Of a stretch of DNA of 64,000 bases, positions 1-64,000 are shown one piece after another. Below the pieces are notes generated by a model. That model saw only the letters and a program-made list of their open reading frames with translations. It was not told the origin of the DNA and ran no database searches. How positions within the stretch are numbered: position 1 is the first letter of the stretch; every line of letters begins with the position of its first letter. Origin of the DNA: Pedobacter sp. W3I1 (lineage in GTDB: Bacteria > Bacteroidota > Bacteroidia > Sphingobacteriales > Sphingobacteriaceae); NCBI RefSeq assembly GCF_030816015.1, contig NZ_JAUSXN010000001.1, positions 434,001-498,000 of the forward strand, read 5' to 3'. The position numbers were made by a program, and so were the translations under genes.

Positions 1-614
1 CCAAAAGCTCCAAGCATTTAGATTGAAGGAACAACAATTTTAATCCTCCTGTAAAATGGCAATTCATAATATCGTTGATACAGCTGTGCATCGCCAGACT
101 GATCGGTAGGTTTTCTGAGGAAATTTCTACTGAACGGTTATTCATGATATTTTCGGCAAAATTCTTTAATAGTACACTGCTCTCGCAGGTTAAATCAACA
201 AAACGTGATCTTTCGAAATTTACCTCAAAAAATTTATGCGGACCACCTACCGTAAACTCTGCCATCCCATCAAAATCAGGGCTATAGATAATATTGTGCT
301 GATTGGCTTTAATATCCAGGCGTTTGTTAGTGAGGTAATTTTCCATGATCCCACCGCCCGTGATTGAAAAATGAAGCTCAACCATATCAGGTTCGTCAAA
401 AGATTTAATGCGCAGACGGTTCTTTTTCACCAGCATATCGCCGTAAACAATGTAAATACCCGAAAAAGCGATCTCCACAATCTCTGCATCGCCAAAACGG
501 AAAGCTGTATTTATCCCTCCGCTCGGTTACCAATGCCTGATTAAGGGCAGTATTGTCGATTTTGTTCCCTACAATATAATATCTATCGTCGCCATCGTAA
601 ATGTTTAACGCCAT
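1..614 (-). pseudogene. PchR-like AraC family regulator, 5' part, frameshifted
   Basis: The minus strand opens with ATG at 612-614 and reads MALNIYDGDDRYYIVGNK onward until about position 525, where the frame is lost. The next frame continues with ...FRFGDAEIVEIAFSGIYIV and VELHFSITGGG to the window edge. This is the N-terminal sensory part of PchR/FpvR-type AraC activators of siderophore genes; the C-terminal helix-turn-helix would lie beyond position 1. Joining the frames needs one extra base around 515-528, within a GGAGCGGAGGG-type run read on the minus strand. It diverges from a siderophore-interacting protein gene, the usual partner. Either a true frameshift or a sequencing error; family call moderately confident because the DNA-binding domain is not visible. 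Confidence 0.6.
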
Positions 615-617
615 AAA

Positions 618-654
618 ATCCTTTTGATATAAACTTTAATCCTTTTGGTATAAA
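618..654. promoter_or_regulatory. 21-bp-spaced direct repeat, candidate AraC/PchR-type operator
   Basis: Two 16-base copies, ATCCTTTTGATATAAA at 618-633 and ATCCTTTTGGTATAAA at 639-654, differ at one base and start exactly 21 bp apart, two helical turns. They lie between the divergent AraC-type regulator and the siderophore-interacting protein gene. AraC-family proteins commonly bind same-face direct repeats, so this is a plausible operator; the function is inferred. Confidence 0.55.
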
Positions 655-674
655 AGATCCGTTTGTTAGACAAT

Positions 675-682
675 TACTTTTG
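675..682 (+). promoter_or_regulatory. Bacteroidota -7 box TACTTTTG for the siderophore-interacting gene
   Basis: TACTTTTG matches the Bacteroidota -7 consensus TAnnTTTG. It lies 27 bp upstream of the ATG at 710 and directly downstream of the 21-bp direct repeat, as expected for an activator-dependent promoter. No clear -33 TTTG is present at the usual spacing. Confidence 0.45.
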
Positions 683-709
683 TTCAAAGTTACTAAACAA
701 AAGAATACG

Positions 710-1441
710 ATGCCTAAATTACCTTCATGGCTGGCCAACACGATGGAAAAAGTGATCAGCAATAAAATATATCAAGTAGAAGTTGTAGCAACTAAAATGT
801 TAAGCAGCAACTTAAAGTGCATTACATTTAAAGGAGATTTTTGCGATGCTAAATTTGTACCGGGAAACGAAGTGCTTTTAAGGGTTAATGCCAATGAATA
901 CAGGCATTATACTTTATCTGGCTTTGATGAAGCGCACGAAACCTGCGAAGTTATATTTTACCTAAACAGACAAGGTCCGGGCCATCGCTTAGCGGTGAAC
1001 ATCCAAAAAGGAGATCATTTGAAGCTTATTGTAGATCGTGCCAAAGTAAAATACAACGAAGAATCTAATCAGCATTTCTTTTTTGGTGATGAAACCAGCC
1101 TGGGTTTGTATGAATCGCTAGGGAAAAAAGTGGTAGACGAGGATGTGGAATATTTTGGCATTTTAGAGCTACAGGAAGAAAACCTCTGCGCTGTTGAACA
1201 ACTAAATTTGTTGATCGATGTGGTACCTTCTGATGTGGATACTCCGGCTAAAAATGCCATCAACTGGATGGAAAACATGCACCCGATGTGCTGGGAAATG
1301 TGGCAAAATGCCACGTTTTATTTAACTGGCAGGGCCAAATCGGTACAGGAATTCAAAAAATACCTTAAACAAAGAGGTGTAAGCTTTAAGCAGATTGTTA
1401 CGATGTCCTACTGGGAAATCGGTAAAATTGGTGGCGGATAA
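710..1441 (+). CDS. Siderophore-interacting protein (FAD-dependent ferric-siderophore reductase family)
   Basis: 243 residues, similar to ViuB/SIP flavoproteins, which use FAD and NAD(P)H or ferredoxin to reduce ferric siderophores in the cytoplasm and release iron. The FAD-binding signature YRHYTLSGF sits near residue 63 and the family-typical GDETSLG near residue 128, followed by the conserved C-terminal segment with LTGRA and MSYWEIG. I chose the ATG at 710 over an upstream TTG at 680 because it begins with the natural MPKLPSWLAN and leaves room for the promoter. The divergent neighbour is a PchR-like regulator, supporting iron-responsive control. Confidence 0.85.
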   Translation: MPKLPSWLANTMEKVISNKIYQVEVVATKMLSSNLKCITFKGDFCDAKFVPGNEVLLRVNANEYRHYTLSGFDEAHETCEVIFYLNRQGPGHRLAVNIQKGDHLKLIVDRAKVKYNEESNQHFFFGDETSLGLYESLGKKVVDEDVEYFGILELQEENLCAVEQLNLLIDVVPSDVDTPAKNAINWMENMHPMCWEMWQNATFYLTGRAKSVQEFKKYLKQRGVSFKQIVTMSYWEIGKIGGG

Positions 1442-1442
1442 C

Positions 1443-2447
1443 CTACCTCGGGAAGGTAAAACCGAAGCCAAGAGCCAATGTTTGATTCGCCTGTATTTTG
1501 TTCGTACCTGTATCATCATCAAATAGCAACACGCCTGTTAAACTGGTGTTCATAAAACGGTTGATCTTTGCCGTTAAAGCAATATCTAACCTGTGATCAA
1601 TTTTACTAGCCCTAAAATCCTTGTATGGAATGAACATGGCATACCGGGCTTTTAAGTTTGTATTGGTGAAAATATCTTTGTCAAAAGCACTCACAATCTG
1701 GAAAGCGAGCTCGTTTTTAAACTTTTTTCCTTTTTCAACTGCATAAACCTCGTTTTTGTTGTCGTATACAGCAGTGTCGAGTACAAAGGTCTGCCTGGCT
1801 GTACCTGTACCTATCCTGGTTGAGAAATATTTAACAGGTTTATATTCAAAACCGATAGATTCTGTTAAATACCCTGGTGCCATAAATTTTGAAATCAAAA
1901 CCTGTTGCTCGTCTCCGTTACCATCTCTGTAATATCTAAAACCTTTATCAAACTGAGATTCAAAGCTTACCGATCCGAAAAAATACCAGCTTTTAGACAA
2001 TTGAAACGAAGCTTTATTATCCCAAAAAATACGGTCGTTGGTTTTCTTTTGTAATTGATCTTTATTTTTGATTTTGCCATATTGCAAAACAAGCTCACTT
2101 ACATAGCTATAGCTGTTTTTGTTGTATTCTGCCTTCCAGTTTAACAAACCGCCAACCGCCACAGAGTTGGTACCCCCACCTTTCCAGTTGTTACTGAATT
2201 GGGCCTGATTAACATTAATGCCGATGTTGGTCCTTGTTTTCCAGTAATTAATCTTGGCATTTACAACCAAGGGCTTAATTTTTACAGGTTCAAAGTTTAA
2301 TGGCCCTTGTCTGCTTGGCAACGGACTACGTTTTAACTTTATATTCAGGTCTTTTGTATTGATCGGAATAGTATCAATTTCCTGTGCATATAATTTTGTA
2401 GAGCAGAAACTTAGAATCAGGATTATGGCAGCTAAACAGTTCTTCAT
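1443..2447 (-). CDS. DUF3078 family outer-membrane protein
   Basis: 334 residues starting with a signal peptide (MKNCLAAIILILSFCSTKLYAQ). The conserved stretch with WKTRTNIGINVNQAQFSNNWKGGG around residues 68-92 is the hallmark of DUF3078 proteins, which are predicted outer-membrane beta-barrels confined to Bacteroidota. Alternating aromatic/polar strands run through the rest, ending with LGFGFTFPR, a C-terminal aromatic-Arg typical of barrels in this phylum. It is convergent with the siderophore-interacting gene, whose stop lies one base away. Function unknown. Confidence 0.8.
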   Translation of the reverse strand: MKNCLAAIILILSFCSTKLYAQEIDTIPINTKDLNIKLKRSPLPSRQGPLNFEPVKIKPLVVNAKINYWKTRTNIGINVNQAQFSNNWKGGGTNSVAVGGLLNWKAEYNKNSYSYVSELVLQYGKIKNKDQLQKKTNDRIFWDNKASFQLSKSWYFFGSVSFESQFDKGFRYYRDGNGDEQQVLISKFMAPGYLTESIGFEYKPVKYFSTRIGTGTARQTFVLDTAVYDNKNEVYAVEKGKKFKNELAFQIVSAFDKDIFTNTNLKARYAMFIPYKDFRASKIDHRLDIALTAKINRFMNTSLTGVLLFDDDTGTNKIQANQTLALGFGFTFPR

Positions 2448-2541
2448 TACCTACAAAGAAAAAGAAAAATTTTATAGATAAAAAGCATTTAACAAAATGA
2501 TTGTCGGATTGACAATTGAAGCTAAAGTGAAAGTGGCAGTT

Positions 2542-2865
2542 TCATATCTTTTTGATCCAACCATACCAATTACCATTTTTTAGATAATTTAGGTCAGTTT
2601 CATAGTCGTAGGCCTCTTTCTCAAAAACAATGTTCCGATAGGCCAGATCGTGTTTTTTGTATCTGATAAGGTTGATCAGATAGTTGAGCAGGTATAAGAT
2701 ATAAAATGGGAATACCAGTAATTCCAACTGCTGGCGCAAATGGATTTTCTCGTGATTAATAATCTCCGGATCGTTTTTAAGCTTTGCCGTTTTTAAAAGG
2801 ATAAACGGAAATATAGCCATGCCGGCTGCCGGGAGTTTTTTAACGATCAGGATGGGCGCTTTCAC
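2542..2865 (-). CDS. Small membrane-associated HExxH protein, putative minimal zinc peptidase
   Basis: 107 residues. Two hydrophobic segments (about 11-26 and 49-68) flank a central NHEKIHLRQQLE, which contains a perfect HExxH zinc-ligand motif at about residues 38-42. A candidate third ligand follows in VFEKEAYDYE near residue 82. This is the arrangement of M56/M48-type membrane peptidases cut down to a core. The start overlaps the stop of the upstream carboxypeptidase-regulatory-like gene by 4 bp, suggesting translational coupling. Catalysis has not been shown for such short proteins; the peptidase label is inference from the motif. Confidence 0.6.
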   Translation of the reverse strand: MKAPILIVKKLPAAGMAIFPFILLKTAKLKNDPEIINHEKIHLRQQLELLVFPFYILYLLNYLINLIRYKKHDLAYRNIVFEKEAYDYETDLNYLKNGNWYGWIKKI

Positions 2866-3614
2866 AACTTATCGATCGTTATTTTGGGCAAGGTTGGCAA
2901 TTGTAAGGCTTTAGGATTTAACCGGTAGCTTTTATAGGCATTCCGGATGAAAAGATTAAAGGAATAATCTGTTGCATCCAATACAAATTGATAGGTAGGG
3001 CGATACTGCTGCATAAAATCGGTCAATTCAGCATCTTTTATCCCTAATACCTGACTAACCAGACTGGCATTGAAACGATAATCGATCAAATCTTCACGAT
3101 AATCTTTTTCCAGGATTTTTTGGAGGTGACGGGCATTTCTTCCTTGTTTGCTTAACAGGTTATAGATCGCATCGATCCCTAAACCAACACCTCCATTACC
3201 TAAATTCAATAAATCTTTACTACTTCCTTTCATGGTTTGGTAACGATATTCCTGAACGTTTTTTTCGTATTGCTGTTGCGGGCTCAATCTTTTTTGTTGA
3301 ATAAGTACATCGCGCAGTCTTATACCCAGCGATCTGAGTTGAAAGTATGCGGCAGTTTGTCCCTTAAAAACAATAGTATCTACTCCGTAGCCTGATAAAG
3401 CCGCAACCAAAGTATCGCCTGGTAGCGCAAAGGTGCTAAACTCGCCTTTCGTATTGTTGTATAAACCGTCGCCCGTGCGGATATTATAGATATAAACCTT
3501 GGCCAAACGCTGCTTGGTTTCTTTATCAATAACAATTCCCTGCACAGGTTTATTCTGTGCATGAAGCCATGTAGAGAAGCCACAAAAAAATATAAAGGGA
3601 ATAAAAAATTTCAT
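2862..3614 (-). CDS. Secreted protein with carboxypeptidase-regulatory-like domain
   Basis: 250 residues with an N-terminal signal peptide (ending near STWLHAQ). Residues ~24-95 have the carboxypeptidase-D regulatory-like pattern: QGIVIDKETKQRLAKVYIYN, then NNTKGEFSTFALPGD and a VAALSGYGVDT strand. This beta-sandwich is common in Bacteroidota surface proteins, where it is often fused to TonB receptors; here it is followed instead by about 150 residues of predicted helical, unrecognised sequence. Its stop overlaps the start of the 107-residue HExxH gene by 4 bp, so the two probably act together. Specific role unknown. Confidence 0.7.
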   Translation of the reverse strand: MKFFIPFIFFCGFSTWLHAQNKPVQGIVIDKETKQRLAKVYIYNIRTGDGLYNNTKGEFSTFALPGDTLVAALSGYGVDTIVFKGQTAAYFQLRSLGIRLRDVLIQQKRLSPQQQYEKNVQEYRYQTMKGSSKDLLNLGNGGVGLGIDAIYNLLSKQGRNARHLQKILEKDYREDLIDYRFNASLVSQVLGIKDAELTDFMQQYRPTYQFVLDATDYSFNLFIRNAYKSYRLNPKALQLPTLPKITIDKL

Positions 3615-3662
3615 TAAGCTACAAAACTACAAATATCTGGCAGGCTATGTTTGTACTTAACA

Positions 3663-4505
3663 TTATTTAACCTTAAGTATTTGACCTAGTTTAATGGCAT
3701 CTGTACTCATTTCGTTCAGCATTTTTAACTGATCAACCGTTAAATTAAAACGTTTTGCTATGTTATAAAGCGTATCTCCTTTAACAACGGTATAAGTGCC
3801 ATCAGCAAGAATGGGTTTAGCGCCTGCAGGTGGGGTTTCGACTGGTGTAAATTTAGCCTTTTCCTGGGGGATATTTTGATTGATCTCTGAAAAAACACGA
3901 TCTTCACGGGCAATCTTTTGCTTTTCGCTTTCCGATTGATCGTATTGGTAAAGCTGGTATTTTTCGATGGTGTTGATTAACAAATCAGGATATTTGGGAT
4001 TGGTTGCATAACCTGCTGTTTTTAATCCCTGTGCCCAACTTTTGTAATCGTTTTTATCCAGCTGGAAAAGAAAACTATAACGCTTGCGTTTTAAAAATTC
4101 AGAATGATCTCTAAAAGATTCGCGGGCATCTTTATACACCCTAAAGCAATCGTTTTTCTGGTCGTCATCGCGGAAATAATTTTTTCCTTTCCAATCTGAT
4201 GTGCATTTGATGCCAAAGTGGTTGTTTGCGTATTTAGCCAGATCACTGTTTCCACTACCCGATTCTAAAATTCCCTGCGCCAAAGTAATACTTGCAGGGA
4301 TACCGTTTGCATTCATCTCTTCTACCGCTACGCCTTTAAACTCATCAATATAACTTAAGGTATTGTAGCTTTTGTACGAATTGTTATTGGCTTTGTTGGC
4401 TGCTTTTTCGATCTGTTTGTTGTTTTTAGAAAATTTCCGCGAACAGCACGAGCTAAAAATAACAAGAATTGCCGCTAATAGAATATAATGATTGTATGAA
4501 CGCAT
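3663..4505 (-). CDS. Glucosaminidase (GH73-type) lipoprotein with C-terminal LysM
   Basis: 280 residues. The N-terminus carries a lipobox-like LVIFSSCCS, so it is likely a lipoprotein. Residues ~55-190 form a glucosaminidase domain with the hallmark GIPASITLAQGILESGSGNS (putative catalytic Glu in LESGSG) and NNHFGIKC, hydrolysing N-acetylglucosamine linkages in peptidoglycan. The last ~45 residues are a LysM peptidoglycan-binding repeat beginning YTVVKGDTLYNIAKRF. A paralogue with the same domain order lies just downstream on the same strand (4693-5370). Likely role: cell-wall remodelling or daughter-cell separation. Confidence 0.88.
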   Translation of the reverse strand: MRSYNHYILLAAILVIFSSCCSRKFSKNNKQIEKAANKANNNSYKSYNTLSYIDEFKGVAVEEMNANGIPASITLAQGILESGSGNSDLAKYANNHFGIKCTSDWKGKNYFRDDDQKNDCFRVYKDARESFRDHSEFLKRKRYSFLFQLDKNDYKSWAQGLKTAGYATNPKYPDLLINTIEKYQLYQYDQSESEKQKIAREDRVFSEINQNIPQEKAKFTPVETPPAGAKPILADGTYTVVKGDTLYNIAKRFNLTVDQLKMLNEMSTDAIKLGQILKVK

Positions 4506-4519
4506 TGGTGGATATATGG

Positions 4520-4632
4520 GGTTAATTGGTTAACTGTGAACTGAAAATTGCAAACTGGATATGGGTTAATTGTTTAAATCGGTTAATTGGTTAGCTGTGA
4601 ATTAAAAATTGCAAACCAGATAAGGTTAGTTG
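4520..4632. repeat. Imperfect 61-bp tandem duplication in an AT-rich spacer
   Basis: A unit beginning GGTTAATTGGTTAACTGTGA at 4520 is repeated in slightly diverged form at 4581, offset by 61 bp. Related GGTTAA/TTAACC-rich sequence is also found on the other side of the next gene (about 5390-5445). This looks like simple intergenic sequence expansion; no coding potential or operator was recognised. Confidence 0.55.
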
Positions 4633-4692
4633 TAAAATTCGACTTTGAACTTAGGACTCTTAGCTTGAAACTCTCAACCCCAAGCTCCTAAC

Positions 4693-5370
4693 TCAAAACT
4701 TCAACTTCTGTCCTGGTTTTAAGGTAGCTTTTTTTATACCGTTTTTTTGCATGAGGGCCTTAACGGTGGTACCTTTCTTTTTGGCAATTATACTCAGGTT
4801 ATCTCCAGATTTTATGGTATAAGTTTTTGTTGTTCTTCTGCTTTTTGTGCGGTGGCGAACTGGTGCTGCATACACGGGCTCTTCATACCCCTCTGGCCGC
4901 TCGTCGTATTGATAGAGTTCATATTTTTTAATTAACCCAATTACCTGGCTGGCCCAGCTTCTACTGCTGGCATAACCACAGCGGCGGATGCCGTAAGCCC
5001 AGCCTTTGTAATCGTATTGACCGTATTTTTCAAAAAGATTATTAAAAGGCTGGCGGGTTTCCATAATTTCTACAAAATGACTATAAGATTCATCTGCATT
5101 TAAATAATCGCGATAGGATGAATGGATTTCGGTATTGTTATTCGAACCTTTTACCCCAAAATGATTGTTAAGGTGCTGTGCAATTCTACTGTTTCCTGAG
5201 CCCGATTCATGGATGGCAACAGCCAGGATAATACTGGCTGGGATTTTATGGTCGTGCATTAAACCCTGTGCATATTCTAAATGCTCCGCAATATATTCTT
5301 CTGTGTCTTGTGCTTTTGTAACAATTCCCGTTAAAAGGAGCAGACAAAAAGTAAAGATTTTCTTAGTCAT
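4693..5370 (-). CDS. Secreted glucosaminidase (GH73-type) with C-terminal LysM
   Basis: 225 residues with a cleavable signal peptide (MTKKIFTFCLLLLTGIVTKAQ). The glucosaminidase core has KIPASIILAVAIHESGSGNS (putative catalytic Glu in HESGSG) and NNHFGVKGS; the C-terminal 45 residues are a LysM module starting YTIKSGDNLSIIAKKKG. It is a shorter, non-lipidated paralogue of the upstream lipoprotein at 3663-4505: same domain order, with the linker replaced by an Arg/Lys-rich stretch (RHRTKSRRTTK). Probably a periplasmic or surface peptidoglycan hydrolase. Confidence 0.87.
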   Translation of the reverse strand: MTKKIFTFCLLLLTGIVTKAQDTEEYIAEHLEYAQGLMHDHKIPASIILAVAIHESGSGNSRIAQHLNNHFGVKGSNNNTEIHSSYRDYLNADESYSHFVEIMETRQPFNNLFEKYGQYDYKGWAYGIRRCGYASSRSWASQVIGLIKKYELYQYDERPEGYEEPVYAAPVRHRTKSRRTTKTYTIKSGDNLSIIAKKKGTTVKALMQKNGIKKATLKPGQKLKF

Positions 5371-5448
5371 GGTTAACTGTACAAATTGTTTAATGGGTTA
5401 AATGCACGATTAACCGATTAAAATAATTAACCGATTAACCACTATATG

Positions 5449-6087
5449 TTAAGCTTTCTTCCTAATCACAAACAAACCATCGCGAACAGGTAATATCAAT
5501 TTCTCAACCCGTTCATCTGCAGCTATTTTATCATTAAAACTAGTAATATTTCTGGTGTCTTTATCCTGTTTCTCCTGAAGTACTTTTCCACCCCATAGTA
5601 CATTATCCACAATGATAATCCCACCTGGGCGAACGCGATCAAAAATGAGATCGTAATAGGTGCCATTGTTTTTCTTATCTGCATCTATAAAAACAATGTC
5701 GAAAACTTCGTCTAAACCCGCTATTGTGGTGGTGGCATCACCTAAGATGTAGTTGATCTGATTGTTAAATGCAGATTGGGCAAAGTTACGGCGAACCATA
5801 TCTTCCAATTCCTCATTAATATCCAGCGTATACAGTAGACCATCTTTTGTTAAGCCTTCAGCAAGGCATAAAGTGGCATAACCGGTAAAAGTGCCGATTT
5901 CTAAAATCCTTTTAGGGGAAATCATTTTGCTGAGCATGCTCAAAACCCGGCCCTGATAGTGGCCAGATAACATACGGGGCATTAAAACTTTAAGGTTGGT
6001 CTCGCGATCTATCTGTTGAAGCAGTTCGCTTTCAGGTTCGCAATAGGCAATTAGTAAATCTTGTAAATCGTCGTTTATTAGGCTCAT
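5449..6087 (-). CDS. Class I SAM-dependent O-methyltransferase (CCoAOMT/YrrM type)
   Basis: 212 residues. SAM-binding motif I is ILEIGTFTGYATLCLAEGL (about residues 61-79), followed by LYTLDINEE (the acidic residue that contacts ribose), DIVFIDADKKN (metal-binding Asp region) and GGIIIVDNVLWGGKV. These are typical of cation-dependent O-methyltransferases resembling caffeoyl-CoA methyltransferases and bacterial YrrM. The frame is open upstream to 6153, but the ATG at 6087 gives MSLINDDLQDLL, the usual family start, and sits 7 bp after the ruvX stop, so the two are co-transcribed. Natural substrate unknown. Confidence 0.85.
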   Translation of the reverse strand: MSLINDDLQDLLIAYCEPESELLQQIDRETNLKVLMPRMLSGHYQGRVLSMLSKMISPKRILEIGTFTGYATLCLAEGLTKDGLLYTLDINEELEDMVRRNFAQSAFNNQINYILGDATTTIAGLDEVFDIVFIDADKKNNGTYYDLIFDRVRPGGIIIVDNVLWGGKVLQEKQDKDTRNITSFNDKIAADERVEKLILPVRDGLFVIRKKA

Positions 6088-6094
6088 TTGTTGG

Positions 6095-6511
6095 TTATAA
6101 ACGGTTACTTTCCATAAAATATTGTAAAATGATGGTTGCGGCAATGGTATCAACCCGATCTTTATCTCTTCTGTCCATTTTTTTTAGGCCACTTTGCATA
6201 ATGGCCTGATGGGCGAGTTTAGAGGTAAAACGCTCGTCGACCCAGTGCCTTGGGATATCAGGAAATGATTTTTTTAACAATGTAGCAAAACCCTTTACGT
6301 GTTGTGCCGAATCAGACGGAGAACCATCCATTTGTTTTGGGTCGCCAAGCACAAAAGCCTCAACCTGCTCGGTAAGCATGTATTTTTTAACATATTCAAT
6401 CACGTCTTTTGGGTGCACTGTGTCCAGCCCTGTTGCAATAATCTGCAAAGGATCGGTTACCGCAATGCCGATGCGTTTTGTTCCGTAATCAAATGCGAGG
6501 ATCCGTGCCAT
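6095..6511 (-). CDS. ruvX: Putative pre-16S rRNA nuclease / Holliday junction resolvase-like RuvX (YqgF)
   Basis: 138 residues, full length for the family. RNase-H-fold motifs: AFDYGTKRIGIAVTD at the N-terminus (catalytic Asp), FVLGDPKQMDGS, WVDERFTS, and the C-terminal DRVDTIAATIILQYF with the last acidic residue. Members process the 5' end of 16S rRNA precursor in E. coli and were earlier annotated as resolvases. It is the first gene of a two-gene unit with the O-methyltransferase. Function by family assignment. Confidence 0.92.
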   Translation of the reverse strand: MARILAFDYGTKRIGIAVTDPLQIIATGLDTVHPKDVIEYVKKYMLTEQVEAFVLGDPKQMDGSPSDSAQHVKGFATLLKKSFPDIPRHWVDERFTSKLAHQAIMQSGLKKMDRRDKDRVDTIAATIILQYFMESNRL

Positions 6512-6700
6512 AAGTTAAGCGTTGGGCGCCTGGCGCAAAGCGTTGGCCCATTTTTAAATTTTTAAAAAGCCCAAAGGTAAGGTTTTTGGAATAATCGGTA
6601 AATCTAAGAGGTAATGCGTTGGTAACGTATACGTTATTGGCTAAAAAAAATGATTTGTTCATTTTTTGGAAAGCAAAACCTGTAGTACTTAGGTATGTCC

Positions 6701-6896
6701 AGTCCTGCTGTATGCTTTAGCTCTCATGCTTCGGGGCTGCCGCTTCCATCAGGTTTAATTAACGCAGGCCGGTATGGATTGGGTGAAGCTGCAGGCGTAC
6801 TATTTGATATTTCCGAAGAATTACTGACTTAGTTAACTAAACCTGATAAAGCGTAAAGCCCACAGCGTAGCGAGGACTTGAAGCGATAGCAGGACT
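6701..6896. repeat. Imperfect ~200-bp inverted repeat, MITE/REP-like element
   Basis: Within the 575-bp gap between ruvX and holB the left arm (6701-6763, from AGTCCTGCTGTATGCTTTAG to ATCAGGTTTAATTAAC) is complementary with mismatches to the right arm (6832-6896, from GTTAACTAAACCTGAT to AGCGATAGCAGGACT). The arms enclose a 68-bp centre. No ORF is supported. The composition is more GC-rich than its surroundings. The rest of the gap shows no gene. Confidence 0.6.
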
Positions 6897-7086
6897 TTCG
6901 GAACCGAAACGCACGATGCTTTGCTTTTCAAAATGTATAAACACATAAATTAACCGCAGGACTAATGAGACTCTGCCAGTCTAAACTCCATGGCTTAGGG
7001 ATCTATTAATGTTAAATGTGTGTTTAAAAAGTAAGATCATGATGTCGAATGTGTGAATCTCATATCTATTTCTTATTTTGCACCAA

Positions 7087-8236
7087 ATGCAGTTTAAAGA
7101 AATCATCGGACAGGAAAGAGTGAAGCAACAATTGGTGCAAACGGTTAAAGAAAACCGAATTAGCCATGCGCAACTATTTTTGTCGCCTGCTGGTTCTGGT
7201 GCTGTACCGCTTGCTATTGCCTATGCACAATACATTAATTGCCTTAATAAAAGCGAAAATGATAGTTGCGGCGAATGTTCGAGTTGTAGAAAATACGAAC
7301 GTTTAATTCATCCCGACCTGCATTTCTCCTATCCTTTTTTTGCCTCGGCAAGTGTAAAAACCGCTGTAGATGTATTGGAAGAATGGCGGGCCATGTTAAT
7401 GCAGGATCCTTATTTCGATATGGATATCTGGCGTTCCAAACTCGATGCAGCCAATAAACAAGCCAATATTAACATTGCCGAATGCCACGATATTATTTAA
7501 AAAACTAAGTTATAAAGCCTTCGAAGCCGAAACGAAGGTTTTAATTATGTGGCTGCCCGAATATTTGGATAAGGCTGGAAATGCTTTGTTGAAATTAATT
7601 GAAGAGCCACCTGCAAATACTTTATTTATTTTAATCGCACAAAGTCAGGATCAGATTTTGACTACCATTTTATCCAGAACGCAAATTGTGAAAATTCCAA
7701 AGCTTTCATCAGAAGAGGTAACCGGATTTTTATTAAATGCAAGTGGATTAACGGAGCATCAGGCCATCGATTATTCATTTTTGGCTGATGGAAATTTAAT
7801 TGAGGCAAAAGCCCTGGCAGCAGATACGCAAAGCGACAGTTCGGGTACATTTACGGCCTGGTTAAGGATGGGTTTCGGTAACAAAGTTCCCGATCTCATC
7901 GAGTTTACAGATGAAGCCGCGAAGTGGGGAAGAGAAAACCAGAAGAATTTTTTAAAATATGGCGTAAATTATTTACGCGAATGCTGTTTAATTTTAAGCG
8001 GAGCTGAAGAATTGGTGAAATTACCCCCGCTAACCTTCGAAACTGCAAAAAAACTCAGCACACATGTACTTACCTTGCCTATGGCAGAGGCCATAATTGG
8101 CGAACTGGAAAAGGCACATTACCACATTGAAAGAAACGCAAACCCAAAAATTCTGTTTTTAGATGTATCTTTACAATTGGTAAAAATTATCAAGTTTAAA
8201 ACGCTCCCTGCGGGGACTCAATATATATACAATTAA
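7087..8236 (+). CDS. holB: DNA polymerase III subunit delta' (frameshifted in this sequence)
   Basis: The first frame (ATG 7087) gives MQFKEIIGQERVKQQLVQTV, then the clamp-loader AAA+ core with the zinc-binding CGECSSCRKYE near residues 60-70, and stops at TAA 7498-7500 after AECHDII. The +1 frame continues directly with KKLSYKAFEAETKVLIMWLPEYLDKAGNALLKLIEEPP (SRC-like region: LSRTQ follows). Removing one T from 7496-7498 restores a single ~383-codon protein. Delta' is a subunit of the DNA polymerase III clamp loader and is essential, so an assembly error or recoding is likelier than loss. ricT and gldH follow closely, as in other Bacteroidota. I start at ATG 7087 rather than an upstream TTG. 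Confidence 0.82.
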
Positions 8237-8237
8237 T

Positions 8238-9740
8238 ATGGGATGTGGAAGTTGTTCAACAGGTGGTGGTTGCACCCCTAATGGATGCAAAAGTAATGGC
8301 TCATGCGGCACCGGTGGTTGCCAAACAATGGAAGTTCACGATTGGCTGTCTAATTTGGATATGCCTTCTAATTATAAACCTTTTCAGGTTACAGAGATCA
8401 AGTTTAAAGGCTCACGTAAAGAGTTTTTCCTTAATAACGACAACATTTACCTCGAAATTGGAGAGCTTGTTGCCGTTGAAGGACCAACCGGGGGCTTTGA
8501 TGTAGGGCACGTTTCGCTTACCGGCGAATTGGTGCGGATCCAGATGAAACGCCGTAAAACTGCGCTCGATCAGGTAACCAAAAAAATATACCGTAAGGCT
8601 ACAGAGGCTGATGTGGAGAAATGGAATGCCGCCAAAGGAATGGAATGGGAAACCATGCACAAAGCCCGTAAGCTGGCCTTAGATCTCCGTTTACAGATGA
8701 AAATCAGCGATGTAGATTACCAGGCCGATAAAACCAAAGCGACCTTCTTTTATACTGCCGATGGACGTGTCGATTTCCGCGAGCTGATTAAAAAAATGGC
8801 AGAAAGTTTCCGCATCAGGATCGAAATGCGGCAGATTGGGATGCGCCAGGAAGCCGGCCGTTTAGGTGGAATTGGCTCCTGCGGTAGAGAGTTATGCTGT
8901 TCTACCTGGTTAACCAATTTTAAAACGGTTTCTACAGCTGCGGCGCGATATCAAAATTTATCTTTAAATACATTAAAGCTTGCCGGCCAATGTGGTAAAC
9001 TAAAATGTTGTTTAAACTATGAACTAGATACTTATTTAGATGCTTTAAAGGATATTCCCGATAGGATTGAAAACCTCGATACCGAAGCGGGTTATGCCCG
9101 TCATCAAAAAACAGATATTTTCAAAAAAATCATGTGGTTTAGTTACCAGGGCGATGAAAACTGGATTCCGGTTAAAGCTGTCCGGGTAAAAGAAATCATG
9201 GCCATGAACAAGGCCGGTAAAAAAGCACCTAATTTAAAAGAAGAAGCGGTGCTGATTGCTGCCCCTGTAGTGATAGAAAAATCTTTCGATTATGAAAATG
9301 TAGTTGGTCAGGATAGTTTAACCCGTTTGGATGAACGTTCGCGGGGTAAAAACAACCAGAACAAAAACAGTAATCAGAAAAATAACCGCAGCAATAGCCA
9401 AAATAGAAGAGAAAGAGCGCCTGCCGGAGAGAAGAATGCTGCGCCTAATAATAAGCAACAGCAGGCTCAACAAGGTGACCAAAAGGATCAGCAAGTTGGA
9501 AAACCACAGCAACAAGCGGTACCTAAACCACAGCATGTTAATGGACCAAAACCTCAAAGCAATAAGCCAAAACAACAGCCGCCGCAAGCACAAAAACCTG
9601 TAGTAAAAGCCGAAGGAAATGTAGCGGGAGAGGGTATTAAACCAGAACAGAGTAAAAACAAGAATAGAAATAACCGTAGGAAAAATAATAACCGCCGAAA
9701 CAACAATAATGGCTCAGACAATAAACCTGCTGCTGAATAA
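8238..9740 (+). CDS. ricT: RicT/PSP1-domain protein with Cys-rich N-terminus and Asn/Gln/Lys-rich tail
   Basis: 500 residues. The start MGCGSCSTGGGC and ~30 following residues hold seven cysteines, a candidate metal or Fe-S site. Residues ~65-300 form the PSP1 C-terminal domain: RVDFRELIKKMAESFRIRIEM, then GRLGGIGSCGRELCCSTWL and AGQCGKLKCCLNYE, the conserved Cys clusters of RicT (YaaT). In Bacillus, RicT works with RicA and RicF in an Fe-S complex that stimulates RNase Y. The last ~130 residues are low-complexity N/Q/K/P. It begins 2 bp after holB and overlaps gldH by 32 bp, consistent with one operon. Confidence 0.85.
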   Translation: MGCGSCSTGGGCTPNGCKSNGSCGTGGCQTMEVHDWLSNLDMPSNYKPFQVTEIKFKGSRKEFFLNNDNIYLEIGELVAVEGPTGGFDVGHVSLTGELVRIQMKRRKTALDQVTKKIYRKATEADVEKWNAAKGMEWETMHKARKLALDLRLQMKISDVDYQADKTKATFFYTADGRVDFRELIKKMAESFRIRIEMRQIGMRQEAGRLGGIGSCGRELCCSTWLTNFKTVSTAAARYQNLSLNTLKLAGQCGKLKCCLNYELDTYLDALKDIPDRIENLDTEAGYARHQKTDIFKKIMWFSYQGDENWIPVKAVRVKEIMAMNKAGKKAPNLKEEAVLIAAPVVIEKSFDYENVVGQDSLTRLDERSRGKNNQNKNSNQKNNRSNSQNRRERAPAGEKNAAPNNKQQQAQQGDQKDQQVGKPQQQAVPKPQHVNGPKPQSNKPKQQPPQAQKPVVKAEGNVAGEGIKPEQSKNKNRNNRRKNNNRRNNNNGSDNKPAAE

Positions 9741-10200
9741 AAAGCAAATAATTTTGCTTGGCTTTTTATTAATGGTTACACTATTTGTGGGCTGTACGGC
9801 CAGCGTAATCGATAGCAATGTAGAGATTGCCGATCGCCGATGGACCTACCGCAACCATATTTCGACAACATTTGAAATTAAAGACAATGCCAAAGCTTAT
9901 AATATTTACTTCAAGCTTCGGCATACTGCAGATTATAAATACGCCAATATATTTATTCTGGCCCATTTTAAGGATGGTAAAAAGATGGTAACCAAGCGTT
10001 ATCAATATAAACTGGCCAAAAATGATGGCGAATGGCTGGGCAGCGGCTCCGGAAACGTGTTTAGTTATACCTTACCCCTGCTAACCAATTATCGTTTTCC
10101 AAGAAATGGTAAGTTTGAAATCGAAATTGAGCAGAATATGCGCGATAACCCGCTATTGGAAGTAAGTGATGTTGGTGTTCTGGTCGATTTAGTTCAATAA
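9709..10200 (+). CDS. gldH: Gliding motility lipoprotein GldH
   Basis: 163 residues with a long signal segment and lipobox LFVGC (Cys at about residue 29). The mature part has the GldH pattern: DRRWTYRNHISTTFEIKDNAKAYNIYFKLRHTADYKYANIFI, followed by WLGSGSGNVFSYTLPLL and a C-terminal GVLVDLVQ. In Flavobacterium GldH is an outer-membrane-associated lipoprotein needed for gliding and type IX secretion-related functions; in Sphingobacteriaceae it is kept without all gliding genes. The ATG at 9709 lies inside the end of ricT (32-bp overlap), indicating coupling within the holB-ricT-gldH operon. Confidence 0.85.
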   Translation: MAQTINLLLNKKQIILLGFLLMVTLFVGCTASVIDSNVEIADRRWTYRNHISTTFEIKDNAKAYNIYFKLRHTADYKYANIFILAHFKDGKKMVTKRYQYKLAKNDGEWLGSGSGNVFSYTLPLLTNYRFPRNGKFEIEIEQNMRDNPLLEVSDVGVLVDLVQ

Positions 10201-10365
10201 TAGCAGGTTCACTTATCCTCTTTTCAAATTTTATCTATTTTTCTTCAAGAATTATACGGATTGTTTGCTAAAACAAGTGTTTTTCAGAATTTTATTTTGT
10301 AATTGTTCGCTGCTACATAAAACTTTGTAATAAAATTGTTATTATTGTTTATAAACCTATGAACT

Positions 10366-13224
10366 ATGATAAAAATATTACTCAAAAACTCGCTGTCCAT
10401 TCTCTTCCTTTTAATTTCTACCCAGCTATTTGCGCAAGGCTTAAAGGGTAAGGTTACTGATTCTGCCGGTCTGGCTATTCCAGGTGCTACCGTTCAGGTA
10501 CTTGGCTCAAAAGTTGGAACATCTTCTGATGGCAATGGACTTTACGCTTTAAAATTTCCGGCTGCCGGGGCTTATAAAATCCGCATTTCATTTACAGGCT
10601 ATCAAACAGCCGAAGTAGCTGTGGATATTGACAATACCGTAAAAACAATGGATTTTGCATTACAGGATGCAAAAGAACTGTTGAGTGACGTAGTTGTCAT
10701 TGGATCAAGATCAACACCGAGAACCAATATAGAGAGTGTTGTTCCCGTCGATCTGATTTCAACTAAAGATGTTAAGGTATTTGCCCAAACGGATTTAACT
10801 CAGATTTTAAACTTTGTGGCGCCATCTTTTAGCTCTAACCGGCAAACTGTTTCTGATGGAACCGATCACATCGATCCTGCTTCTTTACGTGGTTTAGGGC
10901 CCGATCAGGTTTTGGTTCTGGTAAACGGAAAACGCAGGCATACCACAGCCCTGGTAAACATTAACGGTACATTTGGACGGGGTTCTGTTGGTACGGATTT
11001 AAACTCTATTCCGGTTTCGGCAATAGAAAGGATCGAAGTTTTACGTGACGGTGCTGCAGCACAATACGGGTCGGATGCCATTGCTGGTGTAATCAATATT
11101 GTATTAAAAAAAGTAACACCCTATAGTTTCTCTACTTCTTTCGGGCAATCCTCATCCAGTGCCTTAGGTCGCGATTTTAGCGATGGCAGAACCTTTCAGG
11201 TTGATTTTAGCAAGGGCTGGGCATTTAAAAATGAAAAGGGTTTTATCAATTTTGCTGCACAGTACCTCCAAAGGGGTTATACCAACAGAGGGGGCTTAGA
11301 TACCCGCCCATTATTATATGCTGCAAGCCCAACTAAAGGGTCAACAGAAACAGAAGCTGCTTTTCAGGCCCGTTTTGCAAGCTTAAAGGCTGCAGATGAT
11401 GCCAGAGCAGCCGCGAACGGCTTGAATAGAAACAACATGCGTGTGGGTAATTCCGATTCTAAAAATGGAGGTGGTTTCTTAAACGGACAGTTTAATTTTG
11501 GTAAAACCACCCAATTGTATTATGCCGCTGGTTTTACCCATAAAACCGGAAGTGCAGCGGGGTTTTATCGCCTGCCCACACAAACTACACAGATTGATTT
11601 ATCCATCTATCCTAACGGATTTTTGCCTTTCATCGATACCAAAATCAATGATTATTCATTTTCTGCAGGATTAAGAGGTAAAATAGGGACATGGGATTAT
11701 GATCTGAGCAATACCAGTGGAGAGAATACCATTGCATTTAATATCAATAACACCGTAAATGCCTCTTTACCTACCGGGACAAGTCCTACTTCGTTTTATG
11801 CTGGCGAATTGCTGTTCAGACAAAACACAAGTAATCTTGATTTAAGCAAAAAACATACTTTTGACGGTGGTTTTCTAACTTCATTGAACACTGCATTCGG
11901 TGCAGAGTTTAGGGTAGACAATTATCAGATTAAAGAGGGCGAGTTGTTATCCTATTCAAACGGTGGAAGATTGATCGGAACATCTCCCACTGCCTCTGGC
12001 GCACAGGTATTCCCAGGATTTAAACCGAGCAATGCTTTGGATAAATCGAGGCATAACCTTGGCGCTTATGCTGATTTAGAAGCTGAATTTGGCCCAAGGG
12101 TGACTTTAGAAGCTGCTGGCCGGTATGAAAACTACAGCGATTTCGGATCGAACTTTTCTTATAAATTTACAGGTAAGATTAAACTTTTTGGTGATGTTTC
12201 CTTACGTGGAGCTTATGCCACAGGCTTCAGGGCGCCATCTTTACACCAACAATATTTTAATAATGAGAGTACACAATTTGTGGGCACAAATGCAACGCAG
12301 GTTTTAACAGTAAATAATGCAAATCCTATTGTTGCCCAATTTGGTGTAGGGGCATTAAAACCTGAAATTTCTAAATCAGGCAGTTTGGGTTTAGCGGGTA
12401 AGGTTGCCAAAACCTTTACCTTCACCATCGATGCTTATAACATTGATATCAGCGACCGGATTGTTTTCTCCAGTCAATATGCCCGCGAACGTTCTGGTGG
12501 CGTTTTAGTGCCAACAGGTGTGGTGAACCAGATTTTGAATACGGTAGATCCTTCCGCACAAATTAACAGTGTACAATTTTTTACCAATGCCATTACCACC
12601 AATACTGCAGGGATCGATGTGGTTTTAACCAATCGGTTCAACTTGGGTGCTAAAAGTAGCTTAATTTTAAGCGTTGCCGGGAATGTAAATAAAACCGTGG
12701 TGAGAAGCATCCGGGGATCTGATAAAATTGAAAGCGATCCAACATTGAAAGCGAAATTATTCGATCGCTTAGAGCGCTCCCGTTTCGAAAGCTCTGTGCC
12801 AAAAAACAAGCTGAATATCACTGCAACTTATAATGTGAATAAATTGTCGTTCGTGGCCAGAACAGTTAGGTTTGGTGAGGTTACTTATTTAAATGCCATC
12901 GACCCGAACATTCCTGCCAATGGTTTGCCAACACAGTTGGATCAAACTTTTGCCCCGAAATGGGTAACCGATTTTTCGGTTAGTTATACAGCAAATAAAA
13001 CCTGGTCGGTAACGGTTGGCGCGAACAATATTTTTGATGTTTATCCAGATAAATTATACATCGATCCACGTAATAATGCAAATAACTTAAGCGGAGATGC
13101 CAGTACCAACTATTCAGGTGGATTAGACAATACTTCCAACGGCAGATTTTTATATCCCAGGGCAGTAAGTCAGTTCGGTTTTAACGGGCGCTATGTTTAT
13201 GGTAAAATTGCCTGTACTTTTTAA
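10366..13224 (+). CDS. TonB-dependent receptor (not SusC type)
   Basis: 952 residues. Signal peptide to about residue 23 (LLISTQLFAQ), then a carboxypeptidase-regulatory-like domain (LKGKVTDSAGLAIPGATVQV, about 24-108), a plug domain (about 115-240, with LRGLGPDQVLVLVNGKRRH and VLRDGAAAQYGSDAIAGVINI), and a long outer-membrane beta-barrel. A C-terminal segment has VSVTVGANNIFDVYPDK, typical of the final strands of siderophore/cobalamin-type receptors. Energy comes from TonB-ExbBD. No SusD gene follows and murF is convergent, so it is a lone receptor; substrate unknown, perhaps a metal chelate. Confidence 0.9.
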   Translation: MIKILLKNSLSILFLLISTQLFAQGLKGKVTDSAGLAIPGATVQVLGSKVGTSSDGNGLYALKFPAAGAYKIRISFTGYQTAEVAVDIDNTVKTMDFALQDAKELLSDVVVIGSRSTPRTNIESVVPVDLISTKDVKVFAQTDLTQILNFVAPSFSSNRQTVSDGTDHIDPASLRGLGPDQVLVLVNGKRRHTTALVNINGTFGRGSVGTDLNSIPVSAIERIEVLRDGAAAQYGSDAIAGVINIVLKKVTPYSFSTSFGQSSSSALGRDFSDGRTFQVDFSKGWAFKNEKGFINFAAQYLQRGYTNRGGLDTRPLLYAASPTKGSTETEAAFQARFASLKAADDARAAANGLNRNNMRVGNSDSKNGGGFLNGQFNFGKTTQLYYAAGFTHKTGSAAGFYRLPTQTTQIDLSIYPNGFLPFIDTKINDYSFSAGLRGKIGTWDYDLSNTSGENTIAFNINNTVNASLPTGTSPTSFYAGELLFRQNTSNLDLSKKHTFDGGFLTSLNTAFGAEFRVDNYQIKEGELLSYSNGGRLIGTSPTASGAQVFPGFKPSNALDKSRHNLGAYADLEAEFGPRVTLEAAGRYENYSDFGSNFSYKFTGKIKLFGDVSLRGAYATGFRAPSLHQQYFNNESTQFVGTNATQVLTVNNANPIVAQFGVGALKPEISKSGSLGLAGKVAKTFTFTIDAYNIDISDRIVFSSQYARERSGGVLVPTGVVNQILNTVDPSAQINSVQFFTNAITTNTAGIDVVLTNRFNLGAKSSLILSVAGNVNKTVVRSIRGSDKIESDPTLKAKLFDRLERSRFESSVPKNKLNITATYNVNKLSFVARTVRFGEVTYLNAIDPNIPANGLPTQLDQTFAPKWVTDFSVSYTANKTWSVTVGANNIFDVYPDKLYIDPRNNANNLSGDASTNYSGGLDNTSNGRFLYPRAVSQFGFNGRYVYGKIACTF

Positions 13225-13290
13225 GAATATCGATATATCGTCATTCTCAAAGAAGAAGAGTAAAGGAGTTGTGATGAAAGGTCTCTAGAA

Positions 13291-13370
13291 TCGTCATTTC
13301 GACCGCAGTGGAGAAATCTTAACATAGTTTAAAGATTTCTCCATTCGCTGCGCTTCAGTCGAAATGACGA
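13291..13370. repeat. Palindromic dispersed-type intergenic element
   Basis: CGTCATTTCGACCGCAGTGG (from 13292) is complementary, with a few mismatches, to the sequence ending CAGTCGAAATGACGA at 13370, enclosing an AACATAGTTT-type centre. A further segment around 13441 (TTCGACAGGCTCAGACTGAC) resembles intergenic sequence I recall as recurrent in Bacteroidota genomes. It lies between convergent tonB-receptor and murF genes, where a hairpin may also act as terminator. Confidence 0.6.
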
Positions 13371-13504
13371 CCGTTCTATGGAGTCTGTCAATGGTGGCCC
13401 GTCAAAGGAAAAATGGTTTTTTTTCAATTATCAAGATGTCTTCGACAGGCTCAGACTGACAGCATCTATTTTTAAACTGTTAGCATTGTTCTAAAAGATT
13501 GAAA

Positions 13505-14806
13505 CTACAAGTATTGCAGCAAACTTTCCAGCTTCATTCCTCTCGATCCTTTTAACAAGACTAAATGATTTTGAACAGGGTTTTCTTGTAAATATTGGGC
13601 TGCCGCTGTTGGCGTTTCGAAAAACACCCCTTTAATCGTATCTCTAAAGGCATAAAAATCTTTTCCAATAAAAATGATCTGGCTTAAACCACTTTCGCTG
13701 GCTTGTTTGGCAATGAGTTGATGCTGGCCGTGAGATTCTGGTCCTAATTCGAACATGTCGCCCAAAATAGCGGTTTTTTTATCGGCCGATAGCACGGCAA
13801 TATTCTTCAATGCTGCCGTCATACTACTTGGATTGGCATTATAAAAATCGCAGATGACCGTATTTTTTTCTGTTTTGGTGAGTTGCGAACGGTTGTTCCT
13901 GGGCTGGTAGTTCGATAAGCCAGCATTGATTTCTTCAGGGTTCATATCAAAGAAATCGCCAATACAGATGGCTGCAAGAATATTTTCGAAATTATAGCTT
14001 CCTGTTAAATTGGTTTTTACCGATGATGAAACTTCATGGTTTGTCCAATCCACCTCAATAAAAGGATCGCTGCTTTTTAATGCGCCTTTAATGGTATTAC
14101 CATTTTCTGTTCCATAATAAATGAGTTTATTTAAACCTGCGGCAGTACTCATTTCTATTAAGTAAGGATTGTCTCTATTGATAAAAGTATAGCCATGGGT
14201 TTCTCTTAAATAGGCATAAAGTTCTGCTTTACCCTTTTTTACACCTTCAAACCCACCGAACCCATCTAAATGTGCCATGCCAACATTGGTAATAATGCCA
14301 TGTGTGGGCTGGGCAATGGTGCAAAGCAACTCTATTTCCTTTTGGTGGTTTGCCCCCATTTCAATTACCGCAATCTGCACATCATCAGTAATGGATAAGA
14401 TTGATAAAGGAACGCCAATGTGGTTATTTAAATTGCCAAAGGTGGCAAAGGTTTTATATCGCTCAGCCAGAACAGCATTTATCAATTCTTTACTGGTTGT
14501 TTTACCATTACTGCCTGTTAAGCCAATAACGGGAATGCTAAGTTGTTTACGGTGATGGCGCGCCAGATCCTGCAAAGTGTTTAATACATTTTCTACTAAC
14601 AGGCACTGACTGTTTATTGCGTATTTTTCTTCATCAATAACTGCATAAGCTGCGCCCTTTTCAATCGCCTGAGCGGCAAATTCGTTGGCATTAAAAAGAT
14701 CTCCTTTAAGCGCAAAAAAGATACAACCGGGAGTAATATTTCTTGTATCGGTAGAAATAACAGGGTTTTCTAGGTAGTAATCGTATAATCTTTCGGTTGT
14801 AATCAT
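13505..14806 (-). CDS. murF: UDP-N-acetylmuramoyl-tripeptide--D-alanyl-D-alanine ligase
   Basis: 433 residues, normal for MurF. The Mur ligase ATP-binding loop is VIGLTGSNGKTTSKELI near residue 100; the central domain has GNLNNHIGVPLSIL and AVIEMGANHQKEIELL, and the C-terminal domain has NRSQLTKTEKNTVICDFYNANPSSM. MurF adds D-Ala-D-Ala to UDP-MurNAc-tripeptide in the last cytoplasmic peptidoglycan-precursor step. It stands alone on the minus strand, divergent from the M14 carboxypeptidase gene with an 84-bp shared promoter region. Confidence 0.94.
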   Translation of the reverse strand: MITTERLYDYYLENPVISTDTRNITPGCIFFALKGDLFNANEFAAQAIEKGAAYAVIDEEKYAINSQCLLVENVLNTLQDLARHHRKQLSIPVIGLTGSNGKTTSKELINAVLAERYKTFATFGNLNNHIGVPLSILSITDDVQIAVIEMGANHQKEIELLCTIAQPTHGIITNVGMAHLDGFGGFEGVKKGKAELYAYLRETHGYTFINRDNPYLIEMSTAAGLNKLIYYGTENGNTIKGALKSSDPFIEVDWTNHEVSSSVKTNLTGSYNFENILAAICIGDFFDMNPEEINAGLSNYQPRNNRSQLTKTEKNTVICDFYNANPSSMTAALKNIAVLSADKKTAILGDMFELGPESHGQHQLIAKQASESGLSQIIFIGKDFYAFRDTIKGVFFETPTAAAQYLQENPVQNHLVLLKGSRGMKLESLLQYL

Positions 14807-14857
14807 GCCTATGGTAAAAAATATGATGTAAAATTAAGCTTTCGCATCAACAAAAAA

Positions 14858-14865
14858 CAAAATTA
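14858..14865 (-). promoter_or_regulatory. Bacteroidota -7 box TAATTTTG for murF
   Basis: Read on the minus strand, TAATTTTG matches TAnnTTTG and lies about 50 bp before the murF ATG (14806). It falls in the 84-bp divergent region shared with the M14 carboxypeptidase gene. Confidence 0.4.
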
Positions 14866-14890
14866 GTACATTAGGTAAAATTATTTCTCT

Positions 14891-17386
14891 ATGAAAAGAC
14901 TCTTAACGTTCTGCCTAATCTCCCTTAGTTCTGTTCTGTTTGTGCAAGCACAGCTAAAATCTCCCGATGATTTTTTGGGCTACGAGTTAGGCTCGCACTT
15001 TACTCCCCATCATAAAGTAGCCGATTATTTTAGGCAAACTGCTACGGCTTCTCCTAAAAATATGAAGCTTGTAGAATATGGCAAAACGCATGAAGGCAGA
15101 CCGTTAATGGTGGCAATTGTTTCCTCAGCAGAAAACATAACCAAACTCGAGCAGATTAGGAACAACAATCTGGTTTTGGCAACGGGTACGAATAATAGTG
15201 TTGATTTAACAAATCAACCTGCTATACTTTGGTTAAGTTATAATGTACATGGTAATGAAGCAAATTCGACTGAAACTTCAATGAAGATGTTATATACCTT
15301 AGTTTCAGGCAATAATAAACCTGCAACAGATTGGTTAAAAAATACCGTTGTAGTGATTGACCCTTGTTTAAATCCCGATGGAAGAGACCGTTATGTAAAT
15401 TATTTTAATAGCGTGGTAGGTAAAACACCCAATGCTGATCCATTATCTAGAGAACACATAGAGCCATGGCCAGGTGGTAGGCCAAATCATTACTATTTCG
15501 ATTTAAACCGCGATTGGGCCTGGCAAACCCAGATTGAAAGTCAGCAACGATTGGCGCTATACAACCAATGGATGCCGCAGGTACATGTCGATTTTCATGA
15601 GCAAAGTTATAATGAGCCTTACTATTTTGCACCGGCGGCGGAGCCAGTTCACCAGGACATTACGCCCTGGCAAAGAAGTTTTCAGGTGATTGTAGGTAAA
15701 AACAATGCCAGGTATTTTGATGCAGAAGGTTGGCAATACTTCACCAAAGAACGTTTTGATTTGCTGTATCCCTCTTATGGCGATACTTATCCCTTATATA
15801 ATGGGTCAATCGGCATGACCTATGAGCAGGGCGGAATCAGGGCTGGATTATCAGTGGTAACCAACGATGGTGATACCTTAACCTTAAAAGACCGTATCGC
15901 GCATCACTTTACAACAGGAATGTCGACCCTTGAAGTCACTTCCTTAAACCATCAGAAATTATTAGAAGAGTATAAAAAATATTTCCAGCAGGAATTAACC
16001 AATAGCCTTGGTATTTATAAAAGTTATATTATAAAAGCGACTAATTTGTCACGCTTAAAAAAATTAGCTGAACTGTTGACCAAAAATAAAATCGAATTTG
16101 CTTTTGGTGGCGATAAAACGGGAAGAGGTTATGACTATGATACCCAAAAGGAAGAAAATTTTAGCATTGCCCGCAACGATTTGATTGTTAATATCCAGCA
16201 GCCGCGGGCAGTTTTGGCCAACGTTTTATTAGAACCTCAAACCCTTGTAACCGATTCTAATACTTATGATATTACAGCATGGGCCCTACCCTATGTGTAC
16301 GGATTAAAGGGTTATGCCAGTAAAGAAAGTATTAAAGGGAAATATTCGGCAATTGAAGAGCCCAAAATAATCGATAATGAGTTGGAGAAGCCTCTTGCCT
16401 GGTTGTTTAGCTGGGGAACAAGCGAAGATGTTCAGGTATTAACGGCGCTGCAAAAAGAAAATATAAAAGTTAGACAGGCCGATCAGCCATTTGCTGTGAA
16501 TGGTAAAGACTATCCTGCCGGAACCCTAATTGTGTTGAGGGCGGAAAACGAAAGACTGATAAAAGGCATGAAAGAGAAGGTTACATCAATCACAAAAATC
16601 TTAAACAGGCCAATCCAGGCCATTAGCAGTGGTTTTGTAGAAAAGGGGAAAGACTTTGGCTCTAACGTTTATCCATTGTTAAAACAACCTAAAATTGCCA
16701 TTGTATCCGGTATGGAGGTTTCTTCTCTCGCTTTTGGCGAAGCCTGGTTTTTTCTTGAACATGATCTGAATCTATCTCCAAGCATTATTAATGCTAAAGA
16801 CCTGAATAACCTGGATATTAATAAGGTAAACACCTTGATTTTGCCCGATGGAAGTTATAGCGCTTTTATAGGTGATGGTTTAACCGCATGGCTAAATAAA
16901 GGAGGAAGATTAATTTTAATGGAAGATGCCATCGAAAGTGTATTCGAGAAAAAAGGATTTGATATTAAAAAGAAGGAAGCTGTTATGAAAAAAGATGAAA
17001 AGCCAGCGGCAAACAAACTTCTTTTCAAGGATAAAGACAGAGACGATTTTGAAACCACCATACCCGGTGCAATTTACCGGATCAATCTTGATGCCAGCCA
17101 CCCCTTTTCTTATGGCTTGGGTAAAAGCTATTACAGTTTAAAAACAGACCGTAAAATTTACGAGCCTCTTGTTAAAGGCTGGAACGTGGGTTTAATTAAC
17201 GAGAAAAGCTTAATGGCTGGTGTTGTTGGCAAAAAAGCAAGGGAAGAGCTTAAAACCGGACTTTTAATCGGTGTACAAGATTTCGGCCATGGCCAGGTAG
17301 TTTATTTGGCTAACGACCCCCTGTTTAGAAACTTCTGGGAGGGAGGAAAAACCTTATTTGGGAATATAATTTTTTGCAAGTATTAG
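14891..17386 (+). CDS. Secreted M14-family zinc carboxypeptidase
   Basis: 831 residues with a signal peptide ending near VLFVQAQ. The catalytic domain (about 40-330) has the zinc ligands H120 and E123 in NVHGNEAN, a third histidine in VHVDFHEQ (about 232-236), the substrate-binding DPCLNPDGRDRY and the probable catalytic Glu at about 312 in GMTYEQGG. The remaining ~500 residues include a segment resembling a type-1 glutamine-amidotransferase/DJ-1-like fold (IAIVSGMEVSS...LILPDGSYSAF), typical of large Bacteroidota M14 proteins. Likely a periplasmic or surface exopeptidase. It directly precedes the SusCD array, which may hint at peptide uptake there, but co-function is inference. Confidence 0.88.
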   Translation: MKRLLTFCLISLSSVLFVQAQLKSPDDFLGYELGSHFTPHHKVADYFRQTATASPKNMKLVEYGKTHEGRPLMVAIVSSAENITKLEQIRNNNLVLATGTNNSVDLTNQPAILWLSYNVHGNEANSTETSMKMLYTLVSGNNKPATDWLKNTVVVIDPCLNPDGRDRYVNYFNSVVGKTPNADPLSREHIEPWPGGRPNHYYFDLNRDWAWQTQIESQQRLALYNQWMPQVHVDFHEQSYNEPYYFAPAAEPVHQDITPWQRSFQVIVGKNNARYFDAEGWQYFTKERFDLLYPSYGDTYPLYNGSIGMTYEQGGIRAGLSVVTNDGDTLTLKDRIAHHFTTGMSTLEVTSLNHQKLLEEYKKYFQQELTNSLGIYKSYIIKATNLSRLKKLAELLTKNKIEFAFGGDKTGRGYDYDTQKEENFSIARNDLIVNIQQPRAVLANVLLEPQTLVTDSNTYDITAWALPYVYGLKGYASKESIKGKYSAIEEPKIIDNELEKPLAWLFSWGTSEDVQVLTALQKENIKVRQADQPFAVNGKDYPAGTLIVLRAENERLIKGMKEKVTSITKILNRPIQAISSGFVEKGKDFGSNVYPLLKQPKIAIVSGMEVSSLAFGEAWFFLEHDLNLSPSIINAKDLNNLDINKVNTLILPDGSYSAFIGDGLTAWLNKGGRLILMEDAIESVFEKKGFDIKKKEAVMKKDEKPAANKLLFKDKDRDDFETTIPGAIYRINLDASHPFSYGLGKSYYSLKTDRKIYEPLVKGWNVGLINEKSLMAGVVGKKAREELKTGLLIGVQDFGHGQVVYLANDPLFRNFWEGGKTLFGNIIFCKY

Positions 17387-17561
17387 GATTCTTAATCAAA
17401 ATTACTAATTATAACAACTAAAATAATACAATTGTATCTTTATGATTATTAATGAGATATGCTTGCGATAAATAGGTTTTGTTAAAAAATGTTAAAAATT
17501 TCTTGGCTTGAGTAATGGCAAAGCCTAAATTTGGAGCACATTAACTAACCTATTTAAAACA

Positions 17562-20500
17562 ATGAAAAAACTTCTACAGAGTTTGTTCATGCTGATGCTG
17601 TGCGCAATTTCCGCAATGGCACAGGAACGAACAATCACCGGGACGGTTACGGCACAAGATGACAAATTGCCGATTCCTGGTGTCAGCATCAAAGTACTAG
17701 GAACAACATTAGGAACATCAACTGATCCTAGTGGAAAGTACACATTAAAAGTTCCATCTACAGCAAAATCATTAGAATTTTCATCTATTGGTTTTACAAC
17801 TCAAACACGGGAGATCGGCTCTCAAACTGTCATTAATGCAGCTTTATTATCAGATTCCAAACAACTTGGAGAAGTAGTGGTTACTGCATTAGGTGTTTCC
17901 AGAGAAAAGAAAACCTTAGGTTACTCTTCTACACAAGTAGGAACCGATGAAATTAACCGAGGAGCACCAACTAATGCAGTTGCAGGCTTACAAGGTAAAG
18001 TAGCGGGGGTTGATATCTCTACTACTTCAGGTTCTCCGGGTGGATCTAGCAAGGTAATTTTAAGGGGTTTTTCTTCGGTTGGCGGAAACAACCAGCCGCT
18101 TTATGTGATTGATGGGGTTCCAATCAATAACTCAAGGCCAGGCGGAACTTCTGCACCAGGTACAGTTGGAGATATCTCTGAGAACTACGATTTTGGAAAT
18201 GGTGCCAATGATATCAATCCAAATGATATCGAAACCATCAGTATCCTTAAAGGAGCTGCAGCGAGTTCTTTGTATGGTTCCAGGGCATCAAACGGTGTAA
18301 TCTTAATCACCACTAAAAAGGGTAAAGCTGGAGCTTTGAAAATTGATCTGAGTTCATCAGCTTCTTTTACCAATGTTGCTATTGTTCCAAGTATCCAGGA
18401 TCAATATGGTCAAGGCTGGAGTAAAGAGAACTGGCTAGCGGAAAACGGAAGCTGGGGTCCGAAGTTAGATGGTATGACGAGGCCTTGGGGGCCAATCGTT
18501 AATGGCGATCAGGAAACAAAACCTTTTGTAGCCGTTAAGGATAACTTCCGTGATGCATTTGATACCGGCCAGGAATTTAATAACAGTTTAGCGCTTAGCG
18601 GTGGTAACGAAACCTCAACTTTCCACCTTTCTTATGGTAATATCTATAGCAACGGTATTCTTCCCGGGGCAAATGATACGTATAAGCGTAATAATTTATC
18701 GCTTAGCGGATCAACTAAATACAAAGGGCTTACTGTAGCTGCTTCGGCCAATTACGTAGGTAAAAATACAAGAGCAGTTCAAACAGGGCAAGCCGTATCT
18801 GGCATCGGATCATCATTTTATGAAGATTTATTACAGATTCCGGTAGATTATCCATTTACCAACTTTAAAGATTACAATAATAAATTCTACAATGTAGATA
18901 ATTATTTTTCTCCTTTCTCTCAAAATCCATATTACTCCGTTTACGAGAATGGTTCCCGTTTCAAAAGCGACCGCTTTTATGGAAACGTAGATTTAAAATA
19001 TAAAGCAACAGAATGGTTATCGTTCCAATTCCAACAAGGAGCAGATTTAACAAATAATGCCAGTAAGTTTTGGAATGCCAAAAACAATCCAGCTATTGGC
19101 AGCTGGGCCGGTGGCGGAAACGATGAGGGTTACACCAGACAAGAAAGTGTGGGTAATGTAATTGAAGGATCGGAAAGATATTTTGAATACGATTCGAAAT
19201 TAAATGCCCTTTTTACCAAAAAGTTCGGAACAGATTTCGATATCAATGGCCTAATCGGTGTTAACTATAATGACAGAGGGTACCGTTCAGTATATACTGG
19301 TGTAGAAAATTTAGCTATCCCAGGGTTTTACCAGATTAACAATAGTGCAAACGATCCAACCAGTACAAGTGCAGAGAACGAAAGAAGATTGTTCGGCGCA
19401 TATGCTTCTGCAACATTGGGCTATAAAAATTATGCCTTCTTAACATTAAATGCCAGAAATGATTGGAGCTCTACACTTCCGGCGGATAACAGAAGCTTCT
19501 TTTATCCAGGCGCTAACTTAGCTGTAGTTCTTTCAGATGCATTGGATTTATCTAGTGCTAAAATTAGCTTTTTGAAAGTTAGAGCTGCAGTAGGTCAAAC
19601 AGGTAGTGATACAGATCCATACCGTATTTTCAATACTTTATCCAGAACAAGTGCTGCATTGGGCTTTGGTAATATCATCTTCCCTATTGCCGGTGTTCCG
19701 GGTTACTCCGTTTCTGACATCTTAAATAACCCGGATCTTAAACCTGAAATCAGTACTGAAACAGAGTTTGGTGGAGAGATCAGATTCTTCAACAACCGTT
19801 TAGGTCTGGATGTTTCTTATTATAACCGTGTAACTAAAGATCAGATTATTCCGGTTGTCACTGCACCATCATCAGGTGTGACCTCTAGGATTGTAAATTT
19901 TGGTAAGATCCGTAACCGCGGTGTGGAGATTGCATTAACAGGTACACCAGTTAAAAACGAAAACTTTACCTGGGATATTGGCTATACCTTTACGAGAAAC
20001 CGTAACCTGGTATTGGAACTTCCTGATGGATTGGATAAATTGGTATTGAACACGGCGTATGATGCTCAGTTTGTGGCAAGGGTTGGCCAGCCATTGGGCG
20101 TTTTAGAAGCTCCTGTTGCAAAATACGATCCACAAGGAAGAATTGTTGTAGGTAGTAATGGATTTCCATTGCTTGCAGACAATAACGGAAGTTATGGAAC
20201 TTCGCAACGTGACTTCATTATGGGTTTAACCAACTCTTTTAAATTTAAAGAATTTACCTTAGGTTTTACTTTGGATTATCGTAAAGGCGGTGTGTTTTAT
20301 TCAGGAACAGCAGATTTGCTAAACTTTGTGGGTAATGACATCAAAACCTTATACAATGACAGAAGAACCTTTATTATTCCTAATTCAGTTGTACAGGTTA
20401 ATAACCCTGGTGGTGGAGTAAGTTATGTAGAAAATACAACCCCTATTTCTGAAGGAAACGTAAATGCATTATATTATACCAATAATGGTAAAGCGGTTGC

Positions 20501-20774
20501 GTATCAAAATAGAATTTTAGATAAAACCTTCTTAAAAGTAAGGGATATTACTTTATCTTATTCATTACCAAAATCGATAGCTCAAAAAATTAGGGCAGAT
20601 AGGGCTACCATAACCGTTTATGGCCGTAACCTGATTACCTGGTTGCCAAAAGAAAACCGGACTATCGATCCAGAGGTTTCTAACTTTGGTAATGATTTAA
20701 CCAGTGAGTTTGGAGAATTCAGAACAGGGCCATCTGTTCGTAATGTTGGTCTCTCTTTAAACTTAACCTTTTAA
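17562..20774 (+). CDS. SusC/RagA family TonB-linked outer-membrane protein (pair 1)
   Basis: 1070 residues. Signal peptide MKKLLQSLFMLMLCAISAMA, then carboxypeptidase-regulatory-like domain (about 22-105), plug domain with the SusC hallmarks QPLYVIDGVPINNS and ILKGAAASSLYGSRASNGVILITTKKG, and a large barrel ending GLSLNLTF. SusC proteins import SusD-bound nutrients across the outer membrane using TonB energy. Here the body resembles the fifth copy (39749-42907) more than copies 2-4; both are followed by SusD-like_2 lipoproteins. The SusD gene begins 12 bp after its stop. The leader upstream (17387-17561) has no terminator and differs from the other four leaders apart from the AT-rich GTTAAAAA tract. 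Confidence 0.93.
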   Translation: MKKLLQSLFMLMLCAISAMAQERTITGTVTAQDDKLPIPGVSIKVLGTTLGTSTDPSGKYTLKVPSTAKSLEFSSIGFTTQTREIGSQTVINAALLSDSKQLGEVVVTALGVSREKKTLGYSSTQVGTDEINRGAPTNAVAGLQGKVAGVDISTTSGSPGGSSKVILRGFSSVGGNNQPLYVIDGVPINNSRPGGTSAPGTVGDISENYDFGNGANDINPNDIETISILKGAAASSLYGSRASNGVILITTKKGKAGALKIDLSSSASFTNVAIVPSIQDQYGQGWSKENWLAENGSWGPKLDGMTRPWGPIVNGDQETKPFVAVKDNFRDAFDTGQEFNNSLALSGGNETSTFHLSYGNIYSNGILPGANDTYKRNNLSLSGSTKYKGLTVAASANYVGKNTRAVQTGQAVSGIGSSFYEDLLQIPVDYPFTNFKDYNNKFYNVDNYFSPFSQNPYYSVYENGSRFKSDRFYGNVDLKYKATEWLSFQFQQGADLTNNASKFWNAKNNPAIGSWAGGGNDEGYTRQESVGNVIEGSERYFEYDSKLNALFTKKFGTDFDINGLIGVNYNDRGYRSVYTGVENLAIPGFYQINNSANDPTSTSAENERRLFGAYASATLGYKNYAFLTLNARNDWSSTLPADNRSFFYPGANLAVVLSDALDLSSAKISFLKVRAAVGQTGSDTDPYRIFNTLSRTSAALGFGNIIFPIAGVPGYSVSDILNNPDLKPEISTETEFGGEIRFFNNRLGLDVSYYNRVTKDQIIPVVTAPSSGVTSRIVNFGKIRNRGVEIALTGTPVKNENFTWDIGYTFTRNRNLVLELPDGLDKLVLNTAYDAQFVARVGQPLGVLEAPVAKYDPQGRIVVGSNGFPLLADNNGSYGTSQRDFIMGLTNSFKFKEFTLGFTLDYRKGGVFYSGTADLLNFVGNDIKTLYNDRRTFIIPNSVVQVNNPGGGVSYVENTTPISEGNVNALYYTNNGKAVAYQNRILDKTFLKVRDITLSYSLPKSIAQKIRADRATITVYGRNLITWLPKENRTIDPEVSNFGNDLTSEFGEFRTGPSVRNVGLSLNLTF

Positions 20775-20786
20775 TCGCATCTAAGT

Positions 20787-22283
20787 ATGAAAAATATAAT
20801 TAGAAAAACGCAAGTTTTAGCTTTTTCGACTTTGTTGATTGTTGCGAGTTGTAAGAAGCTCGACATTAACCAAAGTCCGAACAACCCCCCTGTTGAATCT
20901 GCTACGGTTGAGACTTTGTTTCCCTCTGCAGTCATTTCAACTGTTTCCAGAACAGGTGGAGACCTTTCAATTATTGGAGGTATATGGGCGCAATATTGGA
21001 CCCAAAATAATAATTCAAGTCAATTCCGTACTGTCGATTCTTATGATGTACAAGCTACATCAAACTTTATTAACGGGCCATATGCTGAATTGTTTTCAGG
21101 CGCTTTAACCGATTATCAGTTGGGTATTACCAAATCAGTGGCGGCACAGGATTGGAGATACAATTTGATGAATACAGTTATGAAAGCCTATACTTATCAG
21201 GTTTTAGTTGATTTATTTGATAAAGTACCCTATTCAGAAGCACTTAAAGCTGGTGCAAACCTTCAGCCAAAATTTGATGACGGTTATACCATTTATACCT
21301 CACTAATTGCTGAAATTGATGCTGCTTTAGCCAAAGATTATAAAACGAATCCACTTACGGCAGCTCAAATCAAAACTGATTTTGTATTTGGTAAAAAAGG
21401 TACATCAGCAGCTGTTATGGCAAGCTGGGAAAAGTTTGCAAATACCTTAAAACTGAAAATGTATTTAAGGATGGTTAATGCTAAACCTGCTGAAGCACAA
21501 GCCGGCATATTAAAGCTTTACCAGGATGGGGCTAAATTTCTCGATGAAGATGCGAAAGTTGATATATTTGTAGATGTACCAAATAAAAGCAACCCTTTTT
21601 ACGAGTATAATTTCAGAAGGTTAAATACCCCTGATAACTTAAAGGCCAGTAGTACATTTACTTCTTGGTTAAATCAGAATCAAGATCCACGCGCTGAAGT
21701 ATATTATGGAAAACCTAACCCTGTTCCTTCGATTAATCAAGGGGATTATCTTGGTGGTTCAGCTCATCCAGAATATAACAATGCCGTTAATGTAGTCGTT
21801 AATGCAACAGACGCAGTCCCGCTTATCTCTCTGGATGAAGCTTATTTCATGCAGGCAGAAGCACGTTTGCGCTATTTTGGTGGTGCCGGAGCCGAAGTGC
21901 TTTATAGCGATGGGGTTGAAACAGCATTTAGTAAACTTGGTTTAGATGGAACTACTTTACTATCGACAACATATAAATATCCGGGATCAGCTGATGAAAA
22001 AGAAAATCTGGAAGCGATTATCGTTCAGAAATGGGCATCCTTATTTGGTTCACATGCTTTAGAGGCTTTCTTTGAGCAAAACAGAACAGGATATCCTAAA
22101 ACCACCACACTCTATTCAACAGAAGCAGGCTATACCCCAGGTCAATTGGTTTATACCCCAAATGGCGTAACAGGTGCAGGCAATTTTCCAAGGAGATTTG
22201 TGTATCCTGATTTTGAGAGAAGCCGAAATTCCAATACACCTGCACAGGTTCCTATTTATACTAAGGTTTGGTGGGCTAAATAA
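20787..22283 (+). CDS. SusD-like lipoprotein, SusD-like_2 subfamily (pair 1)
   Basis: 498 residues with lipobox LLIVASCKK. The order of motifs, SPNNPPVESATVETLFPSAV near the start, GGIWAQYWTQNNNSSQF, YNLMNTVMKAYTYQVLVDLFDKVPYSEAL and the final NFPRRFVYPDFERSRN, is that of the SusD-like_2 family rather than classical RagB/SusD. It forms the lid over its SusC partner at the cell surface and binds the nutrient through TPR-like helices. It is 12 bp from the SusC gene, and a small lipoprotein gene follows 24 bp later in the same unit. Confidence 0.88.
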   Translation: MKNIIRKTQVLAFSTLLIVASCKKLDINQSPNNPPVESATVETLFPSAVISTVSRTGGDLSIIGGIWAQYWTQNNNSSQFRTVDSYDVQATSNFINGPYAELFSGALTDYQLGITKSVAAQDWRYNLMNTVMKAYTYQVLVDLFDKVPYSEALKAGANLQPKFDDGYTIYTSLIAEIDAALAKDYKTNPLTAAQIKTDFVFGKKGTSAAVMASWEKFANTLKLKMYLRMVNAKPAEAQAGILKLYQDGAKFLDEDAKVDIFVDVPNKSNPFYEYNFRRLNTPDNLKASSTFTSWLNQNQDPRAEVYYGKPNPVPSINQGDYLGGSAHPEYNNAVNVVVNATDAVPLISLDEAYFMQAEARLRYFGGAGAEVLYSDGVETAFSKLGLDGTTLLSTTYKYPGSADEKENLEAIIVQKWASLFGSHALEAFFEQNRTGYPKTTTLYSTEAGYTPGQLVYTPNGVTGAGNFPRRFVYPDFERSRNSNTPAQVPIYTKVWWAK

Positions 22284-22307
22284 TTGTTTTAACAATAAAT
22301 TGATATC

Positions 22308-22796
22308 ATGAAAAAGATTAATATAATATTCATTTTTATTGCACTTATTACAGTTGCGATAAGTGCTTGTAAAAAAGATCCCGAACCGGGAGGTACTGCA
22401 GTTCAGGATATGGCTGGCGACTGGTACGTTAAAGTAAATGAGGCAGGTGCTTATTCTACCTTGTTAACCTTTAATACTTCAGAAAACACACCTAATGTGA
22501 TGTGGGTGCAGGGTACGGGATTAAAATCTGGAGCAACAGTTCTAGCCATTAAAGGAAAAACAGGGGTAGATTATCCAAATAAGCTTTTCTCTGCCACAAA
22601 CATTGCTAATGTATCTACAGCTGCCGGGAGGCCAGCAAGTTTTTCCATAGCGAACGGAAAGATTATTCCAAATGGTACAAAAGGTCCTGTTTCTAAAAGC
22701 CCAACAGATTCGATTTATTTTGAGTTAAATGTTGATGGAGCAGTATATAAAGTAGGCGGTTATCATAAAACCGGATTTTTGGAAGACCTTCCTTAA
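22308..22796 (+). CDS. Small surface lipoprotein, possibly lipid-binding putative hydrolase family
   Basis: 162 residues; lipobox AISACKKD near residue 21. The mature protein is rich in beta-strand pattern: MAGDWYVKVNEAGAYSTLLTFNT, MWVQGTGLKSGATVLAIKGKTG, and ends KVGGYHKTGFLEDLP. This resembles the small lipoproteins that accompany SusD-like_2 genes, sometimes called lipid-binding putative hydrolases. Family assignment is from memory of the pattern only. It is the third gene of the first SusCD unit and is followed by a strong terminator, so it is most likely an accessory substrate-binding surface protein. Confidence 0.6.
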   Translation: MKKINIIFIFIALITVAISACKKDPEPGGTAVQDMAGDWYVKVNEAGAYSTLLTFNTSENTPNVMWVQGTGLKSGATVLAIKGKTGVDYPNKLFSATNIANVSTAAGRPASFSIANGKIIPNGTKGPVSKSPTDSIYFELNVDGAVYKVGGYHKTGFLEDLP

Positions 22797-22822
22797 ATAG
22801 GTTATTATAAAACTCGTTGTTA

Positions 22823-22855
22823 AAAAAGAGATCTCCCACACAGAGATCTCTTTTT
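22823..22855 (+). terminator. Rho-independent terminator of SusCD unit 1
   Basis: Perfect stem AAAAGAGATCTC / GAGATCTCTTTT around a CCACACA loop, with T-tract, 27 bp after the lipoprotein stop. Confidence 0.85.
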
Positions 22856-22896
22856 GTTTGTAGTAAGCGCTGTTAGTAAGATTTTAAAAAAAACAG

Positions 22897-23151
22897 TTTG
22901 GCACAGTTTTTTATTTTATACAATGCTATTTTTTAGCTCATGAACGCTAATTTTTACCTATATCGAGGTAAAATATGGTTTAAGCATTTCTTTTTGTGGA
23001 AAATCTCCCCAACCGCCTTTTTAATCAGACAGGCATATTGTCAAAACAAAGTCATTATGCGGGGTGGGTTTGTTAAATTTTGTTAAAATGTTAGTTATCT
23101 CCATTATATTTAGTGCTTCAAATAATTATATCATTATCTAACTTAAATTTC
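22897..23151 (+). promoter_or_regulatory. Conserved leader of SusC copy 2
   Basis: This leader is homologous to the leader of copy 3 (28241-28511): both have TTTGGCACAGTTTTTT, a TTTTTAATCAGACA block, AAAGTCATTAT, repeated TGTTAAAATG, and TATTTAGTGCTTCAAATAA before the ATG. The duplicated, unusually long 5' region implies a shared promoter and control signal. A TTAAATTTTG element loosely resembles the Bacteroidota -7 box but with three spacer bases. Confidence 0.6.
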
Positions 23152-26100
23152 ATGAAAAAACTTCTACAAAGTTTGTTCGTACTTTTGTTTATTGCTTTAT
23201 CAGCGATGGCACAAGACAGAACAATTACTGGTACAGTTACTTCACAGGATGACAAATTACCAATTCCTGGTGTAACTGTAAAGGTTAAAGGTGCTTCAGC
23301 TGGCACCGTAACAGACTCAAATGGTAAATATTCTGTAAATGTCCCTTCCGGATCTAACACATTAGAATTCAGTTACGTTGGGTACGTAACTAAAGAGCAA
23401 ATTATTTCTTCAGGTAATGTAATCAATGTTGTGCTAACAGCAGATGCGACAACGTTAACTGATGTAGTTGTAGTGGGCTATGGCACAACAACAAAACAAG
23501 CTTTTACAGGTTCGGCAAAAACAATTAGTGCAGAACAATTGGGAAATAAAAGAGTTTCAAATCTATCTCAGGCATTAGCAGGAGAGGTTTCTGGTGTTCG
23601 TGTAATTACACAAAGTGGACAACCAGGTACCGAAGCAAAAGTTCGTATTAGAGGTATTGGTTCAGTATCAGGAAATCGCGATCCTTTATATGTTGTTGAT
23701 GGTGTTCCATTTTACGGAAGTTTAAATTCTGTTAATATCAACGATATCGAGTCGACAACTGTGTTAAAAGATGCTGCTGCAACTGCTATTTATGGATCGC
23801 GTGGTTCAAACGGTGTAATTTTAATCACAACCAGATCAGGAAAAGGTAAAAGTTCATTCATTGAAGGAGATGTAAATTTTGGAACGAACATGGCATTATT
23901 GCCACGTTATGATGTAATCAAATCTCCAGAAGAATTTATTGGTTTAGCTTGGGAAGGTCTATATAACCAAGGCAGAGGTTTAGCCACTCCATTAAATGAT
24001 GCTGCGGCGATAACATATGCCAACAATAGAATTTTCGGCCCAACCGGTGGTGGCCTACCAGCTGCATCTAACATTTGGAACTCTACAGGTGCTAATTTGA
24101 TTGATCCAGCTACTAGACAAGTAAGATCTGGTGTAACCAGAAAATTTGATCCTGAAAACTGGGAAGATTATGCATTTCAAAATTCGGCACGTACCGAGGC
24201 AAATGTAAGAATTGGTGGTAGCTCAGATAAAACAAGTTATTTTACTTCGTTAGGTTATTTGGATGATATTGGTTATTCCATTAAATCTAATTACAAGCGT
24301 TTAAATGCCAGATTAAACTTAACGCATGAAGTTAAGCCATGGTTAGTTGGTGGCATGAATTTAGGCTACACCAATTCAAAAAGAAACTTTGGTGGTCAAA
24401 CCTCTGATTCAGGTAGCGTTTTCTGGTTTGTAGATAACATTCCCCCAATTTATCCTTTGTTCTTAAGAGATGCTAAAGGTGCATTTGTTCAAGATCCAAT
24501 TTTTGGTGGAAATCAATACGATTATGGAAATGCGGGTAGAAGATTTGGTTCATTAACTAATGCAATCGCTGATACTCAATATAACACAGACAGAGATGAC
24601 AGAAATGAGTTAAATGGAAATGTATCTCTAACAGCTAAAATTATTCCCGGTTTAACTTTCGAAAATACTTTTGGCTTACAATACTATAACAATGAGAGCG
24701 TAACCAGAAATAACAAATATTATGGATCTGCAGCTTCTCAGGGCGGTGCTATCTATTTAGAAAATACAAGCTTAATGTCTTATAATCTTTTAAACTTATT
24801 AAGATATAAGAAAACTTTTGGAGAAAATAGTTTCGAAGCCTTAGCAGCGCATGAGGTAACAGATTGGAAACTGAAAACTTTACAAGCTTCAAGATACAAT
24901 TTGATTCTAAATGATTCTGAAGATTTAAATAACGGTACAGTAACAAACCCAAGCAACTCATACAGTGAGCAATATAAACTGGAAAGTTATTTTGGACAAA
25001 TCAACTACGATTATCAGAAGAAATATTTTTTATCAGGAAGTTTGAGAAGAGACGGCTCGTCTAGATTCAAAACTAACAGATGGGGAACTTTCGGATCTGT
25101 AGGTGCCGGATGGTTAGTTTCAAGCGAGGAATTCATGAAGTCTCAAAATATCTTCAGTTCATTAAAGTTGAAGGCCAGTTATGGTTTAATCGGCGATCAG
25201 GGTGGCGTTGGATATTATCCAGGATACAATACGTTTAATATTGATAACGTAAATGATCAACCGGGACTTTCCATTGATTTAGTGGGTAACCCGGATTTAA
25301 CCTGGGAAACTTCTAAAATGTTTCAAACGGGTATTGAGTTTAACTTAGGTACTTATCTAACAGGATCTGTTGATTATTACTTAAAAAATACTGATGATCT
25401 AATTTTTGACAGAAGAATTGGTCCATCTAGCGGATATGCTATTGTTAAAGTAAACGGTGGTTCATTAAGAAACCAAGGGGTTGAGTTTGATTTTACAGGT
25501 CACATCTTTAAAAAGAAGGATTTTTATCTTGATTTAGGAATTAATGGTGAAATCTTCTCTAATAAAATGACAGCCATGCCAATTGATCCATCAACAGGTT
25601 TGGCAAAGCCAATTGATGTTCAAGGAAACTATGCATGGTCTGTTGGTCATTCTATTTACGATTTCTATGTTCGCAAATATACTGGCGTAGACGCTGCTGA
25701 TGGTAAATCTACCTGGGAAGCTTATTATTTGGATGCAAATAATAACGGTGTTCCTGACGGCGGTTTATTAGAAAATCAAGCAGGCGAATACATTGGTTCA
25801 TTAGGGTCATATTTAGCTGCGAATCCAGACAAAGAAGGTCAATTAAAGAAAACCACTACAAAAACTTATCAAAATGCTACTCAGCAATATGATGGGCGTT
25901 CTGCCATTCCTGATGTAAGAGGTGCAATTAATTTAAGTACGGGTTACAAAGGTTTTGATTTAAGCATTCAGATGCTGTACAGTTTAGGTGGCTATGTTTA
26001 CGACGGTGCATATGCAGGTTTGATGGGTAATGGATTAATTGCAAATAACAACTGGCACAAAGATATTTTGAACAGATGGCAGTCTCCAAGTCAGCCAGGT

Positions 26101-26421
26101 GATGGAATTGTTCCAAGAATTTCGAACAATCAGGATGCAAACGTAAGCTCTGCATCATCACGTTTTATTACAAAAGCTGATTATTTCTCGCTTAATAATG
26201 TACGTTTAGGGTATACGTTCACTAAAAAAATAACCGACAAATTAGGTTTGGCAGGTTTAAGTTTATGGGTTTCGGGAGATAATCTTTATTTAGGTACAGC
26301 CCGTGCAGGATTAAATCCAATGACTGCAGAACCTGCAAACAGTACCGAAACCGGAGGTAGTGATACGTACAGATATTCGCCTTTGTCTACCGTTTCTGCT
26401 GGTTTAAGAGTTAAGCTTTAA
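23152..26421 (+). CDS. SusC/RagA family TonB-linked outer-membrane protein (pair 2)
   Basis: 1089 residues from the ATG at 23152; an upstream in-frame start at 23113 lies in the conserved untranslated leader and was rejected because all five copies begin MKKLLQSLF. Signal peptide to residue 20, carboxypeptidase-regulatory-like domain to about 105, plug with DPLYVVDGVPFYGS and VLKDAAATAIYGSRGSNGVILITTRSG, then barrel ending VSAGLRVKL. Classical SusC with VVVVGYGTT at the TonB-box position. The RagB/SusD partner starts 16 bp downstream. Substrate unknown. Confidence 0.93.
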   Translation: MKKLLQSLFVLLFIALSAMAQDRTITGTVTSQDDKLPIPGVTVKVKGASAGTVTDSNGKYSVNVPSGSNTLEFSYVGYVTKEQIISSGNVINVVLTADATTLTDVVVVGYGTTTKQAFTGSAKTISAEQLGNKRVSNLSQALAGEVSGVRVITQSGQPGTEAKVRIRGIGSVSGNRDPLYVVDGVPFYGSLNSVNINDIESTTVLKDAAATAIYGSRGSNGVILITTRSGKGKSSFIEGDVNFGTNMALLPRYDVIKSPEEFIGLAWEGLYNQGRGLATPLNDAAAITYANNRIFGPTGGGLPAASNIWNSTGANLIDPATRQVRSGVTRKFDPENWEDYAFQNSARTEANVRIGGSSDKTSYFTSLGYLDDIGYSIKSNYKRLNARLNLTHEVKPWLVGGMNLGYTNSKRNFGGQTSDSGSVFWFVDNIPPIYPLFLRDAKGAFVQDPIFGGNQYDYGNAGRRFGSLTNAIADTQYNTDRDDRNELNGNVSLTAKIIPGLTFENTFGLQYYNNESVTRNNKYYGSAASQGGAIYLENTSLMSYNLLNLLRYKKTFGENSFEALAAHEVTDWKLKTLQASRYNLILNDSEDLNNGTVTNPSNSYSEQYKLESYFGQINYDYQKKYFLSGSLRRDGSSRFKTNRWGTFGSVGAGWLVSSEEFMKSQNIFSSLKLKASYGLIGDQGGVGYYPGYNTFNIDNVNDQPGLSIDLVGNPDLTWETSKMFQTGIEFNLGTYLTGSVDYYLKNTDDLIFDRRIGPSSGYAIVKVNGGSLRNQGVEFDFTGHIFKKKDFYLDLGINGEIFSNKMTAMPIDPSTGLAKPIDVQGNYAWSVGHSIYDFYVRKYTGVDAADGKSTWEAYYLDANNNGVPDGGLLENQAGEYIGSLGSYLAANPDKEGQLKKTTTKTYQNATQQYDGRSAIPDVRGAINLSTGYKGFDLSIQMLYSLGGYVYDGAYAGLMGNGLIANNNWHKDILNRWQSPSQPGDGIVPRISNNQDANVSSASSRFITKADYFSLNNVRLGYTFTKKITDKLGLAGLSLWVSGDNLYLGTARAGLNPMTAEPANSTETGGSDTYRYSPLSTVSAGLRVKL

Positions 26422-26437
26422 TATTAAACTTATCAAA

Positions 26438-27919
26438 ATGAAAAATACTAAATATATATATATCGCATTTGCACTTCTGGTGTTTGCAAGTGGATGTAAA
26501 AAAAGTTTCTTGGATGAAAGACCAAGTGAAAAAGTTTCTCCAGAACAAATTAGTGAAGAAGCCTTAAGAGATCCATCAGTATTAAATGCATATACAAGGG
26601 GTTTATACTCCAGTATGTATAATACCGGAACAGGTGGTACAACTGGTCATGATGATTTTGGTCAAAAGGGATATGATATCTTTTCTGATATGTTAGCTTC
26701 AGATATGGCACTTGGATCACTTAATTACGGTTGGTATAGCACAGTGGTCAGGTATCAGGCTACAAAAGATTTTACTCAGAATGCTGCGTATATTCCATGG
26801 CGTTATTATTATAAAATCATTTTTGGAGCAAACTCTTTAATAGATGTATTGGGTGGTAACAATGCAACATTTACCAATAAAACCTTAGCATATAGTATGG
26901 GGCAGGCAAAAGCCATGAGAGCGTATGCCTACTTTTATCTAACTCAGTTTTATGCACCACAAGGTTTTGGAACAGGATCTGAAAAGATTCTACCCCTTTA
27001 TACCGACGCTAAAACAACTAATCAACCACTAGTTACTTCTGCAGTAATTTTTGATCAGATGATTAAAGATTTAACGGATGCAGCCACATTGTTAGCTGAT
27101 TATGGCAGAAGCAGTAAAGGTGAAATAAATGCAGATGTTGCCAAAGGCTTATTGGCTTATGTTTATGCAGCAAGAGGAACAACATCAGACTTAGCACAAG
27201 TGGTATCGTTAACAGACCAGATTATTCCTAAATTCCCGGTTTTGGCGAAGGCAAATGTAACTACTGATGGATTTAACAATCTACCAAATAGTGCTAACTG
27301 GATGTGGGGAGCTGATCTTCAGATTTCTAGTAACCTTGATCTTGTTTCCTGGTGGGGCCAAATTGATATCTTCACCTACAGCTATGCGTGGGCAGGAGAT
27401 CCTAAATTTATCGATGATAAATTATACGCTTCTATCCCAGCAGATGATGCCCGTAAAGCACAGTTTGATGATAACGCGGATTACGGTGGGCTTTTGCCAA
27501 CCGGAAAGTTCTTTGATCCAGCAAGAATCGAAGGTGGCCAAAGAACAGTGATTACCGACTACGTATATATGCGTGTTGAAGAAATGATCCTTTTAAATGC
27601 AGAGGCAAAAGCCAGATTAAATCAGGATGCACCTGCCAGAACTGAACTCAAAAAACTATTAACAGAGCGTGTTGCTAACCCCAACTTTATTGATGCATTG
27701 AGTGGCGCAGCTTTAAAAGAAGAAATTTACAAGCAGACGCGTATTGAGCTTTGGGGAGAAGGAAAAGTTTATTTAGCTATGAAACGTAATAAGCATTCAA
27801 TTACAAGAGGAACAAATCATTTGTTCTTTGCCGGAAATACATTTGCTTATGATGCTGATGAATTAACTTTCCCTATACCACAAGCAGAGGTGATTAATAA
27901 TCCTAACCTGAACAAATAG
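26438..27919 (+). CDS. RagB/SusD family nutrient-binding lipoprotein (pair 2)
   Basis: 493 residues with lipobox LVFASGCKK. Classical RagB/SusD layout: SFLDERPSEKVSPEQ at the N-terminus, YKIIFGANSLIDVLGG and GQAKAMRAYAYFYLTQFYAPQGFG in the first TPR-like region, and the C-terminal RVEEMILLNAEAKARL... RIELWGEGKVYLAMKRN ... FPIPQAEVINNPNL. It pairs with the SusC 16 bp upstream as a surface lid that captures the transported nutrient. Followed by two terminator hairpins, so the unit contains only these two genes. Confidence 0.92.
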   Translation: MKNTKYIYIAFALLVFASGCKKSFLDERPSEKVSPEQISEEALRDPSVLNAYTRGLYSSMYNTGTGGTTGHDDFGQKGYDIFSDMLASDMALGSLNYGWYSTVVRYQATKDFTQNAAYIPWRYYYKIIFGANSLIDVLGGNNATFTNKTLAYSMGQAKAMRAYAYFYLTQFYAPQGFGTGSEKILPLYTDAKTTNQPLVTSAVIFDQMIKDLTDAATLLADYGRSSKGEINADVAKGLLAYVYAARGTTSDLAQVVSLTDQIIPKFPVLAKANVTTDGFNNLPNSANWMWGADLQISSNLDLVSWWGQIDIFTYSYAWAGDPKFIDDKLYASIPADDARKAQFDDNADYGGLLPTGKFFDPARIEGGQRTVITDYVYMRVEEMILLNAEAKARLNQDAPARTELKKLLTERVANPNFIDALSGAALKEEIYKQTRIELWGEGKVYLAMKRNKHSITRGTNHLFFAGNTFAYDADELTFPIPQAEVINNPNLNK

Positions 27920-27946
27920 TGGTTTAAAATACAATTAAATTAAGAT

Positions 27947-27982
27947 AAAAAAGCCAACTTTCAAAAGAAAGTTGGCTTTTTT
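27947..27982 (+). terminator. Rho-independent terminator of SusCD unit 2
   Basis: Perfect 15-bp stem AAAAAGCCAACTTTC / GAAAGTTGGCTTTTT with an AAAA loop and T-tract, 27 bp after the SusD stop. Confidence 0.9.
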
Positions 27983-28057
27983 GGTTTAAATACGCAAAAA
28001 TAAGCTAGAAGACAGATTGTTTTGGTTAAACCATCTTTTGTATGTTATTTGAGATTT

Positions 28058-28092
28058 AGCGATATCATACTAAACCATGATATCGCTTTTTT
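28058..28092. terminator. Second hairpin after SusCD unit 2
   Basis: AGCGATATCAT and ATGATATCGCT form an 11-bp perfect stem with loop ACTAAACC, followed by six Ts. It may be a second terminator, or insulate the leader of the next SusC. The surrounding 27920-28240 has no gene. Confidence 0.7.
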
Positions 28093-28240
28093 ATTTTAAT
28101 TTTTGCAAGAGTATTAATCTATATAATGATAAAAAATACTCTTACACTATATACTACTTGGTAACAAAGAGATGTTTGCGATAGAAGATTTTGTTTTTTT
28201 AACAGTCCTTAATGTGTAAAATGTTTGCATGAAAATGATT

Positions 28241-28511
28241 TTTTGGCACAGTTTTTTTAAACTATTGTTGTGTTGCGTGTGGCTCATAAATGGCAATTTT
28301 GGGCTATTTTTAAGATAAAATACGATTATATCGTTCATAATATTCTACATTTTGTGGAAAATTCTCCCAAATACGCCTTTTTAATCAGACAAAAATATTG
28401 TCAAAATAAAGTCATTATACAGGTTTGTTTTGTTAAAATTTGTTAAAATGTTAGTTATGTCCGTTATATTTAGTGCTTCAAATAACTATATCATTAACTA
28501 ACTTAAATTTC
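28241..28511 (+). promoter_or_regulatory. Conserved leader of SusC copy 3
   Basis: Homologue of 22897-23151, with TTTTGGCACAGTTTTTTT at its start, TTTTTAATCAGACA, AAAGTCATTAT, TGTTAAAATG and the TTTAGTGCTTCAAATAA block before ATG 28512. Similarity of noncoding sequence is at least as strong as that of the downstream barrels, so it is either a recent duplication or under selection. Confidence 0.6.
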
Positions 28512-31500
28512 ATGAAAAAACTTCTACAAAGTTTGTTTGTATTGATGTTTATTGCCGTAAGTGCAATGGCACAAAATCGAACAATTACAGGTACAGTTAC
28601 AAGTAAAGGAGATGGACAGCCTATCCCTGGAGTAAGTGTAAAACTGGTTGGCGCGCAAGGTGCAGCAGTAACTGGAGCTGATGGTCAGTATACCATTAAG
28701 GTAACATCTGATGTAAAAACACTCTTGTTTTCTTCAATTGGATATGCTGCTAAAACAGTATCTATCGGAGGATCTAATGTCTTAAATATCACTTTAGACG
28801 ATGACTCTAAACTATTAGAAGAGGTCGTGGTAACAGGTTTCGGATTAAGACAAGCCAAAAAGGATGTAACGGGTTCTACCAGTACAATTTCTGGAAAGGA
28901 TATCGAAAACATGCCAGTTCAAAGTGTAGATAGAGCAATGCAAGGAAAACTTGCTGGTGTTCAAGTAACATCAACAAGCGGTATTCCAGGTGCAGCGATC
29001 AATGTTCGTATCCGTGGTATTGGTTCAATTAACGCAGGGAATAGTCCATTATACGTTGTTGATGGTGTTCAGGTAAACTCTGGCGATTTTACAAGTTCCA
29101 CTACAAGTGCAAATGCACTGAGCGCTTTAAATCCAGATGATATTGAATCTTTAACCGTATTAAAAGATGCGTCTGCCGCTGCAATTTATGGTGCTTCTGG
29201 TGCGAATGGTGTTGTAATTATTACTACTAAAAGAGGTAAGAATGGTAAAACCCAAATCAATGTAAGTTCTTATATTGGTTATAATGATTTTATCTCGAAA
29301 CCTAAGCTTTTAAATTCTCCTCAATGGATCCAGTTATCTTTAGAAGCTTATGCAAACCGTTATGGTGCAACATCAACTCAGTACACCAGCTTTTACAACA
29401 CTTATGTAACACCTTTTGGTTCTATTGATAATGTGCCAACTTACGATTGGCTAGATGCAGTTTCTCAAAAGGGCCGTACCCAAAATTACGATGTAAATGC
29501 GCGGGGAGGTAATGAGAAAACCCAATTCTATTTAGGCGGAAATTACAGCACACAAAAAGGACAGGTGATCGGAACTGATTTTTCTAGAGGAAGTATCAAA
29601 GTTAATTTAGATCACAAAGCAACCGACAGATTAGATTTTTCTACCTCGATGAACCTGAGTACAATTACACAGAATACAACATCTGGTGCTGGTGCGTTTG
29701 CTAACATTAGTAGAACAGCCCAATTGCAATCTCCAAATAATGCAATCTACAACCCTGATGGCAGTTATAATACTAATTTGCCTGGGGCGTATGATAGTTA
29801 TAACGTACTTCAAATTGCATCAATTAACTTGCAGAAAGCAACTACCAACCAATTTACTGGAAGCGGCTTTGCCAAGTACAAAATCTTTAACGATTTAAAT
29901 TTCAGATCTAGCTATGGTGTGGATTATTTGGAAATTGTTGAAAATACGTTTAACGATCCCCGTTTTGGCGATGGGAGATCTGTAAATGGATCTGCTTCTG
30001 CTGGAAATACAAGGAACACAAACTTCCAAACTGATCAAACTTTAAACTATACTAAAACATTTGCCGGGGTACACAACTTGAATGTAATAGTTGGTTTTAA
30101 CTATCGTAGTGAAGTTCGTACTTACTCTTTGGCTGCTTCACAAGGTTTCCCTTCTTATCAATTTACTCAGGTTTCATCTGGAAGTACACCTACAACTACC
30201 ACTGGTTCTTATACCACTTTCAGAACTGCAGGATATTTTGCTAAAGCTGATTACAATTATATGAGTAAATATTACTTGTCTGGAACGGTAAGATATGATG
30301 GTTCATCTAGATTTGGTAATGAGCATACTTTTGGATGGTTCCCTGCAGGAGCGGTTTCTTATCGTATCTCCCAAGAGGATTTTATGAAAGATGTAAGCTT
30401 TATCTCTGATTTAAAATTGAGAGCAAGTTATGGTACTACAGGTAATCAAGCTATTGGGAATTTTGATTCCAGAGCGCTTTATGCAAAATCAGGAGATTAT
30501 GTAACTTCTGGTACAGGATCTACATTAGGTTCTGGTTTGGCGCCATCAAACTTGGCTAATCCATTATTGGCTTGGGAGCGGGCAACAACACTTGATGTTG
30601 CATTAGAATTTAACTTATTTAAAGATCGTATTAGTGGTACAATCGGGTATTACAACAAGATAAACTCGAATTTATTATTAGATCAACCACTTCCGTTAAC
30701 TTCTGGCTTTAGTACTATCAGACAAAATGTAGGTAAAATGCGCAATAGAGGCTTTGAGTTTGAATTGTCTACTTTGAACATTAAAACGGATAACTTCTCT
30801 TGGAGAACGGATGCAAACATTGCGTTAAACAGAAATAAGATCCTTGCGTTGTTAGATGGACAAACTTTATTAGGGGGTAACTTTGGTATCGCAGTTGATC
30901 GTCCTATTAACTCTGTTTATACCTATACTTCTGCTGGTGTTAACCCTGCTGACGGTAGAGCAATGTGGTATGATGGAAATGGTAACATTACCTATACCCA
31001 AAACCCATCAACAGATAGAAGTTACATAGGCGATTTAAACCCTAAATATACTGGAGGTTTAACTAATACAATCAACTACAAAGGTATCTCGTTAAGCGCT
31101 TTCTTCCAATTTAGCTATGGTAATTTGGTATTAAATCAAGATAAATTCTTCTTCGAACGTTCGGGTTCAACTGTAGATAGAAACCAATACGTTAGCAACT
31201 TAGATCGTTGGACAACACCAGGTCAGTTTACTGGTATTCCTAAGCCTTATTTTGGTGGAACAGTATTGAACATCGGCGGTATTAATCATTCATCATCTTA
31301 TGCAACGTCAGATCGTTTCTATGAAGATGGATCTTACATTCGCTTAAAAACTATTAGTTTAGGTTACGATTTACCAAAACAGTGGTTATCGTCATTAAAA
31401 CTTCGCTCTGTTAGGGTATATGCACAAGGTTTAAACCTTTGGACAATTACTAAATACCAAGGTGTTGACCCTGAATTTGTAAATACAAGCGGTGATTTTG

Positions 31501-31553
31501 GTCAGTATCCTCAGTTTAAGAACTACACTGTTGGTATAAATGTTGGATTTTAA
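28512..31553 (+). CDS. SusC/RagA family TonB-linked outer-membrane protein (pair 3)
   Basis: 1013 residues from ATG 28512 (the in-frame extension to 28473 lies in the duplicated leader). Signal peptide MKKLLQSLFVLMFIAVSAMA, carboxypeptidase-regulatory-like domain, plug with SPLYVVDGVQVNSG and VLKDASAAAIYGASGANGVVIITTKRG, and a barrel ending YTVGINVGF. VVVTGFGLRQAKKDVTGS marks the plug entry, the same class as copy 4. The RagB/SusD partner follows by 11 bp and a third small lipoprotein gene closes the unit. Substrate unknown. Confidence 0.93.
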   Translation: MKKLLQSLFVLMFIAVSAMAQNRTITGTVTSKGDGQPIPGVSVKLVGAQGAAVTGADGQYTIKVTSDVKTLLFSSIGYAAKTVSIGGSNVLNITLDDDSKLLEEVVVTGFGLRQAKKDVTGSTSTISGKDIENMPVQSVDRAMQGKLAGVQVTSTSGIPGAAINVRIRGIGSINAGNSPLYVVDGVQVNSGDFTSSTTSANALSALNPDDIESLTVLKDASAAAIYGASGANGVVIITTKRGKNGKTQINVSSYIGYNDFISKPKLLNSPQWIQLSLEAYANRYGATSTQYTSFYNTYVTPFGSIDNVPTYDWLDAVSQKGRTQNYDVNARGGNEKTQFYLGGNYSTQKGQVIGTDFSRGSIKVNLDHKATDRLDFSTSMNLSTITQNTTSGAGAFANISRTAQLQSPNNAIYNPDGSYNTNLPGAYDSYNVLQIASINLQKATTNQFTGSGFAKYKIFNDLNFRSSYGVDYLEIVENTFNDPRFGDGRSVNGSASAGNTRNTNFQTDQTLNYTKTFAGVHNLNVIVGFNYRSEVRTYSLAASQGFPSYQFTQVSSGSTPTTTTGSYTTFRTAGYFAKADYNYMSKYYLSGTVRYDGSSRFGNEHTFGWFPAGAVSYRISQEDFMKDVSFISDLKLRASYGTTGNQAIGNFDSRALYAKSGDYVTSGTGSTLGSGLAPSNLANPLLAWERATTLDVALEFNLFKDRISGTIGYYNKINSNLLLDQPLPLTSGFSTIRQNVGKMRNRGFEFELSTLNIKTDNFSWRTDANIALNRNKILALLDGQTLLGGNFGIAVDRPINSVYTYTSAGVNPADGRAMWYDGNGNITYTQNPSTDRSYIGDLNPKYTGGLTNTINYKGISLSAFFQFSYGNLVLNQDKFFFERSGSTVDRNQYVSNLDRWTTPGQFTGIPKPYFGGTVLNIGGINHSSSYATSDRFYEDGSYIRLKTISLGYDLPKQWLSSLKLRSVRVYAQGLNLWTITKYQGVDPEFVNTSGDFGQYPQFKNYTVGINVGF

Positions 31554-31564
31554 TAATAATAGTA

Positions 31565-33028
31565 ATGAAAAATAGATATATAATCTTTATGATGGCTGCT
31601 GCTTTAATGGCTACATCATCTTGCAAAAAAACACTACAAACAGAACCTAAAAACTCTATCTCATCTTCAGTTGCTTTACAAGAAGCTGCAGGTATTGAGG
31701 GTTTGGTTAACAGTTTGTACGAATCTTTACAGGCCACTGGTTATTATGGACGTAACTATATTGTCGTTCCGGAACTATTATCGGATAATATGCGTATCGT
31801 GAATACCAACTCTAACCGATTCGTATCAGAGTCTAATAATACTATTGCTGCAACAGTAGATTTATGGTCTGCAGGTTATGGCATCATCAATCGGGCAAAT
31901 GGTGTAATTAAATATTCTGAATTGGTTACTGGCTTAACCCCATTGAGAAAGAAACAACTTCAGGGCGAAGCTTATTTTATTCGTGCTTTGGCTTATTTCG
32001 ATTTGGTAAAAAGCTATGGTTATAATCCGCAACAAATTGTTTCTGGTAGAAGCTTAGGCGTGCCGATTACGCTTGATTTTGTCGAAAACTATCCGGCGGA
32101 TATTAAATATCCCTCAAGAAATACGGTTACGGAGGTTTATGCTCAAATTAAAAAAGATCTTAACACAGCTCTTGGATTATTAGACAATACCTTTGCCCCC
32201 AAAAGAGTAAGCCTAGCTGCTGCGAATGCTTTAAGGGCACGTGTTGCTTTATTTAATGGCGATTGGGCTGATGCAGCTACTTTTGCTAATACTGCGCTTA
32301 CTTCTGGTGTAGGTACTTTTGTAGATCCGGCTACTGCAGTTACACCAGCATTAAAATCTGCTGCTTATGCAACCATTTTTACTTCGCCAAGCTCTCCTGA
32401 ATCAATATTTGAATTGAACTTTGAGGTTACGGAAAGTGCTGGTTCTGATGGTTTAAGCTCTTTTTATACCAGAAGCAATGTTGGTTTGCCCCCGTCTATT
32501 GGTGGAGCTGGTTATGGTGATGCCGCCCCTCAAGCAAACCTGGTTGCTGCTTATGAAACAGGTGATGTACGTAAAGATTTATTGTTTGCAATTACGAAAG
32601 GTTCTGAGCCAATTCTTTGGAACCAAAAATATCCAGCTGCAAAAGGGCCTCAATACGATAACATTAAACTGATAAGAGTAAGTGAAATGTACTTAACCAG
32701 AGCAGAAGCTAATTTTAGAAATGGCTCTGCAATTGGTGCTACACCTCAAGCAGATTTAGATAAAATTAGATTAAGAGCTGGTTTAACCCCTACACCTGTA
32801 ACTTTAGATGCAATTCTTAAAGAAAGAAGAATTGAATTGGCTTACGAAGGCTTCAGATATTGGGATTTATTGAGAACAGGTTCGGCAATCAACAAATCTA
32901 CTACTACCCTGCCTGCAAATGCAACCCCTAACTCTACAATTCCATACACAGACTTTAGGTTGTTAGCTAGAATACCGCTAACAGAAGTTCAAAATAATCC
33001 TAATATTACTCAAAACTTCGGATATTAA
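31565..33028 (+). CDS. RagB/SusD family nutrient-binding lipoprotein (pair 3)
   Basis: 487 residues with lipobox MATSSCKK. Motifs in order: NSLYESLQATGYYGRNYIVVPELLSDNM, GYGIINRANGVI, LQGEAYFIRALAYFDLVKSYGYNPQ, then IKLIRVSEMYLTRAEANFRNGS, LKERRIELAYEGFRYWDLLRTG and RIPLTEVQNNPNI at the C-terminus, the classical RagB/SusD pattern. It is the cell-surface partner of the SusC gene 11 bp upstream; another small lipoprotein gene begins 10 bp after its stop. Confidence 0.92.
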   Translation: MKNRYIIFMMAAALMATSSCKKTLQTEPKNSISSSVALQEAAGIEGLVNSLYESLQATGYYGRNYIVVPELLSDNMRIVNTNSNRFVSESNNTIAATVDLWSAGYGIINRANGVIKYSELVTGLTPLRKKQLQGEAYFIRALAYFDLVKSYGYNPQQIVSGRSLGVPITLDFVENYPADIKYPSRNTVTEVYAQIKKDLNTALGLLDNTFAPKRVSLAAANALRARVALFNGDWADAATFANTALTSGVGTFVDPATAVTPALKSAAYATIFTSPSSPESIFELNFEVTESAGSDGLSSFYTRSNVGLPPSIGGAGYGDAAPQANLVAAYETGDVRKDLLFAITKGSEPILWNQKYPAAKGPQYDNIKLIRVSEMYLTRAEANFRNGSAIGATPQADLDKIRLRAGLTPTPVTLDAILKERRIELAYEGFRYWDLLRTGSAINKSTTTLPANATPNSTIPYTDFRLLARIPLTEVQNNPNITQNFGY

Positions 33029-33038
33029 TACTACAATT

Positions 33039-33485
33039 ATGAAATCGAAAATATATTTATTGTTATTAAGCTTAATCAGTATCTCTTCAGTTTCTTGCAT
33101 GAAGAACAGAGATAATCTTTACAGCGGACCGGATGTTGTAGAATTTGTTCCCTTAACTGCAACAGTTAAAAAAGGAACTCCAGCGGCACCAGGTACTGCA
33201 GTAGCAACCATACAGTTAGTGGGGCATCAGCAATCTGTTGATACTGAAATTATATACGAGGTGGCTACTACCAGCACGGGCACGACCGGTACCCACTTTA
33301 GTTTAAGTGGTACTACAGGCAAAGTAATTATTCCTGCAAATAGTAGTTCTGCTAATATTACGATTACTGCTATTCCCGCTAATATTGCTACGGGAACAAG
33401 AACAGTGGTGCTTAACCTATTAGGTAATGGTAACATTGCAGCAAGTGCAAACTATAAAACATATACGCTCACTATTACTCAATAA
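33039..33485 (+). CDS. Small surface lipoprotein with Calx-beta-like fold pattern
   Basis: 148 residues; lipobox SISSVSCMK. The sequence is beta-rich: VVEFVPLTATVKKGTPAAPGTAVATIQLVG, then THFSLSGTTGKVIIPANSSSANITITAIP and TRTVVLNLLGNGNIAASANYKTYTLTITQ. This alternation and the acid-poor loops resemble the Calx-beta/DUF4843-type modules that often end SusCD operons. It lies 10 bp after SusD and is followed at once by a terminator. Probably an accessory surface binding protein; exact family not certain. Confidence 0.6.
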   Translation: MKSKIYLLLLSLISISSVSCMKNRDNLYSGPDVVEFVPLTATVKKGTPAAPGTAVATIQLVGHQQSVDTEIIYEVATTSTGTTGTHFSLSGTTGKVIIPANSSSANITITAIPANIATGTRTVVLNLLGNGNIAASANYKTYTLTITQ

Positions 33486-33517
33486 AAAAAGGGAGGAATT
33501 TTTTCCTCCCTTTTTTT
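33484..33517. terminator. Rho-independent terminator of SusCD unit 3
   Basis: AAAAAAAGGGAGGAA / TTCCTCCCTTTTTTT perfect stem with a TTTT loop, overlapping the last base of the small lipoprotein gene's stop; symmetrical A and T tracts would allow bidirectional action. Confidence 0.88.
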
Positions 33518-33531
33518 AAAATCAACATTGC

Positions 33532-34203
33532 ATGATTAATAAATTAAAGCATCTCATACTCTTCGCTATTTATCTAGCGCCATTTGGTACATTACGGGCA
33601 CAGATTGTTCAGGATATTACAGGTAGACCACTAATTCAAAATAAATACGCTGAGGTAAAAGGCGATATTTACTTTAATGAAAATTGGTCTAAAGGGTATG
33701 TTAAATCTGCTGGCGGCAAAAAAAACGATGCTTATCTTTTAAAATATGATGAAGTTGAAGATGTACCTGTTTACTTATTGAAAGAAGAGGTTTATACTTT
33801 TGTAGTTCAGATTACAGAATTCAGTTTACTTGATAGTCAGGGAATGCCAGCAATATTCAGAAGTGGGTTTAAGCCAAGTTCTAAAACTACAGGGAAATCG
33901 TACTTCCAGGTTATTTATGATGGAGATATTAAATTTTTAAAGAAGAACATCAAAAACATTATAGAAGATCGTGAGTACAATGCCGCTACCATAATAAAGA
34001 AAATTACAACGAGCCCCCTTTATTTCCTGATAGATCGTTCGCAGAACATTATTCAGGTTAAGAGAGATGCTAAATCTATTATAAATGTGTTAACAAAAAA
34101 GGAAGAGTTAAGTAGTTATATTAAGGAAAACAAGCTCGATTTAAAGAAGGATCTGGATCTGATCAAATTCTTAACCTTTTATTCTTCAATTGTCAAAGAA
34201 TAA
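33532..34203 (+). CDS. Secreted protein of unknown function
   Basis: 223 residues. A signal peptide (MINKLKHLILFAIYLAPFGTLRAQ) is followed by QDITGRPLIQNKYAEVKGDIYFNENWSKGYVK, then KYDEVEDVPVYLLKEEVYTFVVQITEFSLL and a Lys-rich C-terminal half (FLKKNIKNIIEDREYNAATIIKKITTS) of helical character. I recognise no family. It follows terminator 33484-33517 by 14 bp and has no obvious own operon partner; the gap after it holds an orphan SusC start relic. Its position within the SusCD array suggests a surface or periplasmic accessory role, which is inference only. Confidence 0.65.
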   Translation: MINKLKHLILFAIYLAPFGTLRAQIVQDITGRPLIQNKYAEVKGDIYFNENWSKGYVKSAGGKKNDAYLLKYDEVEDVPVYLLKEEVYTFVVQITEFSLLDSQGMPAIFRSGFKPSSKTTGKSYFQVIYDGDIKFLKKNIKNIIEDREYNAATIIKKITTSPLYFLIDRSQNIIQVKRDAKSIINVLTKKEELSSYIKENKLDLKKDLDLIKFLTFYSSIVKE

Positions 34204-34388
34204 CTAATATTGTTAGTGCTCCTTTTTATATGATATTTTATTGGAGGAAGATTTTTTTAAATTTAAAATATTTTTATCAGTTTTTTCTTGAAAAAGCATA
34301 TCATTTCTTTGTTTTGTTCTATATTTTATTGCTTTTAAGGTTTATTTTAGTTAATATTAGAGAATTATTAACTAAACTAAAATTTTTT

Positions 34389-34556
34389 ATGAAAAAACTT
34401 CTACGGAGTTCGTCCGTATGTTCGTTTATTGCAAATTTTGCAATAAATTACGATCGAATTGCTACAAAAATCCCTATCATCCGGAATGACCTGTCATCTT
34501 TTTCAGATTTATGTGTTGAAATAAGATTACAATTGACAGAACCACCTCAGTTGTAA
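34389..34556 (+). pseudogene. Relic SusC 5' end (leader and signal-peptide region only)
   Basis: ATG 34389 begins MKKLLRSSSVCSFIANFAIN, alignable without gaps to the intact signal peptide MKKLLQSLFILLFIATSAIA of copies 4 and 5 and onward into YDRIATK versus QDRTITG; after about 29 codons similarity ends. The 40 bp before it (TTATTAACTAAACTAAAAT) also match the leaders of copies 4 and 5. So a SusC gene start was copied here, or a whole gene was deleted, leaving the 5' stub in the 559-bp gap before SusC copy 4. The rest of the gap shows nothing further. Confidence 0.65.
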
Positions 34557-34689
34557 TTCACGATAACATATTTTATCTATTCAATTAGCAATATTATTTC
34601 TTTAAAATTTTTAAAAAAACAGTTTTTTGACTGTACGGGGCTAATCGCTTCTTTATAAGGGCATTGATTTTATTGAATAATGCAAATAT

Positions 34690-34762
34690 AAAATTGTAAA
34701 ATTTGCATTACAAAATACTAAATCATATCTTGGATTATTATTAACTAAACTAAATTATTTTT
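34690..34762 (+). promoter_or_regulatory. Leader of SusC copy 4, nearly identical to that of copy 5
   Basis: The ~73 bp before ATG 34763 (TAAAATTTGCATTACAAAAT onward to TTAACTAAACTAAATTATT) differ from 39673-39748 at only a few positions. TAAAATTTG resembles a -7 box with three spacer bases. The shared leader stands apart from the leaders of copies 1-3. Confidence 0.6.
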
Positions 34763-37700
34763 ATGAAAAAACTTCTACAAAGTTTGTTCATATTGCTATT
34801 TATTGCCACCTCAGCAATAGCGCAAGATCGAACAATCACTGGAACAGTTACAGCTCAGGAAGATGGATTACCCCTCCCTGGTGTAAGTGTAAAAATCAAA
34901 GGTGCATCAGGCGGAACCACAACTGGTGCAGATGGTAGGTATTCACTTAAAGTCAACAATCAAGCAACCGCACTGGAATTCTCCTATATCGGTTTCTTAA
35001 GCCAAACCAAAGCTATTGGCGGTAGTAATGTGGTTAATGTACAGTTAAAAAGCGATTCTAAAACATTATCTGATGTAGTCGTAACAGGTTATACTACACA
35101 ATCAAAGAGAGATGTTACCGGCTCAATCGCAAGTGTAAGCGGCGAAAAACTTAAAAATCAACCTGTACAGAGTTTTGAGCAAGCACTTGCAGGTAAAGCG
35201 GCAGGTGTAAACATCATTCAGCCAAATGGGGTTTTAAATAATCCTCCGGTTTTCAGGGTGCGTGGTTTTAACTCCATCTCTTTAAGTTCTTATCCATTAA
35301 TTATTGTTGATGGTATTCCAGTATTTACGGGCGATCAATCGGCAAACAGTGCGGCAGGTAATGCATTGGGAGACATCAACCCTGCCGATATCGAATCGAT
35401 CGACATCTTAAAAGATGCGGCTTCATCTGCAATTTATGGCTCCAGAGCAGCTAATGGTGTTGTAGTGATTACTACTAAAAAGGGTAAACAAGGAGTAACT
35501 AAAATTAATTATGAGGGTTGGGTAGGAACTACAAAAGCTCAAAACCTTACACCATTATTAAATGCCGCCGAGTATGTTCTGATCAAAAATGAAGCAAGAA
35601 CAAATAATGGCCAGGCGCCAGCATTCTTTCTACAAACAAAATCAGATGGCTCTCAGGTAGAAACCAATTGGTATGATTACGCTTATAGGACAGCTACATC
35701 TCAAAACCATGCTTTAAACTTCTCAGGAGCAAACGAAAAAACTTCATATTATGTATCATTAGGGTATAGTAATCAAGAAGGTTTTATCATTGGAAACTCT
35801 TTTGAAAGGAAAAATGGCCGTGTAAATATTGATCATAAATTATTTAAAAACGTAACCATTGGAACAAACTTTTCATACAGTAATACTTTAAACCGTGCGC
35901 CCAATACAGGTTCTTTGCCTGGACAGGCTTTTTCAACTGTAGGTTTGGGCAGGTTGGCCATAGTATTGCCTCCAAATGTAGCGGCATATAATGAGGACGG
36001 TTCTTATAATGTAAATGCGCCGGCAGGCTCTGTTGGTTTAGGTGCAAATACCATCGCATCAAATTATCCAAATGCAGCTGTGTTGGTAAACGAAGATAAA
36101 AATACATCAGAAAGCGACCGTATTATAGCAAATGCTTATGCATCAATCCAGATAGTAAAAGGCTTAACCTTTAAAACCACTTATGGTTTAGACAATCTTA
36201 AAATCGATAACAACTCATTTGTTAACCGTTTACAGGGCGATGGGTTTTCTTATGGCGGTGGTGCTACAAGTAATTTTGTTAAAAATAGCAGATGGAATTG
36301 GTCTAACACGTTAAGTTATAATGGTGTATTTGGTGATCATACTTTGGGTGCATTTATCGGCGCTGAAGACCAGTATACTAAATCGCTTGGTTATGGTGCA
36401 ACCAGACAAGGGGTAATTGATCCTTTCATTGAAGTTTTTCAGGGAGCATTTGGCGCCATTACACCTGCTGGGTTAGTGCAGGGAGATAACGCTTTCCGCT
36501 CTTACTTTGGTAGTGTCAATTACGATTATAAAAAGAAATATTATTTAACCGGATCTTTCAGGCGTGATGGCTACTCCGGATTATCAGCTGGGAATAAATA
36601 TGGTAATTTCGGGGGCGCATCAGTAGGTTATGCCATTTCAGAAGAAAATTTCTATAAAGACCTTGGTATCAGTAAAGTCTTAACACGGATCAAATTACAC
36701 GGAAGTTATGGCGAGGTTGGAAATATTAACATTGGTAATTACCCAGCCTTGTTCTTATACAATCCAGGCTTATATGGTTCTTCACCAGCACTGTCTTTTT
36801 CACAGGCAGGTAATCCTGACTTAAGGTGGGAGACTAGTAAAAAAGCCGATATTGGAATCAATTTAGAATTTTTAAGCGGACGTTTCTCATTAGACGTAGA
36901 TTATTATCACAACGACATCGATAACCTGGTTCAGAACGCACCTCAGGCGCCTTCAAAGGGTGTTCCGGGAAATGCAATCACAACCAATGTTGGTAAAATG
37001 TACAACAAGGGGCTTGAATTTACATTAAATTCAAGGAATTTTGATGGTGATGATTTCGGTTGGACAACCAGTTTTACTTTCAGTACATTGAAAAACGAGG
37101 TGACTGCTTTGGGTAATAACAATGCAGATCTTTTTGGCGCCACCTCTTTAGAAACCGCAAACATTACCCGCGTTGGTTATCCAATCGGATCAATTTATAC
37201 GGTACAAACCGCTGGGGTCGATCCGGCAACTGGAGAAAGAATTTTTATCAATAGAAATGGTGAAAAATTGAGATTCAGTTTCCAAAGAGCAACAGCTGCC
37301 CGTTATCAATACCTTGATGGTCCTAAGGCAGGTCAAAATGCCACTGCAATTGATGCAGCATTAGATGCCACAATCACTGGACAATCAATACCAAAATGGT
37401 TCGGCGGTTTAGATAATAATTTCCGCTATAAAGCTTTTGATTTAAGTTTAGGCTTAACATTCTCAGGCGGGAACAAAATTTACTATGGATCACAAGCTGG
37501 TCTTCGTGATCAACGTTTTTGGAATAACGATGCAGGAATGTTAAATAGATGGACTACACCAGGTCAGATTACAGACATACCACGTGTCGTTTATGGTGAT
37601 AATACTTCAAATGGATCTGCTTTTGCACAATCACAGAATGTTTTCTCTGGTAATTTCTTGAAAGTAAGGAATCTAGCTTTGGGTTATACGCTCCCAAAAA

Positions 37701-37915
37701 CACTTTTAGGTAAATATGGCATTTCGAACGTTAGGCTTTATGCGCAATCTAGCAACCTTTGGATTATATCTGATTATCCGGGGCCAGATCCAGAGGTTTC
37801 TGTAAACGGAAACTCCACTACAACCGGAAATAGCGGTAACCTGGCGCCGGGCGTAGATAGAAACTCTGTGCCATCTGGTAGAACATTTACTTTTGGTATT
37901 AATGTTGGATTTTAA
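34763..37915 (+). CDS. SusC/RagA family TonB-linked outer-membrane protein (pair 4)
   Basis: 1050 residues. Signal peptide MKKLLQSLFILLFIATSAIA, carboxypeptidase-regulatory-like domain almost identical to that of copy 5 up to about residue 85 (GVSVKIKGASGGTTTGADG), then the sequences part: this plug has VVVTGYTTQSKRDVTGSIASVSGEKL and YPLIIVDGIPVFTGD, ILKDAASSAIYGSRAANGVVVITTKKG, the same class as copy 3. Barrel ends TFGINVGF. The classical RagB/SusD partner follows by 11 bp. Substrate unknown. Confidence 0.93.
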   Translation: MKKLLQSLFILLFIATSAIAQDRTITGTVTAQEDGLPLPGVSVKIKGASGGTTTGADGRYSLKVNNQATALEFSYIGFLSQTKAIGGSNVVNVQLKSDSKTLSDVVVTGYTTQSKRDVTGSIASVSGEKLKNQPVQSFEQALAGKAAGVNIIQPNGVLNNPPVFRVRGFNSISLSSYPLIIVDGIPVFTGDQSANSAAGNALGDINPADIESIDILKDAASSAIYGSRAANGVVVITTKKGKQGVTKINYEGWVGTTKAQNLTPLLNAAEYVLIKNEARTNNGQAPAFFLQTKSDGSQVETNWYDYAYRTATSQNHALNFSGANEKTSYYVSLGYSNQEGFIIGNSFERKNGRVNIDHKLFKNVTIGTNFSYSNTLNRAPNTGSLPGQAFSTVGLGRLAIVLPPNVAAYNEDGSYNVNAPAGSVGLGANTIASNYPNAAVLVNEDKNTSESDRIIANAYASIQIVKGLTFKTTYGLDNLKIDNNSFVNRLQGDGFSYGGGATSNFVKNSRWNWSNTLSYNGVFGDHTLGAFIGAEDQYTKSLGYGATRQGVIDPFIEVFQGAFGAITPAGLVQGDNAFRSYFGSVNYDYKKKYYLTGSFRRDGYSGLSAGNKYGNFGGASVGYAISEENFYKDLGISKVLTRIKLHGSYGEVGNINIGNYPALFLYNPGLYGSSPALSFSQAGNPDLRWETSKKADIGINLEFLSGRFSLDVDYYHNDIDNLVQNAPQAPSKGVPGNAITTNVGKMYNKGLEFTLNSRNFDGDDFGWTTSFTFSTLKNEVTALGNNNADLFGATSLETANITRVGYPIGSIYTVQTAGVDPATGERIFINRNGEKLRFSFQRATAARYQYLDGPKAGQNATAIDAALDATITGQSIPKWFGGLDNNFRYKAFDLSLGLTFSGGNKIYYGSQAGLRDQRFWNNDAGMLNRWTTPGQITDIPRVVYGDNTSNGSAFAQSQNVFSGNFLKVRNLALGYTLPKTLLGKYGISNVRLYAQSSNLWIISDYPGPDPEVSVNGNSTTTGNSGNLAPGVDRNSVPSGRTFTFGINVGF

Positions 37916-37926
37916 ACTTAGAGATC

Positions 37927-39408
37927 ATGAAAATTAAAATAAATAATAAAATAAAATACCTTTTTATAGCCGCTCCTTTGCTCTTTGCGTCATCATGTAA
38001 AAAGGATTTCTTAACCACAGCTCCAGATACATCTTTACCAATTGAAGATGCATTTGCCAATCCGGATAGGATTTTGTCGCAGGTAAATGGTATATATGCA
38101 GGTGTAAAAAGTGGCCAGTTTTATGGTGGAAGGTATTTAATCTATAACGATATCCGTGGCGAGGACTTTGTGGTAAATAAACCCAATGGGGTAACAGGTT
38201 TAGATACCTGGAGATTCAATTTAACTTCGAATACCAATGAGGTTGTTAATTTATGGGGCGCAATTTATGCTGCAATAAACAGGGCTAATCTTGTTATTGA
38301 AGGCGTAAATGCTAATGCCTCTTTACTTAGCCCCGCAATAGCGAAACAATATATTGCAGAAGCTAAGTTTTTGAGGGCTTTATGTTATTATAGTGCATTA
38401 CAATTATATGCCAAACCCTATATTACGGATAATGGTGCCAGCCTGGGTGTACCCTTGAGGCTTAAAGGTGAAAAGGATCTAACTGGTAACGACTTAAAGA
38501 GAAGCACTGTTGCGGAGGTGTATACGCAGATTTTAAAAGATTTAAATGAAGCAGAGCCAGACTTGGCATTAACATTGCCAACAACAGCAACATCCATACG
38601 AGCTTCCAGGAATACCGCAATTGCCTTTAAAACCAGAATATACCTGACAATGGGCAATTTGCCTGCTGTAGTAACTGAAGCAAATAAGATTGTTAGTGCA
38701 ACAGCACCATTTAAAGCAACAACAGGCACTCCTTTACAGTTAGAAGCTAATATTGCTACTGTATTTGGTGGTGCTTATACAGGTAACGCTACAGCTACAG
38801 AAGCTGTGTTATCTTTCCCGATGGCAGATTTAGATGCGCCGGGGACACAGAATCAATTGGCTTATTATTACAATGTTTCACCAAACCAAGCGGGCGGTAA
38901 TGAAGAATATTTCTTAAACCCTACAGGTATTTTGGCCAATCCTGTTTTCGCTGCCGCTTCAACTGATGCAAGAAAAAGTTTAACAACAGTTTCTGGTGCT
39001 AATACCTATTTAACTAAATTTAAGAGACCATCTCCATATACAGATTATATTCCTGTAATTAGATATGCTGAGGTTTTATTAAACTTAGCAGAAGCTACGG
39101 TGGTAACCGATCCAGTAAGATCTATCGCATTGCTTACTGCGGTTAGACAGCGCTCTAATCCAGGTTATGTATTTCCGGCAGCAGATTTATTGCCTGCGAA
39201 CTTAAAAAACACTATCCTAACTGAAAGAAGAATTGAGTTACTAGGAGAAGGTTTTAGGTCTCCAGATGTAATGAGGTTGGGTGCTGGTTTCGTTGCAAAA
39301 AGTGGTGCTCAAGGAACCGCTCCTGCAATTCCATTTAATACTGCAGGTTATATCTGGCCAATATCAGCTAATGAAGTTCAAAACAATAAATTGATTGTTC
39401 AGAATTAA
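37927..39408 (+). CDS. RagB/SusD family nutrient-binding lipoprotein (pair 4)
   Basis: 493 residues with lipobox LLFASSCKK. Classical features: DFLTTAPDTSLPIEDAFANPD, NGIYAGVKSGQFYGGRYLIYNDIRGEDF, AIYAAINRANLVIEGV, QYIAEAKFLRALCYYSALQLYAKPY, and C-terminal PVIRYAEVLLNLAEATV, LTERRIELLGEGFRSPDVMR, IWPISANEVQNNKLI. It is the surface lid of SusC copy 4, 11 bp upstream. Terminator 39423-39460 follows, then a relic of doxX. Confidence 0.92.
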   Translation: MKIKINNKIKYLFIAAPLLFASSCKKDFLTTAPDTSLPIEDAFANPDRILSQVNGIYAGVKSGQFYGGRYLIYNDIRGEDFVVNKPNGVTGLDTWRFNLTSNTNEVVNLWGAIYAAINRANLVIEGVNANASLLSPAIAKQYIAEAKFLRALCYYSALQLYAKPYITDNGASLGVPLRLKGEKDLTGNDLKRSTVAEVYTQILKDLNEAEPDLALTLPTTATSIRASRNTAIAFKTRIYLTMGNLPAVVTEANKIVSATAPFKATTGTPLQLEANIATVFGGAYTGNATATEAVLSFPMADLDAPGTQNQLAYYYNVSPNQAGGNEEYFLNPTGILANPVFAAASTDARKSLTTVSGANTYLTKFKRPSPYTDYIPVIRYAEVLLNLAEATVVTDPVRSIALLTAVRQRSNPGYVFPAADLLPANLKNTILTERRIELLGEGFRSPDVMRLGAGFVAKSGAQGTAPAIPFNTAGYIWPISANEVQNNKLIVQN

Positions 39409-39422
39409 ATTTAATCCTTAGC

Positions 39423-39460
39423 AAGAAAGCCCAACGAAGAGATTCGCTGGGCTTTCTTGT
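39423..39460 (+). terminator. Rho-independent terminator of SusCD unit 4
   Basis: AAGAAAGCCCA and TGGGCTTTCTT pair perfectly around an imperfect inner loop (ACGAAGAGATTCGC, itself partly paired), followed by GTTTT. Confidence 0.8.
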
Positions 39461-39477
39461 TTTATATCGTAACCGTT

Positions 39478-39567
39478 TATTTCTTATCCACATTATATTT
39501 CCCCGGGCCAATAAAAATCAGTCCGAAAAATGCAATACTAATTCAATCGTATGGCTGGCACCTTTTT
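39478..39567 (-). pseudogene. Relic of a doxX 3' end
   Basis: On the minus strand these 90 bp match the last ~90 bp of the intact doxX gene at 44460-44550 with about a dozen differences: GGCCCGGGGAAATATAATGT, encoding the terminal FIGPGKY.VDKK and ending at the same stop. One or more frameshifts break the frame inside. In the intact arrangement doxX lies 3' of SusD copy 5; here its stub lies 3' of SusD copy 4. This marks an ancient duplication of the SusD-doxX junction. Adjacent sequence to 39640 could encode another fragment (SGYKENDGYYLNAYKK on the minus strand), not recognised. Confidence 0.75.
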
Positions 39568-39672
39568 ATATGCATTCAAATAATAGCCATCGTTTTCTTT
39601 ATAACCAGATGACATCTTCTAAAAGCTAATCTGCTTGTTAAAAGCGTTTTGAGATATATCGACGACTGAAAA

Positions 39673-39748
39673 TTAAAATCGTAAAATTTGCATTACAAAA
39701 TACTAAACCATATCTTGGGTTATTATTAACCGAACTAAATTATTTTTT
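39673..39748 (+). promoter_or_regulatory. Leader of SusC copy 5
   Basis: Near-duplicate of 34690-34762: TAAAATTTGCATTACAAAAT, then TATCTTGG.TTATTATTAAC and AACTAAATTATT before ATG 39749. The remainder of the 340-bp gap (39568-39672) contains no recognisable gene. Confidence 0.6.
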
Positions 39749-42700
39749 ATGAAAAAACTTCTACAAAGTTTGTTCATATTGCTATTTATTGCCACCTCAG
39801 CAATAGCGCAAGATCGAACAATCACAGGAACAGTTACGGGCAAGGAAGACGGAATGCCGCTTCCTGGTGTAAGTGTTAAAATTAAAGGCGCTTCTGGCGG
39901 AACTACAACAGGCGCAGACGGGAAATATGCCGTTAAAATTTCTCAACAGGCTACGGCTATAGAATTTTCATCTATTGGTTTTTTAAGTCAGAGCAGAAAC
40001 ATTGGTTCATCCAATTCTATTAATGTAATCTTGGAGAGCGATGCCAAAAGTTTAAATGAAGTTGTGGTAACTTCTTTTGGAGTACAGAGAGATAAGAAAA
40101 GCCTTGGTTACTCTACAACTAAAATAGATGCAGAGGTATTAACTGCATCAAAAGCAACTAACATCACTAACCAATTTTCTGCCAAAGTACCGGGTGTAAG
40201 GGTTCAGGGTTCTGGTGGTGCATTTACAGGAGCCAGCGTTATTATACGTGGTATGACTACCTTTACCGGTAGCAACCAGCCATTATATGTTGTTGATGGT
40301 GTACCTATTGACAACAGTGGTGGTGGTACCCCTCTCCAGACGGGTCCGTCGCTGTCGAACAGGGCAATTGATATTAACCCGGAAGATGTGGAAAATGTTG
40401 TTGTGCTTAAAGATGCAGCAGCAACATCTATTTATGGTTCTAGAGGCGCCTCGGGAGTAATTTTGATTACAACCAAAAAAGGTAAAAGGGGCGAAAAAGG
40501 AACAATTACGTTTTCAACAAATTACGCTCTCGGTAATATAAATAGGCTTCCTGAGTACCAAAATGAGTACGCTCAGGGAAATAATGGCCTATTAACCCAA
40601 GCAAATATTGGAAATGCTACTGTTTTGGGTAGTGGTGTTTCTACTTCATGGGGCCCTAAAATTGCAGGACAGACGATTACGAATTCCCTAGGTCAAACTG
40701 AAATTTTACAGGCCTATCCAGATAACGTTAAAGATATCTTCAAACAGTCTTATAATTTACAGAATAATTTAAGCTTTAGCGGAGGAACGGAGAAGTCTAC
40801 CTTTAGAATAGCTTACGGTAATTCAACTGAAACCTATGTAATAGACAATAATAAGTTGAAGAGAAATAATTTGACTTTTAGCGGAACTACTGATGTTACC
40901 AGTAAATTAACTGTTGGAGCATCTATAACGTATACAAATACATCTTCAATCAGAACATTACAGGGAAACCAATTATCTAACCCATTATTTAGAGCTTATT
41001 TTACACCAAGATCTTATAATTTATCTGGCCTTCCATTCGAGGATGCTAATGGAAATCAGTTATGGTTTGGGGGTGAGGACCATCCTTACTGGACTATTAA
41101 ATATAATAAATATAACGACGAGGTTAACCGTGTTTTGGGAAATGTTAATGCCAAATACAAATTTACAGATTGGTTAAATGCAGACTTAAAAGTAGGATCG
41201 GATTTCTTTAACTTAAAGAGTAAAGGATTTGATGAGATCGGAAACAGAGGAGGAGGCTTTGCCGGAGCGAGCTCTAGATTAGTGGGGGGGATTGTAGACC
41301 AGGTTAACAATGTTCGTAATATGTCATCATATTTAACCGTTAATGCAAACAAAACCTTTGGAAGTTTTAATTTGAGCGGTACGCTTGGTAATGAGATTAA
41401 TCAGAATTATGTTGGCAATGCACAGGTAATCGGATATAGCCTAGTGGTTCCACATTTCAATAATTTAAAAAATGCTTTAACTTATAACCCGGCATTTGGC
41501 TCGAGCAAAACGCGCTTGATGGGTATTTTTGCTGATTTTGTAGCTGACTATAAAGGTTATCTGTCTTTAAACGTAAAAGCTAGAAACGATTATTCTTCTA
41601 CTTTAACACCAGCAAACAGGTCAATTTTTTATCCTGCAGCAGCTTTAAGTTTTGTGGCAACAGATGCTTTTCCAGAACTTAAAAGTGATCGCTATGTGAA
41701 TTTAATTAAACTGCGTGCCAGTATTGGAGAAGTGGGTAAGGGAGCACCAGCGTACAGTACAGAAACATATTATGATAAATCTTCTGCTAGTGATGGAACT
41801 GGTGCAGTGATTAACTTCCCTTACAATGGTTTAGCCGGATTTACCTTGAATGATGGCGCTGGAAATCCCGATATCACTCCAGAATTTACAAGAGAGATTT
41901 CATTTGGTACAGAATTGGGTTTTTTCAGAAACAGGTTAACGGTAGATGCTACTTATTATACCAGAAATACCAGAAGCGTAATCCTTTCTGTTCCGTATTC
42001 TGCAACATCTGGTATTACCTCGGTAGTTAAAAATGCTGGTAAACTTTCTACAAAAGGATTCGAATTGTTAATCGGTGGAACTCCAATTAGATCTAACGAT
42101 TTTTCATGGGATATCAGTGTAAATTATACTAAATACAAATCTGTGGTAGAAGAACTTGCTCCTGGAGTTGCAAACATCTTCTTAGGAGGATTTACTACCC
42201 CAAATATCAGGCTTGTCGCTGGTGATGAATACGGCCAAATTTATGGTTCAGCTTACCAAAGAAATGCGGAAGGTAAACTTTTGATAAGCCCAACAACCGG
42301 TTTGCCTCTTGCGAGTGCAGATGTGGTTAAAATTGGCAATCCGAATCCTAAATATACAATGGGGATTAGCAATACCTTTACCTATAAGAGTTTTTCACTT
42401 TTCACTTTGTTAGATATTCGTGAAGGCGGAGATCAATATTCAAGAAATATTGCCGATGTGCAGCGTAATGGTGTAGCGGCAGAAACTGGGGAATTTCCAC
42501 GTTTTGAAGCAGATGGTGTAACTCAATCTAAACCTTATCTTTTTGAAGGGGTTTATGCCTCGGGAGCAAATGCCGGCCAGCCTAATACCATCAATGTAAG
42601 AGCACAAGATTATTACGGGAATACAGGTAAATATGTAGCTGCAGAAGGATACATTTTTGATACCTCTTGGTTTAGATTGCGTGAAGCTTCTTTGAGCTAT

Positions 42701-42907
42701 CGCCTGCCATCTGATTTAATAGGTAAAAATATATTTAAAAGTATTGAATTAGGAGTTTTCGGCCGTAACTTATATTTAAGGGCTAAAAATTATCCGCACT
42801 TCGACCCAGAACAAAATGCACTTGGTGTAAGCAATGCTCAAGGTCTTGAATTTAATTCATTGCCAAGCACCAGAACTTTTGGTGTAAACCTTAAAATTGT
42901 ATTATAA
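39749..42907 (+). CDS. SusC/RagA family TonB-linked outer-membrane protein (pair 5), mosaic
   Basis: 1052 residues. The signal peptide and carboxypeptidase-regulatory-like domain match copy 4 almost residue for residue to about position 85. From VVVTSFGVQRDKKSLGYST onward, however, the plug (QPLYVVDGVPIDNSGGG, VLKDAAATSIYGSRGASGVILITTKKG) and barrel follow copy 1, with ARNDYSSTLTPANRSIFYP, EFTREISFGTELGFFRNRL and RTFGVNLKIVL. Like copy 1 it is followed by a SusD-like_2 gene (18 bp). The gene is therefore a recombinant of two SusC lineages with the join near the TonB-box region. Confidence 0.92.
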   Translation: MKKLLQSLFILLFIATSAIAQDRTITGTVTGKEDGMPLPGVSVKIKGASGGTTTGADGKYAVKISQQATAIEFSSIGFLSQSRNIGSSNSINVILESDAKSLNEVVVTSFGVQRDKKSLGYSTTKIDAEVLTASKATNITNQFSAKVPGVRVQGSGGAFTGASVIIRGMTTFTGSNQPLYVVDGVPIDNSGGGTPLQTGPSLSNRAIDINPEDVENVVVLKDAAATSIYGSRGASGVILITTKKGKRGEKGTITFSTNYALGNINRLPEYQNEYAQGNNGLLTQANIGNATVLGSGVSTSWGPKIAGQTITNSLGQTEILQAYPDNVKDIFKQSYNLQNNLSFSGGTEKSTFRIAYGNSTETYVIDNNKLKRNNLTFSGTTDVTSKLTVGASITYTNTSSIRTLQGNQLSNPLFRAYFTPRSYNLSGLPFEDANGNQLWFGGEDHPYWTIKYNKYNDEVNRVLGNVNAKYKFTDWLNADLKVGSDFFNLKSKGFDEIGNRGGGFAGASSRLVGGIVDQVNNVRNMSSYLTVNANKTFGSFNLSGTLGNEINQNYVGNAQVIGYSLVVPHFNNLKNALTYNPAFGSSKTRLMGIFADFVADYKGYLSLNVKARNDYSSTLTPANRSIFYPAAALSFVATDAFPELKSDRYVNLIKLRASIGEVGKGAPAYSTETYYDKSSASDGTGAVINFPYNGLAGFTLNDGAGNPDITPEFTREISFGTELGFFRNRLTVDATYYTRNTRSVILSVPYSATSGITSVVKNAGKLSTKGFELLIGGTPIRSNDFSWDISVNYTKYKSVVEELAPGVANIFLGGFTTPNIRLVAGDEYGQIYGSAYQRNAEGKLLISPTTGLPLASADVVKIGNPNPKYTMGISNTFTYKSFSLFTLLDIREGGDQYSRNIADVQRNGVAAETGEFPRFEADGVTQSKPYLFEGVYASGANAGQPNTINVRAQDYYGNTGKYVAAEGYIFDTSWFRLREASLSYRLPSDLIGKNIFKSIELGVFGRNLYLRAKNYPHFDPEQNALGVSNAQGLEFNSLPSTRTFGVNLKIVL

Positions 42908-42925
42908 TTTTAATTGTAAAATTTT

Positions 42926-44386
42926 ATGAAAAAATTCAAATATAATGTCATAATTGCCTTTTTAACTATAGGTGCTTTGACAACAAGCTCGTGTAAAAAA
43001 TTCTTTGATATCAACACCGATCCTGATGCCGTATTAGCTGCCCCAATCGAACAGCAGTTATCTTCTTTAACTGTTAACATGGGCTTTTTTGCCGGTAGTG
43101 ATGTGAATAGATATACATCGTTGATTATGCAACAGTTTTCTGGGCAAAGTAGTGGTACTCAAAATAATACACAACTTTATGAGAAATATTTAATCCAGGG
43201 ATCTGATGAGAACAATGCTTGGTCTGCTATGTATGCCACGATTTTAAATGATGCGGAAAACATTATCAAGAATGCAAATGAAACCGGGAATCCTCATTAT
43301 TCGGGAGTAGCTAAAATCATAAAGGCATATGCTTATCAGGTTACTGTTGATGTTTGGGGAGATATTCCGTTCTCTGAAACACAAAAATTGACTGAAAATA
43401 CGCAACCAAAATATGATACAGCTGAATCGATCTATCCAGAGCTTATCAAGCTCTTAGACCAAGGAATTGCTGAGGTGAGCGCAACTACATCCAATAAGTC
43501 GCCTGGTACAAACAGCACTATATATCCAGGAGCGTTTGCAACAACTAAGGCGAACTGGATTAAATTTGCTAATACGCTTAAGCTTAGGATTTATTTACAC
43601 TATAGTGAAAAAAATGCAGCCTTTGCTAAGACTCAGATAGATCAATTGATTAACTCAGGTGTTCCATTGTTTGCAAGTAATGCTGACAATTTTCAAATGA
43701 CTTTCGTTAACCAAGCAGCTTCGAGGAACCCTATTGATCAACATGAAACAGCCCGTGCAGGTTATTTAGTGGCTAACGATAAGATTGTAACCTTAATGAA
43801 TAATAAGCTTGATCCAAGACGCCCATTTTACTTTACGCAATTTCCAGCAGGATCTGGTTTGTATAAAGGTGCAATCAGCGGTGATGCTGCATCTCAAAAT
43901 TATTCTAAACTACATGCTTACTTAAGAGGCTTCGCTAATAATGCATACACCGGCGATGCGCCGATCAGGATGCTGACTTTTGCAGAATATAACTTCATCA
44001 GAGCAGAAGCTGCACTTAGGTTCAATTCACCTGGTGTCGCCCAAACGTTCTTTACGGCTGGTATAACTGCCTCTATGACCGATGCTGGTGTGTCTACAGC
44101 AAACATCGCAACCTATTTAGCTGCAAATGGAACATTGGTTGGTACAACTGATCAACAGCTATCTCAAATTATTACCGAGAAGTATATTGCAAGCTATGGT
44201 GTAATAGTAGAATCATGGACAGATTGGAGAAGAACAGGCTATCCTGCAATTGCTCCACCAGCAAATGCAGTTGTACCTTATGTGCCTAGATCTTTATATT
44301 ATCCTCAATCAGAAATAGATTTAAATCCAAATGCTAAGCAAAAGCCAGGGTTAAATGTGAGAGTGTTCTGGGATACCAGACCATAA
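42926..44386 (+). CDS. SusD-like lipoprotein, SusD-like_2 subfamily (pair 5)
   Basis: 486 residues with lipobox LTTSSCKK. Motifs FFDINTDPDAVLAAPIEQQLSSL, MQQFSGQSSGTQNN, GVAKIIKAYAYQVTVDVWGDIPFSET, AEYNFIRAEAALRFN and the terminal VPYVPRSLYYPQSEIDLN match the SusD-like_2 family seen with copy 1, not the RagB/SusD type of copies 2-4. It pairs with SusC copy 5. A terminator and convergent doxX follow. Confidence 0.88.
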   Translation: MKKFKYNVIIAFLTIGALTTSSCKKFFDINTDPDAVLAAPIEQQLSSLTVNMGFFAGSDVNRYTSLIMQQFSGQSSGTQNNTQLYEKYLIQGSDENNAWSAMYATILNDAENIIKNANETGNPHYSGVAKIIKAYAYQVTVDVWGDIPFSETQKLTENTQPKYDTAESIYPELIKLLDQGIAEVSATTSNKSPGTNSTIYPGAFATTKANWIKFANTLKLRIYLHYSEKNAAFAKTQIDQLINSGVPLFASNADNFQMTFVNQAASRNPIDQHETARAGYLVANDKIVTLMNNKLDPRRPFYFTQFPAGSGLYKGAISGDAASQNYSKLHAYLRGFANNAYTGDAPIRMLTFAEYNFIRAEAALRFNSPGVAQTFFTAGITASMTDAGVSTANIATYLAANGTLVGTTDQQLSQIITEKYIASYGVIVESWTDWRRTGYPAIAPPANAVVPYVPRSLYYPQSEIDLNPNAKQKPGLNVRVFWDTRP

Positions 44387-44407
44387 TCAAAAACGATCAT
44401 AAATTAG

Positions 44408-44442
44408 AATGCCCCAAAGCAAAATCACTTCGGGGCATTTTT
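44408..44442. terminator. Terminator between SusD copy 5 and doxX
   Basis: AATGCCCC and GGGGCATT pair around AAAGCAAAATCACTTC, followed by TTTTT. It could serve both the SusCD unit and the convergent doxX. Confidence 0.8.
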
Positions 44443-44459
44443 TATGCTTTAAGATAAAG

Positions 44460-44867
44460 CTATTTCTTATCCACGCTATATTTCCCCGGGCCAATAAAAA
44501 TCAGTCCTAAAAAAACAATGCCTAATTCAACGGCATGGCTGGCACCTTGTAAGCCATCTCCTTTGCCAAAATGAACCAGCGCAGCTATAATCATCGTAAA
44601 GATTAATAAAATTAGTGCCGGACGAAAAAACAACCCCACAATTAAAAGGAAACCACCAAAGGTTTCGGCAACGGCGGCCATAAAACCCCAAAATATGGGT
44701 AAAAAGTTTATGCCGATCACTTTCATGCTTCCTCCTAAACCAGTCCAGCCTTCTGGGCCGCCCGCAAGTTTCGGGAAACCATGAATAATAAACATTACAC
44801 CTAAACCAATGCGTAGCAGCAACAAGCCTGTATTGCAGTATTTTCCTAAATTATCTAAAATCGCCAT
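44460..44867 (-). CDS. DoxX family membrane protein
   Basis: 135 residues with four hydrophobic segments (about 14-32, 55-75, 79-98, 110-126). The DoxX signature LLLLRIGLGVMFIIHGFPKLAGG opens the protein, followed by AAVAETFGGFLLIVGLFFRPA. DoxX proteins are small inner-membrane proteins linked to redox or thiol stress and quinone functions; the exact reaction here is unknown. It begins 1 bp after the stop of the LD-carboxypeptidase gene, so they form an operon. A decayed copy of its 3' end lies at 39478-39567. Confidence 0.85.
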   Translation of the reverse strand: MAILDNLGKYCNTGLLLLRIGLGVMFIIHGFPKLAGGPEGWTGLGGSMKVIGINFLPIFWGFMAAVAETFGGFLLIVGLFFRPALILLIFTMIIAALVHFGKGDGLQGASHAVELGIVFLGLIFIGPGKYSVDKK

Positions 44868-44868
44868 C

Positions 44869-45768
44869 TTATAAATATTTAAATTGAACGTTGTTTGTTT
44901 CTACTTTTAAGTTCACTTCGGCACCTAAAACCATACTGAGGTTATTGTTGATATGCCCCATCGGGAAATTAAAGCAAACCGGGAAATCGTATTCTTTAAC
45001 AATATCCCAAATTACCTCATCGGCTGTTTGCCCGAAAGAAATCTTTTCTTCTTCAATTTCATTAAAAGCGCCAATAACCAAGCCCTTTAAGGTTTTTAGT
45101 TTACCCGCTCTTTTCAGCATCCGCAACATGCGGTCTATAGCATACTCTTGCTCGCCAACATCTTCCAAAAAGAGAATTTTATCTGTAAAATCCATTTCCG
45201 AAACCGAGCCCTGTACCATAGTAAGCAAACTCAAATTACCACCAATCAAAATCCCTGTTGCCTCCCCTGCCCGATTTTTAAATGCGCTTTGATAAGAATA
45301 GGTCTGTTTTTCGCCAAACAGCGCTTTTTGTAAAGAAAGTAAAGCCGCTGGTGTAGATTCATCAAATGTATAGGGCATTTGTGCGTGTAAACATTGGGTA
45401 TTGCATTGCGCAACCAGGTGCGATAGTAGAACGGTAATATCGCTGAAGCCTACAAACCATTTAGGGTTCTGGTTAAATTTCGTAAAGTCCAGGTCATCAA
45501 TAATCCTGATGGTACCATAACCGCCACGCCCCGAAATAATCGCTTTTATAGATGCGTCATCTAAAAAACGCTGAACATCTTTAGTTCTTAAAACATCAGT
45601 TCCGGCAAACTGGTGGTGGCTGGCATATACACTTTCGCCAATAATAACCTCCAAACCCCAGCTTTCTAATTGTGCTATGGCATGGTGTATAGGTTTCGGT
45701 AATTTCTTTGCCGGACATACCAGGGCAATCTTATCTCCTTTTTTTAAATACGGGGGCTGCTTAATCAT
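44869..45768 (-). CDS. S66-family LD-carboxypeptidase
   Basis: 299 residues from ATG 45768. S66 motifs: [16 protein letters not shown] at the start, [17 protein letters not shown], the nucleophile Ser in [12 protein letters not shown] (about residue 108), [11 protein letters not shown], the Glu in [10 protein letters not shown], and the His in [12 protein letters not shown]. The enzyme cleaves the terminal D-Ala from tetrapeptide muropeptides in cytoplasmic recycling. An in-frame extension to 45864 runs into metG on the opposite strand and was rejected. doxX follows directly, and metG is divergent with only 40 bp between start codons. Confidence 0.87.
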
Positions 45769-45780
45769 CTTCAAAACACT

Positions 45781-45788
45781 TATCTTTG
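45781..45788 (+). promoter_or_regulatory. Bacteroidota -7 box TATCTTTG for metG
   Basis: TATCTTTG fits TAnnTTTG exactly and lies 20 bp before the metG TTG start at 45809, giving a very short leader. It sits in the 40-bp space between the divergent ldcA-like and metG starts. No clear -33 element. Confidence 0.5.
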
Positions 45789-45808
45789 CCAAATTAATAA
45801 AAATTGTT

Positions 45809-47917
45809 TTGGATAATAGTAAAATAAAAAGATATACCGTAACTGCAGCGCTTCCATATACCAATGGACCGGTTCATATTGGGCACCTGGCTGGTGTTTA
45901 CATCCCTGCAGATATTTATGCCCGTTATTTAAGGTCGAATAAACGCGATGTAAAATTCATCTGTGGATCTGACGAAAATGGTGTGCCTATTACTTTAAAA
46001 GCCAAAAGAGAAGGGATTACGCCTCAGGAAGTGGTAGATAAGTATCATAAAATTATTGGCGATTCCTTTAAAGAGTTTGGCGTATCTTTCGATATCTACC
46101 ACCGTACCTCATCGCTTACCCATCATCAAACCGCTGCCGATTTCTTCGAAACCCTTTACAAGAAAGGTGTCTTTACAGAAGAAGTTACAGAGCAATATTA
46201 TGATGCTACGGCGAAACAATTTTTAGCCGATCGTTATATTACCGGTACCTGCCCTAGGTGTGGTAACGAAAATGCTTATGGCGATCAGTGCGAAAACTGT
46301 GGGTCTACGCTTAATGCGACCGATTTAATCAATCCAAAATCGACCTTATCAGGCGATAAACCAATTTTAAAGGAAACTAAAAACTGGTTTTTGCCGCTGG
46401 ATAAGTACGAAGACCGTTTACGTACTTATATCGAAAGCCATAAAGAATGGCGCCCAAATGTATACGGCCAATGCCAAAGCTGGTTAAATGCGGGTTTGCA
46501 ACCAAGGGCGATGACCAGAGATTTAGACTGGGGTGTGCGTGTTCCACTTCGCGATGCCGAAGGTAAAGTACTTTATGTATGGTTCGATGCCCCTATTGGC
46601 TATATTTCTGCAACCAAAGAGCTGTGCAACTATGCCAAGCTCGATGTGTGGAATCCTAAAGCCGAAGAATATTACATCAGCAGTTACGAAAATGATAAAT
46701 GTGGTTGGGAAGAATACTGGAAAAGCGACGAAACCAAACTGGTTCACTTTATCGGTAAAGATAACATCGTTTTCCATTGCATCATTTTCCCGGCAATGTT
46801 AATGGCACATGGCGAATATACCTTGGCCGATAATGTGCCGGCAAACGAATTCTTAAACTTAGAAGGACAAAAAATATCAACTTCTAAAAACTGGGCCGTT
46901 TGGTTAAACGAATATTTAAGAGAGTTTGAAGGGAAACAAGATGTATTGCGTTATGTATTAACCGCAACCGCTCCTGAGACGAAGGACAACGATTTTACCT
47001 GGAAAGATTTTCAGGCGAGAAACAATAACGAGCTGGTTGCCATACTTGGCAATTTTGTAAACCGGGTAGTGGTGCTTACACATAAATACTTTGGCGGTAC
47101 AGTACCAACCTGTATGGAAATTGCTGAGGTAGATCAGGCTATTATTGATGAATTGGCTGGTTACCCGGCAAAAATCTCCGCATCTATAGAAAACTACCGT
47201 TTTAGAGAGGCGCTATCAGAAGTAATGAATGTTGCCCGTTTAGGGAATAAATACCTGGCCGAAACCGAGCCATGGAAACTCATTAAAACCGACGAAGACC
47301 GCGTAAGAACAATCTTGCATATTGCACTTCAAATAGCAGCGAATATTCAGATCCTGATCGAACCTTTCTTGCCATTTACGGCCGAAAAGTTAATGAAGAT
47401 GCTCAAAAATGGCGGTCATGATTGGGATGATGCAGGTACGGTGAGCTTGTTAAAACGTGGTCACGAAATTGGTGAAGCGGTACTGTTGTTTGATAAAATT
47501 GAAGATGCCGAGATCGATTTCCAGATCGCGAAATTGAACCAAAGCAAGGCCAGTAATGCGGCAAATAATGCAGTTGCCGTTCCGGCAAAAGAAAATATCC
47601 AGTTTGACGATTTCTCGGCAATGGATATCCGCGTAGCCACCATTATAGCTGCAGAAAAGGTAGAGAAAACTAAAAAACTATTAAAGTTAACGGTAAATAC
47701 AGGCATTGATGAAAGAACGGTGGTTTCTGGTATTGCCGAATATTATAAACCTGAAGATATTGTTGGGAAACAGGTAAGTATAATTGTTAACCTGGCGCCA
47801 AGAGAGATCAAAGGTATTTTATCGCAAGGCATGATTTTGATGGCCGAAAATGCCGAAGGCAAACTCACTTTTGTGGCACCTGTAGAAAAGTTCCAGGAAG
47901 GCAGTGTAATCAGATAG
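45809..47917 (+). CDS. metG: Methionyl-tRNA synthetase
   Basis: 702 residues from a TTG start ([20 protein letters not shown]). The open frame upstream to 45677 has no family similarity and overlaps the divergent gene. Class I motifs: HIGHL near residue 23, zinc-finger cysteines CPRCGN...CENCG around 145-160, and KISTSKNW as the KMSKS equivalent near residue 354. An alpha-helical anticodon-binding domain follows, then a C-terminal tRNA-binding OB domain ([29 protein letters not shown]) of the EMAP/Trbp111 type. It charges tRNA-Met. Stands alone with a hairpin terminator. Confidence 0.95.
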
Positions 47918-47938
47918 TGTTTACTGCATTAAACTTAA

Positions 47939-47970
47939 AGCCATTTGAAATTAATCAAATGGCTTTTTTA
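47939..47970. terminator. Bidirectional terminator between metG and SDR gene
   Basis: AAAGCCATTTGA / TCAAATGGCTTT stem with AATTAA loop and flanking A and T tracts. Confidence 0.85.
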
Positions 47971-48693
47971 TTAGGGGTTCATCCGGTTGAAATAATCAGC
48001 GATTACTTCGTTGTTTGCTTTTGCTCTGTCGCCACTCGTTCCAAAGGTTAGCTCAGTTTTTCCTTCTTTCATCTGTTCAAATACTGTTTCTACAAAGTCG
48101 CTCACTACAGGGTGTACATCATGTATGCCTTTTCCGCCTAAATTGGTGTTTAAGGCAGGTGGTATCATTTCAATTACCTCTATTGGAGAAGTTTTAAGGC
48201 TGTGACGTAATGACAATGTAAACGAGCGCATAAATGCTTTTGTGCCACAATACACAGGCACTGCTGATAAGGGTACAAATGCCAGTCCCGATGTTACGTT
48301 AATGATTGTATCGAGCGAATCTAATCCGGTAAACAGTTTCGTTAAATGAAGGGGAGCCAGCACATTGGTAGTGATTTCATCATTTGCTTTTTCGTAAAAA
48401 TCACTGTCGTTAAGGTGCATCCAGTTCTGGATGCCCGCATTGTTAACCAATACATTTAAATCGCCATGGTTTTCGGCAATCCAGTTATACAGTTCAATCC
48501 GATCAGCTTCAACGGCCAAATCGCATACTTTGGTGATAACCGATGGTAGTTTTTCTGCTGCTTCTTTTAAAGCCGATTCTCTTCGTCCGCAAATAATTAC
48601 GGTATTGTTTTCTTGAATAAATCTTTCGGCCAGCCCTAAACCTATACCGCTTGCACCACCGGTAATCAGGATTTTATTTTTTGTTAGTTTCAT
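47971..48693 (-). CDS. Short-chain dehydrogenase/reductase (DltE-like)
   Basis: 240 residues from ATG 48693; an upstream TTG-started extension was rejected. Rossmann motif ITGGASGIGLGLAERF, NNAG in VLVNNAGIQNW, and the catalytic YxxxK in VYCGTKAF (about residue 147). ETVFEQMKEGKTELTFGTSGDRAK near the C-terminus resembles DltE-like SDRs. NAD(P)H-dependent oxidoreductase of unknown substrate. It stands alone; the 190 bp upstream of it (48694-48887) hold only the tRNA promoter. Confidence 0.85.
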   Translation of the reverse strand: MKLTKNKILITGGASGIGLGLAERFIQENNTVIICGRRESALKEAAEKLPSVITKVCDLAVEADRIELYNWIAENHGDLNVLVNNAGIQNWMHLNDSDFYEKANDEITTNVLAPLHLTKLFTGLDSLDTIINVTSGLAFVPLSAVPVYCGTKAFMRSFTLSLRHSLKTSPIEVIEMIPPALNTNLGGKGIHDVHPVVSDFVETVFEQMKEGKTELTFGTSGDRAKANNEVIADYFNRMNP

Positions 48694-48869
48694 GTTCTTA
48701 ATCAATTTGATAGGACAAAGATGAGGCTATTAAAAAGATTTATTATGGTGAGTAGTACAGTTTTTTGGATGCCACTAGTACCCGATAATCTCAATGGGTG
48801 CCTGTTATAATGGATTCTGTGCATTATTAAATGCTTGTTAAATGAATTCTCTTGCCACAAAACTTTTGT

Positions 48870-48877
48870 TATATTTG
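48870..48877 (+). promoter_or_regulatory. Bacteroidota -7 box TATATTTG for tRNA-Arg
   Basis: TATATTTG matches TAnnTTTG, 10 bp before the mature tRNA start, with TTG at 48852-48854 as possible -33 element. Confidence 0.55.
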
Positions 48878-48887
48878 CGCAACAAAT

Positions 48888-48959
48888 GGTCCCGTAGTTC
48901 AACGGATAGAATAGAAGTTTCCTAAACTTTAGATATGAGTTCGATTCTCGTCGGGACCA
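48888..48959 (+). tRNA. tRNA-Arg (anticodon CCU)
   Basis: 72 nt fold into a cloverleaf: acceptor GGTCCCG / CGGGACC with discriminator A, D-arm region GTAGTTCAACGGATAGAA, anticodon arm with loop TTCCTAA presenting CCU, and T-arm GAGTTCGATTCTC. It reads the AGG arginine codon. CCA is not fully encoded (CAC follows). A -7 box lies just upstream and a hairpin with T-tract just downstream. Confidence 0.93.
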
Positions 48960-48972
48960 CTTCCTTAGATTC

Positions 48973-49025
48973 AAACCAAAACATTGCCGCGCAAATAATT
49001 TATTTTCAAGGCTTTGTTTTGGTTT
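48973..49025 (+). terminator. Hairpin terminator of tRNA-Arg
   Basis: AAACCAAAACA at 48973 pairs with TGTTTTGGTTT ending at 49025, followed by TT; loop of about 30 bases. Position right after the tRNA supports a terminator. Confidence 0.6.
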
Positions 49026-49164
49026 TTAACGCATTAAGACTTATGGTTGTTCGTTCTGAATGGCTGGTTTTGAATTGCTTCTTAACTAATTGATTTATAG
49101 CTTGTTCCTCCAACGAGCATCTTGATGACTCACCAGCTCAAATGTACATTTGCTTAATTTTTAA

Positions 49165-49342
49165 ATATATCATTATGAGTTACAATTTCCATCTTTCTTC
49201 TATCTGACGAAATCAGCAAAAGTGAAAAGGATGAACGAAAATTTCAATGTATTTGACTTTGAGTTGTCTGCCGGTGATCTGACAGCCATCAACTCGTTAG
49301 ATCAAGATAGCGGACTCATTAGAGTGTTTAAAAAATGGTTGA

Positions 49343-49350
<8 letters not shown>
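49165..49350 (+). pseudogene. C-terminal relic of an aldo/keto reductase
   Basis: An open stretch without a family start reads LTKSAKVKRMNENFNVFDFE, then LSAGDLTAINSLDQDSG, ending at TGA 49348-49350. This matches the C-terminal NADP-binding end of AKR enzymes (IPKS...RM.ENFNVFDFELS..D). The catalytic barrel is absent. It belongs to a different AKR subgroup from the intact gene at 49444. The tail RVFKKWLKI is possibly shifted. Other parts of 49026-49164 show nothing. Confidence 0.65.
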
Positions 49351-50424
<1,074 letters not shown>

Positions 50425-50436
50425 AAACAAACCGCA

Positions 50437-51174
50437 ATGCAAAATATTAAAGGAAAAGTTGTAGCCATTACAGGCACAAGCAGCGGTATTGGGAAAGCCA
50501 TTGCCATAGAATTAGCAAAAAACGGTGCAAAGGTTGTTTTGGGTGCAAGGCGAACAGCACAATTACAACAACTTGTTGAAGAAATTAAAAGCGAAGGTGG
50601 TGAAGCCACCTTCGCTCAGATTGATGTAAAGAATAAAGCCGATTTAGTGCGGCTGGTCAATACAGCAGTAGAGGAATACGGAAAATTAGATGTCATTGTA
50701 AATAATGCAGGTGTTAGTCAGTTAAGCCGCATTGATGAATTGGATATTGACGGATGGGAAGAAATGATTGATATTAACCTTAAAGGCGTTTTGTATGGGA
50801 TGGCGGCCGCAATTCCCATTTTCAAACAACAACAATCTGGTCATATCGTCAATATCATTTCAACTTCAGGAATTAAGATTGTGCCCATGCAGGGCGTTTA
50901 TGCAGGAACTAAAAATGCCATTCGTACCATTGCAGAAGCATTTCGTCAGGAGTCAGACGGAAACATACGCATCACAGGCATTTCGCCCGGAATTGTGAGA
51001 ACAGACTTTGCAGACAACATCAAAAACGAAGAAATGAAAACAGCTGTTCAAAAAGGGATGAAACAAATTGCCATAGATCCCATAGCCATTGCTAATGCTG
51101 TCATTTATGCCATAAGCCAGCCTAACGATGTTGAAATTGGCGACATTGTTATTCGCCCTTCAAAACAAAATTGA
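50437..51174 (+). CDS. SDR family oxidoreductase
   Basis: 245 residues with TGTSSGIGKAIAIELAKNGAKVV (NADP-binding, Arg-rich VLGARRT), VIVNNAGVSQLS, IVNIISTSGIKI with the catalytic Ser, and VYAGTKNAIRTI with Tyr and Lys (about 155-159). The C-terminal ISPGIVRTDFADNI is typical of classical SDRs. Substrate unknown. It lies 12 bp after the aldo/keto reductase and 19 bp before the AraC gene, so all three are one transcription unit. Confidence 0.9.
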   Translation: MQNIKGKVVAITGTSSGIGKAIAIELAKNGAKVVLGARRTAQLQQLVEEIKSEGGEATFAQIDVKNKADLVRLVNTAVEEYGKLDVIVNNAGVSQLSRIDELDIDGWEEMIDINLKGVLYGMAAAIPIFKQQQSGHIVNIISTSGIKIVPMQGVYAGTKNAIRTIAEAFRQESDGNIRITGISPGIVRTDFADNIKNEEMKTAVQKGMKQIAIDPIAIANAVIYAISQPNDVEIGDIVIRPSKQN

Positions 51175-51193
51175 TTAAATTCGTAAACGAAAA

Positions 51194-52108
51194 ATGCAGC
51201 AACCATCTAACATCAATAACCTAAAAAGTATATCGCAATTGGTGCGTATCTTGGGACTTCCTGCGCCATTGCACCCACTGATTGCATTGGTTGATTACAA
51301 TAATGTTTCGATGGAAAGGTTTCCGAAAGGGCAAAAAGTAAGTCTTGATTTTTACAAGATTTCCTTTAAACCTACCTTTACAGGGCACATCAAATACGGA
51401 CAGGGACATTACGATTTTGAAGAAGGCGGATTAGCATTTTTAAAGCCTAAACAAATCGTTTTTTCACCTGAAGAAACAGAAAGCTATGAAGGGATTGCTT
51501 TGTATTTCCATCCGGACTTTATCCGAAATTATCCGTTAGGAAAAACAATAAATCAGTATGGCTTTTTCTCTTACGATGTTTCAGAAGCCTTATTTCTATC
51601 GGCAAAAGAAAAAGAAATTATAGCCAGTTTATTTACCACAATAGCCACCGAATTAGCCAACAATATTGACCATTTTAGCCAGGATGTGTTGGTGTCGCAA
51701 ATAGAATTGTTATTGAATTACAGCAATCGTTTTTACAACAGGCAATTTATCACGAGGAAAGCAATCAATCACGACATCATCACTTCTCTGGACGAACTTT
51801 TAAACAGCTATTTTAAAGAAGAAAATAGTCTGAAAAATGGTTTGCCATCAGTGAAATATATCAGTACAGCATTAAAGCTATCGCAGCGCTATTTGAGTGA
51901 CATGTTGAGTTCATTAACAGGACTGAATACACAGCAATACATTCAGAACGCAATCATTGAAAAAGCGAAAGAAAAATTATCAACTACAAATCTTTCCGTT
52001 TCGGAAATTGCTTATGAACTGGGCTTTGAACATCCACAATCGTTCAGCAAACTTTTCAAGGCAAAGACAAATATTTCGCCTTTGGAGTTCAGACATTCGT
52101 TTAATTAA
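51194..52108 (+). CDS. AraC family transcriptional regulator
   Basis: 304 residues. The N-terminal ~190 form a cupin-like sensory domain (GHYDFEEGGLAFLKPKQIVFSPEETESYEG). The C-terminal ~100 hold two helix-turn-helix motifs: PSVKYISTALKLSQRYLSDMLSSLTG and LSVSEIAYELGFEHPQSFSKLFKAKTNISPLEFR, the AraC signature. As last gene of the AKR-SDR operon it probably controls that operon in response to a small molecule. Its stop overlaps by 4 bp the truncated end of hipS on the other strand, so this operon lies right at a break in the hip module. Confidence 0.9.
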   Translation: MQQPSNINNLKSISQLVRILGLPAPLHPLIALVDYNNVSMERFPKGQKVSLDFYKISFKPTFTGHIKYGQGHYDFEEGGLAFLKPKQIVFSPEETESYEGIALYFHPDFIRNYPLGKTINQYGFFSYDVSEALFLSAKEKEIIASLFTTIATELANNIDHFSQDVLVSQIELLLNYSNRFYNRQFITRKAINHDIITSLDELLNSYFKEENSLKNGLPSVKYISTALKLSQRYLSDMLSSLTGLNTQQYIQNAIIEKAKEKLSTTNLSVSEIAYELGFEHPQSFSKLFKAKTNISPLEFRHSFN

Positions 52109-52362
52109 AGAGAGCAGAAAGCGAATTCCGCTCTTGCGAATTTAAGTAGCCAGCCCTCTGGAATCAGGCCGTCGAAAAATGAAAATAGGATTTTGCTTTG
52201 ATAGGAATATGGTGATAAGGGAAGGCTCAGACTTATGGGCTTGGCGCTTTCATTACTTAGGTATTTTGAGTCATAAGTAAACCTATAGCCATTATCATAC
52301 TTCTCCAGATATCCCGCAAGATTATCCCCAAACAATACTTTTGATCTAATCCACATGTCCAT
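52105..52362 (-). pseudogene. hipS: Truncated HipA N-terminal domain protein (HipS-like)
   Basis: 85 residues: VLFGDNLAGYLEKYDNGYRFTYD, AKPISLSLPLSPYSYQSKILFSFFDGLIPEGWLL matches the HipA N-terminal subdomain (HipS of split HipBST systems). After PEGWLL (about residue 72) similarity stops and KFARAEFAFCSL is read from the end of the convergent AraC locus; about 25-30 terminal residues are missing. No kinase gene (hipT/hipA) follows. It overlaps the end of hipB by 17 bp, so the two were translationally coupled. In E. coli O127 HipS neutralises the HipT kinase; here the toxin is gone. Confidence 0.75.
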
Positions 52363-52561
52363 CCTCCATATTGGTTATGCCAACCTGTTTCCCAAACAAT
52401 TCAAGTACTTGATTTACCTTATCCAGCCTCAAGGTCTGTTTTCCTTGTTCCAGCTCCCTAAGGAAACGAAGCCCCACCCCAGCTTTGAATGCCAATTCCT
52501 CTTGTGAGAGTTTAACCAGCTTGCGTTGTGTTTTTACAAATATTGATAATGGATTACTCAT
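52346..52561 (-). CDS. hipB: HipB-like helix-turn-helix antitoxin/regulator
   Basis: 71 residues with an Xre-type helix-turn-helix: FVKTQRKLVKLSQEELAFKAGVGLRFLRELEQGKQTLRLDKVNQVLELFG, the pattern of HipB in Bacteroidota (YX.R..R....QEELA). HipB binds palindromic operators upstream of its own gene. Four palindromes TTATACCC-N4-GGGTATAA-like lie 3-145 bp upstream of its ATG (see 52564-52706), strongly suggesting autorepression. The downstream hipS overlaps and is truncated; no hipT. Protein appears complete, so it may still repress the array. Confidence 0.82.
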   Translation of the reverse strand: MSNPLSIFVKTQRKLVKLSQEELAFKAGVGLRFLRELEQGKQTLRLDKVNQVLELFGKQVGITNMEDGHVD

Positions 52562-52563
52562 GA

Positions 52564-52706
52564 TTATACCCTTATGGGTATAAATATAGTAAAAAAACTA
52601 ATTAGTATACCTCAAAGGGTATAAAATATTTATTCATAATGATGATTATACCTGATCGGGTATGAAATTGATTTGTTCTTCGTTAAATACACCCCATGGG
52701 GTATAA
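52564..52706. promoter_or_regulatory. Four-operator array with exact 41-bp period upstream of hipB
   Basis: Four 20-bp palindromes with consensus TTATACCC-N4-GGGTATAA start at 52564, 52605, 52646 and 52687, each exactly 41 bp apart and separated by 21 bp of AT-rich DNA. Site 1 has perfect 8-bp arms; sites 2-4 differ at one to three arm positions, the GGGTAT half being the better kept. The first begins 3 bp before the hipB ATG. A 41-bp period is about four helical turns, so sites face the same side. Likely HipB operators, comparable in number to the four sites of E. coli hipBA; binding is inference. Confidence 0.75.
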
Positions 52707-52734
52707 TAAATTAGAGTATTTAAAAAAATCGCGC

Positions 52735-52753
52735 TGTTCGCGATACGCGAACA
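52735..52753. promoter_or_regulatory. Perfect palindrome TGTTCGCG-ATA-CGCGAACA
   Basis: An 8-bp perfect inverted repeat with 3-bp centre in the 432-bp spacer between hipB and the DUF2807 gene. In the duplicated copy at 55667-55685 it reads TGTTCATG-ATC-CATGAACA: two bases in each arm have changed together, keeping symmetry. It is an operator or RNA hairpin candidate for the DUF2807 genes. The rest of the spacer (52754-52993) is leader sequence shared by both gene copies. Confidence 0.55.
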
Positions 52754-52993
52754 AATAAATACACTGAACATCACCACATTCTTTGAAAAGCCGATAAAAA
52801 AATATAAGTATTGCCACAATAGATAGATTTATGCAAATCTGACTATAGCATTTGCAACCGTTCGTCTAGAAATTACAGGCGTTGGTCTAGTGGTTAGCAA
52901 CGCTGGTATAATACAAGGTTTTTGCCTGCAACGTTTGATGGACAGCTGCGTCTTAATAACAAAACAAGAACAAAAACCTAAAATATAAAAGAT

Positions 52994-53605
52994 ATGAAAA
53001 CTCTAGCAAAAATATTATTCGCAGCAGCATTAACAGCAGTATTATTTACTTCATCAGCCATGGCAACTTTTGCTGCTGAGCCAGTTAAAGCAGAAACAAA
53101 AACTTCTTCATTATCAAAATTCAACAGGATCTGGGTGAGCGGTAATGTTAAAATCATCTTAACCCAAGGTGACAAGCAAAATGTAGAGGGTGCGAGCAAC
53201 TATGATGCTGCAAAAACCTCCGTATCAACTGATGGAAAAACCTTATTTATCAATTCATTGGAAACAAGTCAGGTGACACTGAATGTTACCGTAAAAGATT
53301 TAGAAAGAATTGAAGCTTATGGTCAATCGGTTGTGGTAACCAGCAATAATTTCGATGTAAAATACCTTCAGTTATTTTTAGGCCAAAGTGCAACCGCGAA
53401 GATCAAAACTACCACAGGGAGTTTGTATACTATCGTTAAAGATGATGCAGTATTAAAATTAAATGGTACTGCTGGTCAAAGTACAATGATCGTTAGCAAC
53501 ATGAAAAATGTAAAATTAGCCGACTTTGCCAGTCTTAAATCAGCATCATATGCTTCTGAGGCGATCATGAACGCGGAACAAAATGCCATGAATTTAGCAA
53601 AATAG
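52994..53605 (+). CDS. Secreted DUF2807 (head GIN domain) protein, copy A
   Basis: 203 residues. Signal peptide MKTLAKILFAAALTAVLFTSS and beyond to AAE, then a DUF2807-like beta-helical body: LSKFNRIWVSGNVKIILTQG, LFINSLETSQVTLNVTVKDLERIEAYGQSVV, VKYLQLFLGQSATAKIKTTTG. Such proteins are periplasmic or surface exposed and are suggested adhesin-like; no enzymatic role is known. Copy B at 55923-56534 is almost identical at protein level (about six differences) and shares ~230 bp of leader. A hairpin terminator follows. Abundant in Pedobacter. Confidence 0.82.
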   Translation: MKTLAKILFAAALTAVLFTSSAMATFAAEPVKAETKTSSLSKFNRIWVSGNVKIILTQGDKQNVEGASNYDAAKTSVSTDGKTLFINSLETSQVTLNVTVKDLERIEAYGQSVVVTSNNFDVKYLQLFLGQSATAKIKTTTGSLYTIVKDDAVLKLNGTAGQSTMIVSNMKNVKLADFASLKSASYASEAIMNAEQNAMNLAK

Positions 53606-53626
53606 AAAATATCAATCAGATAAGCT

Positions 53627-53654
53627 AAAGCTGCCCGTTGGGTGGCTTTTTTTG
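53627..53654 (+). terminator. Terminator of DUF2807 copy A
   Basis: AAGCTGCCC-GTT-GGGTGGCTT stem followed by TTTTT. Copy B's equivalent is fully complementary at the position that is G-T here. The 53655-53921 gap contains no further recognisable feature. Confidence 0.8.
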
Positions 53655-53921
53655 CGAAACAATTAGCAAAGGTAATGTGGAAAGTGTTAGTAAAAATTTT
53701 TGGAGTGTGGTTTTTATCCTTCTAATTTACCCATGTACTTTTAGAATTTAAAAGCATATGGGTATTAGTTTATCCCCCTGTCGAAAAAGGTTGCAGAGAA
53801 TCATTTATGGGAACACTCGTTTTTTTATAACTTAACTTCGATTTTATAAGAGAATTATTAAATGAAAATTAAAATCAGTAATAAGGGACTAGTAAAAACT
53901 ATGGAATTAACTTAGTAACTA

Positions 53922-54248
53922 TTAAATATTCAAAATTAGTTTCATTACATCTTTGTATGATGCAGAAGGGAACAAAATTTGGAGGCAAGAATTAGTATTT
54001 ACTGCATTTCGTTCCTGTGTAACCGCAAAACTATATTGAGTCATTCTTGTAGCTATCCATTCCTTAATTTCAAAATGAGTTCTTACCGAATCTGGCACCT
54101 CGGTTCTGATAATGCGCTCTAAATGCTGATAGCTGGCGGGACTCCCATTAGCCCAATTCCAAGTTTTTGCAAGGCTATTGATGAACCATAAAATACTTGG
54201 ATTGGTAATACTATTGGACGGTAATGTTAATTTCTCCACTAAGAACAT
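53922..54248 (-). CDS. Uncertain small ORF overlapping the end of the fimbrillin-like gene
   Basis: From ATG 54248 the minus strand encodes about 108 residues (MFLVEKLTLPSNSITNPSIL..., then WNWANGSPASYQHLERIIRTE...) to TAA 53922. It overlaps the last 38 bp of the upstream lipoprotein gene in another frame. It is the only open frame here over ~290 bp, but no family, no signal peptide and no clear ribosome-binding site are visible. It could be a real partner gene, a decayed fragment or chance. Confidence 0.3.
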   Translation of the reverse strand: MFLVEKLTLPSNSITNPSILWFINSLAKTWNWANGSPASYQHLERIIRTEVPDSVRTHFEIKEWIATRMTQYSFAVTQERNAVNTNSCLQILFPSASYKDVMKLILNI

Positions 54249-55062
54249 TTCCTGAAACTTTTGTTGTCTTATTTCTTTCAATTGGAATGAAGACCGGGAT
54301 CGGAAGTGATCCTGGGGGATCAATATCTATAAAGAGAGTTCTTCCAGTTGTTAGCAGCTTAAGTTTGAATGGTCCATTGGCTAATGTATTAACCTCAAAA
54401 TGGGGCCTTCTGGTTACGCCATTAAAAGGATTATAAGTATCAAAACTTATAGCAGTAGATTCACGGAATAGCTCTGCAATAAAAGTAGGAGCATCAGAAA
54501 AAGAAATTTCGACTTGTCCGATTACACGCTGCATCATCAGATCCACGGTTTTATTCCCCGTAATTCTAACGGTGTCTTTTGCCAGAAATGTATCAGTGGT
54601 CCTATAATTTTTTTCGCCTTCGTAAGGGTCTGGATAAAGATACTGCATATAAGCCTGTGCAATTGGTAGTTTTACTGGTGTTGTAGCAGGCGTTTGATAA
54701 AAAAGGTTAATGCCAAATGCTGTGTTGGATCCTGCTGCAACAAAAATGTAATTTGTAGAGGGTAGGTTAAAGGTGATTTGTCCGAAATTTAAATCAGTTG
54801 AGCTTTGAGTTTGCCTTGCTACTTCTTCACCACTAGAGACATCGTAGGCAATAATGCTGAGTTGTGTAATATAGTTTTTTATTGGTTCGTTTTGGAATCC
54901 AACATTAGCCTCCCCAATGTTGTGATTTAATCCACCAATACGAAAATTGACGGAATATTTTTTTTGACCTGAACCATTCCCTATTAAATCAAGAAGATCC
55001 GTTTTACAGCTCATTAGTAAAATCGACTGTGACAATGCCAATAGCAAAAATAACTTTCTCAT
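54211..55062 (-). CDS. FimB/Mfa2-like fimbrillin-family lipoprotein
   Basis: 283 residues; lipobox LLMSCKTDLL near residue 19. The mature part has VNFRIGGLNHNIG, QLSIIAYDVSSGEEVARQTQSS, FNLPSTNYIFVAAGSN and DTVRITGNKTVDLMMQRVIGQVEISFSD, ending KTTKVSGNVLSGEINITVQ. This two-beta-sandwich pattern with a first-domain YDV and a late VIGQVEI resembles FimB/Mfa2 anchor or minor fimbrial lipoproteins of Bacteroidota. Full-length FimB proteins are of similar size. It lies between the two DUF2807 copies on the opposite strand. Family call moderate. Confidence 0.55.
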   Translation of the reverse strand: MRKLFLLLALSQSILLMSCKTDLLDLIGNGSGQKKYSVNFRIGGLNHNIGEANVGFQNEPIKNYITQLSIIAYDVSSGEEVARQTQSSTDLNFGQITFNLPSTNYIFVAAGSNTAFGINLFYQTPATTPVKLPIAQAYMQYLYPDPYEGEKNYRTTDTFLAKDTVRITGNKTVDLMMQRVIGQVEISFSDAPTFIAELFRESTAISFDTYNPFNGVTRRPHFEVNTLANGPFKLKLLTTGRTLFIDIDPPGSLPIPVFIPIERNKTTKVSGNVLSGEINITVQ

Positions 55063-55573
55063 ACTGCGAATGTAAGATTAATTAAGGTGTATTATGCTGT
55101 AAAGCAGACAGTTGTAAAGTTGTTTACACGTGTGAATAAACTGTTTTTTTATCCCGAAAAGATAATAGGTTAATTTTCTGCATGATTTTGATCTTCCTCT
55201 TGGTTGAAATATGATCAATAAGTGTGTAGCATTGTGCACTTCTCCAAATTCACATCAAATAAAAGTAGAATGCTAAGCTAATGATGATAACTAATTGATT
55301 TATCTATTTACTAGCTTTGAACTGATTGTCAACATTGAACGCTTATTTAATTAACTCGAAAAATTGACAACTTGTATACTCATTTAGCTAATTATGGAGT
55401 ATGTCAATGATCATTGATGGGTTATCCGCAGAATGATTCGTTAACTGCTGCAATCTAATAGCATATGCCCGCGATTCAACACACAACCTTAACTCGGAAA
55501 TGATGTTCTAAAAGGCATGTTTGCTAAACTTGTTGCTATACATTATTTAGCCTTTCCAACCGCTCAGCTCACA

Positions 55574-55638
55574 ATCATACTTCTCCAGATGTTCGGCAAG
55601 GTTATCGCCAAACAATACTTTCTACCTATTCCCCATGT
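55574..55638 (-). pseudogene. Relic of hipS 5' end, second copy
   Basis: On the minus strand it reads KVLFGDNLAEHLEKYDC, matching the start of truncated hipS (KVLFGDNLAGYLEKYDN at 52286-52350) at about 80% of positions, without start codon, hipB or downstream part. It marks the left part of a duplicated segment that continues into DUF2807 copy B. Confidence 0.7.
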
Positions 55639-55666
55639 TTAGCCTAAGGTGTTCAAGAAATCATGC

Positions 55667-55685
55667 TGTTCATGATCCATGAACA
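55667..55685. promoter_or_regulatory. Palindrome TGTTCATG-ATC-CATGAACA, copy-B counterpart
   Basis: Perfect 8-bp arms (extendable to 9 by C/G). Compared with 52735-52753, positions 6 and 7 of the left arm and their partners in the right arm have all changed, retaining full symmetry. Confidence 0.55.
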
Positions 55686-55922
55686 GACGATTGAAATGAA
55701 CATCACTACATTTTTTGAAAGCCAATAAAAACATAAGCGTAGCCACAAACGCTAGATCTATGCAAATCTGGCTATAGCATTCGCAACCGTTCGTCTAGAA
55801 ATTACAGGCGTTGGTCTAGTGGTTACTGATGCTGGTATAATACCAGGTTTTTGCCTGCAACGTTTGATGGACAGCTGCGTCTTAATAACAAAACAAGAAC
55901 AAAAACCTAAAATATAAAAGAT

Positions 55923-56534
55923 ATGAAAACCTTAGCAAAAACCTTATTCGCAGCAGCATTAACAGCAGTAGTATTTACTTCATCAGCCATGGCGACTTTT
56001 GCCGCTGAGCCGGTTAAAGCAGAAACCAAAACTTCTTCATTATCAAAATTCAACAGGATCTGGGTGAGCGGGAACGTAAAGATCATCTTAACACAAGGTG
56101 AAAAACAAGATGTAGCGGGTGCCAGCAACTATGATGCTGCAAAAACCTCCGTATCAACTGATGGAAAAACCTTATTTATCAATTCATTGGAAACAAGTCA
56201 GGTGACACTGAATGTTACCGTAAAAGATTTAGAAAGAATTGAAGCTTATGGTCAATCGGTTGTGGTAACCAGCAATAATTTCGATGTAAAATACCTTCAA
56301 TTATTTTTAGGCCAAAGTGCAACCGCGAAGATCAAAACTACCACAGGCAGTTTGTATACTATCGTTAAGGATGATGCAGTATTAAAATTAAATGGCACTG
56401 CTGGTCAAAGTACAATGATCGCTAGCAACATGAAAAATGTAAAATTAGCCGACTTTGCCAGCCTTAAATCAGCATCATATGCTTCTGAGGCGATCATGAA
56501 CGCGGAACAAAACGCCATGAATTTAGCAAAATAG
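55923..56534 (+). CDS. Secreted DUF2807 (head GIN domain) protein, copy B
   Basis: 203 residues, beginning MKTLAKTLFAAALTAVVFTSS. It is nearly identical to copy A (52994-53605), with I/T, L/V, D/E, N/D, E/A and V/A changes scattered in the signal peptide and body. The DUF2807 core (LSKFNRIWVSGNVKIILTQG) is intact. The ~230-bp leader and downstream terminator are also duplicated. Such close paralogy implies recent duplication or ongoing gene conversion. Periplasmic or surface protein of unknown role. Confidence 0.82.
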   Translation: MKTLAKTLFAAALTAVVFTSSAMATFAAEPVKAETKTSSLSKFNRIWVSGNVKIILTQGEKQDVAGASNYDAAKTSVSTDGKTLFINSLETSQVTLNVTVKDLERIEAYGQSVVVTSNNFDVKYLQLFLGQSATAKIKTTTGSLYTIVKDDAVLKLNGTAGQSTMIASNMKNVKLADFASLKSASYASEAIMNAEQNAMNLAK

Positions 56535-56555
56535 AAAATATCAATCAGATAAGCT

Positions 56556-56583
56556 AAAGCTGCCCATTGGGCGGCTTTTTTTG
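56556..56583 (+). terminator. Terminator of DUF2807 copy B
   Basis: AAGCTGCCC-ATT-GGGCGGCTT stem and TTTTT, the counterpart of 53627-53654. Confidence 0.8.
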
Positions 56584-56787
56584 TTTAAGGGCTTAATGTG
56601 CTAGCTAAGACCTGAAAAAGCAATGGTGTGCAAAATGACTGATCCCAGGTGTTTGCAAGTAGCCTGGCCGTTTTATATCTCCGCAGGAAGGTAGCTTTTA
56701 GCCAGGTAATCATTATTTTTGGTTCAATGCAACGTTCCGGAGTTTCCGGGCGTCTTTGTTTAAGCCTGAACCTTAAACCAATTGAAA

Positions 56788-58362
56788 ATGAAACATCCTG
56801 TTCTATTGTTAATGTTTTTTCCAGCAACCCTTTCATTTGCCGAAAAGAGGCTGAAAGTTGTTAAGGCAACTTCAACCAGTGTTAACAGCCTTAAGGGGGG
56901 CAGGCAGAAACCCCATCAATTATCCGCCTGCCTGATTGTGTTATTTGCAATTTTCATTTTTAACAATACCCTTGCCCAATCTACCGTGCAGGAGCGGATT
57001 AGGCAGGTTGAAAACGGGCTTACAGAGAACATCCAAACCGGCGATTCTGCTCCTTCGAATTTGCAGGAACGGATGAAACATTTTAAGGTTCAGGGGCTCA
57101 GCATTGCGGTGATTAAAGATTATAAAGTCGACTTTGCAAAGGGTTATGGCTTTGCTGATGCAGCACATCATATTCCGGTAAGCGATAAAACACTTTTTCA
57201 GGCCGCATCCATCAGTAAATCGCTGAACAGCCTGGCCATATTAAAGCTTTTTAAGGATCGAAACCTCGATTTATATGCAGATATCAATCATTATCTCAAA
57301 AGCTGGAAATTCCCTTACGATTCGATTTCCAAGGGGAAGAAAATCAGTATGGCAAATCTGCTCAGCCATACTGCAGGGTTGAATGTACATGGCTTTGGGG
57401 GTTATGAGGCAGGTAAACCGCTACCATCGGTCGTCCAGATTTTAAACGGCGAATCGCCGGCCAATTCAGATGCGGTACGTTCACTGTTTGTTCCCGGAAC
57501 CGGCCAGGAATATTCCGGAGGGGGAACAACGATTTCCCAGCTGATACTAACCGATATTACCGGACAAAGGTACGAAACCTATTTAACGGAGCAGGTACTA
57601 AAGCCATTGGGCATGCTTAGCAGCACTTTTGCACAGCCACCCCTGGGCGTCAGGCAGGAATTGCTGTCTGCAGGATTCGACGGGGATGGAAAAGAGGTGA
57701 AGGGCAAATATCATATTTATCCAGAGCAGGCTGCTGCCGGTTTATGGACAAATCCCGGGGATCTGGCCAAATATATCATCGAGACCCAGCTGGCTTATCA
57801 GGGTAAATCGGCCAGGGTTCTCGATCAACAGCACACAAAGTTACGCCTTAGTCCGTATATGAATAACAATGGCGCTGCATTAGGTGTTTTTGTAGAGGAT
57901 TACAATGGCATAAAATACTTTGGCCATGGTGCCGGCAATGCGGGATTCACCGGCGGCTACTATGGGAGCTTTGAGGGTGGAAATGGTTTGATCATTATGG
58001 TTAATTCAGATAACGGGGAAATTATTCAGGAGCTGATCAACAGCATTTCCACCGTATATGGTTTTAAGGGCTTAAGCAAGACCAAAAAGGTCACGCTTGC
58101 TGACATTCCTGACCAGGAGCTGGACCGTTATCTTGGTAATTACCAGCTTACCCCCGAACTTGTATTAACCGTAAGCCGTGAGGGTAAAAAGGTTTTCGTA
58201 CAGGCAACCGGGCAGCCCGAAATAGAGGCCTTTGCAGAAAGCACTAACAAGTTCTTTTTTAAAACGATCCAGGCAAGTATGGAGTTTGTAAAAGATGAGC
58301 GGGGATTAATAAAAGAGATGATTTTTATACAAGGCCGGACCATCCACGCGAAGAGATTGTAA
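56788..58362 (+). CDS. Serine hydrolase, class C beta-lactamase / penicillin-binding protein-like
   Basis: 524 residues from ATG 56788. The SxxK nucleophile is ASISKSLN (S141, K144), HTAGLNVHGFGG follows, and HGAGNAGFTGG is the late KTG-equivalent region; the usual YxN is YSG in GQEYSGGGTT. A lipocalin-like C-terminal domain (RYLGNYQLTPELVLTVSREGKKVF) is present. The N-terminus is odd: a first hydrophobic stretch (LLLMFFPATLSFA) and a second better signal peptide at about 47-66 (LSACLIVLFAIFIFNNTLAQ). The second may be the true one, with a non-ATG start. GC content appears higher than in adjacent genes, possibly acquired. Role: periplasmic esterase or D-Ala peptidase. Confidence 0.85.
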   Translation: MKHPVLLLMFFPATLSFAEKRLKVVKATSTSVNSLKGGRQKPHQLSACLIVLFAIFIFNNTLAQSTVQERIRQVENGLTENIQTGDSAPSNLQERMKHFKVQGLSIAVIKDYKVDFAKGYGFADAAHHIPVSDKTLFQAASISKSLNSLAILKLFKDRNLDLYADINHYLKSWKFPYDSISKGKKISMANLLSHTAGLNVHGFGGYEAGKPLPSVVQILNGESPANSDAVRSLFVPGTGQEYSGGGTTISQLILTDITGQRYETYLTEQVLKPLGMLSSTFAQPPLGVRQELLSAGFDGDGKEVKGKYHIYPEQAAAGLWTNPGDLAKYIIETQLAYQGKSARVLDQQHTKLRLSPYMNNNGAALGVFVEDYNGIKYFGHGAGNAGFTGGYYGSFEGGNGLIIMVNSDNGEIIQELINSISTVYGFKGLSKTKKVTLADIPDQELDRYLGNYQLTPELVLTVSREGKKVFVQATGQPEIEAFAESTNKFFFKTIQASMEFVKDERGLIKEMIFIQGRTIHAKRL

Positions 58363-58630
58363 TTTCAAACGCACATAGTTTTTGGAAAGTCCATTTTCAT
58401 AAATAAGCAACCAATATAACTGTAGGGGCGCTAATCATCTCAAATGATGTGTATGCACGGTATGCTCAATAATAATTAATTATTTAAAAGATCGGTTAAA
58501 ACTGATGATTCTTTATTAATTGAAAGAGATAAAATATGTATTTGTTTAAAGCATATCTTTTTTCGAGCTCCGTCACTTCCATCCGGTTCTAAAAATTAAA
58601 TCAAAAATTTTATCGCCTTTAATTTTCCCT

Positions 58631-58675
58631 TTACGGTTTTCCGTAAGGATTGCCCTTACTATGCTTATACTTTTG
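58631..58675 (+). promoter_or_regulatory. Promoter region of the tubulin-like operon with hairpin
   Basis: A perfect hairpin TTACGG-TTTT-CCGTAA at 58631-58646 precedes the -7 box TACTTTTG at 58668-58675 (consensus TAnnTTTG), with TTG at 58650-58652. The ATG follows 40 bp later. The remaining gap 58363-58630 shows no gene; the hairpin may end readthrough from the hydrolase gene. Confidence 0.45.
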
Positions 58676-58715
58676 ATTAACTAAACAATACTAAAAGCAT
58701 TAAAATTTATAAATT

Positions 58716-60254
58716 ATGAAAACAGGCAATACCCTGAATTTTTTCAGGATAATGGGATTACTGGGCTTATTTGCAATTTCAGCATGTAAAGGTTCTGGAG
58801 GATCCAAATCAGAAGATCCGTTTGCTGCTACAAATTTCAACTTTTATGATCAGGATTTAGGAAAGCGTGTCGAAGCATACAATAAGGCCAAAACCCCAGG
58901 TAATAATCCGAAAAGAGGTACCCCTGCACTTTATATTGATTTTTCATCTGGTATAAATAAGGCTTTTAATGATCCTACGATTAAAAGTATGATGTCGACC
59001 TGCTTCAATACCGTTCTCGCCCAACAATTTGAAGTTTACAAATTAGGTTCCAAAAAAATATCATTATTAAACGTAGCCAATACAACCGAATTGGGCCAAC
59101 AGGTAAGTGACCCAAAGCAATACGTTGATATTTGGGCACCTTTACAAGCTACAGTAGAGAAAATTGTTGCCGGCAACAACGATGCGCTCCTGATTACTGA
59201 TTTTGAGGAGTGGCAAAATAACATAGAGGTTACCAATACGGCCTTTTTAAAAATCCCCTTCTCCAAATGGCTTGCAAAAGGAAATGCGGTCCATTTTTTT
59301 ATTGCAGATTATAAAGAAGGAAAGGTTAACAAACATCTTTACTTTACCATATTCAGCTGTGGTAATCCCGATGCAGGAAGCATGATTTCAAAACTCGAAT
59401 CAAAACTTTCGCCATCAACAACCAGATTTGATTTATCGAACAGTGCTTATAAGCTATCTACAACGTATCCTTCAGAAAAATCAGGTGGTATTTTTTATGA
59501 TGAAAGTGCAAAATCAGATAAGGCAAAAAACGTTCTCGATTTAAAAGATGGTTACATTAACGGCCTTAAAAACGGGCACAACTTTGAGTTTTATCCACTT
59601 GGTTTAGATTGGGAAAACATCGATCAACTGCATAGTACATACGCTGGCCAAAATCAATTTAACGATTTCTTCCGGAAACTGTTTATCGATCTGAGTAATG
59701 GGGATAGTTACGCTTTTGGAAACTTCGGCGTAAAAGTTTCGGATGTGACAGCTGATTTCGAAAATTTTGCCAAAGCTGAAGAGGCTAAAAAACATCAGCC
59801 AAAATTAACCAAAGGAAATAATGGCGAGGCCAAGTTCTCTGACAAAGAAAGTGATGCAATTGCACGCGAATGTTATAATACCGAAGGGAAATTAAAGGAG
59901 CAATGGATTTACAAACCACAGGCAGGAAGCCCAATAAATGAGGTTTTTACCTTAAACCAAACCCTGTTTACAAATACCAAAGCGCTAAATCCAAAACATG
60001 TTGAACTTGGTGTTTCTTTTGACCCTAAGTTCAGTCTCGCCAACATCCATAATCCTGATGGATTAGTTAAGGTGGATGTTTTATTAAATGCTGCCACACC
60101 TAGTCTGCAAGGCACAAAAATGTCAAAATTCGAGTGGATTAATGCCAAAAGCACCCCCAATACCGCTTTATCCGAATCTATAAAAAACACCTTACAGGAA
60201 CTTAAACCTGTAGATAAAGTAGTGCACTCATACTATATCAAAACTAAACAGTAA
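58716..60254 (+). CDS. Lipoprotein with degenerate von Willebrand A-like domain
   Basis: 512 residues; lipobox FAISACKG near residue 24. I recognise no named family, but the pattern resembles a vWA domain at about residues 65-230: PALYIDFSSGIN (strand with D-F-S-S-G, cf. MIDAS DxSxS), QFEVYKLGS, NDALLITDFEEWQ (strand followed by TD) and NAVHFFIADYKEG. A second half with WIYKPQAGSP and VELGVSFDPKFSLANIHNPDGLVKVDVLL follows. It is the first gene of an operon with a small membrane protein (27 bp later) and a tubulin-like protein. vWA domains typically mediate metal-dependent protein contacts; here likely at the outer face of a membrane. Confidence 0.6.
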   Translation: MKTGNTLNFFRIMGLLGLFAISACKGSGGSKSEDPFAATNFNFYDQDLGKRVEAYNKAKTPGNNPKRGTPALYIDFSSGINKAFNDPTIKSMMSTCFNTVLAQQFEVYKLGSKKISLLNVANTTELGQQVSDPKQYVDIWAPLQATVEKIVAGNNDALLITDFEEWQNNIEVTNTAFLKIPFSKWLAKGNAVHFFIADYKEGKVNKHLYFTIFSCGNPDAGSMISKLESKLSPSTTRFDLSNSAYKLSTTYPSEKSGGIFYDESAKSDKAKNVLDLKDGYINGLKNGHNFEFYPLGLDWENIDQLHSTYAGQNQFNDFFRKLFIDLSNGDSYAFGNFGVKVSDVTADFENFAKAEEAKKHQPKLTKGNNGEAKFSDKESDAIARECYNTEGKLKEQWIYKPQAGSPINEVFTLNQTLFTNTKALNPKHVELGVSFDPKFSLANIHNPDGLVKVDVLLNAATPSLQGTKMSKFEWINAKSTPNTALSESIKNTLQELKPVDKVVHSYYIKTKQ

Positions 60255-60281
60255 TCTAAAATCATTAAAATAAATTCTAAA

Positions 60282-60620
60282 ATGGAATCAACTTCAGCTT
60301 ACATCATCTCGATCATTACCGCATTGATCTTTCTTCTTTTATCTGCCATCATTGCAAACGCCATCAAATTTGAAGGGGGGAGTAATCCCAAAGACCCACA
60401 GGCGCGTAAAACCTGGTTTTGGATATTAGCCATCTTAAATCCAGCTGCATGTTTTCTATTGGGCTATTATGCGTTCAAGCCAGACGCAAACATTATGGTA
60501 TTGAATAATTATGTAACAGCCTTGAGTATCGGTACAGCTATCGGTTTTATTCTCTACATCATCATCGGTTTTGTAATGAGCAAAATATTTGTCACCGGAA
60601 AAATCGGCCACTGGTTTTAA
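60282..60620 (+). CDS. Small integral membrane protein of the tubulin-like operon
   Basis: 112 residues with three hydrophobic helices: about 6-28 (YIISIITALIFLLLSAII), 45-66 (TWFWILAILNPAACFLLGYY) and 77-104 (VTALSIGTAIGFILYIIIGFV), joined by a short hydrophilic loop KFEGGSNPKDPQARK. No family recognised. It lies 27 bp after the lipoprotein gene and 18 bp before the tubulin-like gene, so the three are surely cotranscribed. It could anchor the cytoplasmic tubulin-like protein to the inner membrane or link it to the lipoprotein; this is inference. Confidence 0.65.
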   Translation: MESTSAYIISIITALIFLLLSAIIANAIKFEGGSNPKDPQARKTWFWILAILNPAACFLLGYYAFKPDANIMVLNNYVTALSIGTAIGFILYIIIGFVMSKIFVTGKIGHWF

Positions 60621-60638
60621 CCCTAATCAAAAACATCA

Positions 60639-62282
60639 ATGGATAAATTATTCGTAATCGCGATAGGCGGTACCGGGATGCGCTGTTTGGAAGCCTTTAC
60701 CCACTTGTGTGGAATCGGAATGTTCGACAATCAGGAGATCGAAATCCTTACGCTTGATACCGATCAGAATAACGGGAACAAAGGACGGGTTGAAGAACTG
60801 ATCGGCCTTTATAACCGGATCAAAACAACCGGTACAAGTGTAGGCGGAACACCAAATGCAAATACTTTCTTTTCAGCCAAACTGAATTTACACCGGTTTT
60901 TTACCAATTATGCCGGCCCTGGAAGGGAAACTTATAAAAATATTAGCAAAATTACCACGGGCTCACCCGAGCAGCAGAAAGCTAATAAATTAATCTCCGA
61001 TCTGTTTTTGGACAATGGCTCAGTACAGGAATTTTCATTGGATCATGGCTACCGGGCCCAAACCCACCTGGGTTCTATGCTGATGTATCATGGCATTGTA
61101 GAAGCAGCGCGGAATATTATAAAAGGTTCTGCGGTACAATTGCAGGAAAGGGAATTAGATGCTTTTATGGGCAAACTGGAAAGTGCCGGTGCAAATGCGA
61201 GGCTTTTTATTTTTGGGTCTATATTTGGTGGTACAGGCGCATCTTCTATTCCGGTAATTCCAAAGGCGTTACAGGATTTCGTAAAAATCCGTTCTAACGG
61301 TAATGCCAGTATCGATTTTGCTAAAGCCAAATTTGGCTCTACATTATTAACAGAGTATTTTACCTTTAACAAACCCGATGATAAACAAAAGGCGAGCAAA
61401 GCAAATAGTGTAATCGCCGATTCATCATTCTTTCCTTTAAACAGTCAGGCTGCGCTGCAGTTTTATCAGAGCGATCCTACGGTTCAGAAGTGTTATAAGC
61501 TATTGTACCATATCGGCTGGCCGATAGAAAGCAAAAAAATTGATGGCAACAACATTTCCAATCAGACCATAACTGGAGGAAGCGAGCAAAAAAACCCATG
61601 TCATATTACAGAATTATTATGTGCCTGTGCAGCATACGATTTCTTTACCCGAAACGATGGTTTAAACAGTGCAAAAGCAGATTATCTGTATAAAGCAGTA
61701 GAATTTAAAGATAATTCGTTCAATTTCTCTTTTGACGACTTTATAGGCAATGAAAATAAATCAGGTGAAATATTTGTAAATAAACTCGGCGCCTTTTTCT
61801 CGCTGGCACACATTTCTTTAACCAAAAACGGTGGCGCTTTTGATGATGCAGGTATAAAAGGTTTCATCAAACAATGTGAGAATCAAAAACTCAACCAGTA
61901 CAGTACCATTACCGATGCAGAATGTAAAGATATAAACGAATACTTTAAACTCTTTGCCTACACATTCAAAGATGCCAAATTTATACCGGGCTGGCTTTAC
62001 CAGGTGAGAAACTCTGTTGCCCCAGGCAGGTTCCTCTTTGATAGCAAGGCATTCCCTGATAACCCTTCCGAGCTAAAAAAACTGGATGTTGGAACCATTT
62101 TCCTGGATGAAAAACATCATTGGAGTAAAGGAGGGCTTTTTAGGGACCGCTATGATCTTTTCGTCGAAAAACTGATCAATACCAATCCCAAAGAAGAGCA
62201 AAAAGTAAATACCACCAAGGAGAAATTCCTTGCGCACATTTTTAATGCACTTACCATTTCACAAAACTTCGATATAAACTAA
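60639..62282 (+). CDS. Tubulin/FtsZ-like protein (Tubulin_2 family)
   Basis: 547 residues. Start MDKLFVIAIGGTGMRCLEAF is a Rossmann-type beta-strand and GTP-base loop, as in FtsZ/tubulin T1; LTLDTDQNNGNK follows (T2 region). The tubulin signature equivalent is FIFGSIFGGTGASSIP near residues 186-201, corresponding to GGGTGSG/T4. These are the marks of Tubulin_2 proteins (tubulin-like, longer than FtsZ), known from comparative genomics with vWA and membrane partners. GTPase activity and polymerisation are untested. The C-terminal ~250 residues (e.g. YTFKDAKFIPGWLYQVRNS) are unrecognised. A fourth gene begins 6 bp later. Confidence 0.78.
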   Translation: MDKLFVIAIGGTGMRCLEAFTHLCGIGMFDNQEIEILTLDTDQNNGNKGRVEELIGLYNRIKTTGTSVGGTPNANTFFSAKLNLHRFFTNYAGPGRETYKNISKITTGSPEQQKANKLISDLFLDNGSVQEFSLDHGYRAQTHLGSMLMYHGIVEAARNIIKGSAVQLQERELDAFMGKLESAGANARLFIFGSIFGGTGASSIPVIPKALQDFVKIRSNGNASIDFAKAKFGSTLLTEYFTFNKPDDKQKASKANSVIADSSFFPLNSQAALQFYQSDPTVQKCYKLLYHIGWPIESKKIDGNNISNQTITGGSEQKNPCHITELLCACAAYDFFTRNDGLNSAKADYLYKAVEFKDNSFNFSFDDFIGNENKSGEIFVNKLGAFFSLAHISLTKNGGAFDDAGIKGFIKQCENQKLNQYSTITDAECKDINEYFKLFAYTFKDAKFIPGWLYQVRNSVAPGRFLFDSKAFPDNPSELKKLDVGTIFLDEKHHWSKGGLFRDRYDLFVEKLINTNPKEEQKVNTTKEKFLAHIFNALTISQNFDIN

Positions 62283-62288
62283 AGAACC

Positions 62289-64000
62289 ATGTCAGATAAA
62301 AGAATCAAAGCCCTGGCGATAAAAGTTCATCCTAAAACAGAGCCGAACGGAGTCGAATTTGCCTGGGATAAAATTCCCCAGCTTGAAGTATTTACAAAGA
62401 ACATCCTGATACCAGAAATCGCTGTTGATCAGGACGGAAATTCTTCTGTTAATATCGGAACAATTGTATCTGGTATACCTTCTGTATTTGCCAGGGCCAA
62501 TTTATTCAAAAATGCCATAGATAATATTCGTGATAAAGATGCTGAAGCATCAGGTTTAATGTTGTTCTATAAGTCCCTGATCAGTGAATGGAAGGGATTG
62601 ATTAGTTGTATAGCCTTAAACTATAAAGATATAGAAACGAATAGGATTCATCTATCTTATTCAGACGGCGGCCATTTAAATACAACAGTAAATATATACG
62701 AACCAACTGGTGCATTTGGCAATATGCTATTCGAGCGAAAACCCTTATGGTGTGATCAATCTTTGGCAAATAATGCAGATAGAATACCCTTTATTGATGT
62801 AATGTCTTTTAAGGGTAACGTTATCGGTGGAACTTCTCCTGACAGTTTTGTTTTTACTTCGGTATCGTACCAGATTAAGGAAAAGTTCCCTTTCATCAAC
62901 GTACAGAACGGAAAATTTATCGATCCTTTACAATCTGAGATTAATTCGCAGGAACTTTTTACACTGTATGGTTACGCCAAACACATTCTGGATAATATTG
63001 AAAGGTTCAGGTTAAATTATGCCGGAGTAGAAGAACTGATAAGGCCTGAATATGGAAATATTTCGACCTGTATCCAGGCCTGGATGAACGATATGGTTAT
63101 TTATCAGCAGGCAAAGGGATATCCAAAACTTGATAAATCTACACCACCCGAAGTTGGCTCTTTATTCAATTATCCTTTTAGCCTACTTTTTAATTATTCT
63201 ACAGAATTATTTGGTTCGGAGGGGATTATCTATAGCGAATCGAAAGAAGGAAGTATCCTATTCGATCCGAAAGATTTACTGCTTCCGGATACTACCGAGA
63301 TTGCCCAGATCGATTTTAGCAGAGAAGGGATGGAAACCCGGAACTTTCTAAAATCAAAACCCATATTGCTATTGGCGGCCGAAACCAAGGGCCAGCTGAA
63401 CAGCTACGCTTATTTTACCCTCCCCTTAACACCGTTGGCTCTAAATGTTTTTGGTGCTACGCTTGACGCATTGGTGGGCATTTCGGAATCATCTAACGTA
63501 AAATCGCGGATTACCGCCATTTACGACCCAACGGATAAGGATGGCGAACGTTTAATCGTTCAGTTAAAACTATATACCGAAACCGGAAACGAGATTGTTA
63601 AAGAGGTAATTTATAAGGTAACCTCCGAATCGATCAGCGGGAAAGACATTTTAATGTGGCCTAATTTTATATCCAAACAATGGAACCGATATTTTCTTTA
63701 TTCAGAAATACCGCATAACGACGCTAAGTTTCAGGCTACGCCATTTATCGGAAATGTGGATGATGATTTTTTCAGGATAGTTTTAGATGAGAAGGGTTTC
63801 CCTTTATACCTCGCCAATAACGGAAAGGCAGCAGTTATTCCCGAAAAATACGGTAACATCAAAGCACAGCTTCATATTGCCTCGAACAATGCGGTGGCCG
63901 ACAATAAATACAAATACGAGATATACGAAAGTAATAAACCTTTTAAAGGGATAAAATTTGCACACGCTGGGGTTGATTGTGGTTTTGGGATTATCCGTTA
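62289..64000 (+). CDS. Large unrecognised protein of the tubulin-like operon (partial, runs off window)
   Basis: ATG 62289 opens a frame of 570 codons with no stop to the window end, starting MSDKRIKALAIKVHPKTE. No signal peptide or membrane helix is visible, so it is probably cytoplasmic. Motifs I can see: LMLFYKSLISEWKGLISCIAL, PFIDVMSFKGNVIGGTSPDSFVFTS, GYAKHILDNIERFRLNYAG and, at the very edge, AGVDCGFGIIR, which loosely resembles an actin/Hsp70 phosphate-1 loop (DxGxG) preceding a further domain. Not recognised as any family. 6 bp after the tubulin-like stop, so part of the same operon. Confidence 0.7.
   Translation, partial: MSDKRIKALAIKVHPKTEPNGVEFAWDKIPQLEVFTKNILIPEIAVDQDGNSSVNIGTIVSGIPSVFARANLFKNAIDNIRDKDAEASGLMLFYKSLISEWKGLISCIALNYKDIETNRIHLSYSDGGHLNTTVNIYEPTGAFGNMLFERKPLWCDQSLANNADRIPFIDVMSFKGNVIGGTSPDSFVFTSVSYQIKEKFPFINVQNGKFIDPLQSEINSQELFTLYGYAKHILDNIERFRLNYAGVEELIRPEYGNISTCIQAWMNDMVIYQQAKGYPKLDKSTPPEVGSLFNYPFSLLFNYSTELFGSEGIIYSESKEGSILFDPKDLLLPDTTEIAQIDFSREGMETRNFLKSKPILLLAAETKGQLNSYAYFTLPLTPLALNVFGATLDALVGISESSNVKSRITAIYDPTDKDGERLIVQLKLYTETGNEIVKEVIYKVTSESISGKDILMWPNFISKQWNRYFLYSEIPHNDAKFQATPFIGNVDDDFFRIVLDEKGFPLYLANNGKAAVIPEKYGNIKAQLHIASNNAVADNKYKYEIYESNKPFKGIKFAHAGVDCGFGIIR

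Follow-up and report, generated by a model that had tools for sequence, protein, structure and literature searches.

An eight-gene operon of Pedobacter sp. W3I1, in which an exported lipoprotein, a small membrane protein, a tubulin-like protein and a predicted ATPase precede two TerD proteins and an OmpA-domain protein, may encode an envelope-spanning, nucleotide-driven assembly. By analogy its most likely job would be a threshold-triggered defence or envelope-stress response, a reading to which we give about an even chance. The window is the whole 64,000-nucleotide stretch that was analysed. The four open reading frames of the initial annotation, genes A-D, were found again on the plus strand when the sequence was re-read, with gaps of 27, 18 and 6 bp, and had been taken for a four-gene operon. 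The window end cuts gene D at codon 570 of 1301, and the rest of the operon lies beyond the edge, where an open reading frame survey placed four more genes (E-H). Thus, because the window ends within gene D and four co-directional genes come after it, the operon consists of eight genes rather than four. Its features are as follows, where L001 coordinates are converted by window position = L001 + 55999.

58716..60254, plus strand: gene A, 512-aa lipoprotein with an N-terminal vWA-like domain and a C-terminal extension (ORF, model, conservation)
58908..59411, plus strand: vWA-like domain, gene A residues about 65-232, atypical MIDAS D-x-S-x-G ... T-D (model range, conservation)
60282..60620, plus strand: gene B, inner-membrane protein of 112 aa, three TM helices predicted (ORF, TM by inspection)
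60639..62282, plus strand: gene C, protein of 547 aa with a tubulin/FtsZ fold, predicted GTPase (ORF, model, structural matches)
60660..60683, plus strand: gene C T1-like nucleotide loop AIGGTGMR (invariant residues)
61224..61244, plus strand: gene C T4 loop FGGTGAS, tubulin/FtsZ signature (invariant residues, profile matches)
62289..64000, plus strand: gene D, 1301 aa, N-terminal part in the window, continuing to 66194 (L001:6290-10195) (ORF)
L001 10198-11481, co-directional: gene E, 427 aa, Pro-rich tail (ORF)
L001 11482-12072, co-directional: gene F, TerD (family match E 9e-61)
L001 12077-12730, co-directional: gene G, TerD (family match E 9e-45)
L001 about 12744-13454, co-directional: gene H, one TM and an OmpA domain (family match E 3e-14)

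In the profile searches, nothing above cut-off was returned for genes A, B, D or E (Pfam, NCBIfam, PADLOC), and gene C matched Pfam Tubulin at E=0.0014, which is below the cut-off. Gene A carries a signal peptide and a lipobox cysteine (C24), and its model (pLDDT 87) folds as a vWA domain in agreement with the initial annotation, since vWA/I domains made up all 50 matches listed in the structural comparison, at modest scores (Z 5.9-7.0). The fold was seen only in the predicted structure; profile searches of PDB sequences found no vWA for gene A or for its counterpart in a sister type of the operon. The motifs D-F-S-S-G and ITDFEEW, noted earlier, are present, and because D75, S77, G79, T161, D162 and E164 are invariant in 42 relatives they are not chance matches. 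Compared with the MIDAS pattern DxSxS...T...D, the arrangement D75xS77xG79 plus T161-D162 has Gly in place of the third Ser, and no residue was assigned to the middle Thr. Gene B is kept between genes A and C in relatives.

The model of gene C (pTM 0.78, with inserts weakly modelled) places the protein in the FtsZ/tubulin fold, as had been suspected from its motifs: the best Foldseek matches are tubulin/FtsZ with a probability of 0.98, and FtsZ/tubulin structures account for each of the 50 best matches in VIA-align (Z 11.6-12.5). The two motifs AIGGTGMRC and FGGTGASS, also noted initially, contain the T1 and T4 loops, in which G10, G11, T12, G13 and R15 and the stretch F196-G200 (FGGTG), respectively, are invariant in 13 sequences. 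The T4 loop reads FGGTG(A/S)(S/A/G), a slight variant of the signature GGGTG(S/T)G, and profile matches to CetZ and FtsZ structures are in register at this loop. In the alignment of the same 13 sequences no clear counterpart of the T7 loop NxDxxD, which completes the GTPase site, was seen by eye, the model being weak in the inserts, and a PDB sequence search with gene C alone gave no match. Against Tubulin_2 / FtsZl1 (PF13809) gene C scored 13 bits where the cut-off is 27; one relative reached 28.4 bits and others E about 1e-5. Canonical Bacteroidota members of Tubulin_2 have open frames of 997-1215 aa compared with 547 aa in gene C, and by sequence gene C is a sister branch of Tubulin_2 / FtsZl1 and not a member.

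The C-terminal half of gene D (residues about 590-1301) is predicted from its motifs to be an ATPase of the actin/Hsp70 superfamily (ASKHA). Five ASKHA-type motifs are near-invariant in 32 sequences, and the phosphate-1 (xGxDFGSTN), phosphate-2 (FDxGGSTTDI) and adenosine (FAGKGAR) motifs are present. Hsp70 gave the only profile matches of gene D (E 0.5-1.5), and profile search with its sister family returned MreB (E 0.0011), actin, FtsA and Hsc70; a PDB sequence search with gene D alone gave no match. Gene E had been considered a degenerate Hsp70-like protein, a candidate that was dropped when profile comparison with DnaK and gene D gave 0.1-0.3% and a PDB profile search came back empty. Gene H has an FDLSK tail, and its TM segment is without the membrane aspartate of the ZorA/ZorB-like proteins. 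The operon encodes no recognised effector (nuclease, pore or protease).

Comparison of relatives showed a constant core and an exchangeable end. The order lipoprotein, three-TM protein, tubulin, ATPase is kept wherever the contig allows among 53 gene D loci of Bacteroidota, and also in the sister type; in the near and middle-distance family gene C never occurs without its lipoprotein, three-TM and large-protein neighbours, so that the co-occurrence expected initially was confirmed. The distal module is TerD plus OmpA in 38 of the 53 loci and DO-GTPase/GAP1-N2/TM-GTPase in 7, the Bacteroidales versions, and the DO-GTPase/GAP1-N2 and TerD modules are never found together in one locus. In the sister type its place is taken by ZorA/ZorB-like ion-channel genes, which have MotA/ExbB-type helices and a conserved membrane aspartate. 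The spread is patchy, with 6 close orthologues among 151 family genomes, and in Sphingobacteriaceae several copies lie within a variable island, in a slot common to nuclease genes. Within Pedobacter this operon type (type I) is well kept, with about 80-98% conservation in gene D, a pattern that a housekeeping role in stress would explain as well.

The initial interpretation, a tubulin-like GTPase coupled across the envelope to an exported vWA protein, thus held for the folds, the envelope span and the co-occurrence, and failed in calling this coupling new. In the mechanism that we propose, lipoprotein A, lying beyond the inner membrane, would bind some ligand or partner there and protein B would relay the signal inward, where the tubulin-fold protein C (a predicted GTPase) and the actin/Hsp70-fold ATPase D, aided by E, might polymerise into an assembly or act as a switch on the cytoplasmic face. 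The two TerD proteins and the peptidoglycan-binding TM-OmpA protein H may tether the resulting complex to the wall or relay its signal there. The core A-B-C-D would stay constant, and the output or anchor module would be exchanged between TerD plus OmpA, DO-GTPase/GAP1-N2 in Bacteroidales and a ZorA/ZorB-like channel in the sister type. A defence or envelope-stress job is proposed because of the analogy with GAP1-N2 systems and Zorya. Counted for it were the kept core order, the folds of A and C, the motifs and profile matches of D, module exchange, patchy spread, the variable slot shared with nuclease genes and the prediction of Kaur et al. 2020 that such GTPase/tubulin/vWA sets serve in conflict; counted against it were the lack of an effector, of a PADLOC match to the core, of a T7 loop counterpart in C, of GAP1-N2 or DO-GTPase2 in the same genome, and of gene C copies in phage records or gene D copies in plasmid records, as well as the good conservation within Pedobacter. 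More tentatively, and with rather less than even confidence, the family may represent a novel type of bacterial immune machine that senses the envelope: a GTPase of the tubulin type and an ATPase of the actin/Hsp70 type, encoded by adjacent genes, would form one signal-driven assembly under an extracytoplasmic vWA receptor and with plug-in outputs, namely TerD plus OmpA, a ZorAB-like proton channel or GTPase/GAP1.

Other readings draw on the same genes. That filaments of C and D at the inner membrane shape the envelope, as a membrane-remodelling or vesicle-forming cytoskeleton anchored by A and H, is somewhat unlikely but has several points in its favour: the tubulin fold of C adjoins an actin-family ATPase, the vWA and OmpA partners are as in the FtsZl1 operons described in PMC2875224, and in other Bacteroidota an exported vWA gene adjoins canonical Tubulin_2 genes. 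However, a patchy distribution and a variable island are unlike a general cell-shape function, and a distal module that is exchanged for GTPase/GAP1 or ZorAB-like genes speaks for signalling. The TerD genes could instead make this a metal or chemical stress system of the Ter type, in which TerD, often with TerC encoded nearby, would sense or buffer metal ions, with the tubulin/ATPase core serving the response as its scaffold. Two TerD genes are present, the acidic calcium-binding loop GDGDDE is largely kept (intact in gene F, varied in gene G), and strong matches to a TerC-like gene lie near H or A in 12 loci; but the same genome has a separate canonical ter cluster elsewhere, and the sister type and the Bacteroidales versions have the core but no TerD; we consider this explanation improbable. 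Tubulin and actin folds also serve DNA segregation and phage positioning on plasmids and phages, and the tubulin fold of C would suit a cytoskeleton like TubZ/ParM or PhuZ. Nevertheless gene C has no match in phage records and gene D none in plasmid records, there is no adaptor or centromere gene, and three of the eight proteins are exported or membrane-linked, so that gene content largely excludes this last reading, which we regard as very improbable.

The operon family bears on proteins of the Tubulin_2 type, whose putative roles date from predictions of 2010. Through one shared core, Zorya-like ion channels and TerD proteins are joined to the GTPase/tubulin conflict systems that had been predicted, an actin-family and a tubulin-family NTPase stand within one gene set, and this set is compact and conserved in culturable Pedobacter, Chitinophaga and Flavobacterium; for these reasons the function of several orphan families becomes directly testable.

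Among known systems, the closest in gene content include the vWA-FtsZl1-OmpA operons, often with GTPase genes, for which Makarova & Koonin 2010 (PMC2875224) proposed a membrane complex, with FtsZl1 acting in membrane remodelling or vesicle formation. They share with the Pedobacter operon a highly diverged FtsZ/tubulin beside a vWA protein and an OmpA-domain gene. FtsZl1, however, is about 1000-1200 aa with a long coiled-coil and a helical C-terminal domain, whereas gene C lacks the long coiled-coil, and the consulted parts of that paper do not mention the ASKHA ATPase and TerD genes which are both present here. Kaur et al. 2020 (PMC7159879) predicted that GTPase/tubulin/vWA systems are conflict systems, in which DO-GTPases and GAP1-N2 go together with tubulin, vWA and HSP70-like components, and the Bacteroidales relatives carry the same GTPase/GAP1 genes. 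In their survey the tubulin theme is confined to Firmicutes and Actinobacteria and does not overlap with the HSP70 theme, whereas the Pedobacter operon joins both folds in one Bacteroidota operon and has TerD plus OmpA in place of GTPase and GAP1. GAP1-N2 and DO-GTPase2 are absent from the operon and from its whole genome, and because of this the analogy extends no further than the core that they have in common. Zorya (ZorA/ZorB with ZorC/D or ZorE) resembles the family in the ZorA/ZorB-like pair of the sister type, in envelope anchoring and in an OmpA-type peptidoglycan domain, but the Pedobacter operon has no ZorA and no Zorya match for its other components. Similarly, Ter clusters, known from tellurite, phage and colicin resistance, share the TerD domains and, in some relatives, a TerC neighbour; the operon itself is without a TerB, TerC or TelA-like gene. 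A combination of tubulin and ATPase with TerD or ZorAB was not described in the literature searched, which covered few subscription papers or preprints and is weak evidence. The core gene set, and the GTPase/GAP1 genes in relatives, thus tie the operon to the FtsZl1/vWA and GAP1-N2 predicted conflict systems, while the actin/Hsp70-like ATPase half of gene D, the presence of TerD/OmpA genes and the exchange of modules appear to be new.

The host genome is closed (6.4 Mb) and contains the window at 434001-498000. The four genes that the initial annotation had claimed, for a lipoprotein (A), a membrane protein (B), a tubulin-like protein (C) and a large protein (D), were all found where it had described them. 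When the sequence past the window edge is included (L001, an own-genome stretch; window coordinate = L001 + 55999), D reaches 1301 codons, and four further co-directional genes come after it at short intervals: E, two TerD genes (F and G) and H, which encodes a single TM helix and an OmpA peptidoglycan-binding domain. Genes 3' of this eight-gene set lie on the opposite strand. Gene E of type I operons, the type in the window, ends in a proline-rich tail (PPLPPKK), and E of Bacteroidales is longer, with beta-rich repeats that by eye resemble FNIII. Besides the operon's TerD pair, the same genome has, at another site (C1:4.68 Mb), a ter cluster of canonical appearance.

L001 10198-11481, same strand as A-D: gene E, 427 aa
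L128 5443-10189: ter cluster of two TerD, TelA-like, HAD-like, PRTase-like and TerC-like genes

C gave weak signals in sequence searches (Pfam Tubulin E=0.0014, Tubulin_2 E=0.061, neither reaching cut-off), and a profile of 13 relatives matched CetZ and ~20 FtsZ structures, all at the same T4 loop. The best structural matches of the predicted model (pTM 0.78, mean pLDDT 67.7, poor in the inserts) were tubulin and FtsZ, and on re-alignment 50 of the 50 listed entries were FtsZ or tubulin (Z 11.6-12.5, ~185-240 residues). Thus the tubulin/FtsZ-like character proposed for C was borne out as a fold at model level. No counterpart of the T7 loop was recognised in C, so GTPase activity and polymerisation remain predicted. 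Because certain relatives score E 8e-5 to 5e-6 against Tubulin_2, C is placed by sequence beside FtsZl1/Tubulin_2, as its sister branch, and not inside it.

The C-terminal half of D carries the near-invariant motifs LGVDFGSTNTS, WSYPSSM, FDIGGSTTDI, FAGKGARIFDW and KYEVSKGLA, which is the motif pattern established for the actin/Hsp70 ATPase superfamily. This half was missed initially because the window stops ~25 codons ahead of the first ATPase motif. A profile search with D returned Hsp70 chains only, at E 0.5-1.5, which is not significant alone; the sister-family profile matched MreB (E 0.0011), actin, FtsA and Hsc70. In profile-profile comparison D matched DnaK with E 1e-4 and a probability of 59%, and the negative controls (E, C, A and the N-terminal half of D) gave ~1% or less. 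D matched the sister family with a probability of 99.5%, and its N-terminal half, the portion that the window covers, is conserved in both (97.5%).

For A, the model was good (pLDDT 87). Foldseek results were weak, with vWA domains the most probable matches, and all matches listed by VIA-align were vWA/I-type domains (Z 5.9-7.0), among them Rpn10, TFIIH, Sec24 trunk, VWF A1, integrin and BatB. A Z of 6-7 is modest and lies in the range where a mere common arrangement is possible, yet every listed row was vWA, which upholds the vWA-like assignment to that extent. The MIDAS-like motif has an atypical form, D-x-S-x-G with T-D, that does not vary across 42 relatives, and the sister-operon counterpart carries VNxFLExSGSM and LISDxIYS.

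C or a distant relative occurs in 14 of 151 genomes of the host's family and 15 of 395 of its phylum. A collection-wide scan with D gave 53 loci, Bacteroidota without exception, the nearest being Pedobacter. C stands ahead of D in all 53, and A and B are present wherever the contig extends far enough, apart from one locus without a recognised B, where a 138-aa ORF sits at that position. TerD genes come next in 38 loci, and after them, in most cases, the OmpA gene; 10 lack TerD and 5 are interrupted by a contig end. In seven of these ten the genes after E encode a zinc-ribbon DO-GTPase, a GAP1-N2 protein and a TM DO-GTPase (assigned by Pfam on two loci and by similarity search on all seven). 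The TerD and GTPase/GAP1 modules are therefore mutually exclusive in this sample, which consists of related genomes, so that the counts are of sequences and not of independent events.

The sister type, whose C is 22-25% identical, preserves the order of lipoprotein, 3-TM, tubulin and actin-like genes, and many of its operons close with a MotA/ExbB-like and a MotB-like gene, with PADLOC matches to ZorB1 (E 8e-11) and ZorA2 (E 4e-4). In Zorya, attack on the envelope is sensed by an ion-driven ZorAB motor. The membrane-helix aspartate (DLMT) is retained in all seven complete MotB-like proteins, and the two-helix family pattern is visible in most MotA-like proteins. This aspartate is absent from H, from which we infer that H would act as an anchor rather than an ion-channel subunit. 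A further, very distant version lies at L056 9097-18158: it encodes a protein of 1681 aa that includes a tubulin-like stretch, and the genes after it resemble a MotB-like protein (WPAIADLMTAIL). At L051 (~8250-9460, in a genome with 13% contamination), a stop breaks the tubulin-like gene, which is probably a decayed copy.

Several Sphingobacteriaceae copies, of both operon types, adjoin a conserved trio, named by inspection: c17, a histidine-kinase-like gene and a response-regulator-like gene. In operon-free genomes this place is taken, in varying combinations, by an HSDR_N nuclease, an SNase-like gene and a pair of secreted vWA-like and membrane proteins. The layout around the trio is shared by the window's genome (L156). 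A TerC-like gene with strong matches lies beside 12 type I loci. Such an arrangement looks like an exchangeable island and would fit genes of defence or stress. Further genes of the host genome are:

L001 14576-16760, minus strand, just downstream of the operon: secreted 290-aa protein with vWA-like motifs (LLDLSDR, VILTDG) and 442-aa membrane coiled-coil protein
L001 18983-19999, minus strand: stand-alone HSDR_N-like nuclease gene
window 52105-52362, minus strand: 85-aa ORF resembling, by eye, a HipA N-terminal fragment

vWA-like relatives reappear in this island in operon-free genomes (L144, L145, L150, L152), and the stand-alone HSDR_N-like gene turns up next to either operon type as well as in operon-free islands. 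The 85-aa ORF may be what is left of a toxin-antitoxin kinase gene. The window also contains a recent duplication, a pair of almost identical secreted proteins of 203 aa (MKTLAK.LFAAALTAV...; 52994-53605 and 55923-56534, ~3 kb apart), and other Pedobacter loci have a related copy upstream of the operon (L019).

The analysis shows composition, gene order, the model-level folds of A and C, the D motifs, module exchange and the island. In the favoured mechanism A would sense outside the inner membrane, B would transmit the signal, C and D would use GTP and ATP to switch or to assemble, and the TerD proteins and H would serve as anchor or relay. In 37 of the 42 family members, FDLNK/FDLSK motifs lie in the cytoplasmic tail of H (N-terminus, L001 12744-12920, with FDLNK...FDLSK), and L045 has four copies. 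They look like the TerD N-terminal strand (FNLNKG..FSLSK), and this likeness suggests that H and TerD may dock together.

Makarova & Koonin 2010 (PMC2875224) predicted vWA/FtsZl1/GTPase/OmpA membrane complexes. Kaur et al. 2020 (PMC7159879) report the tubulin theme from Firmicutes and Actinobacteria only, with no overlap with the HSP70 theme. The window operon unites both folds, tubulin and actin/Hsp70, in Bacteroidota. The defining GAP1/GTPase feature of the GAP1-N2 systems is missing from the window's version, and a search of the window's genome for GAP1-N2/DO-GTPase genes found none, whereas GTPase/GAP1 genes are present in the operon's Bacteroidales relatives. Since both folds are united and these relatives carry such genes, the operon is placed, as judged from sequence, within this broad GTPase/GAP1 kind.
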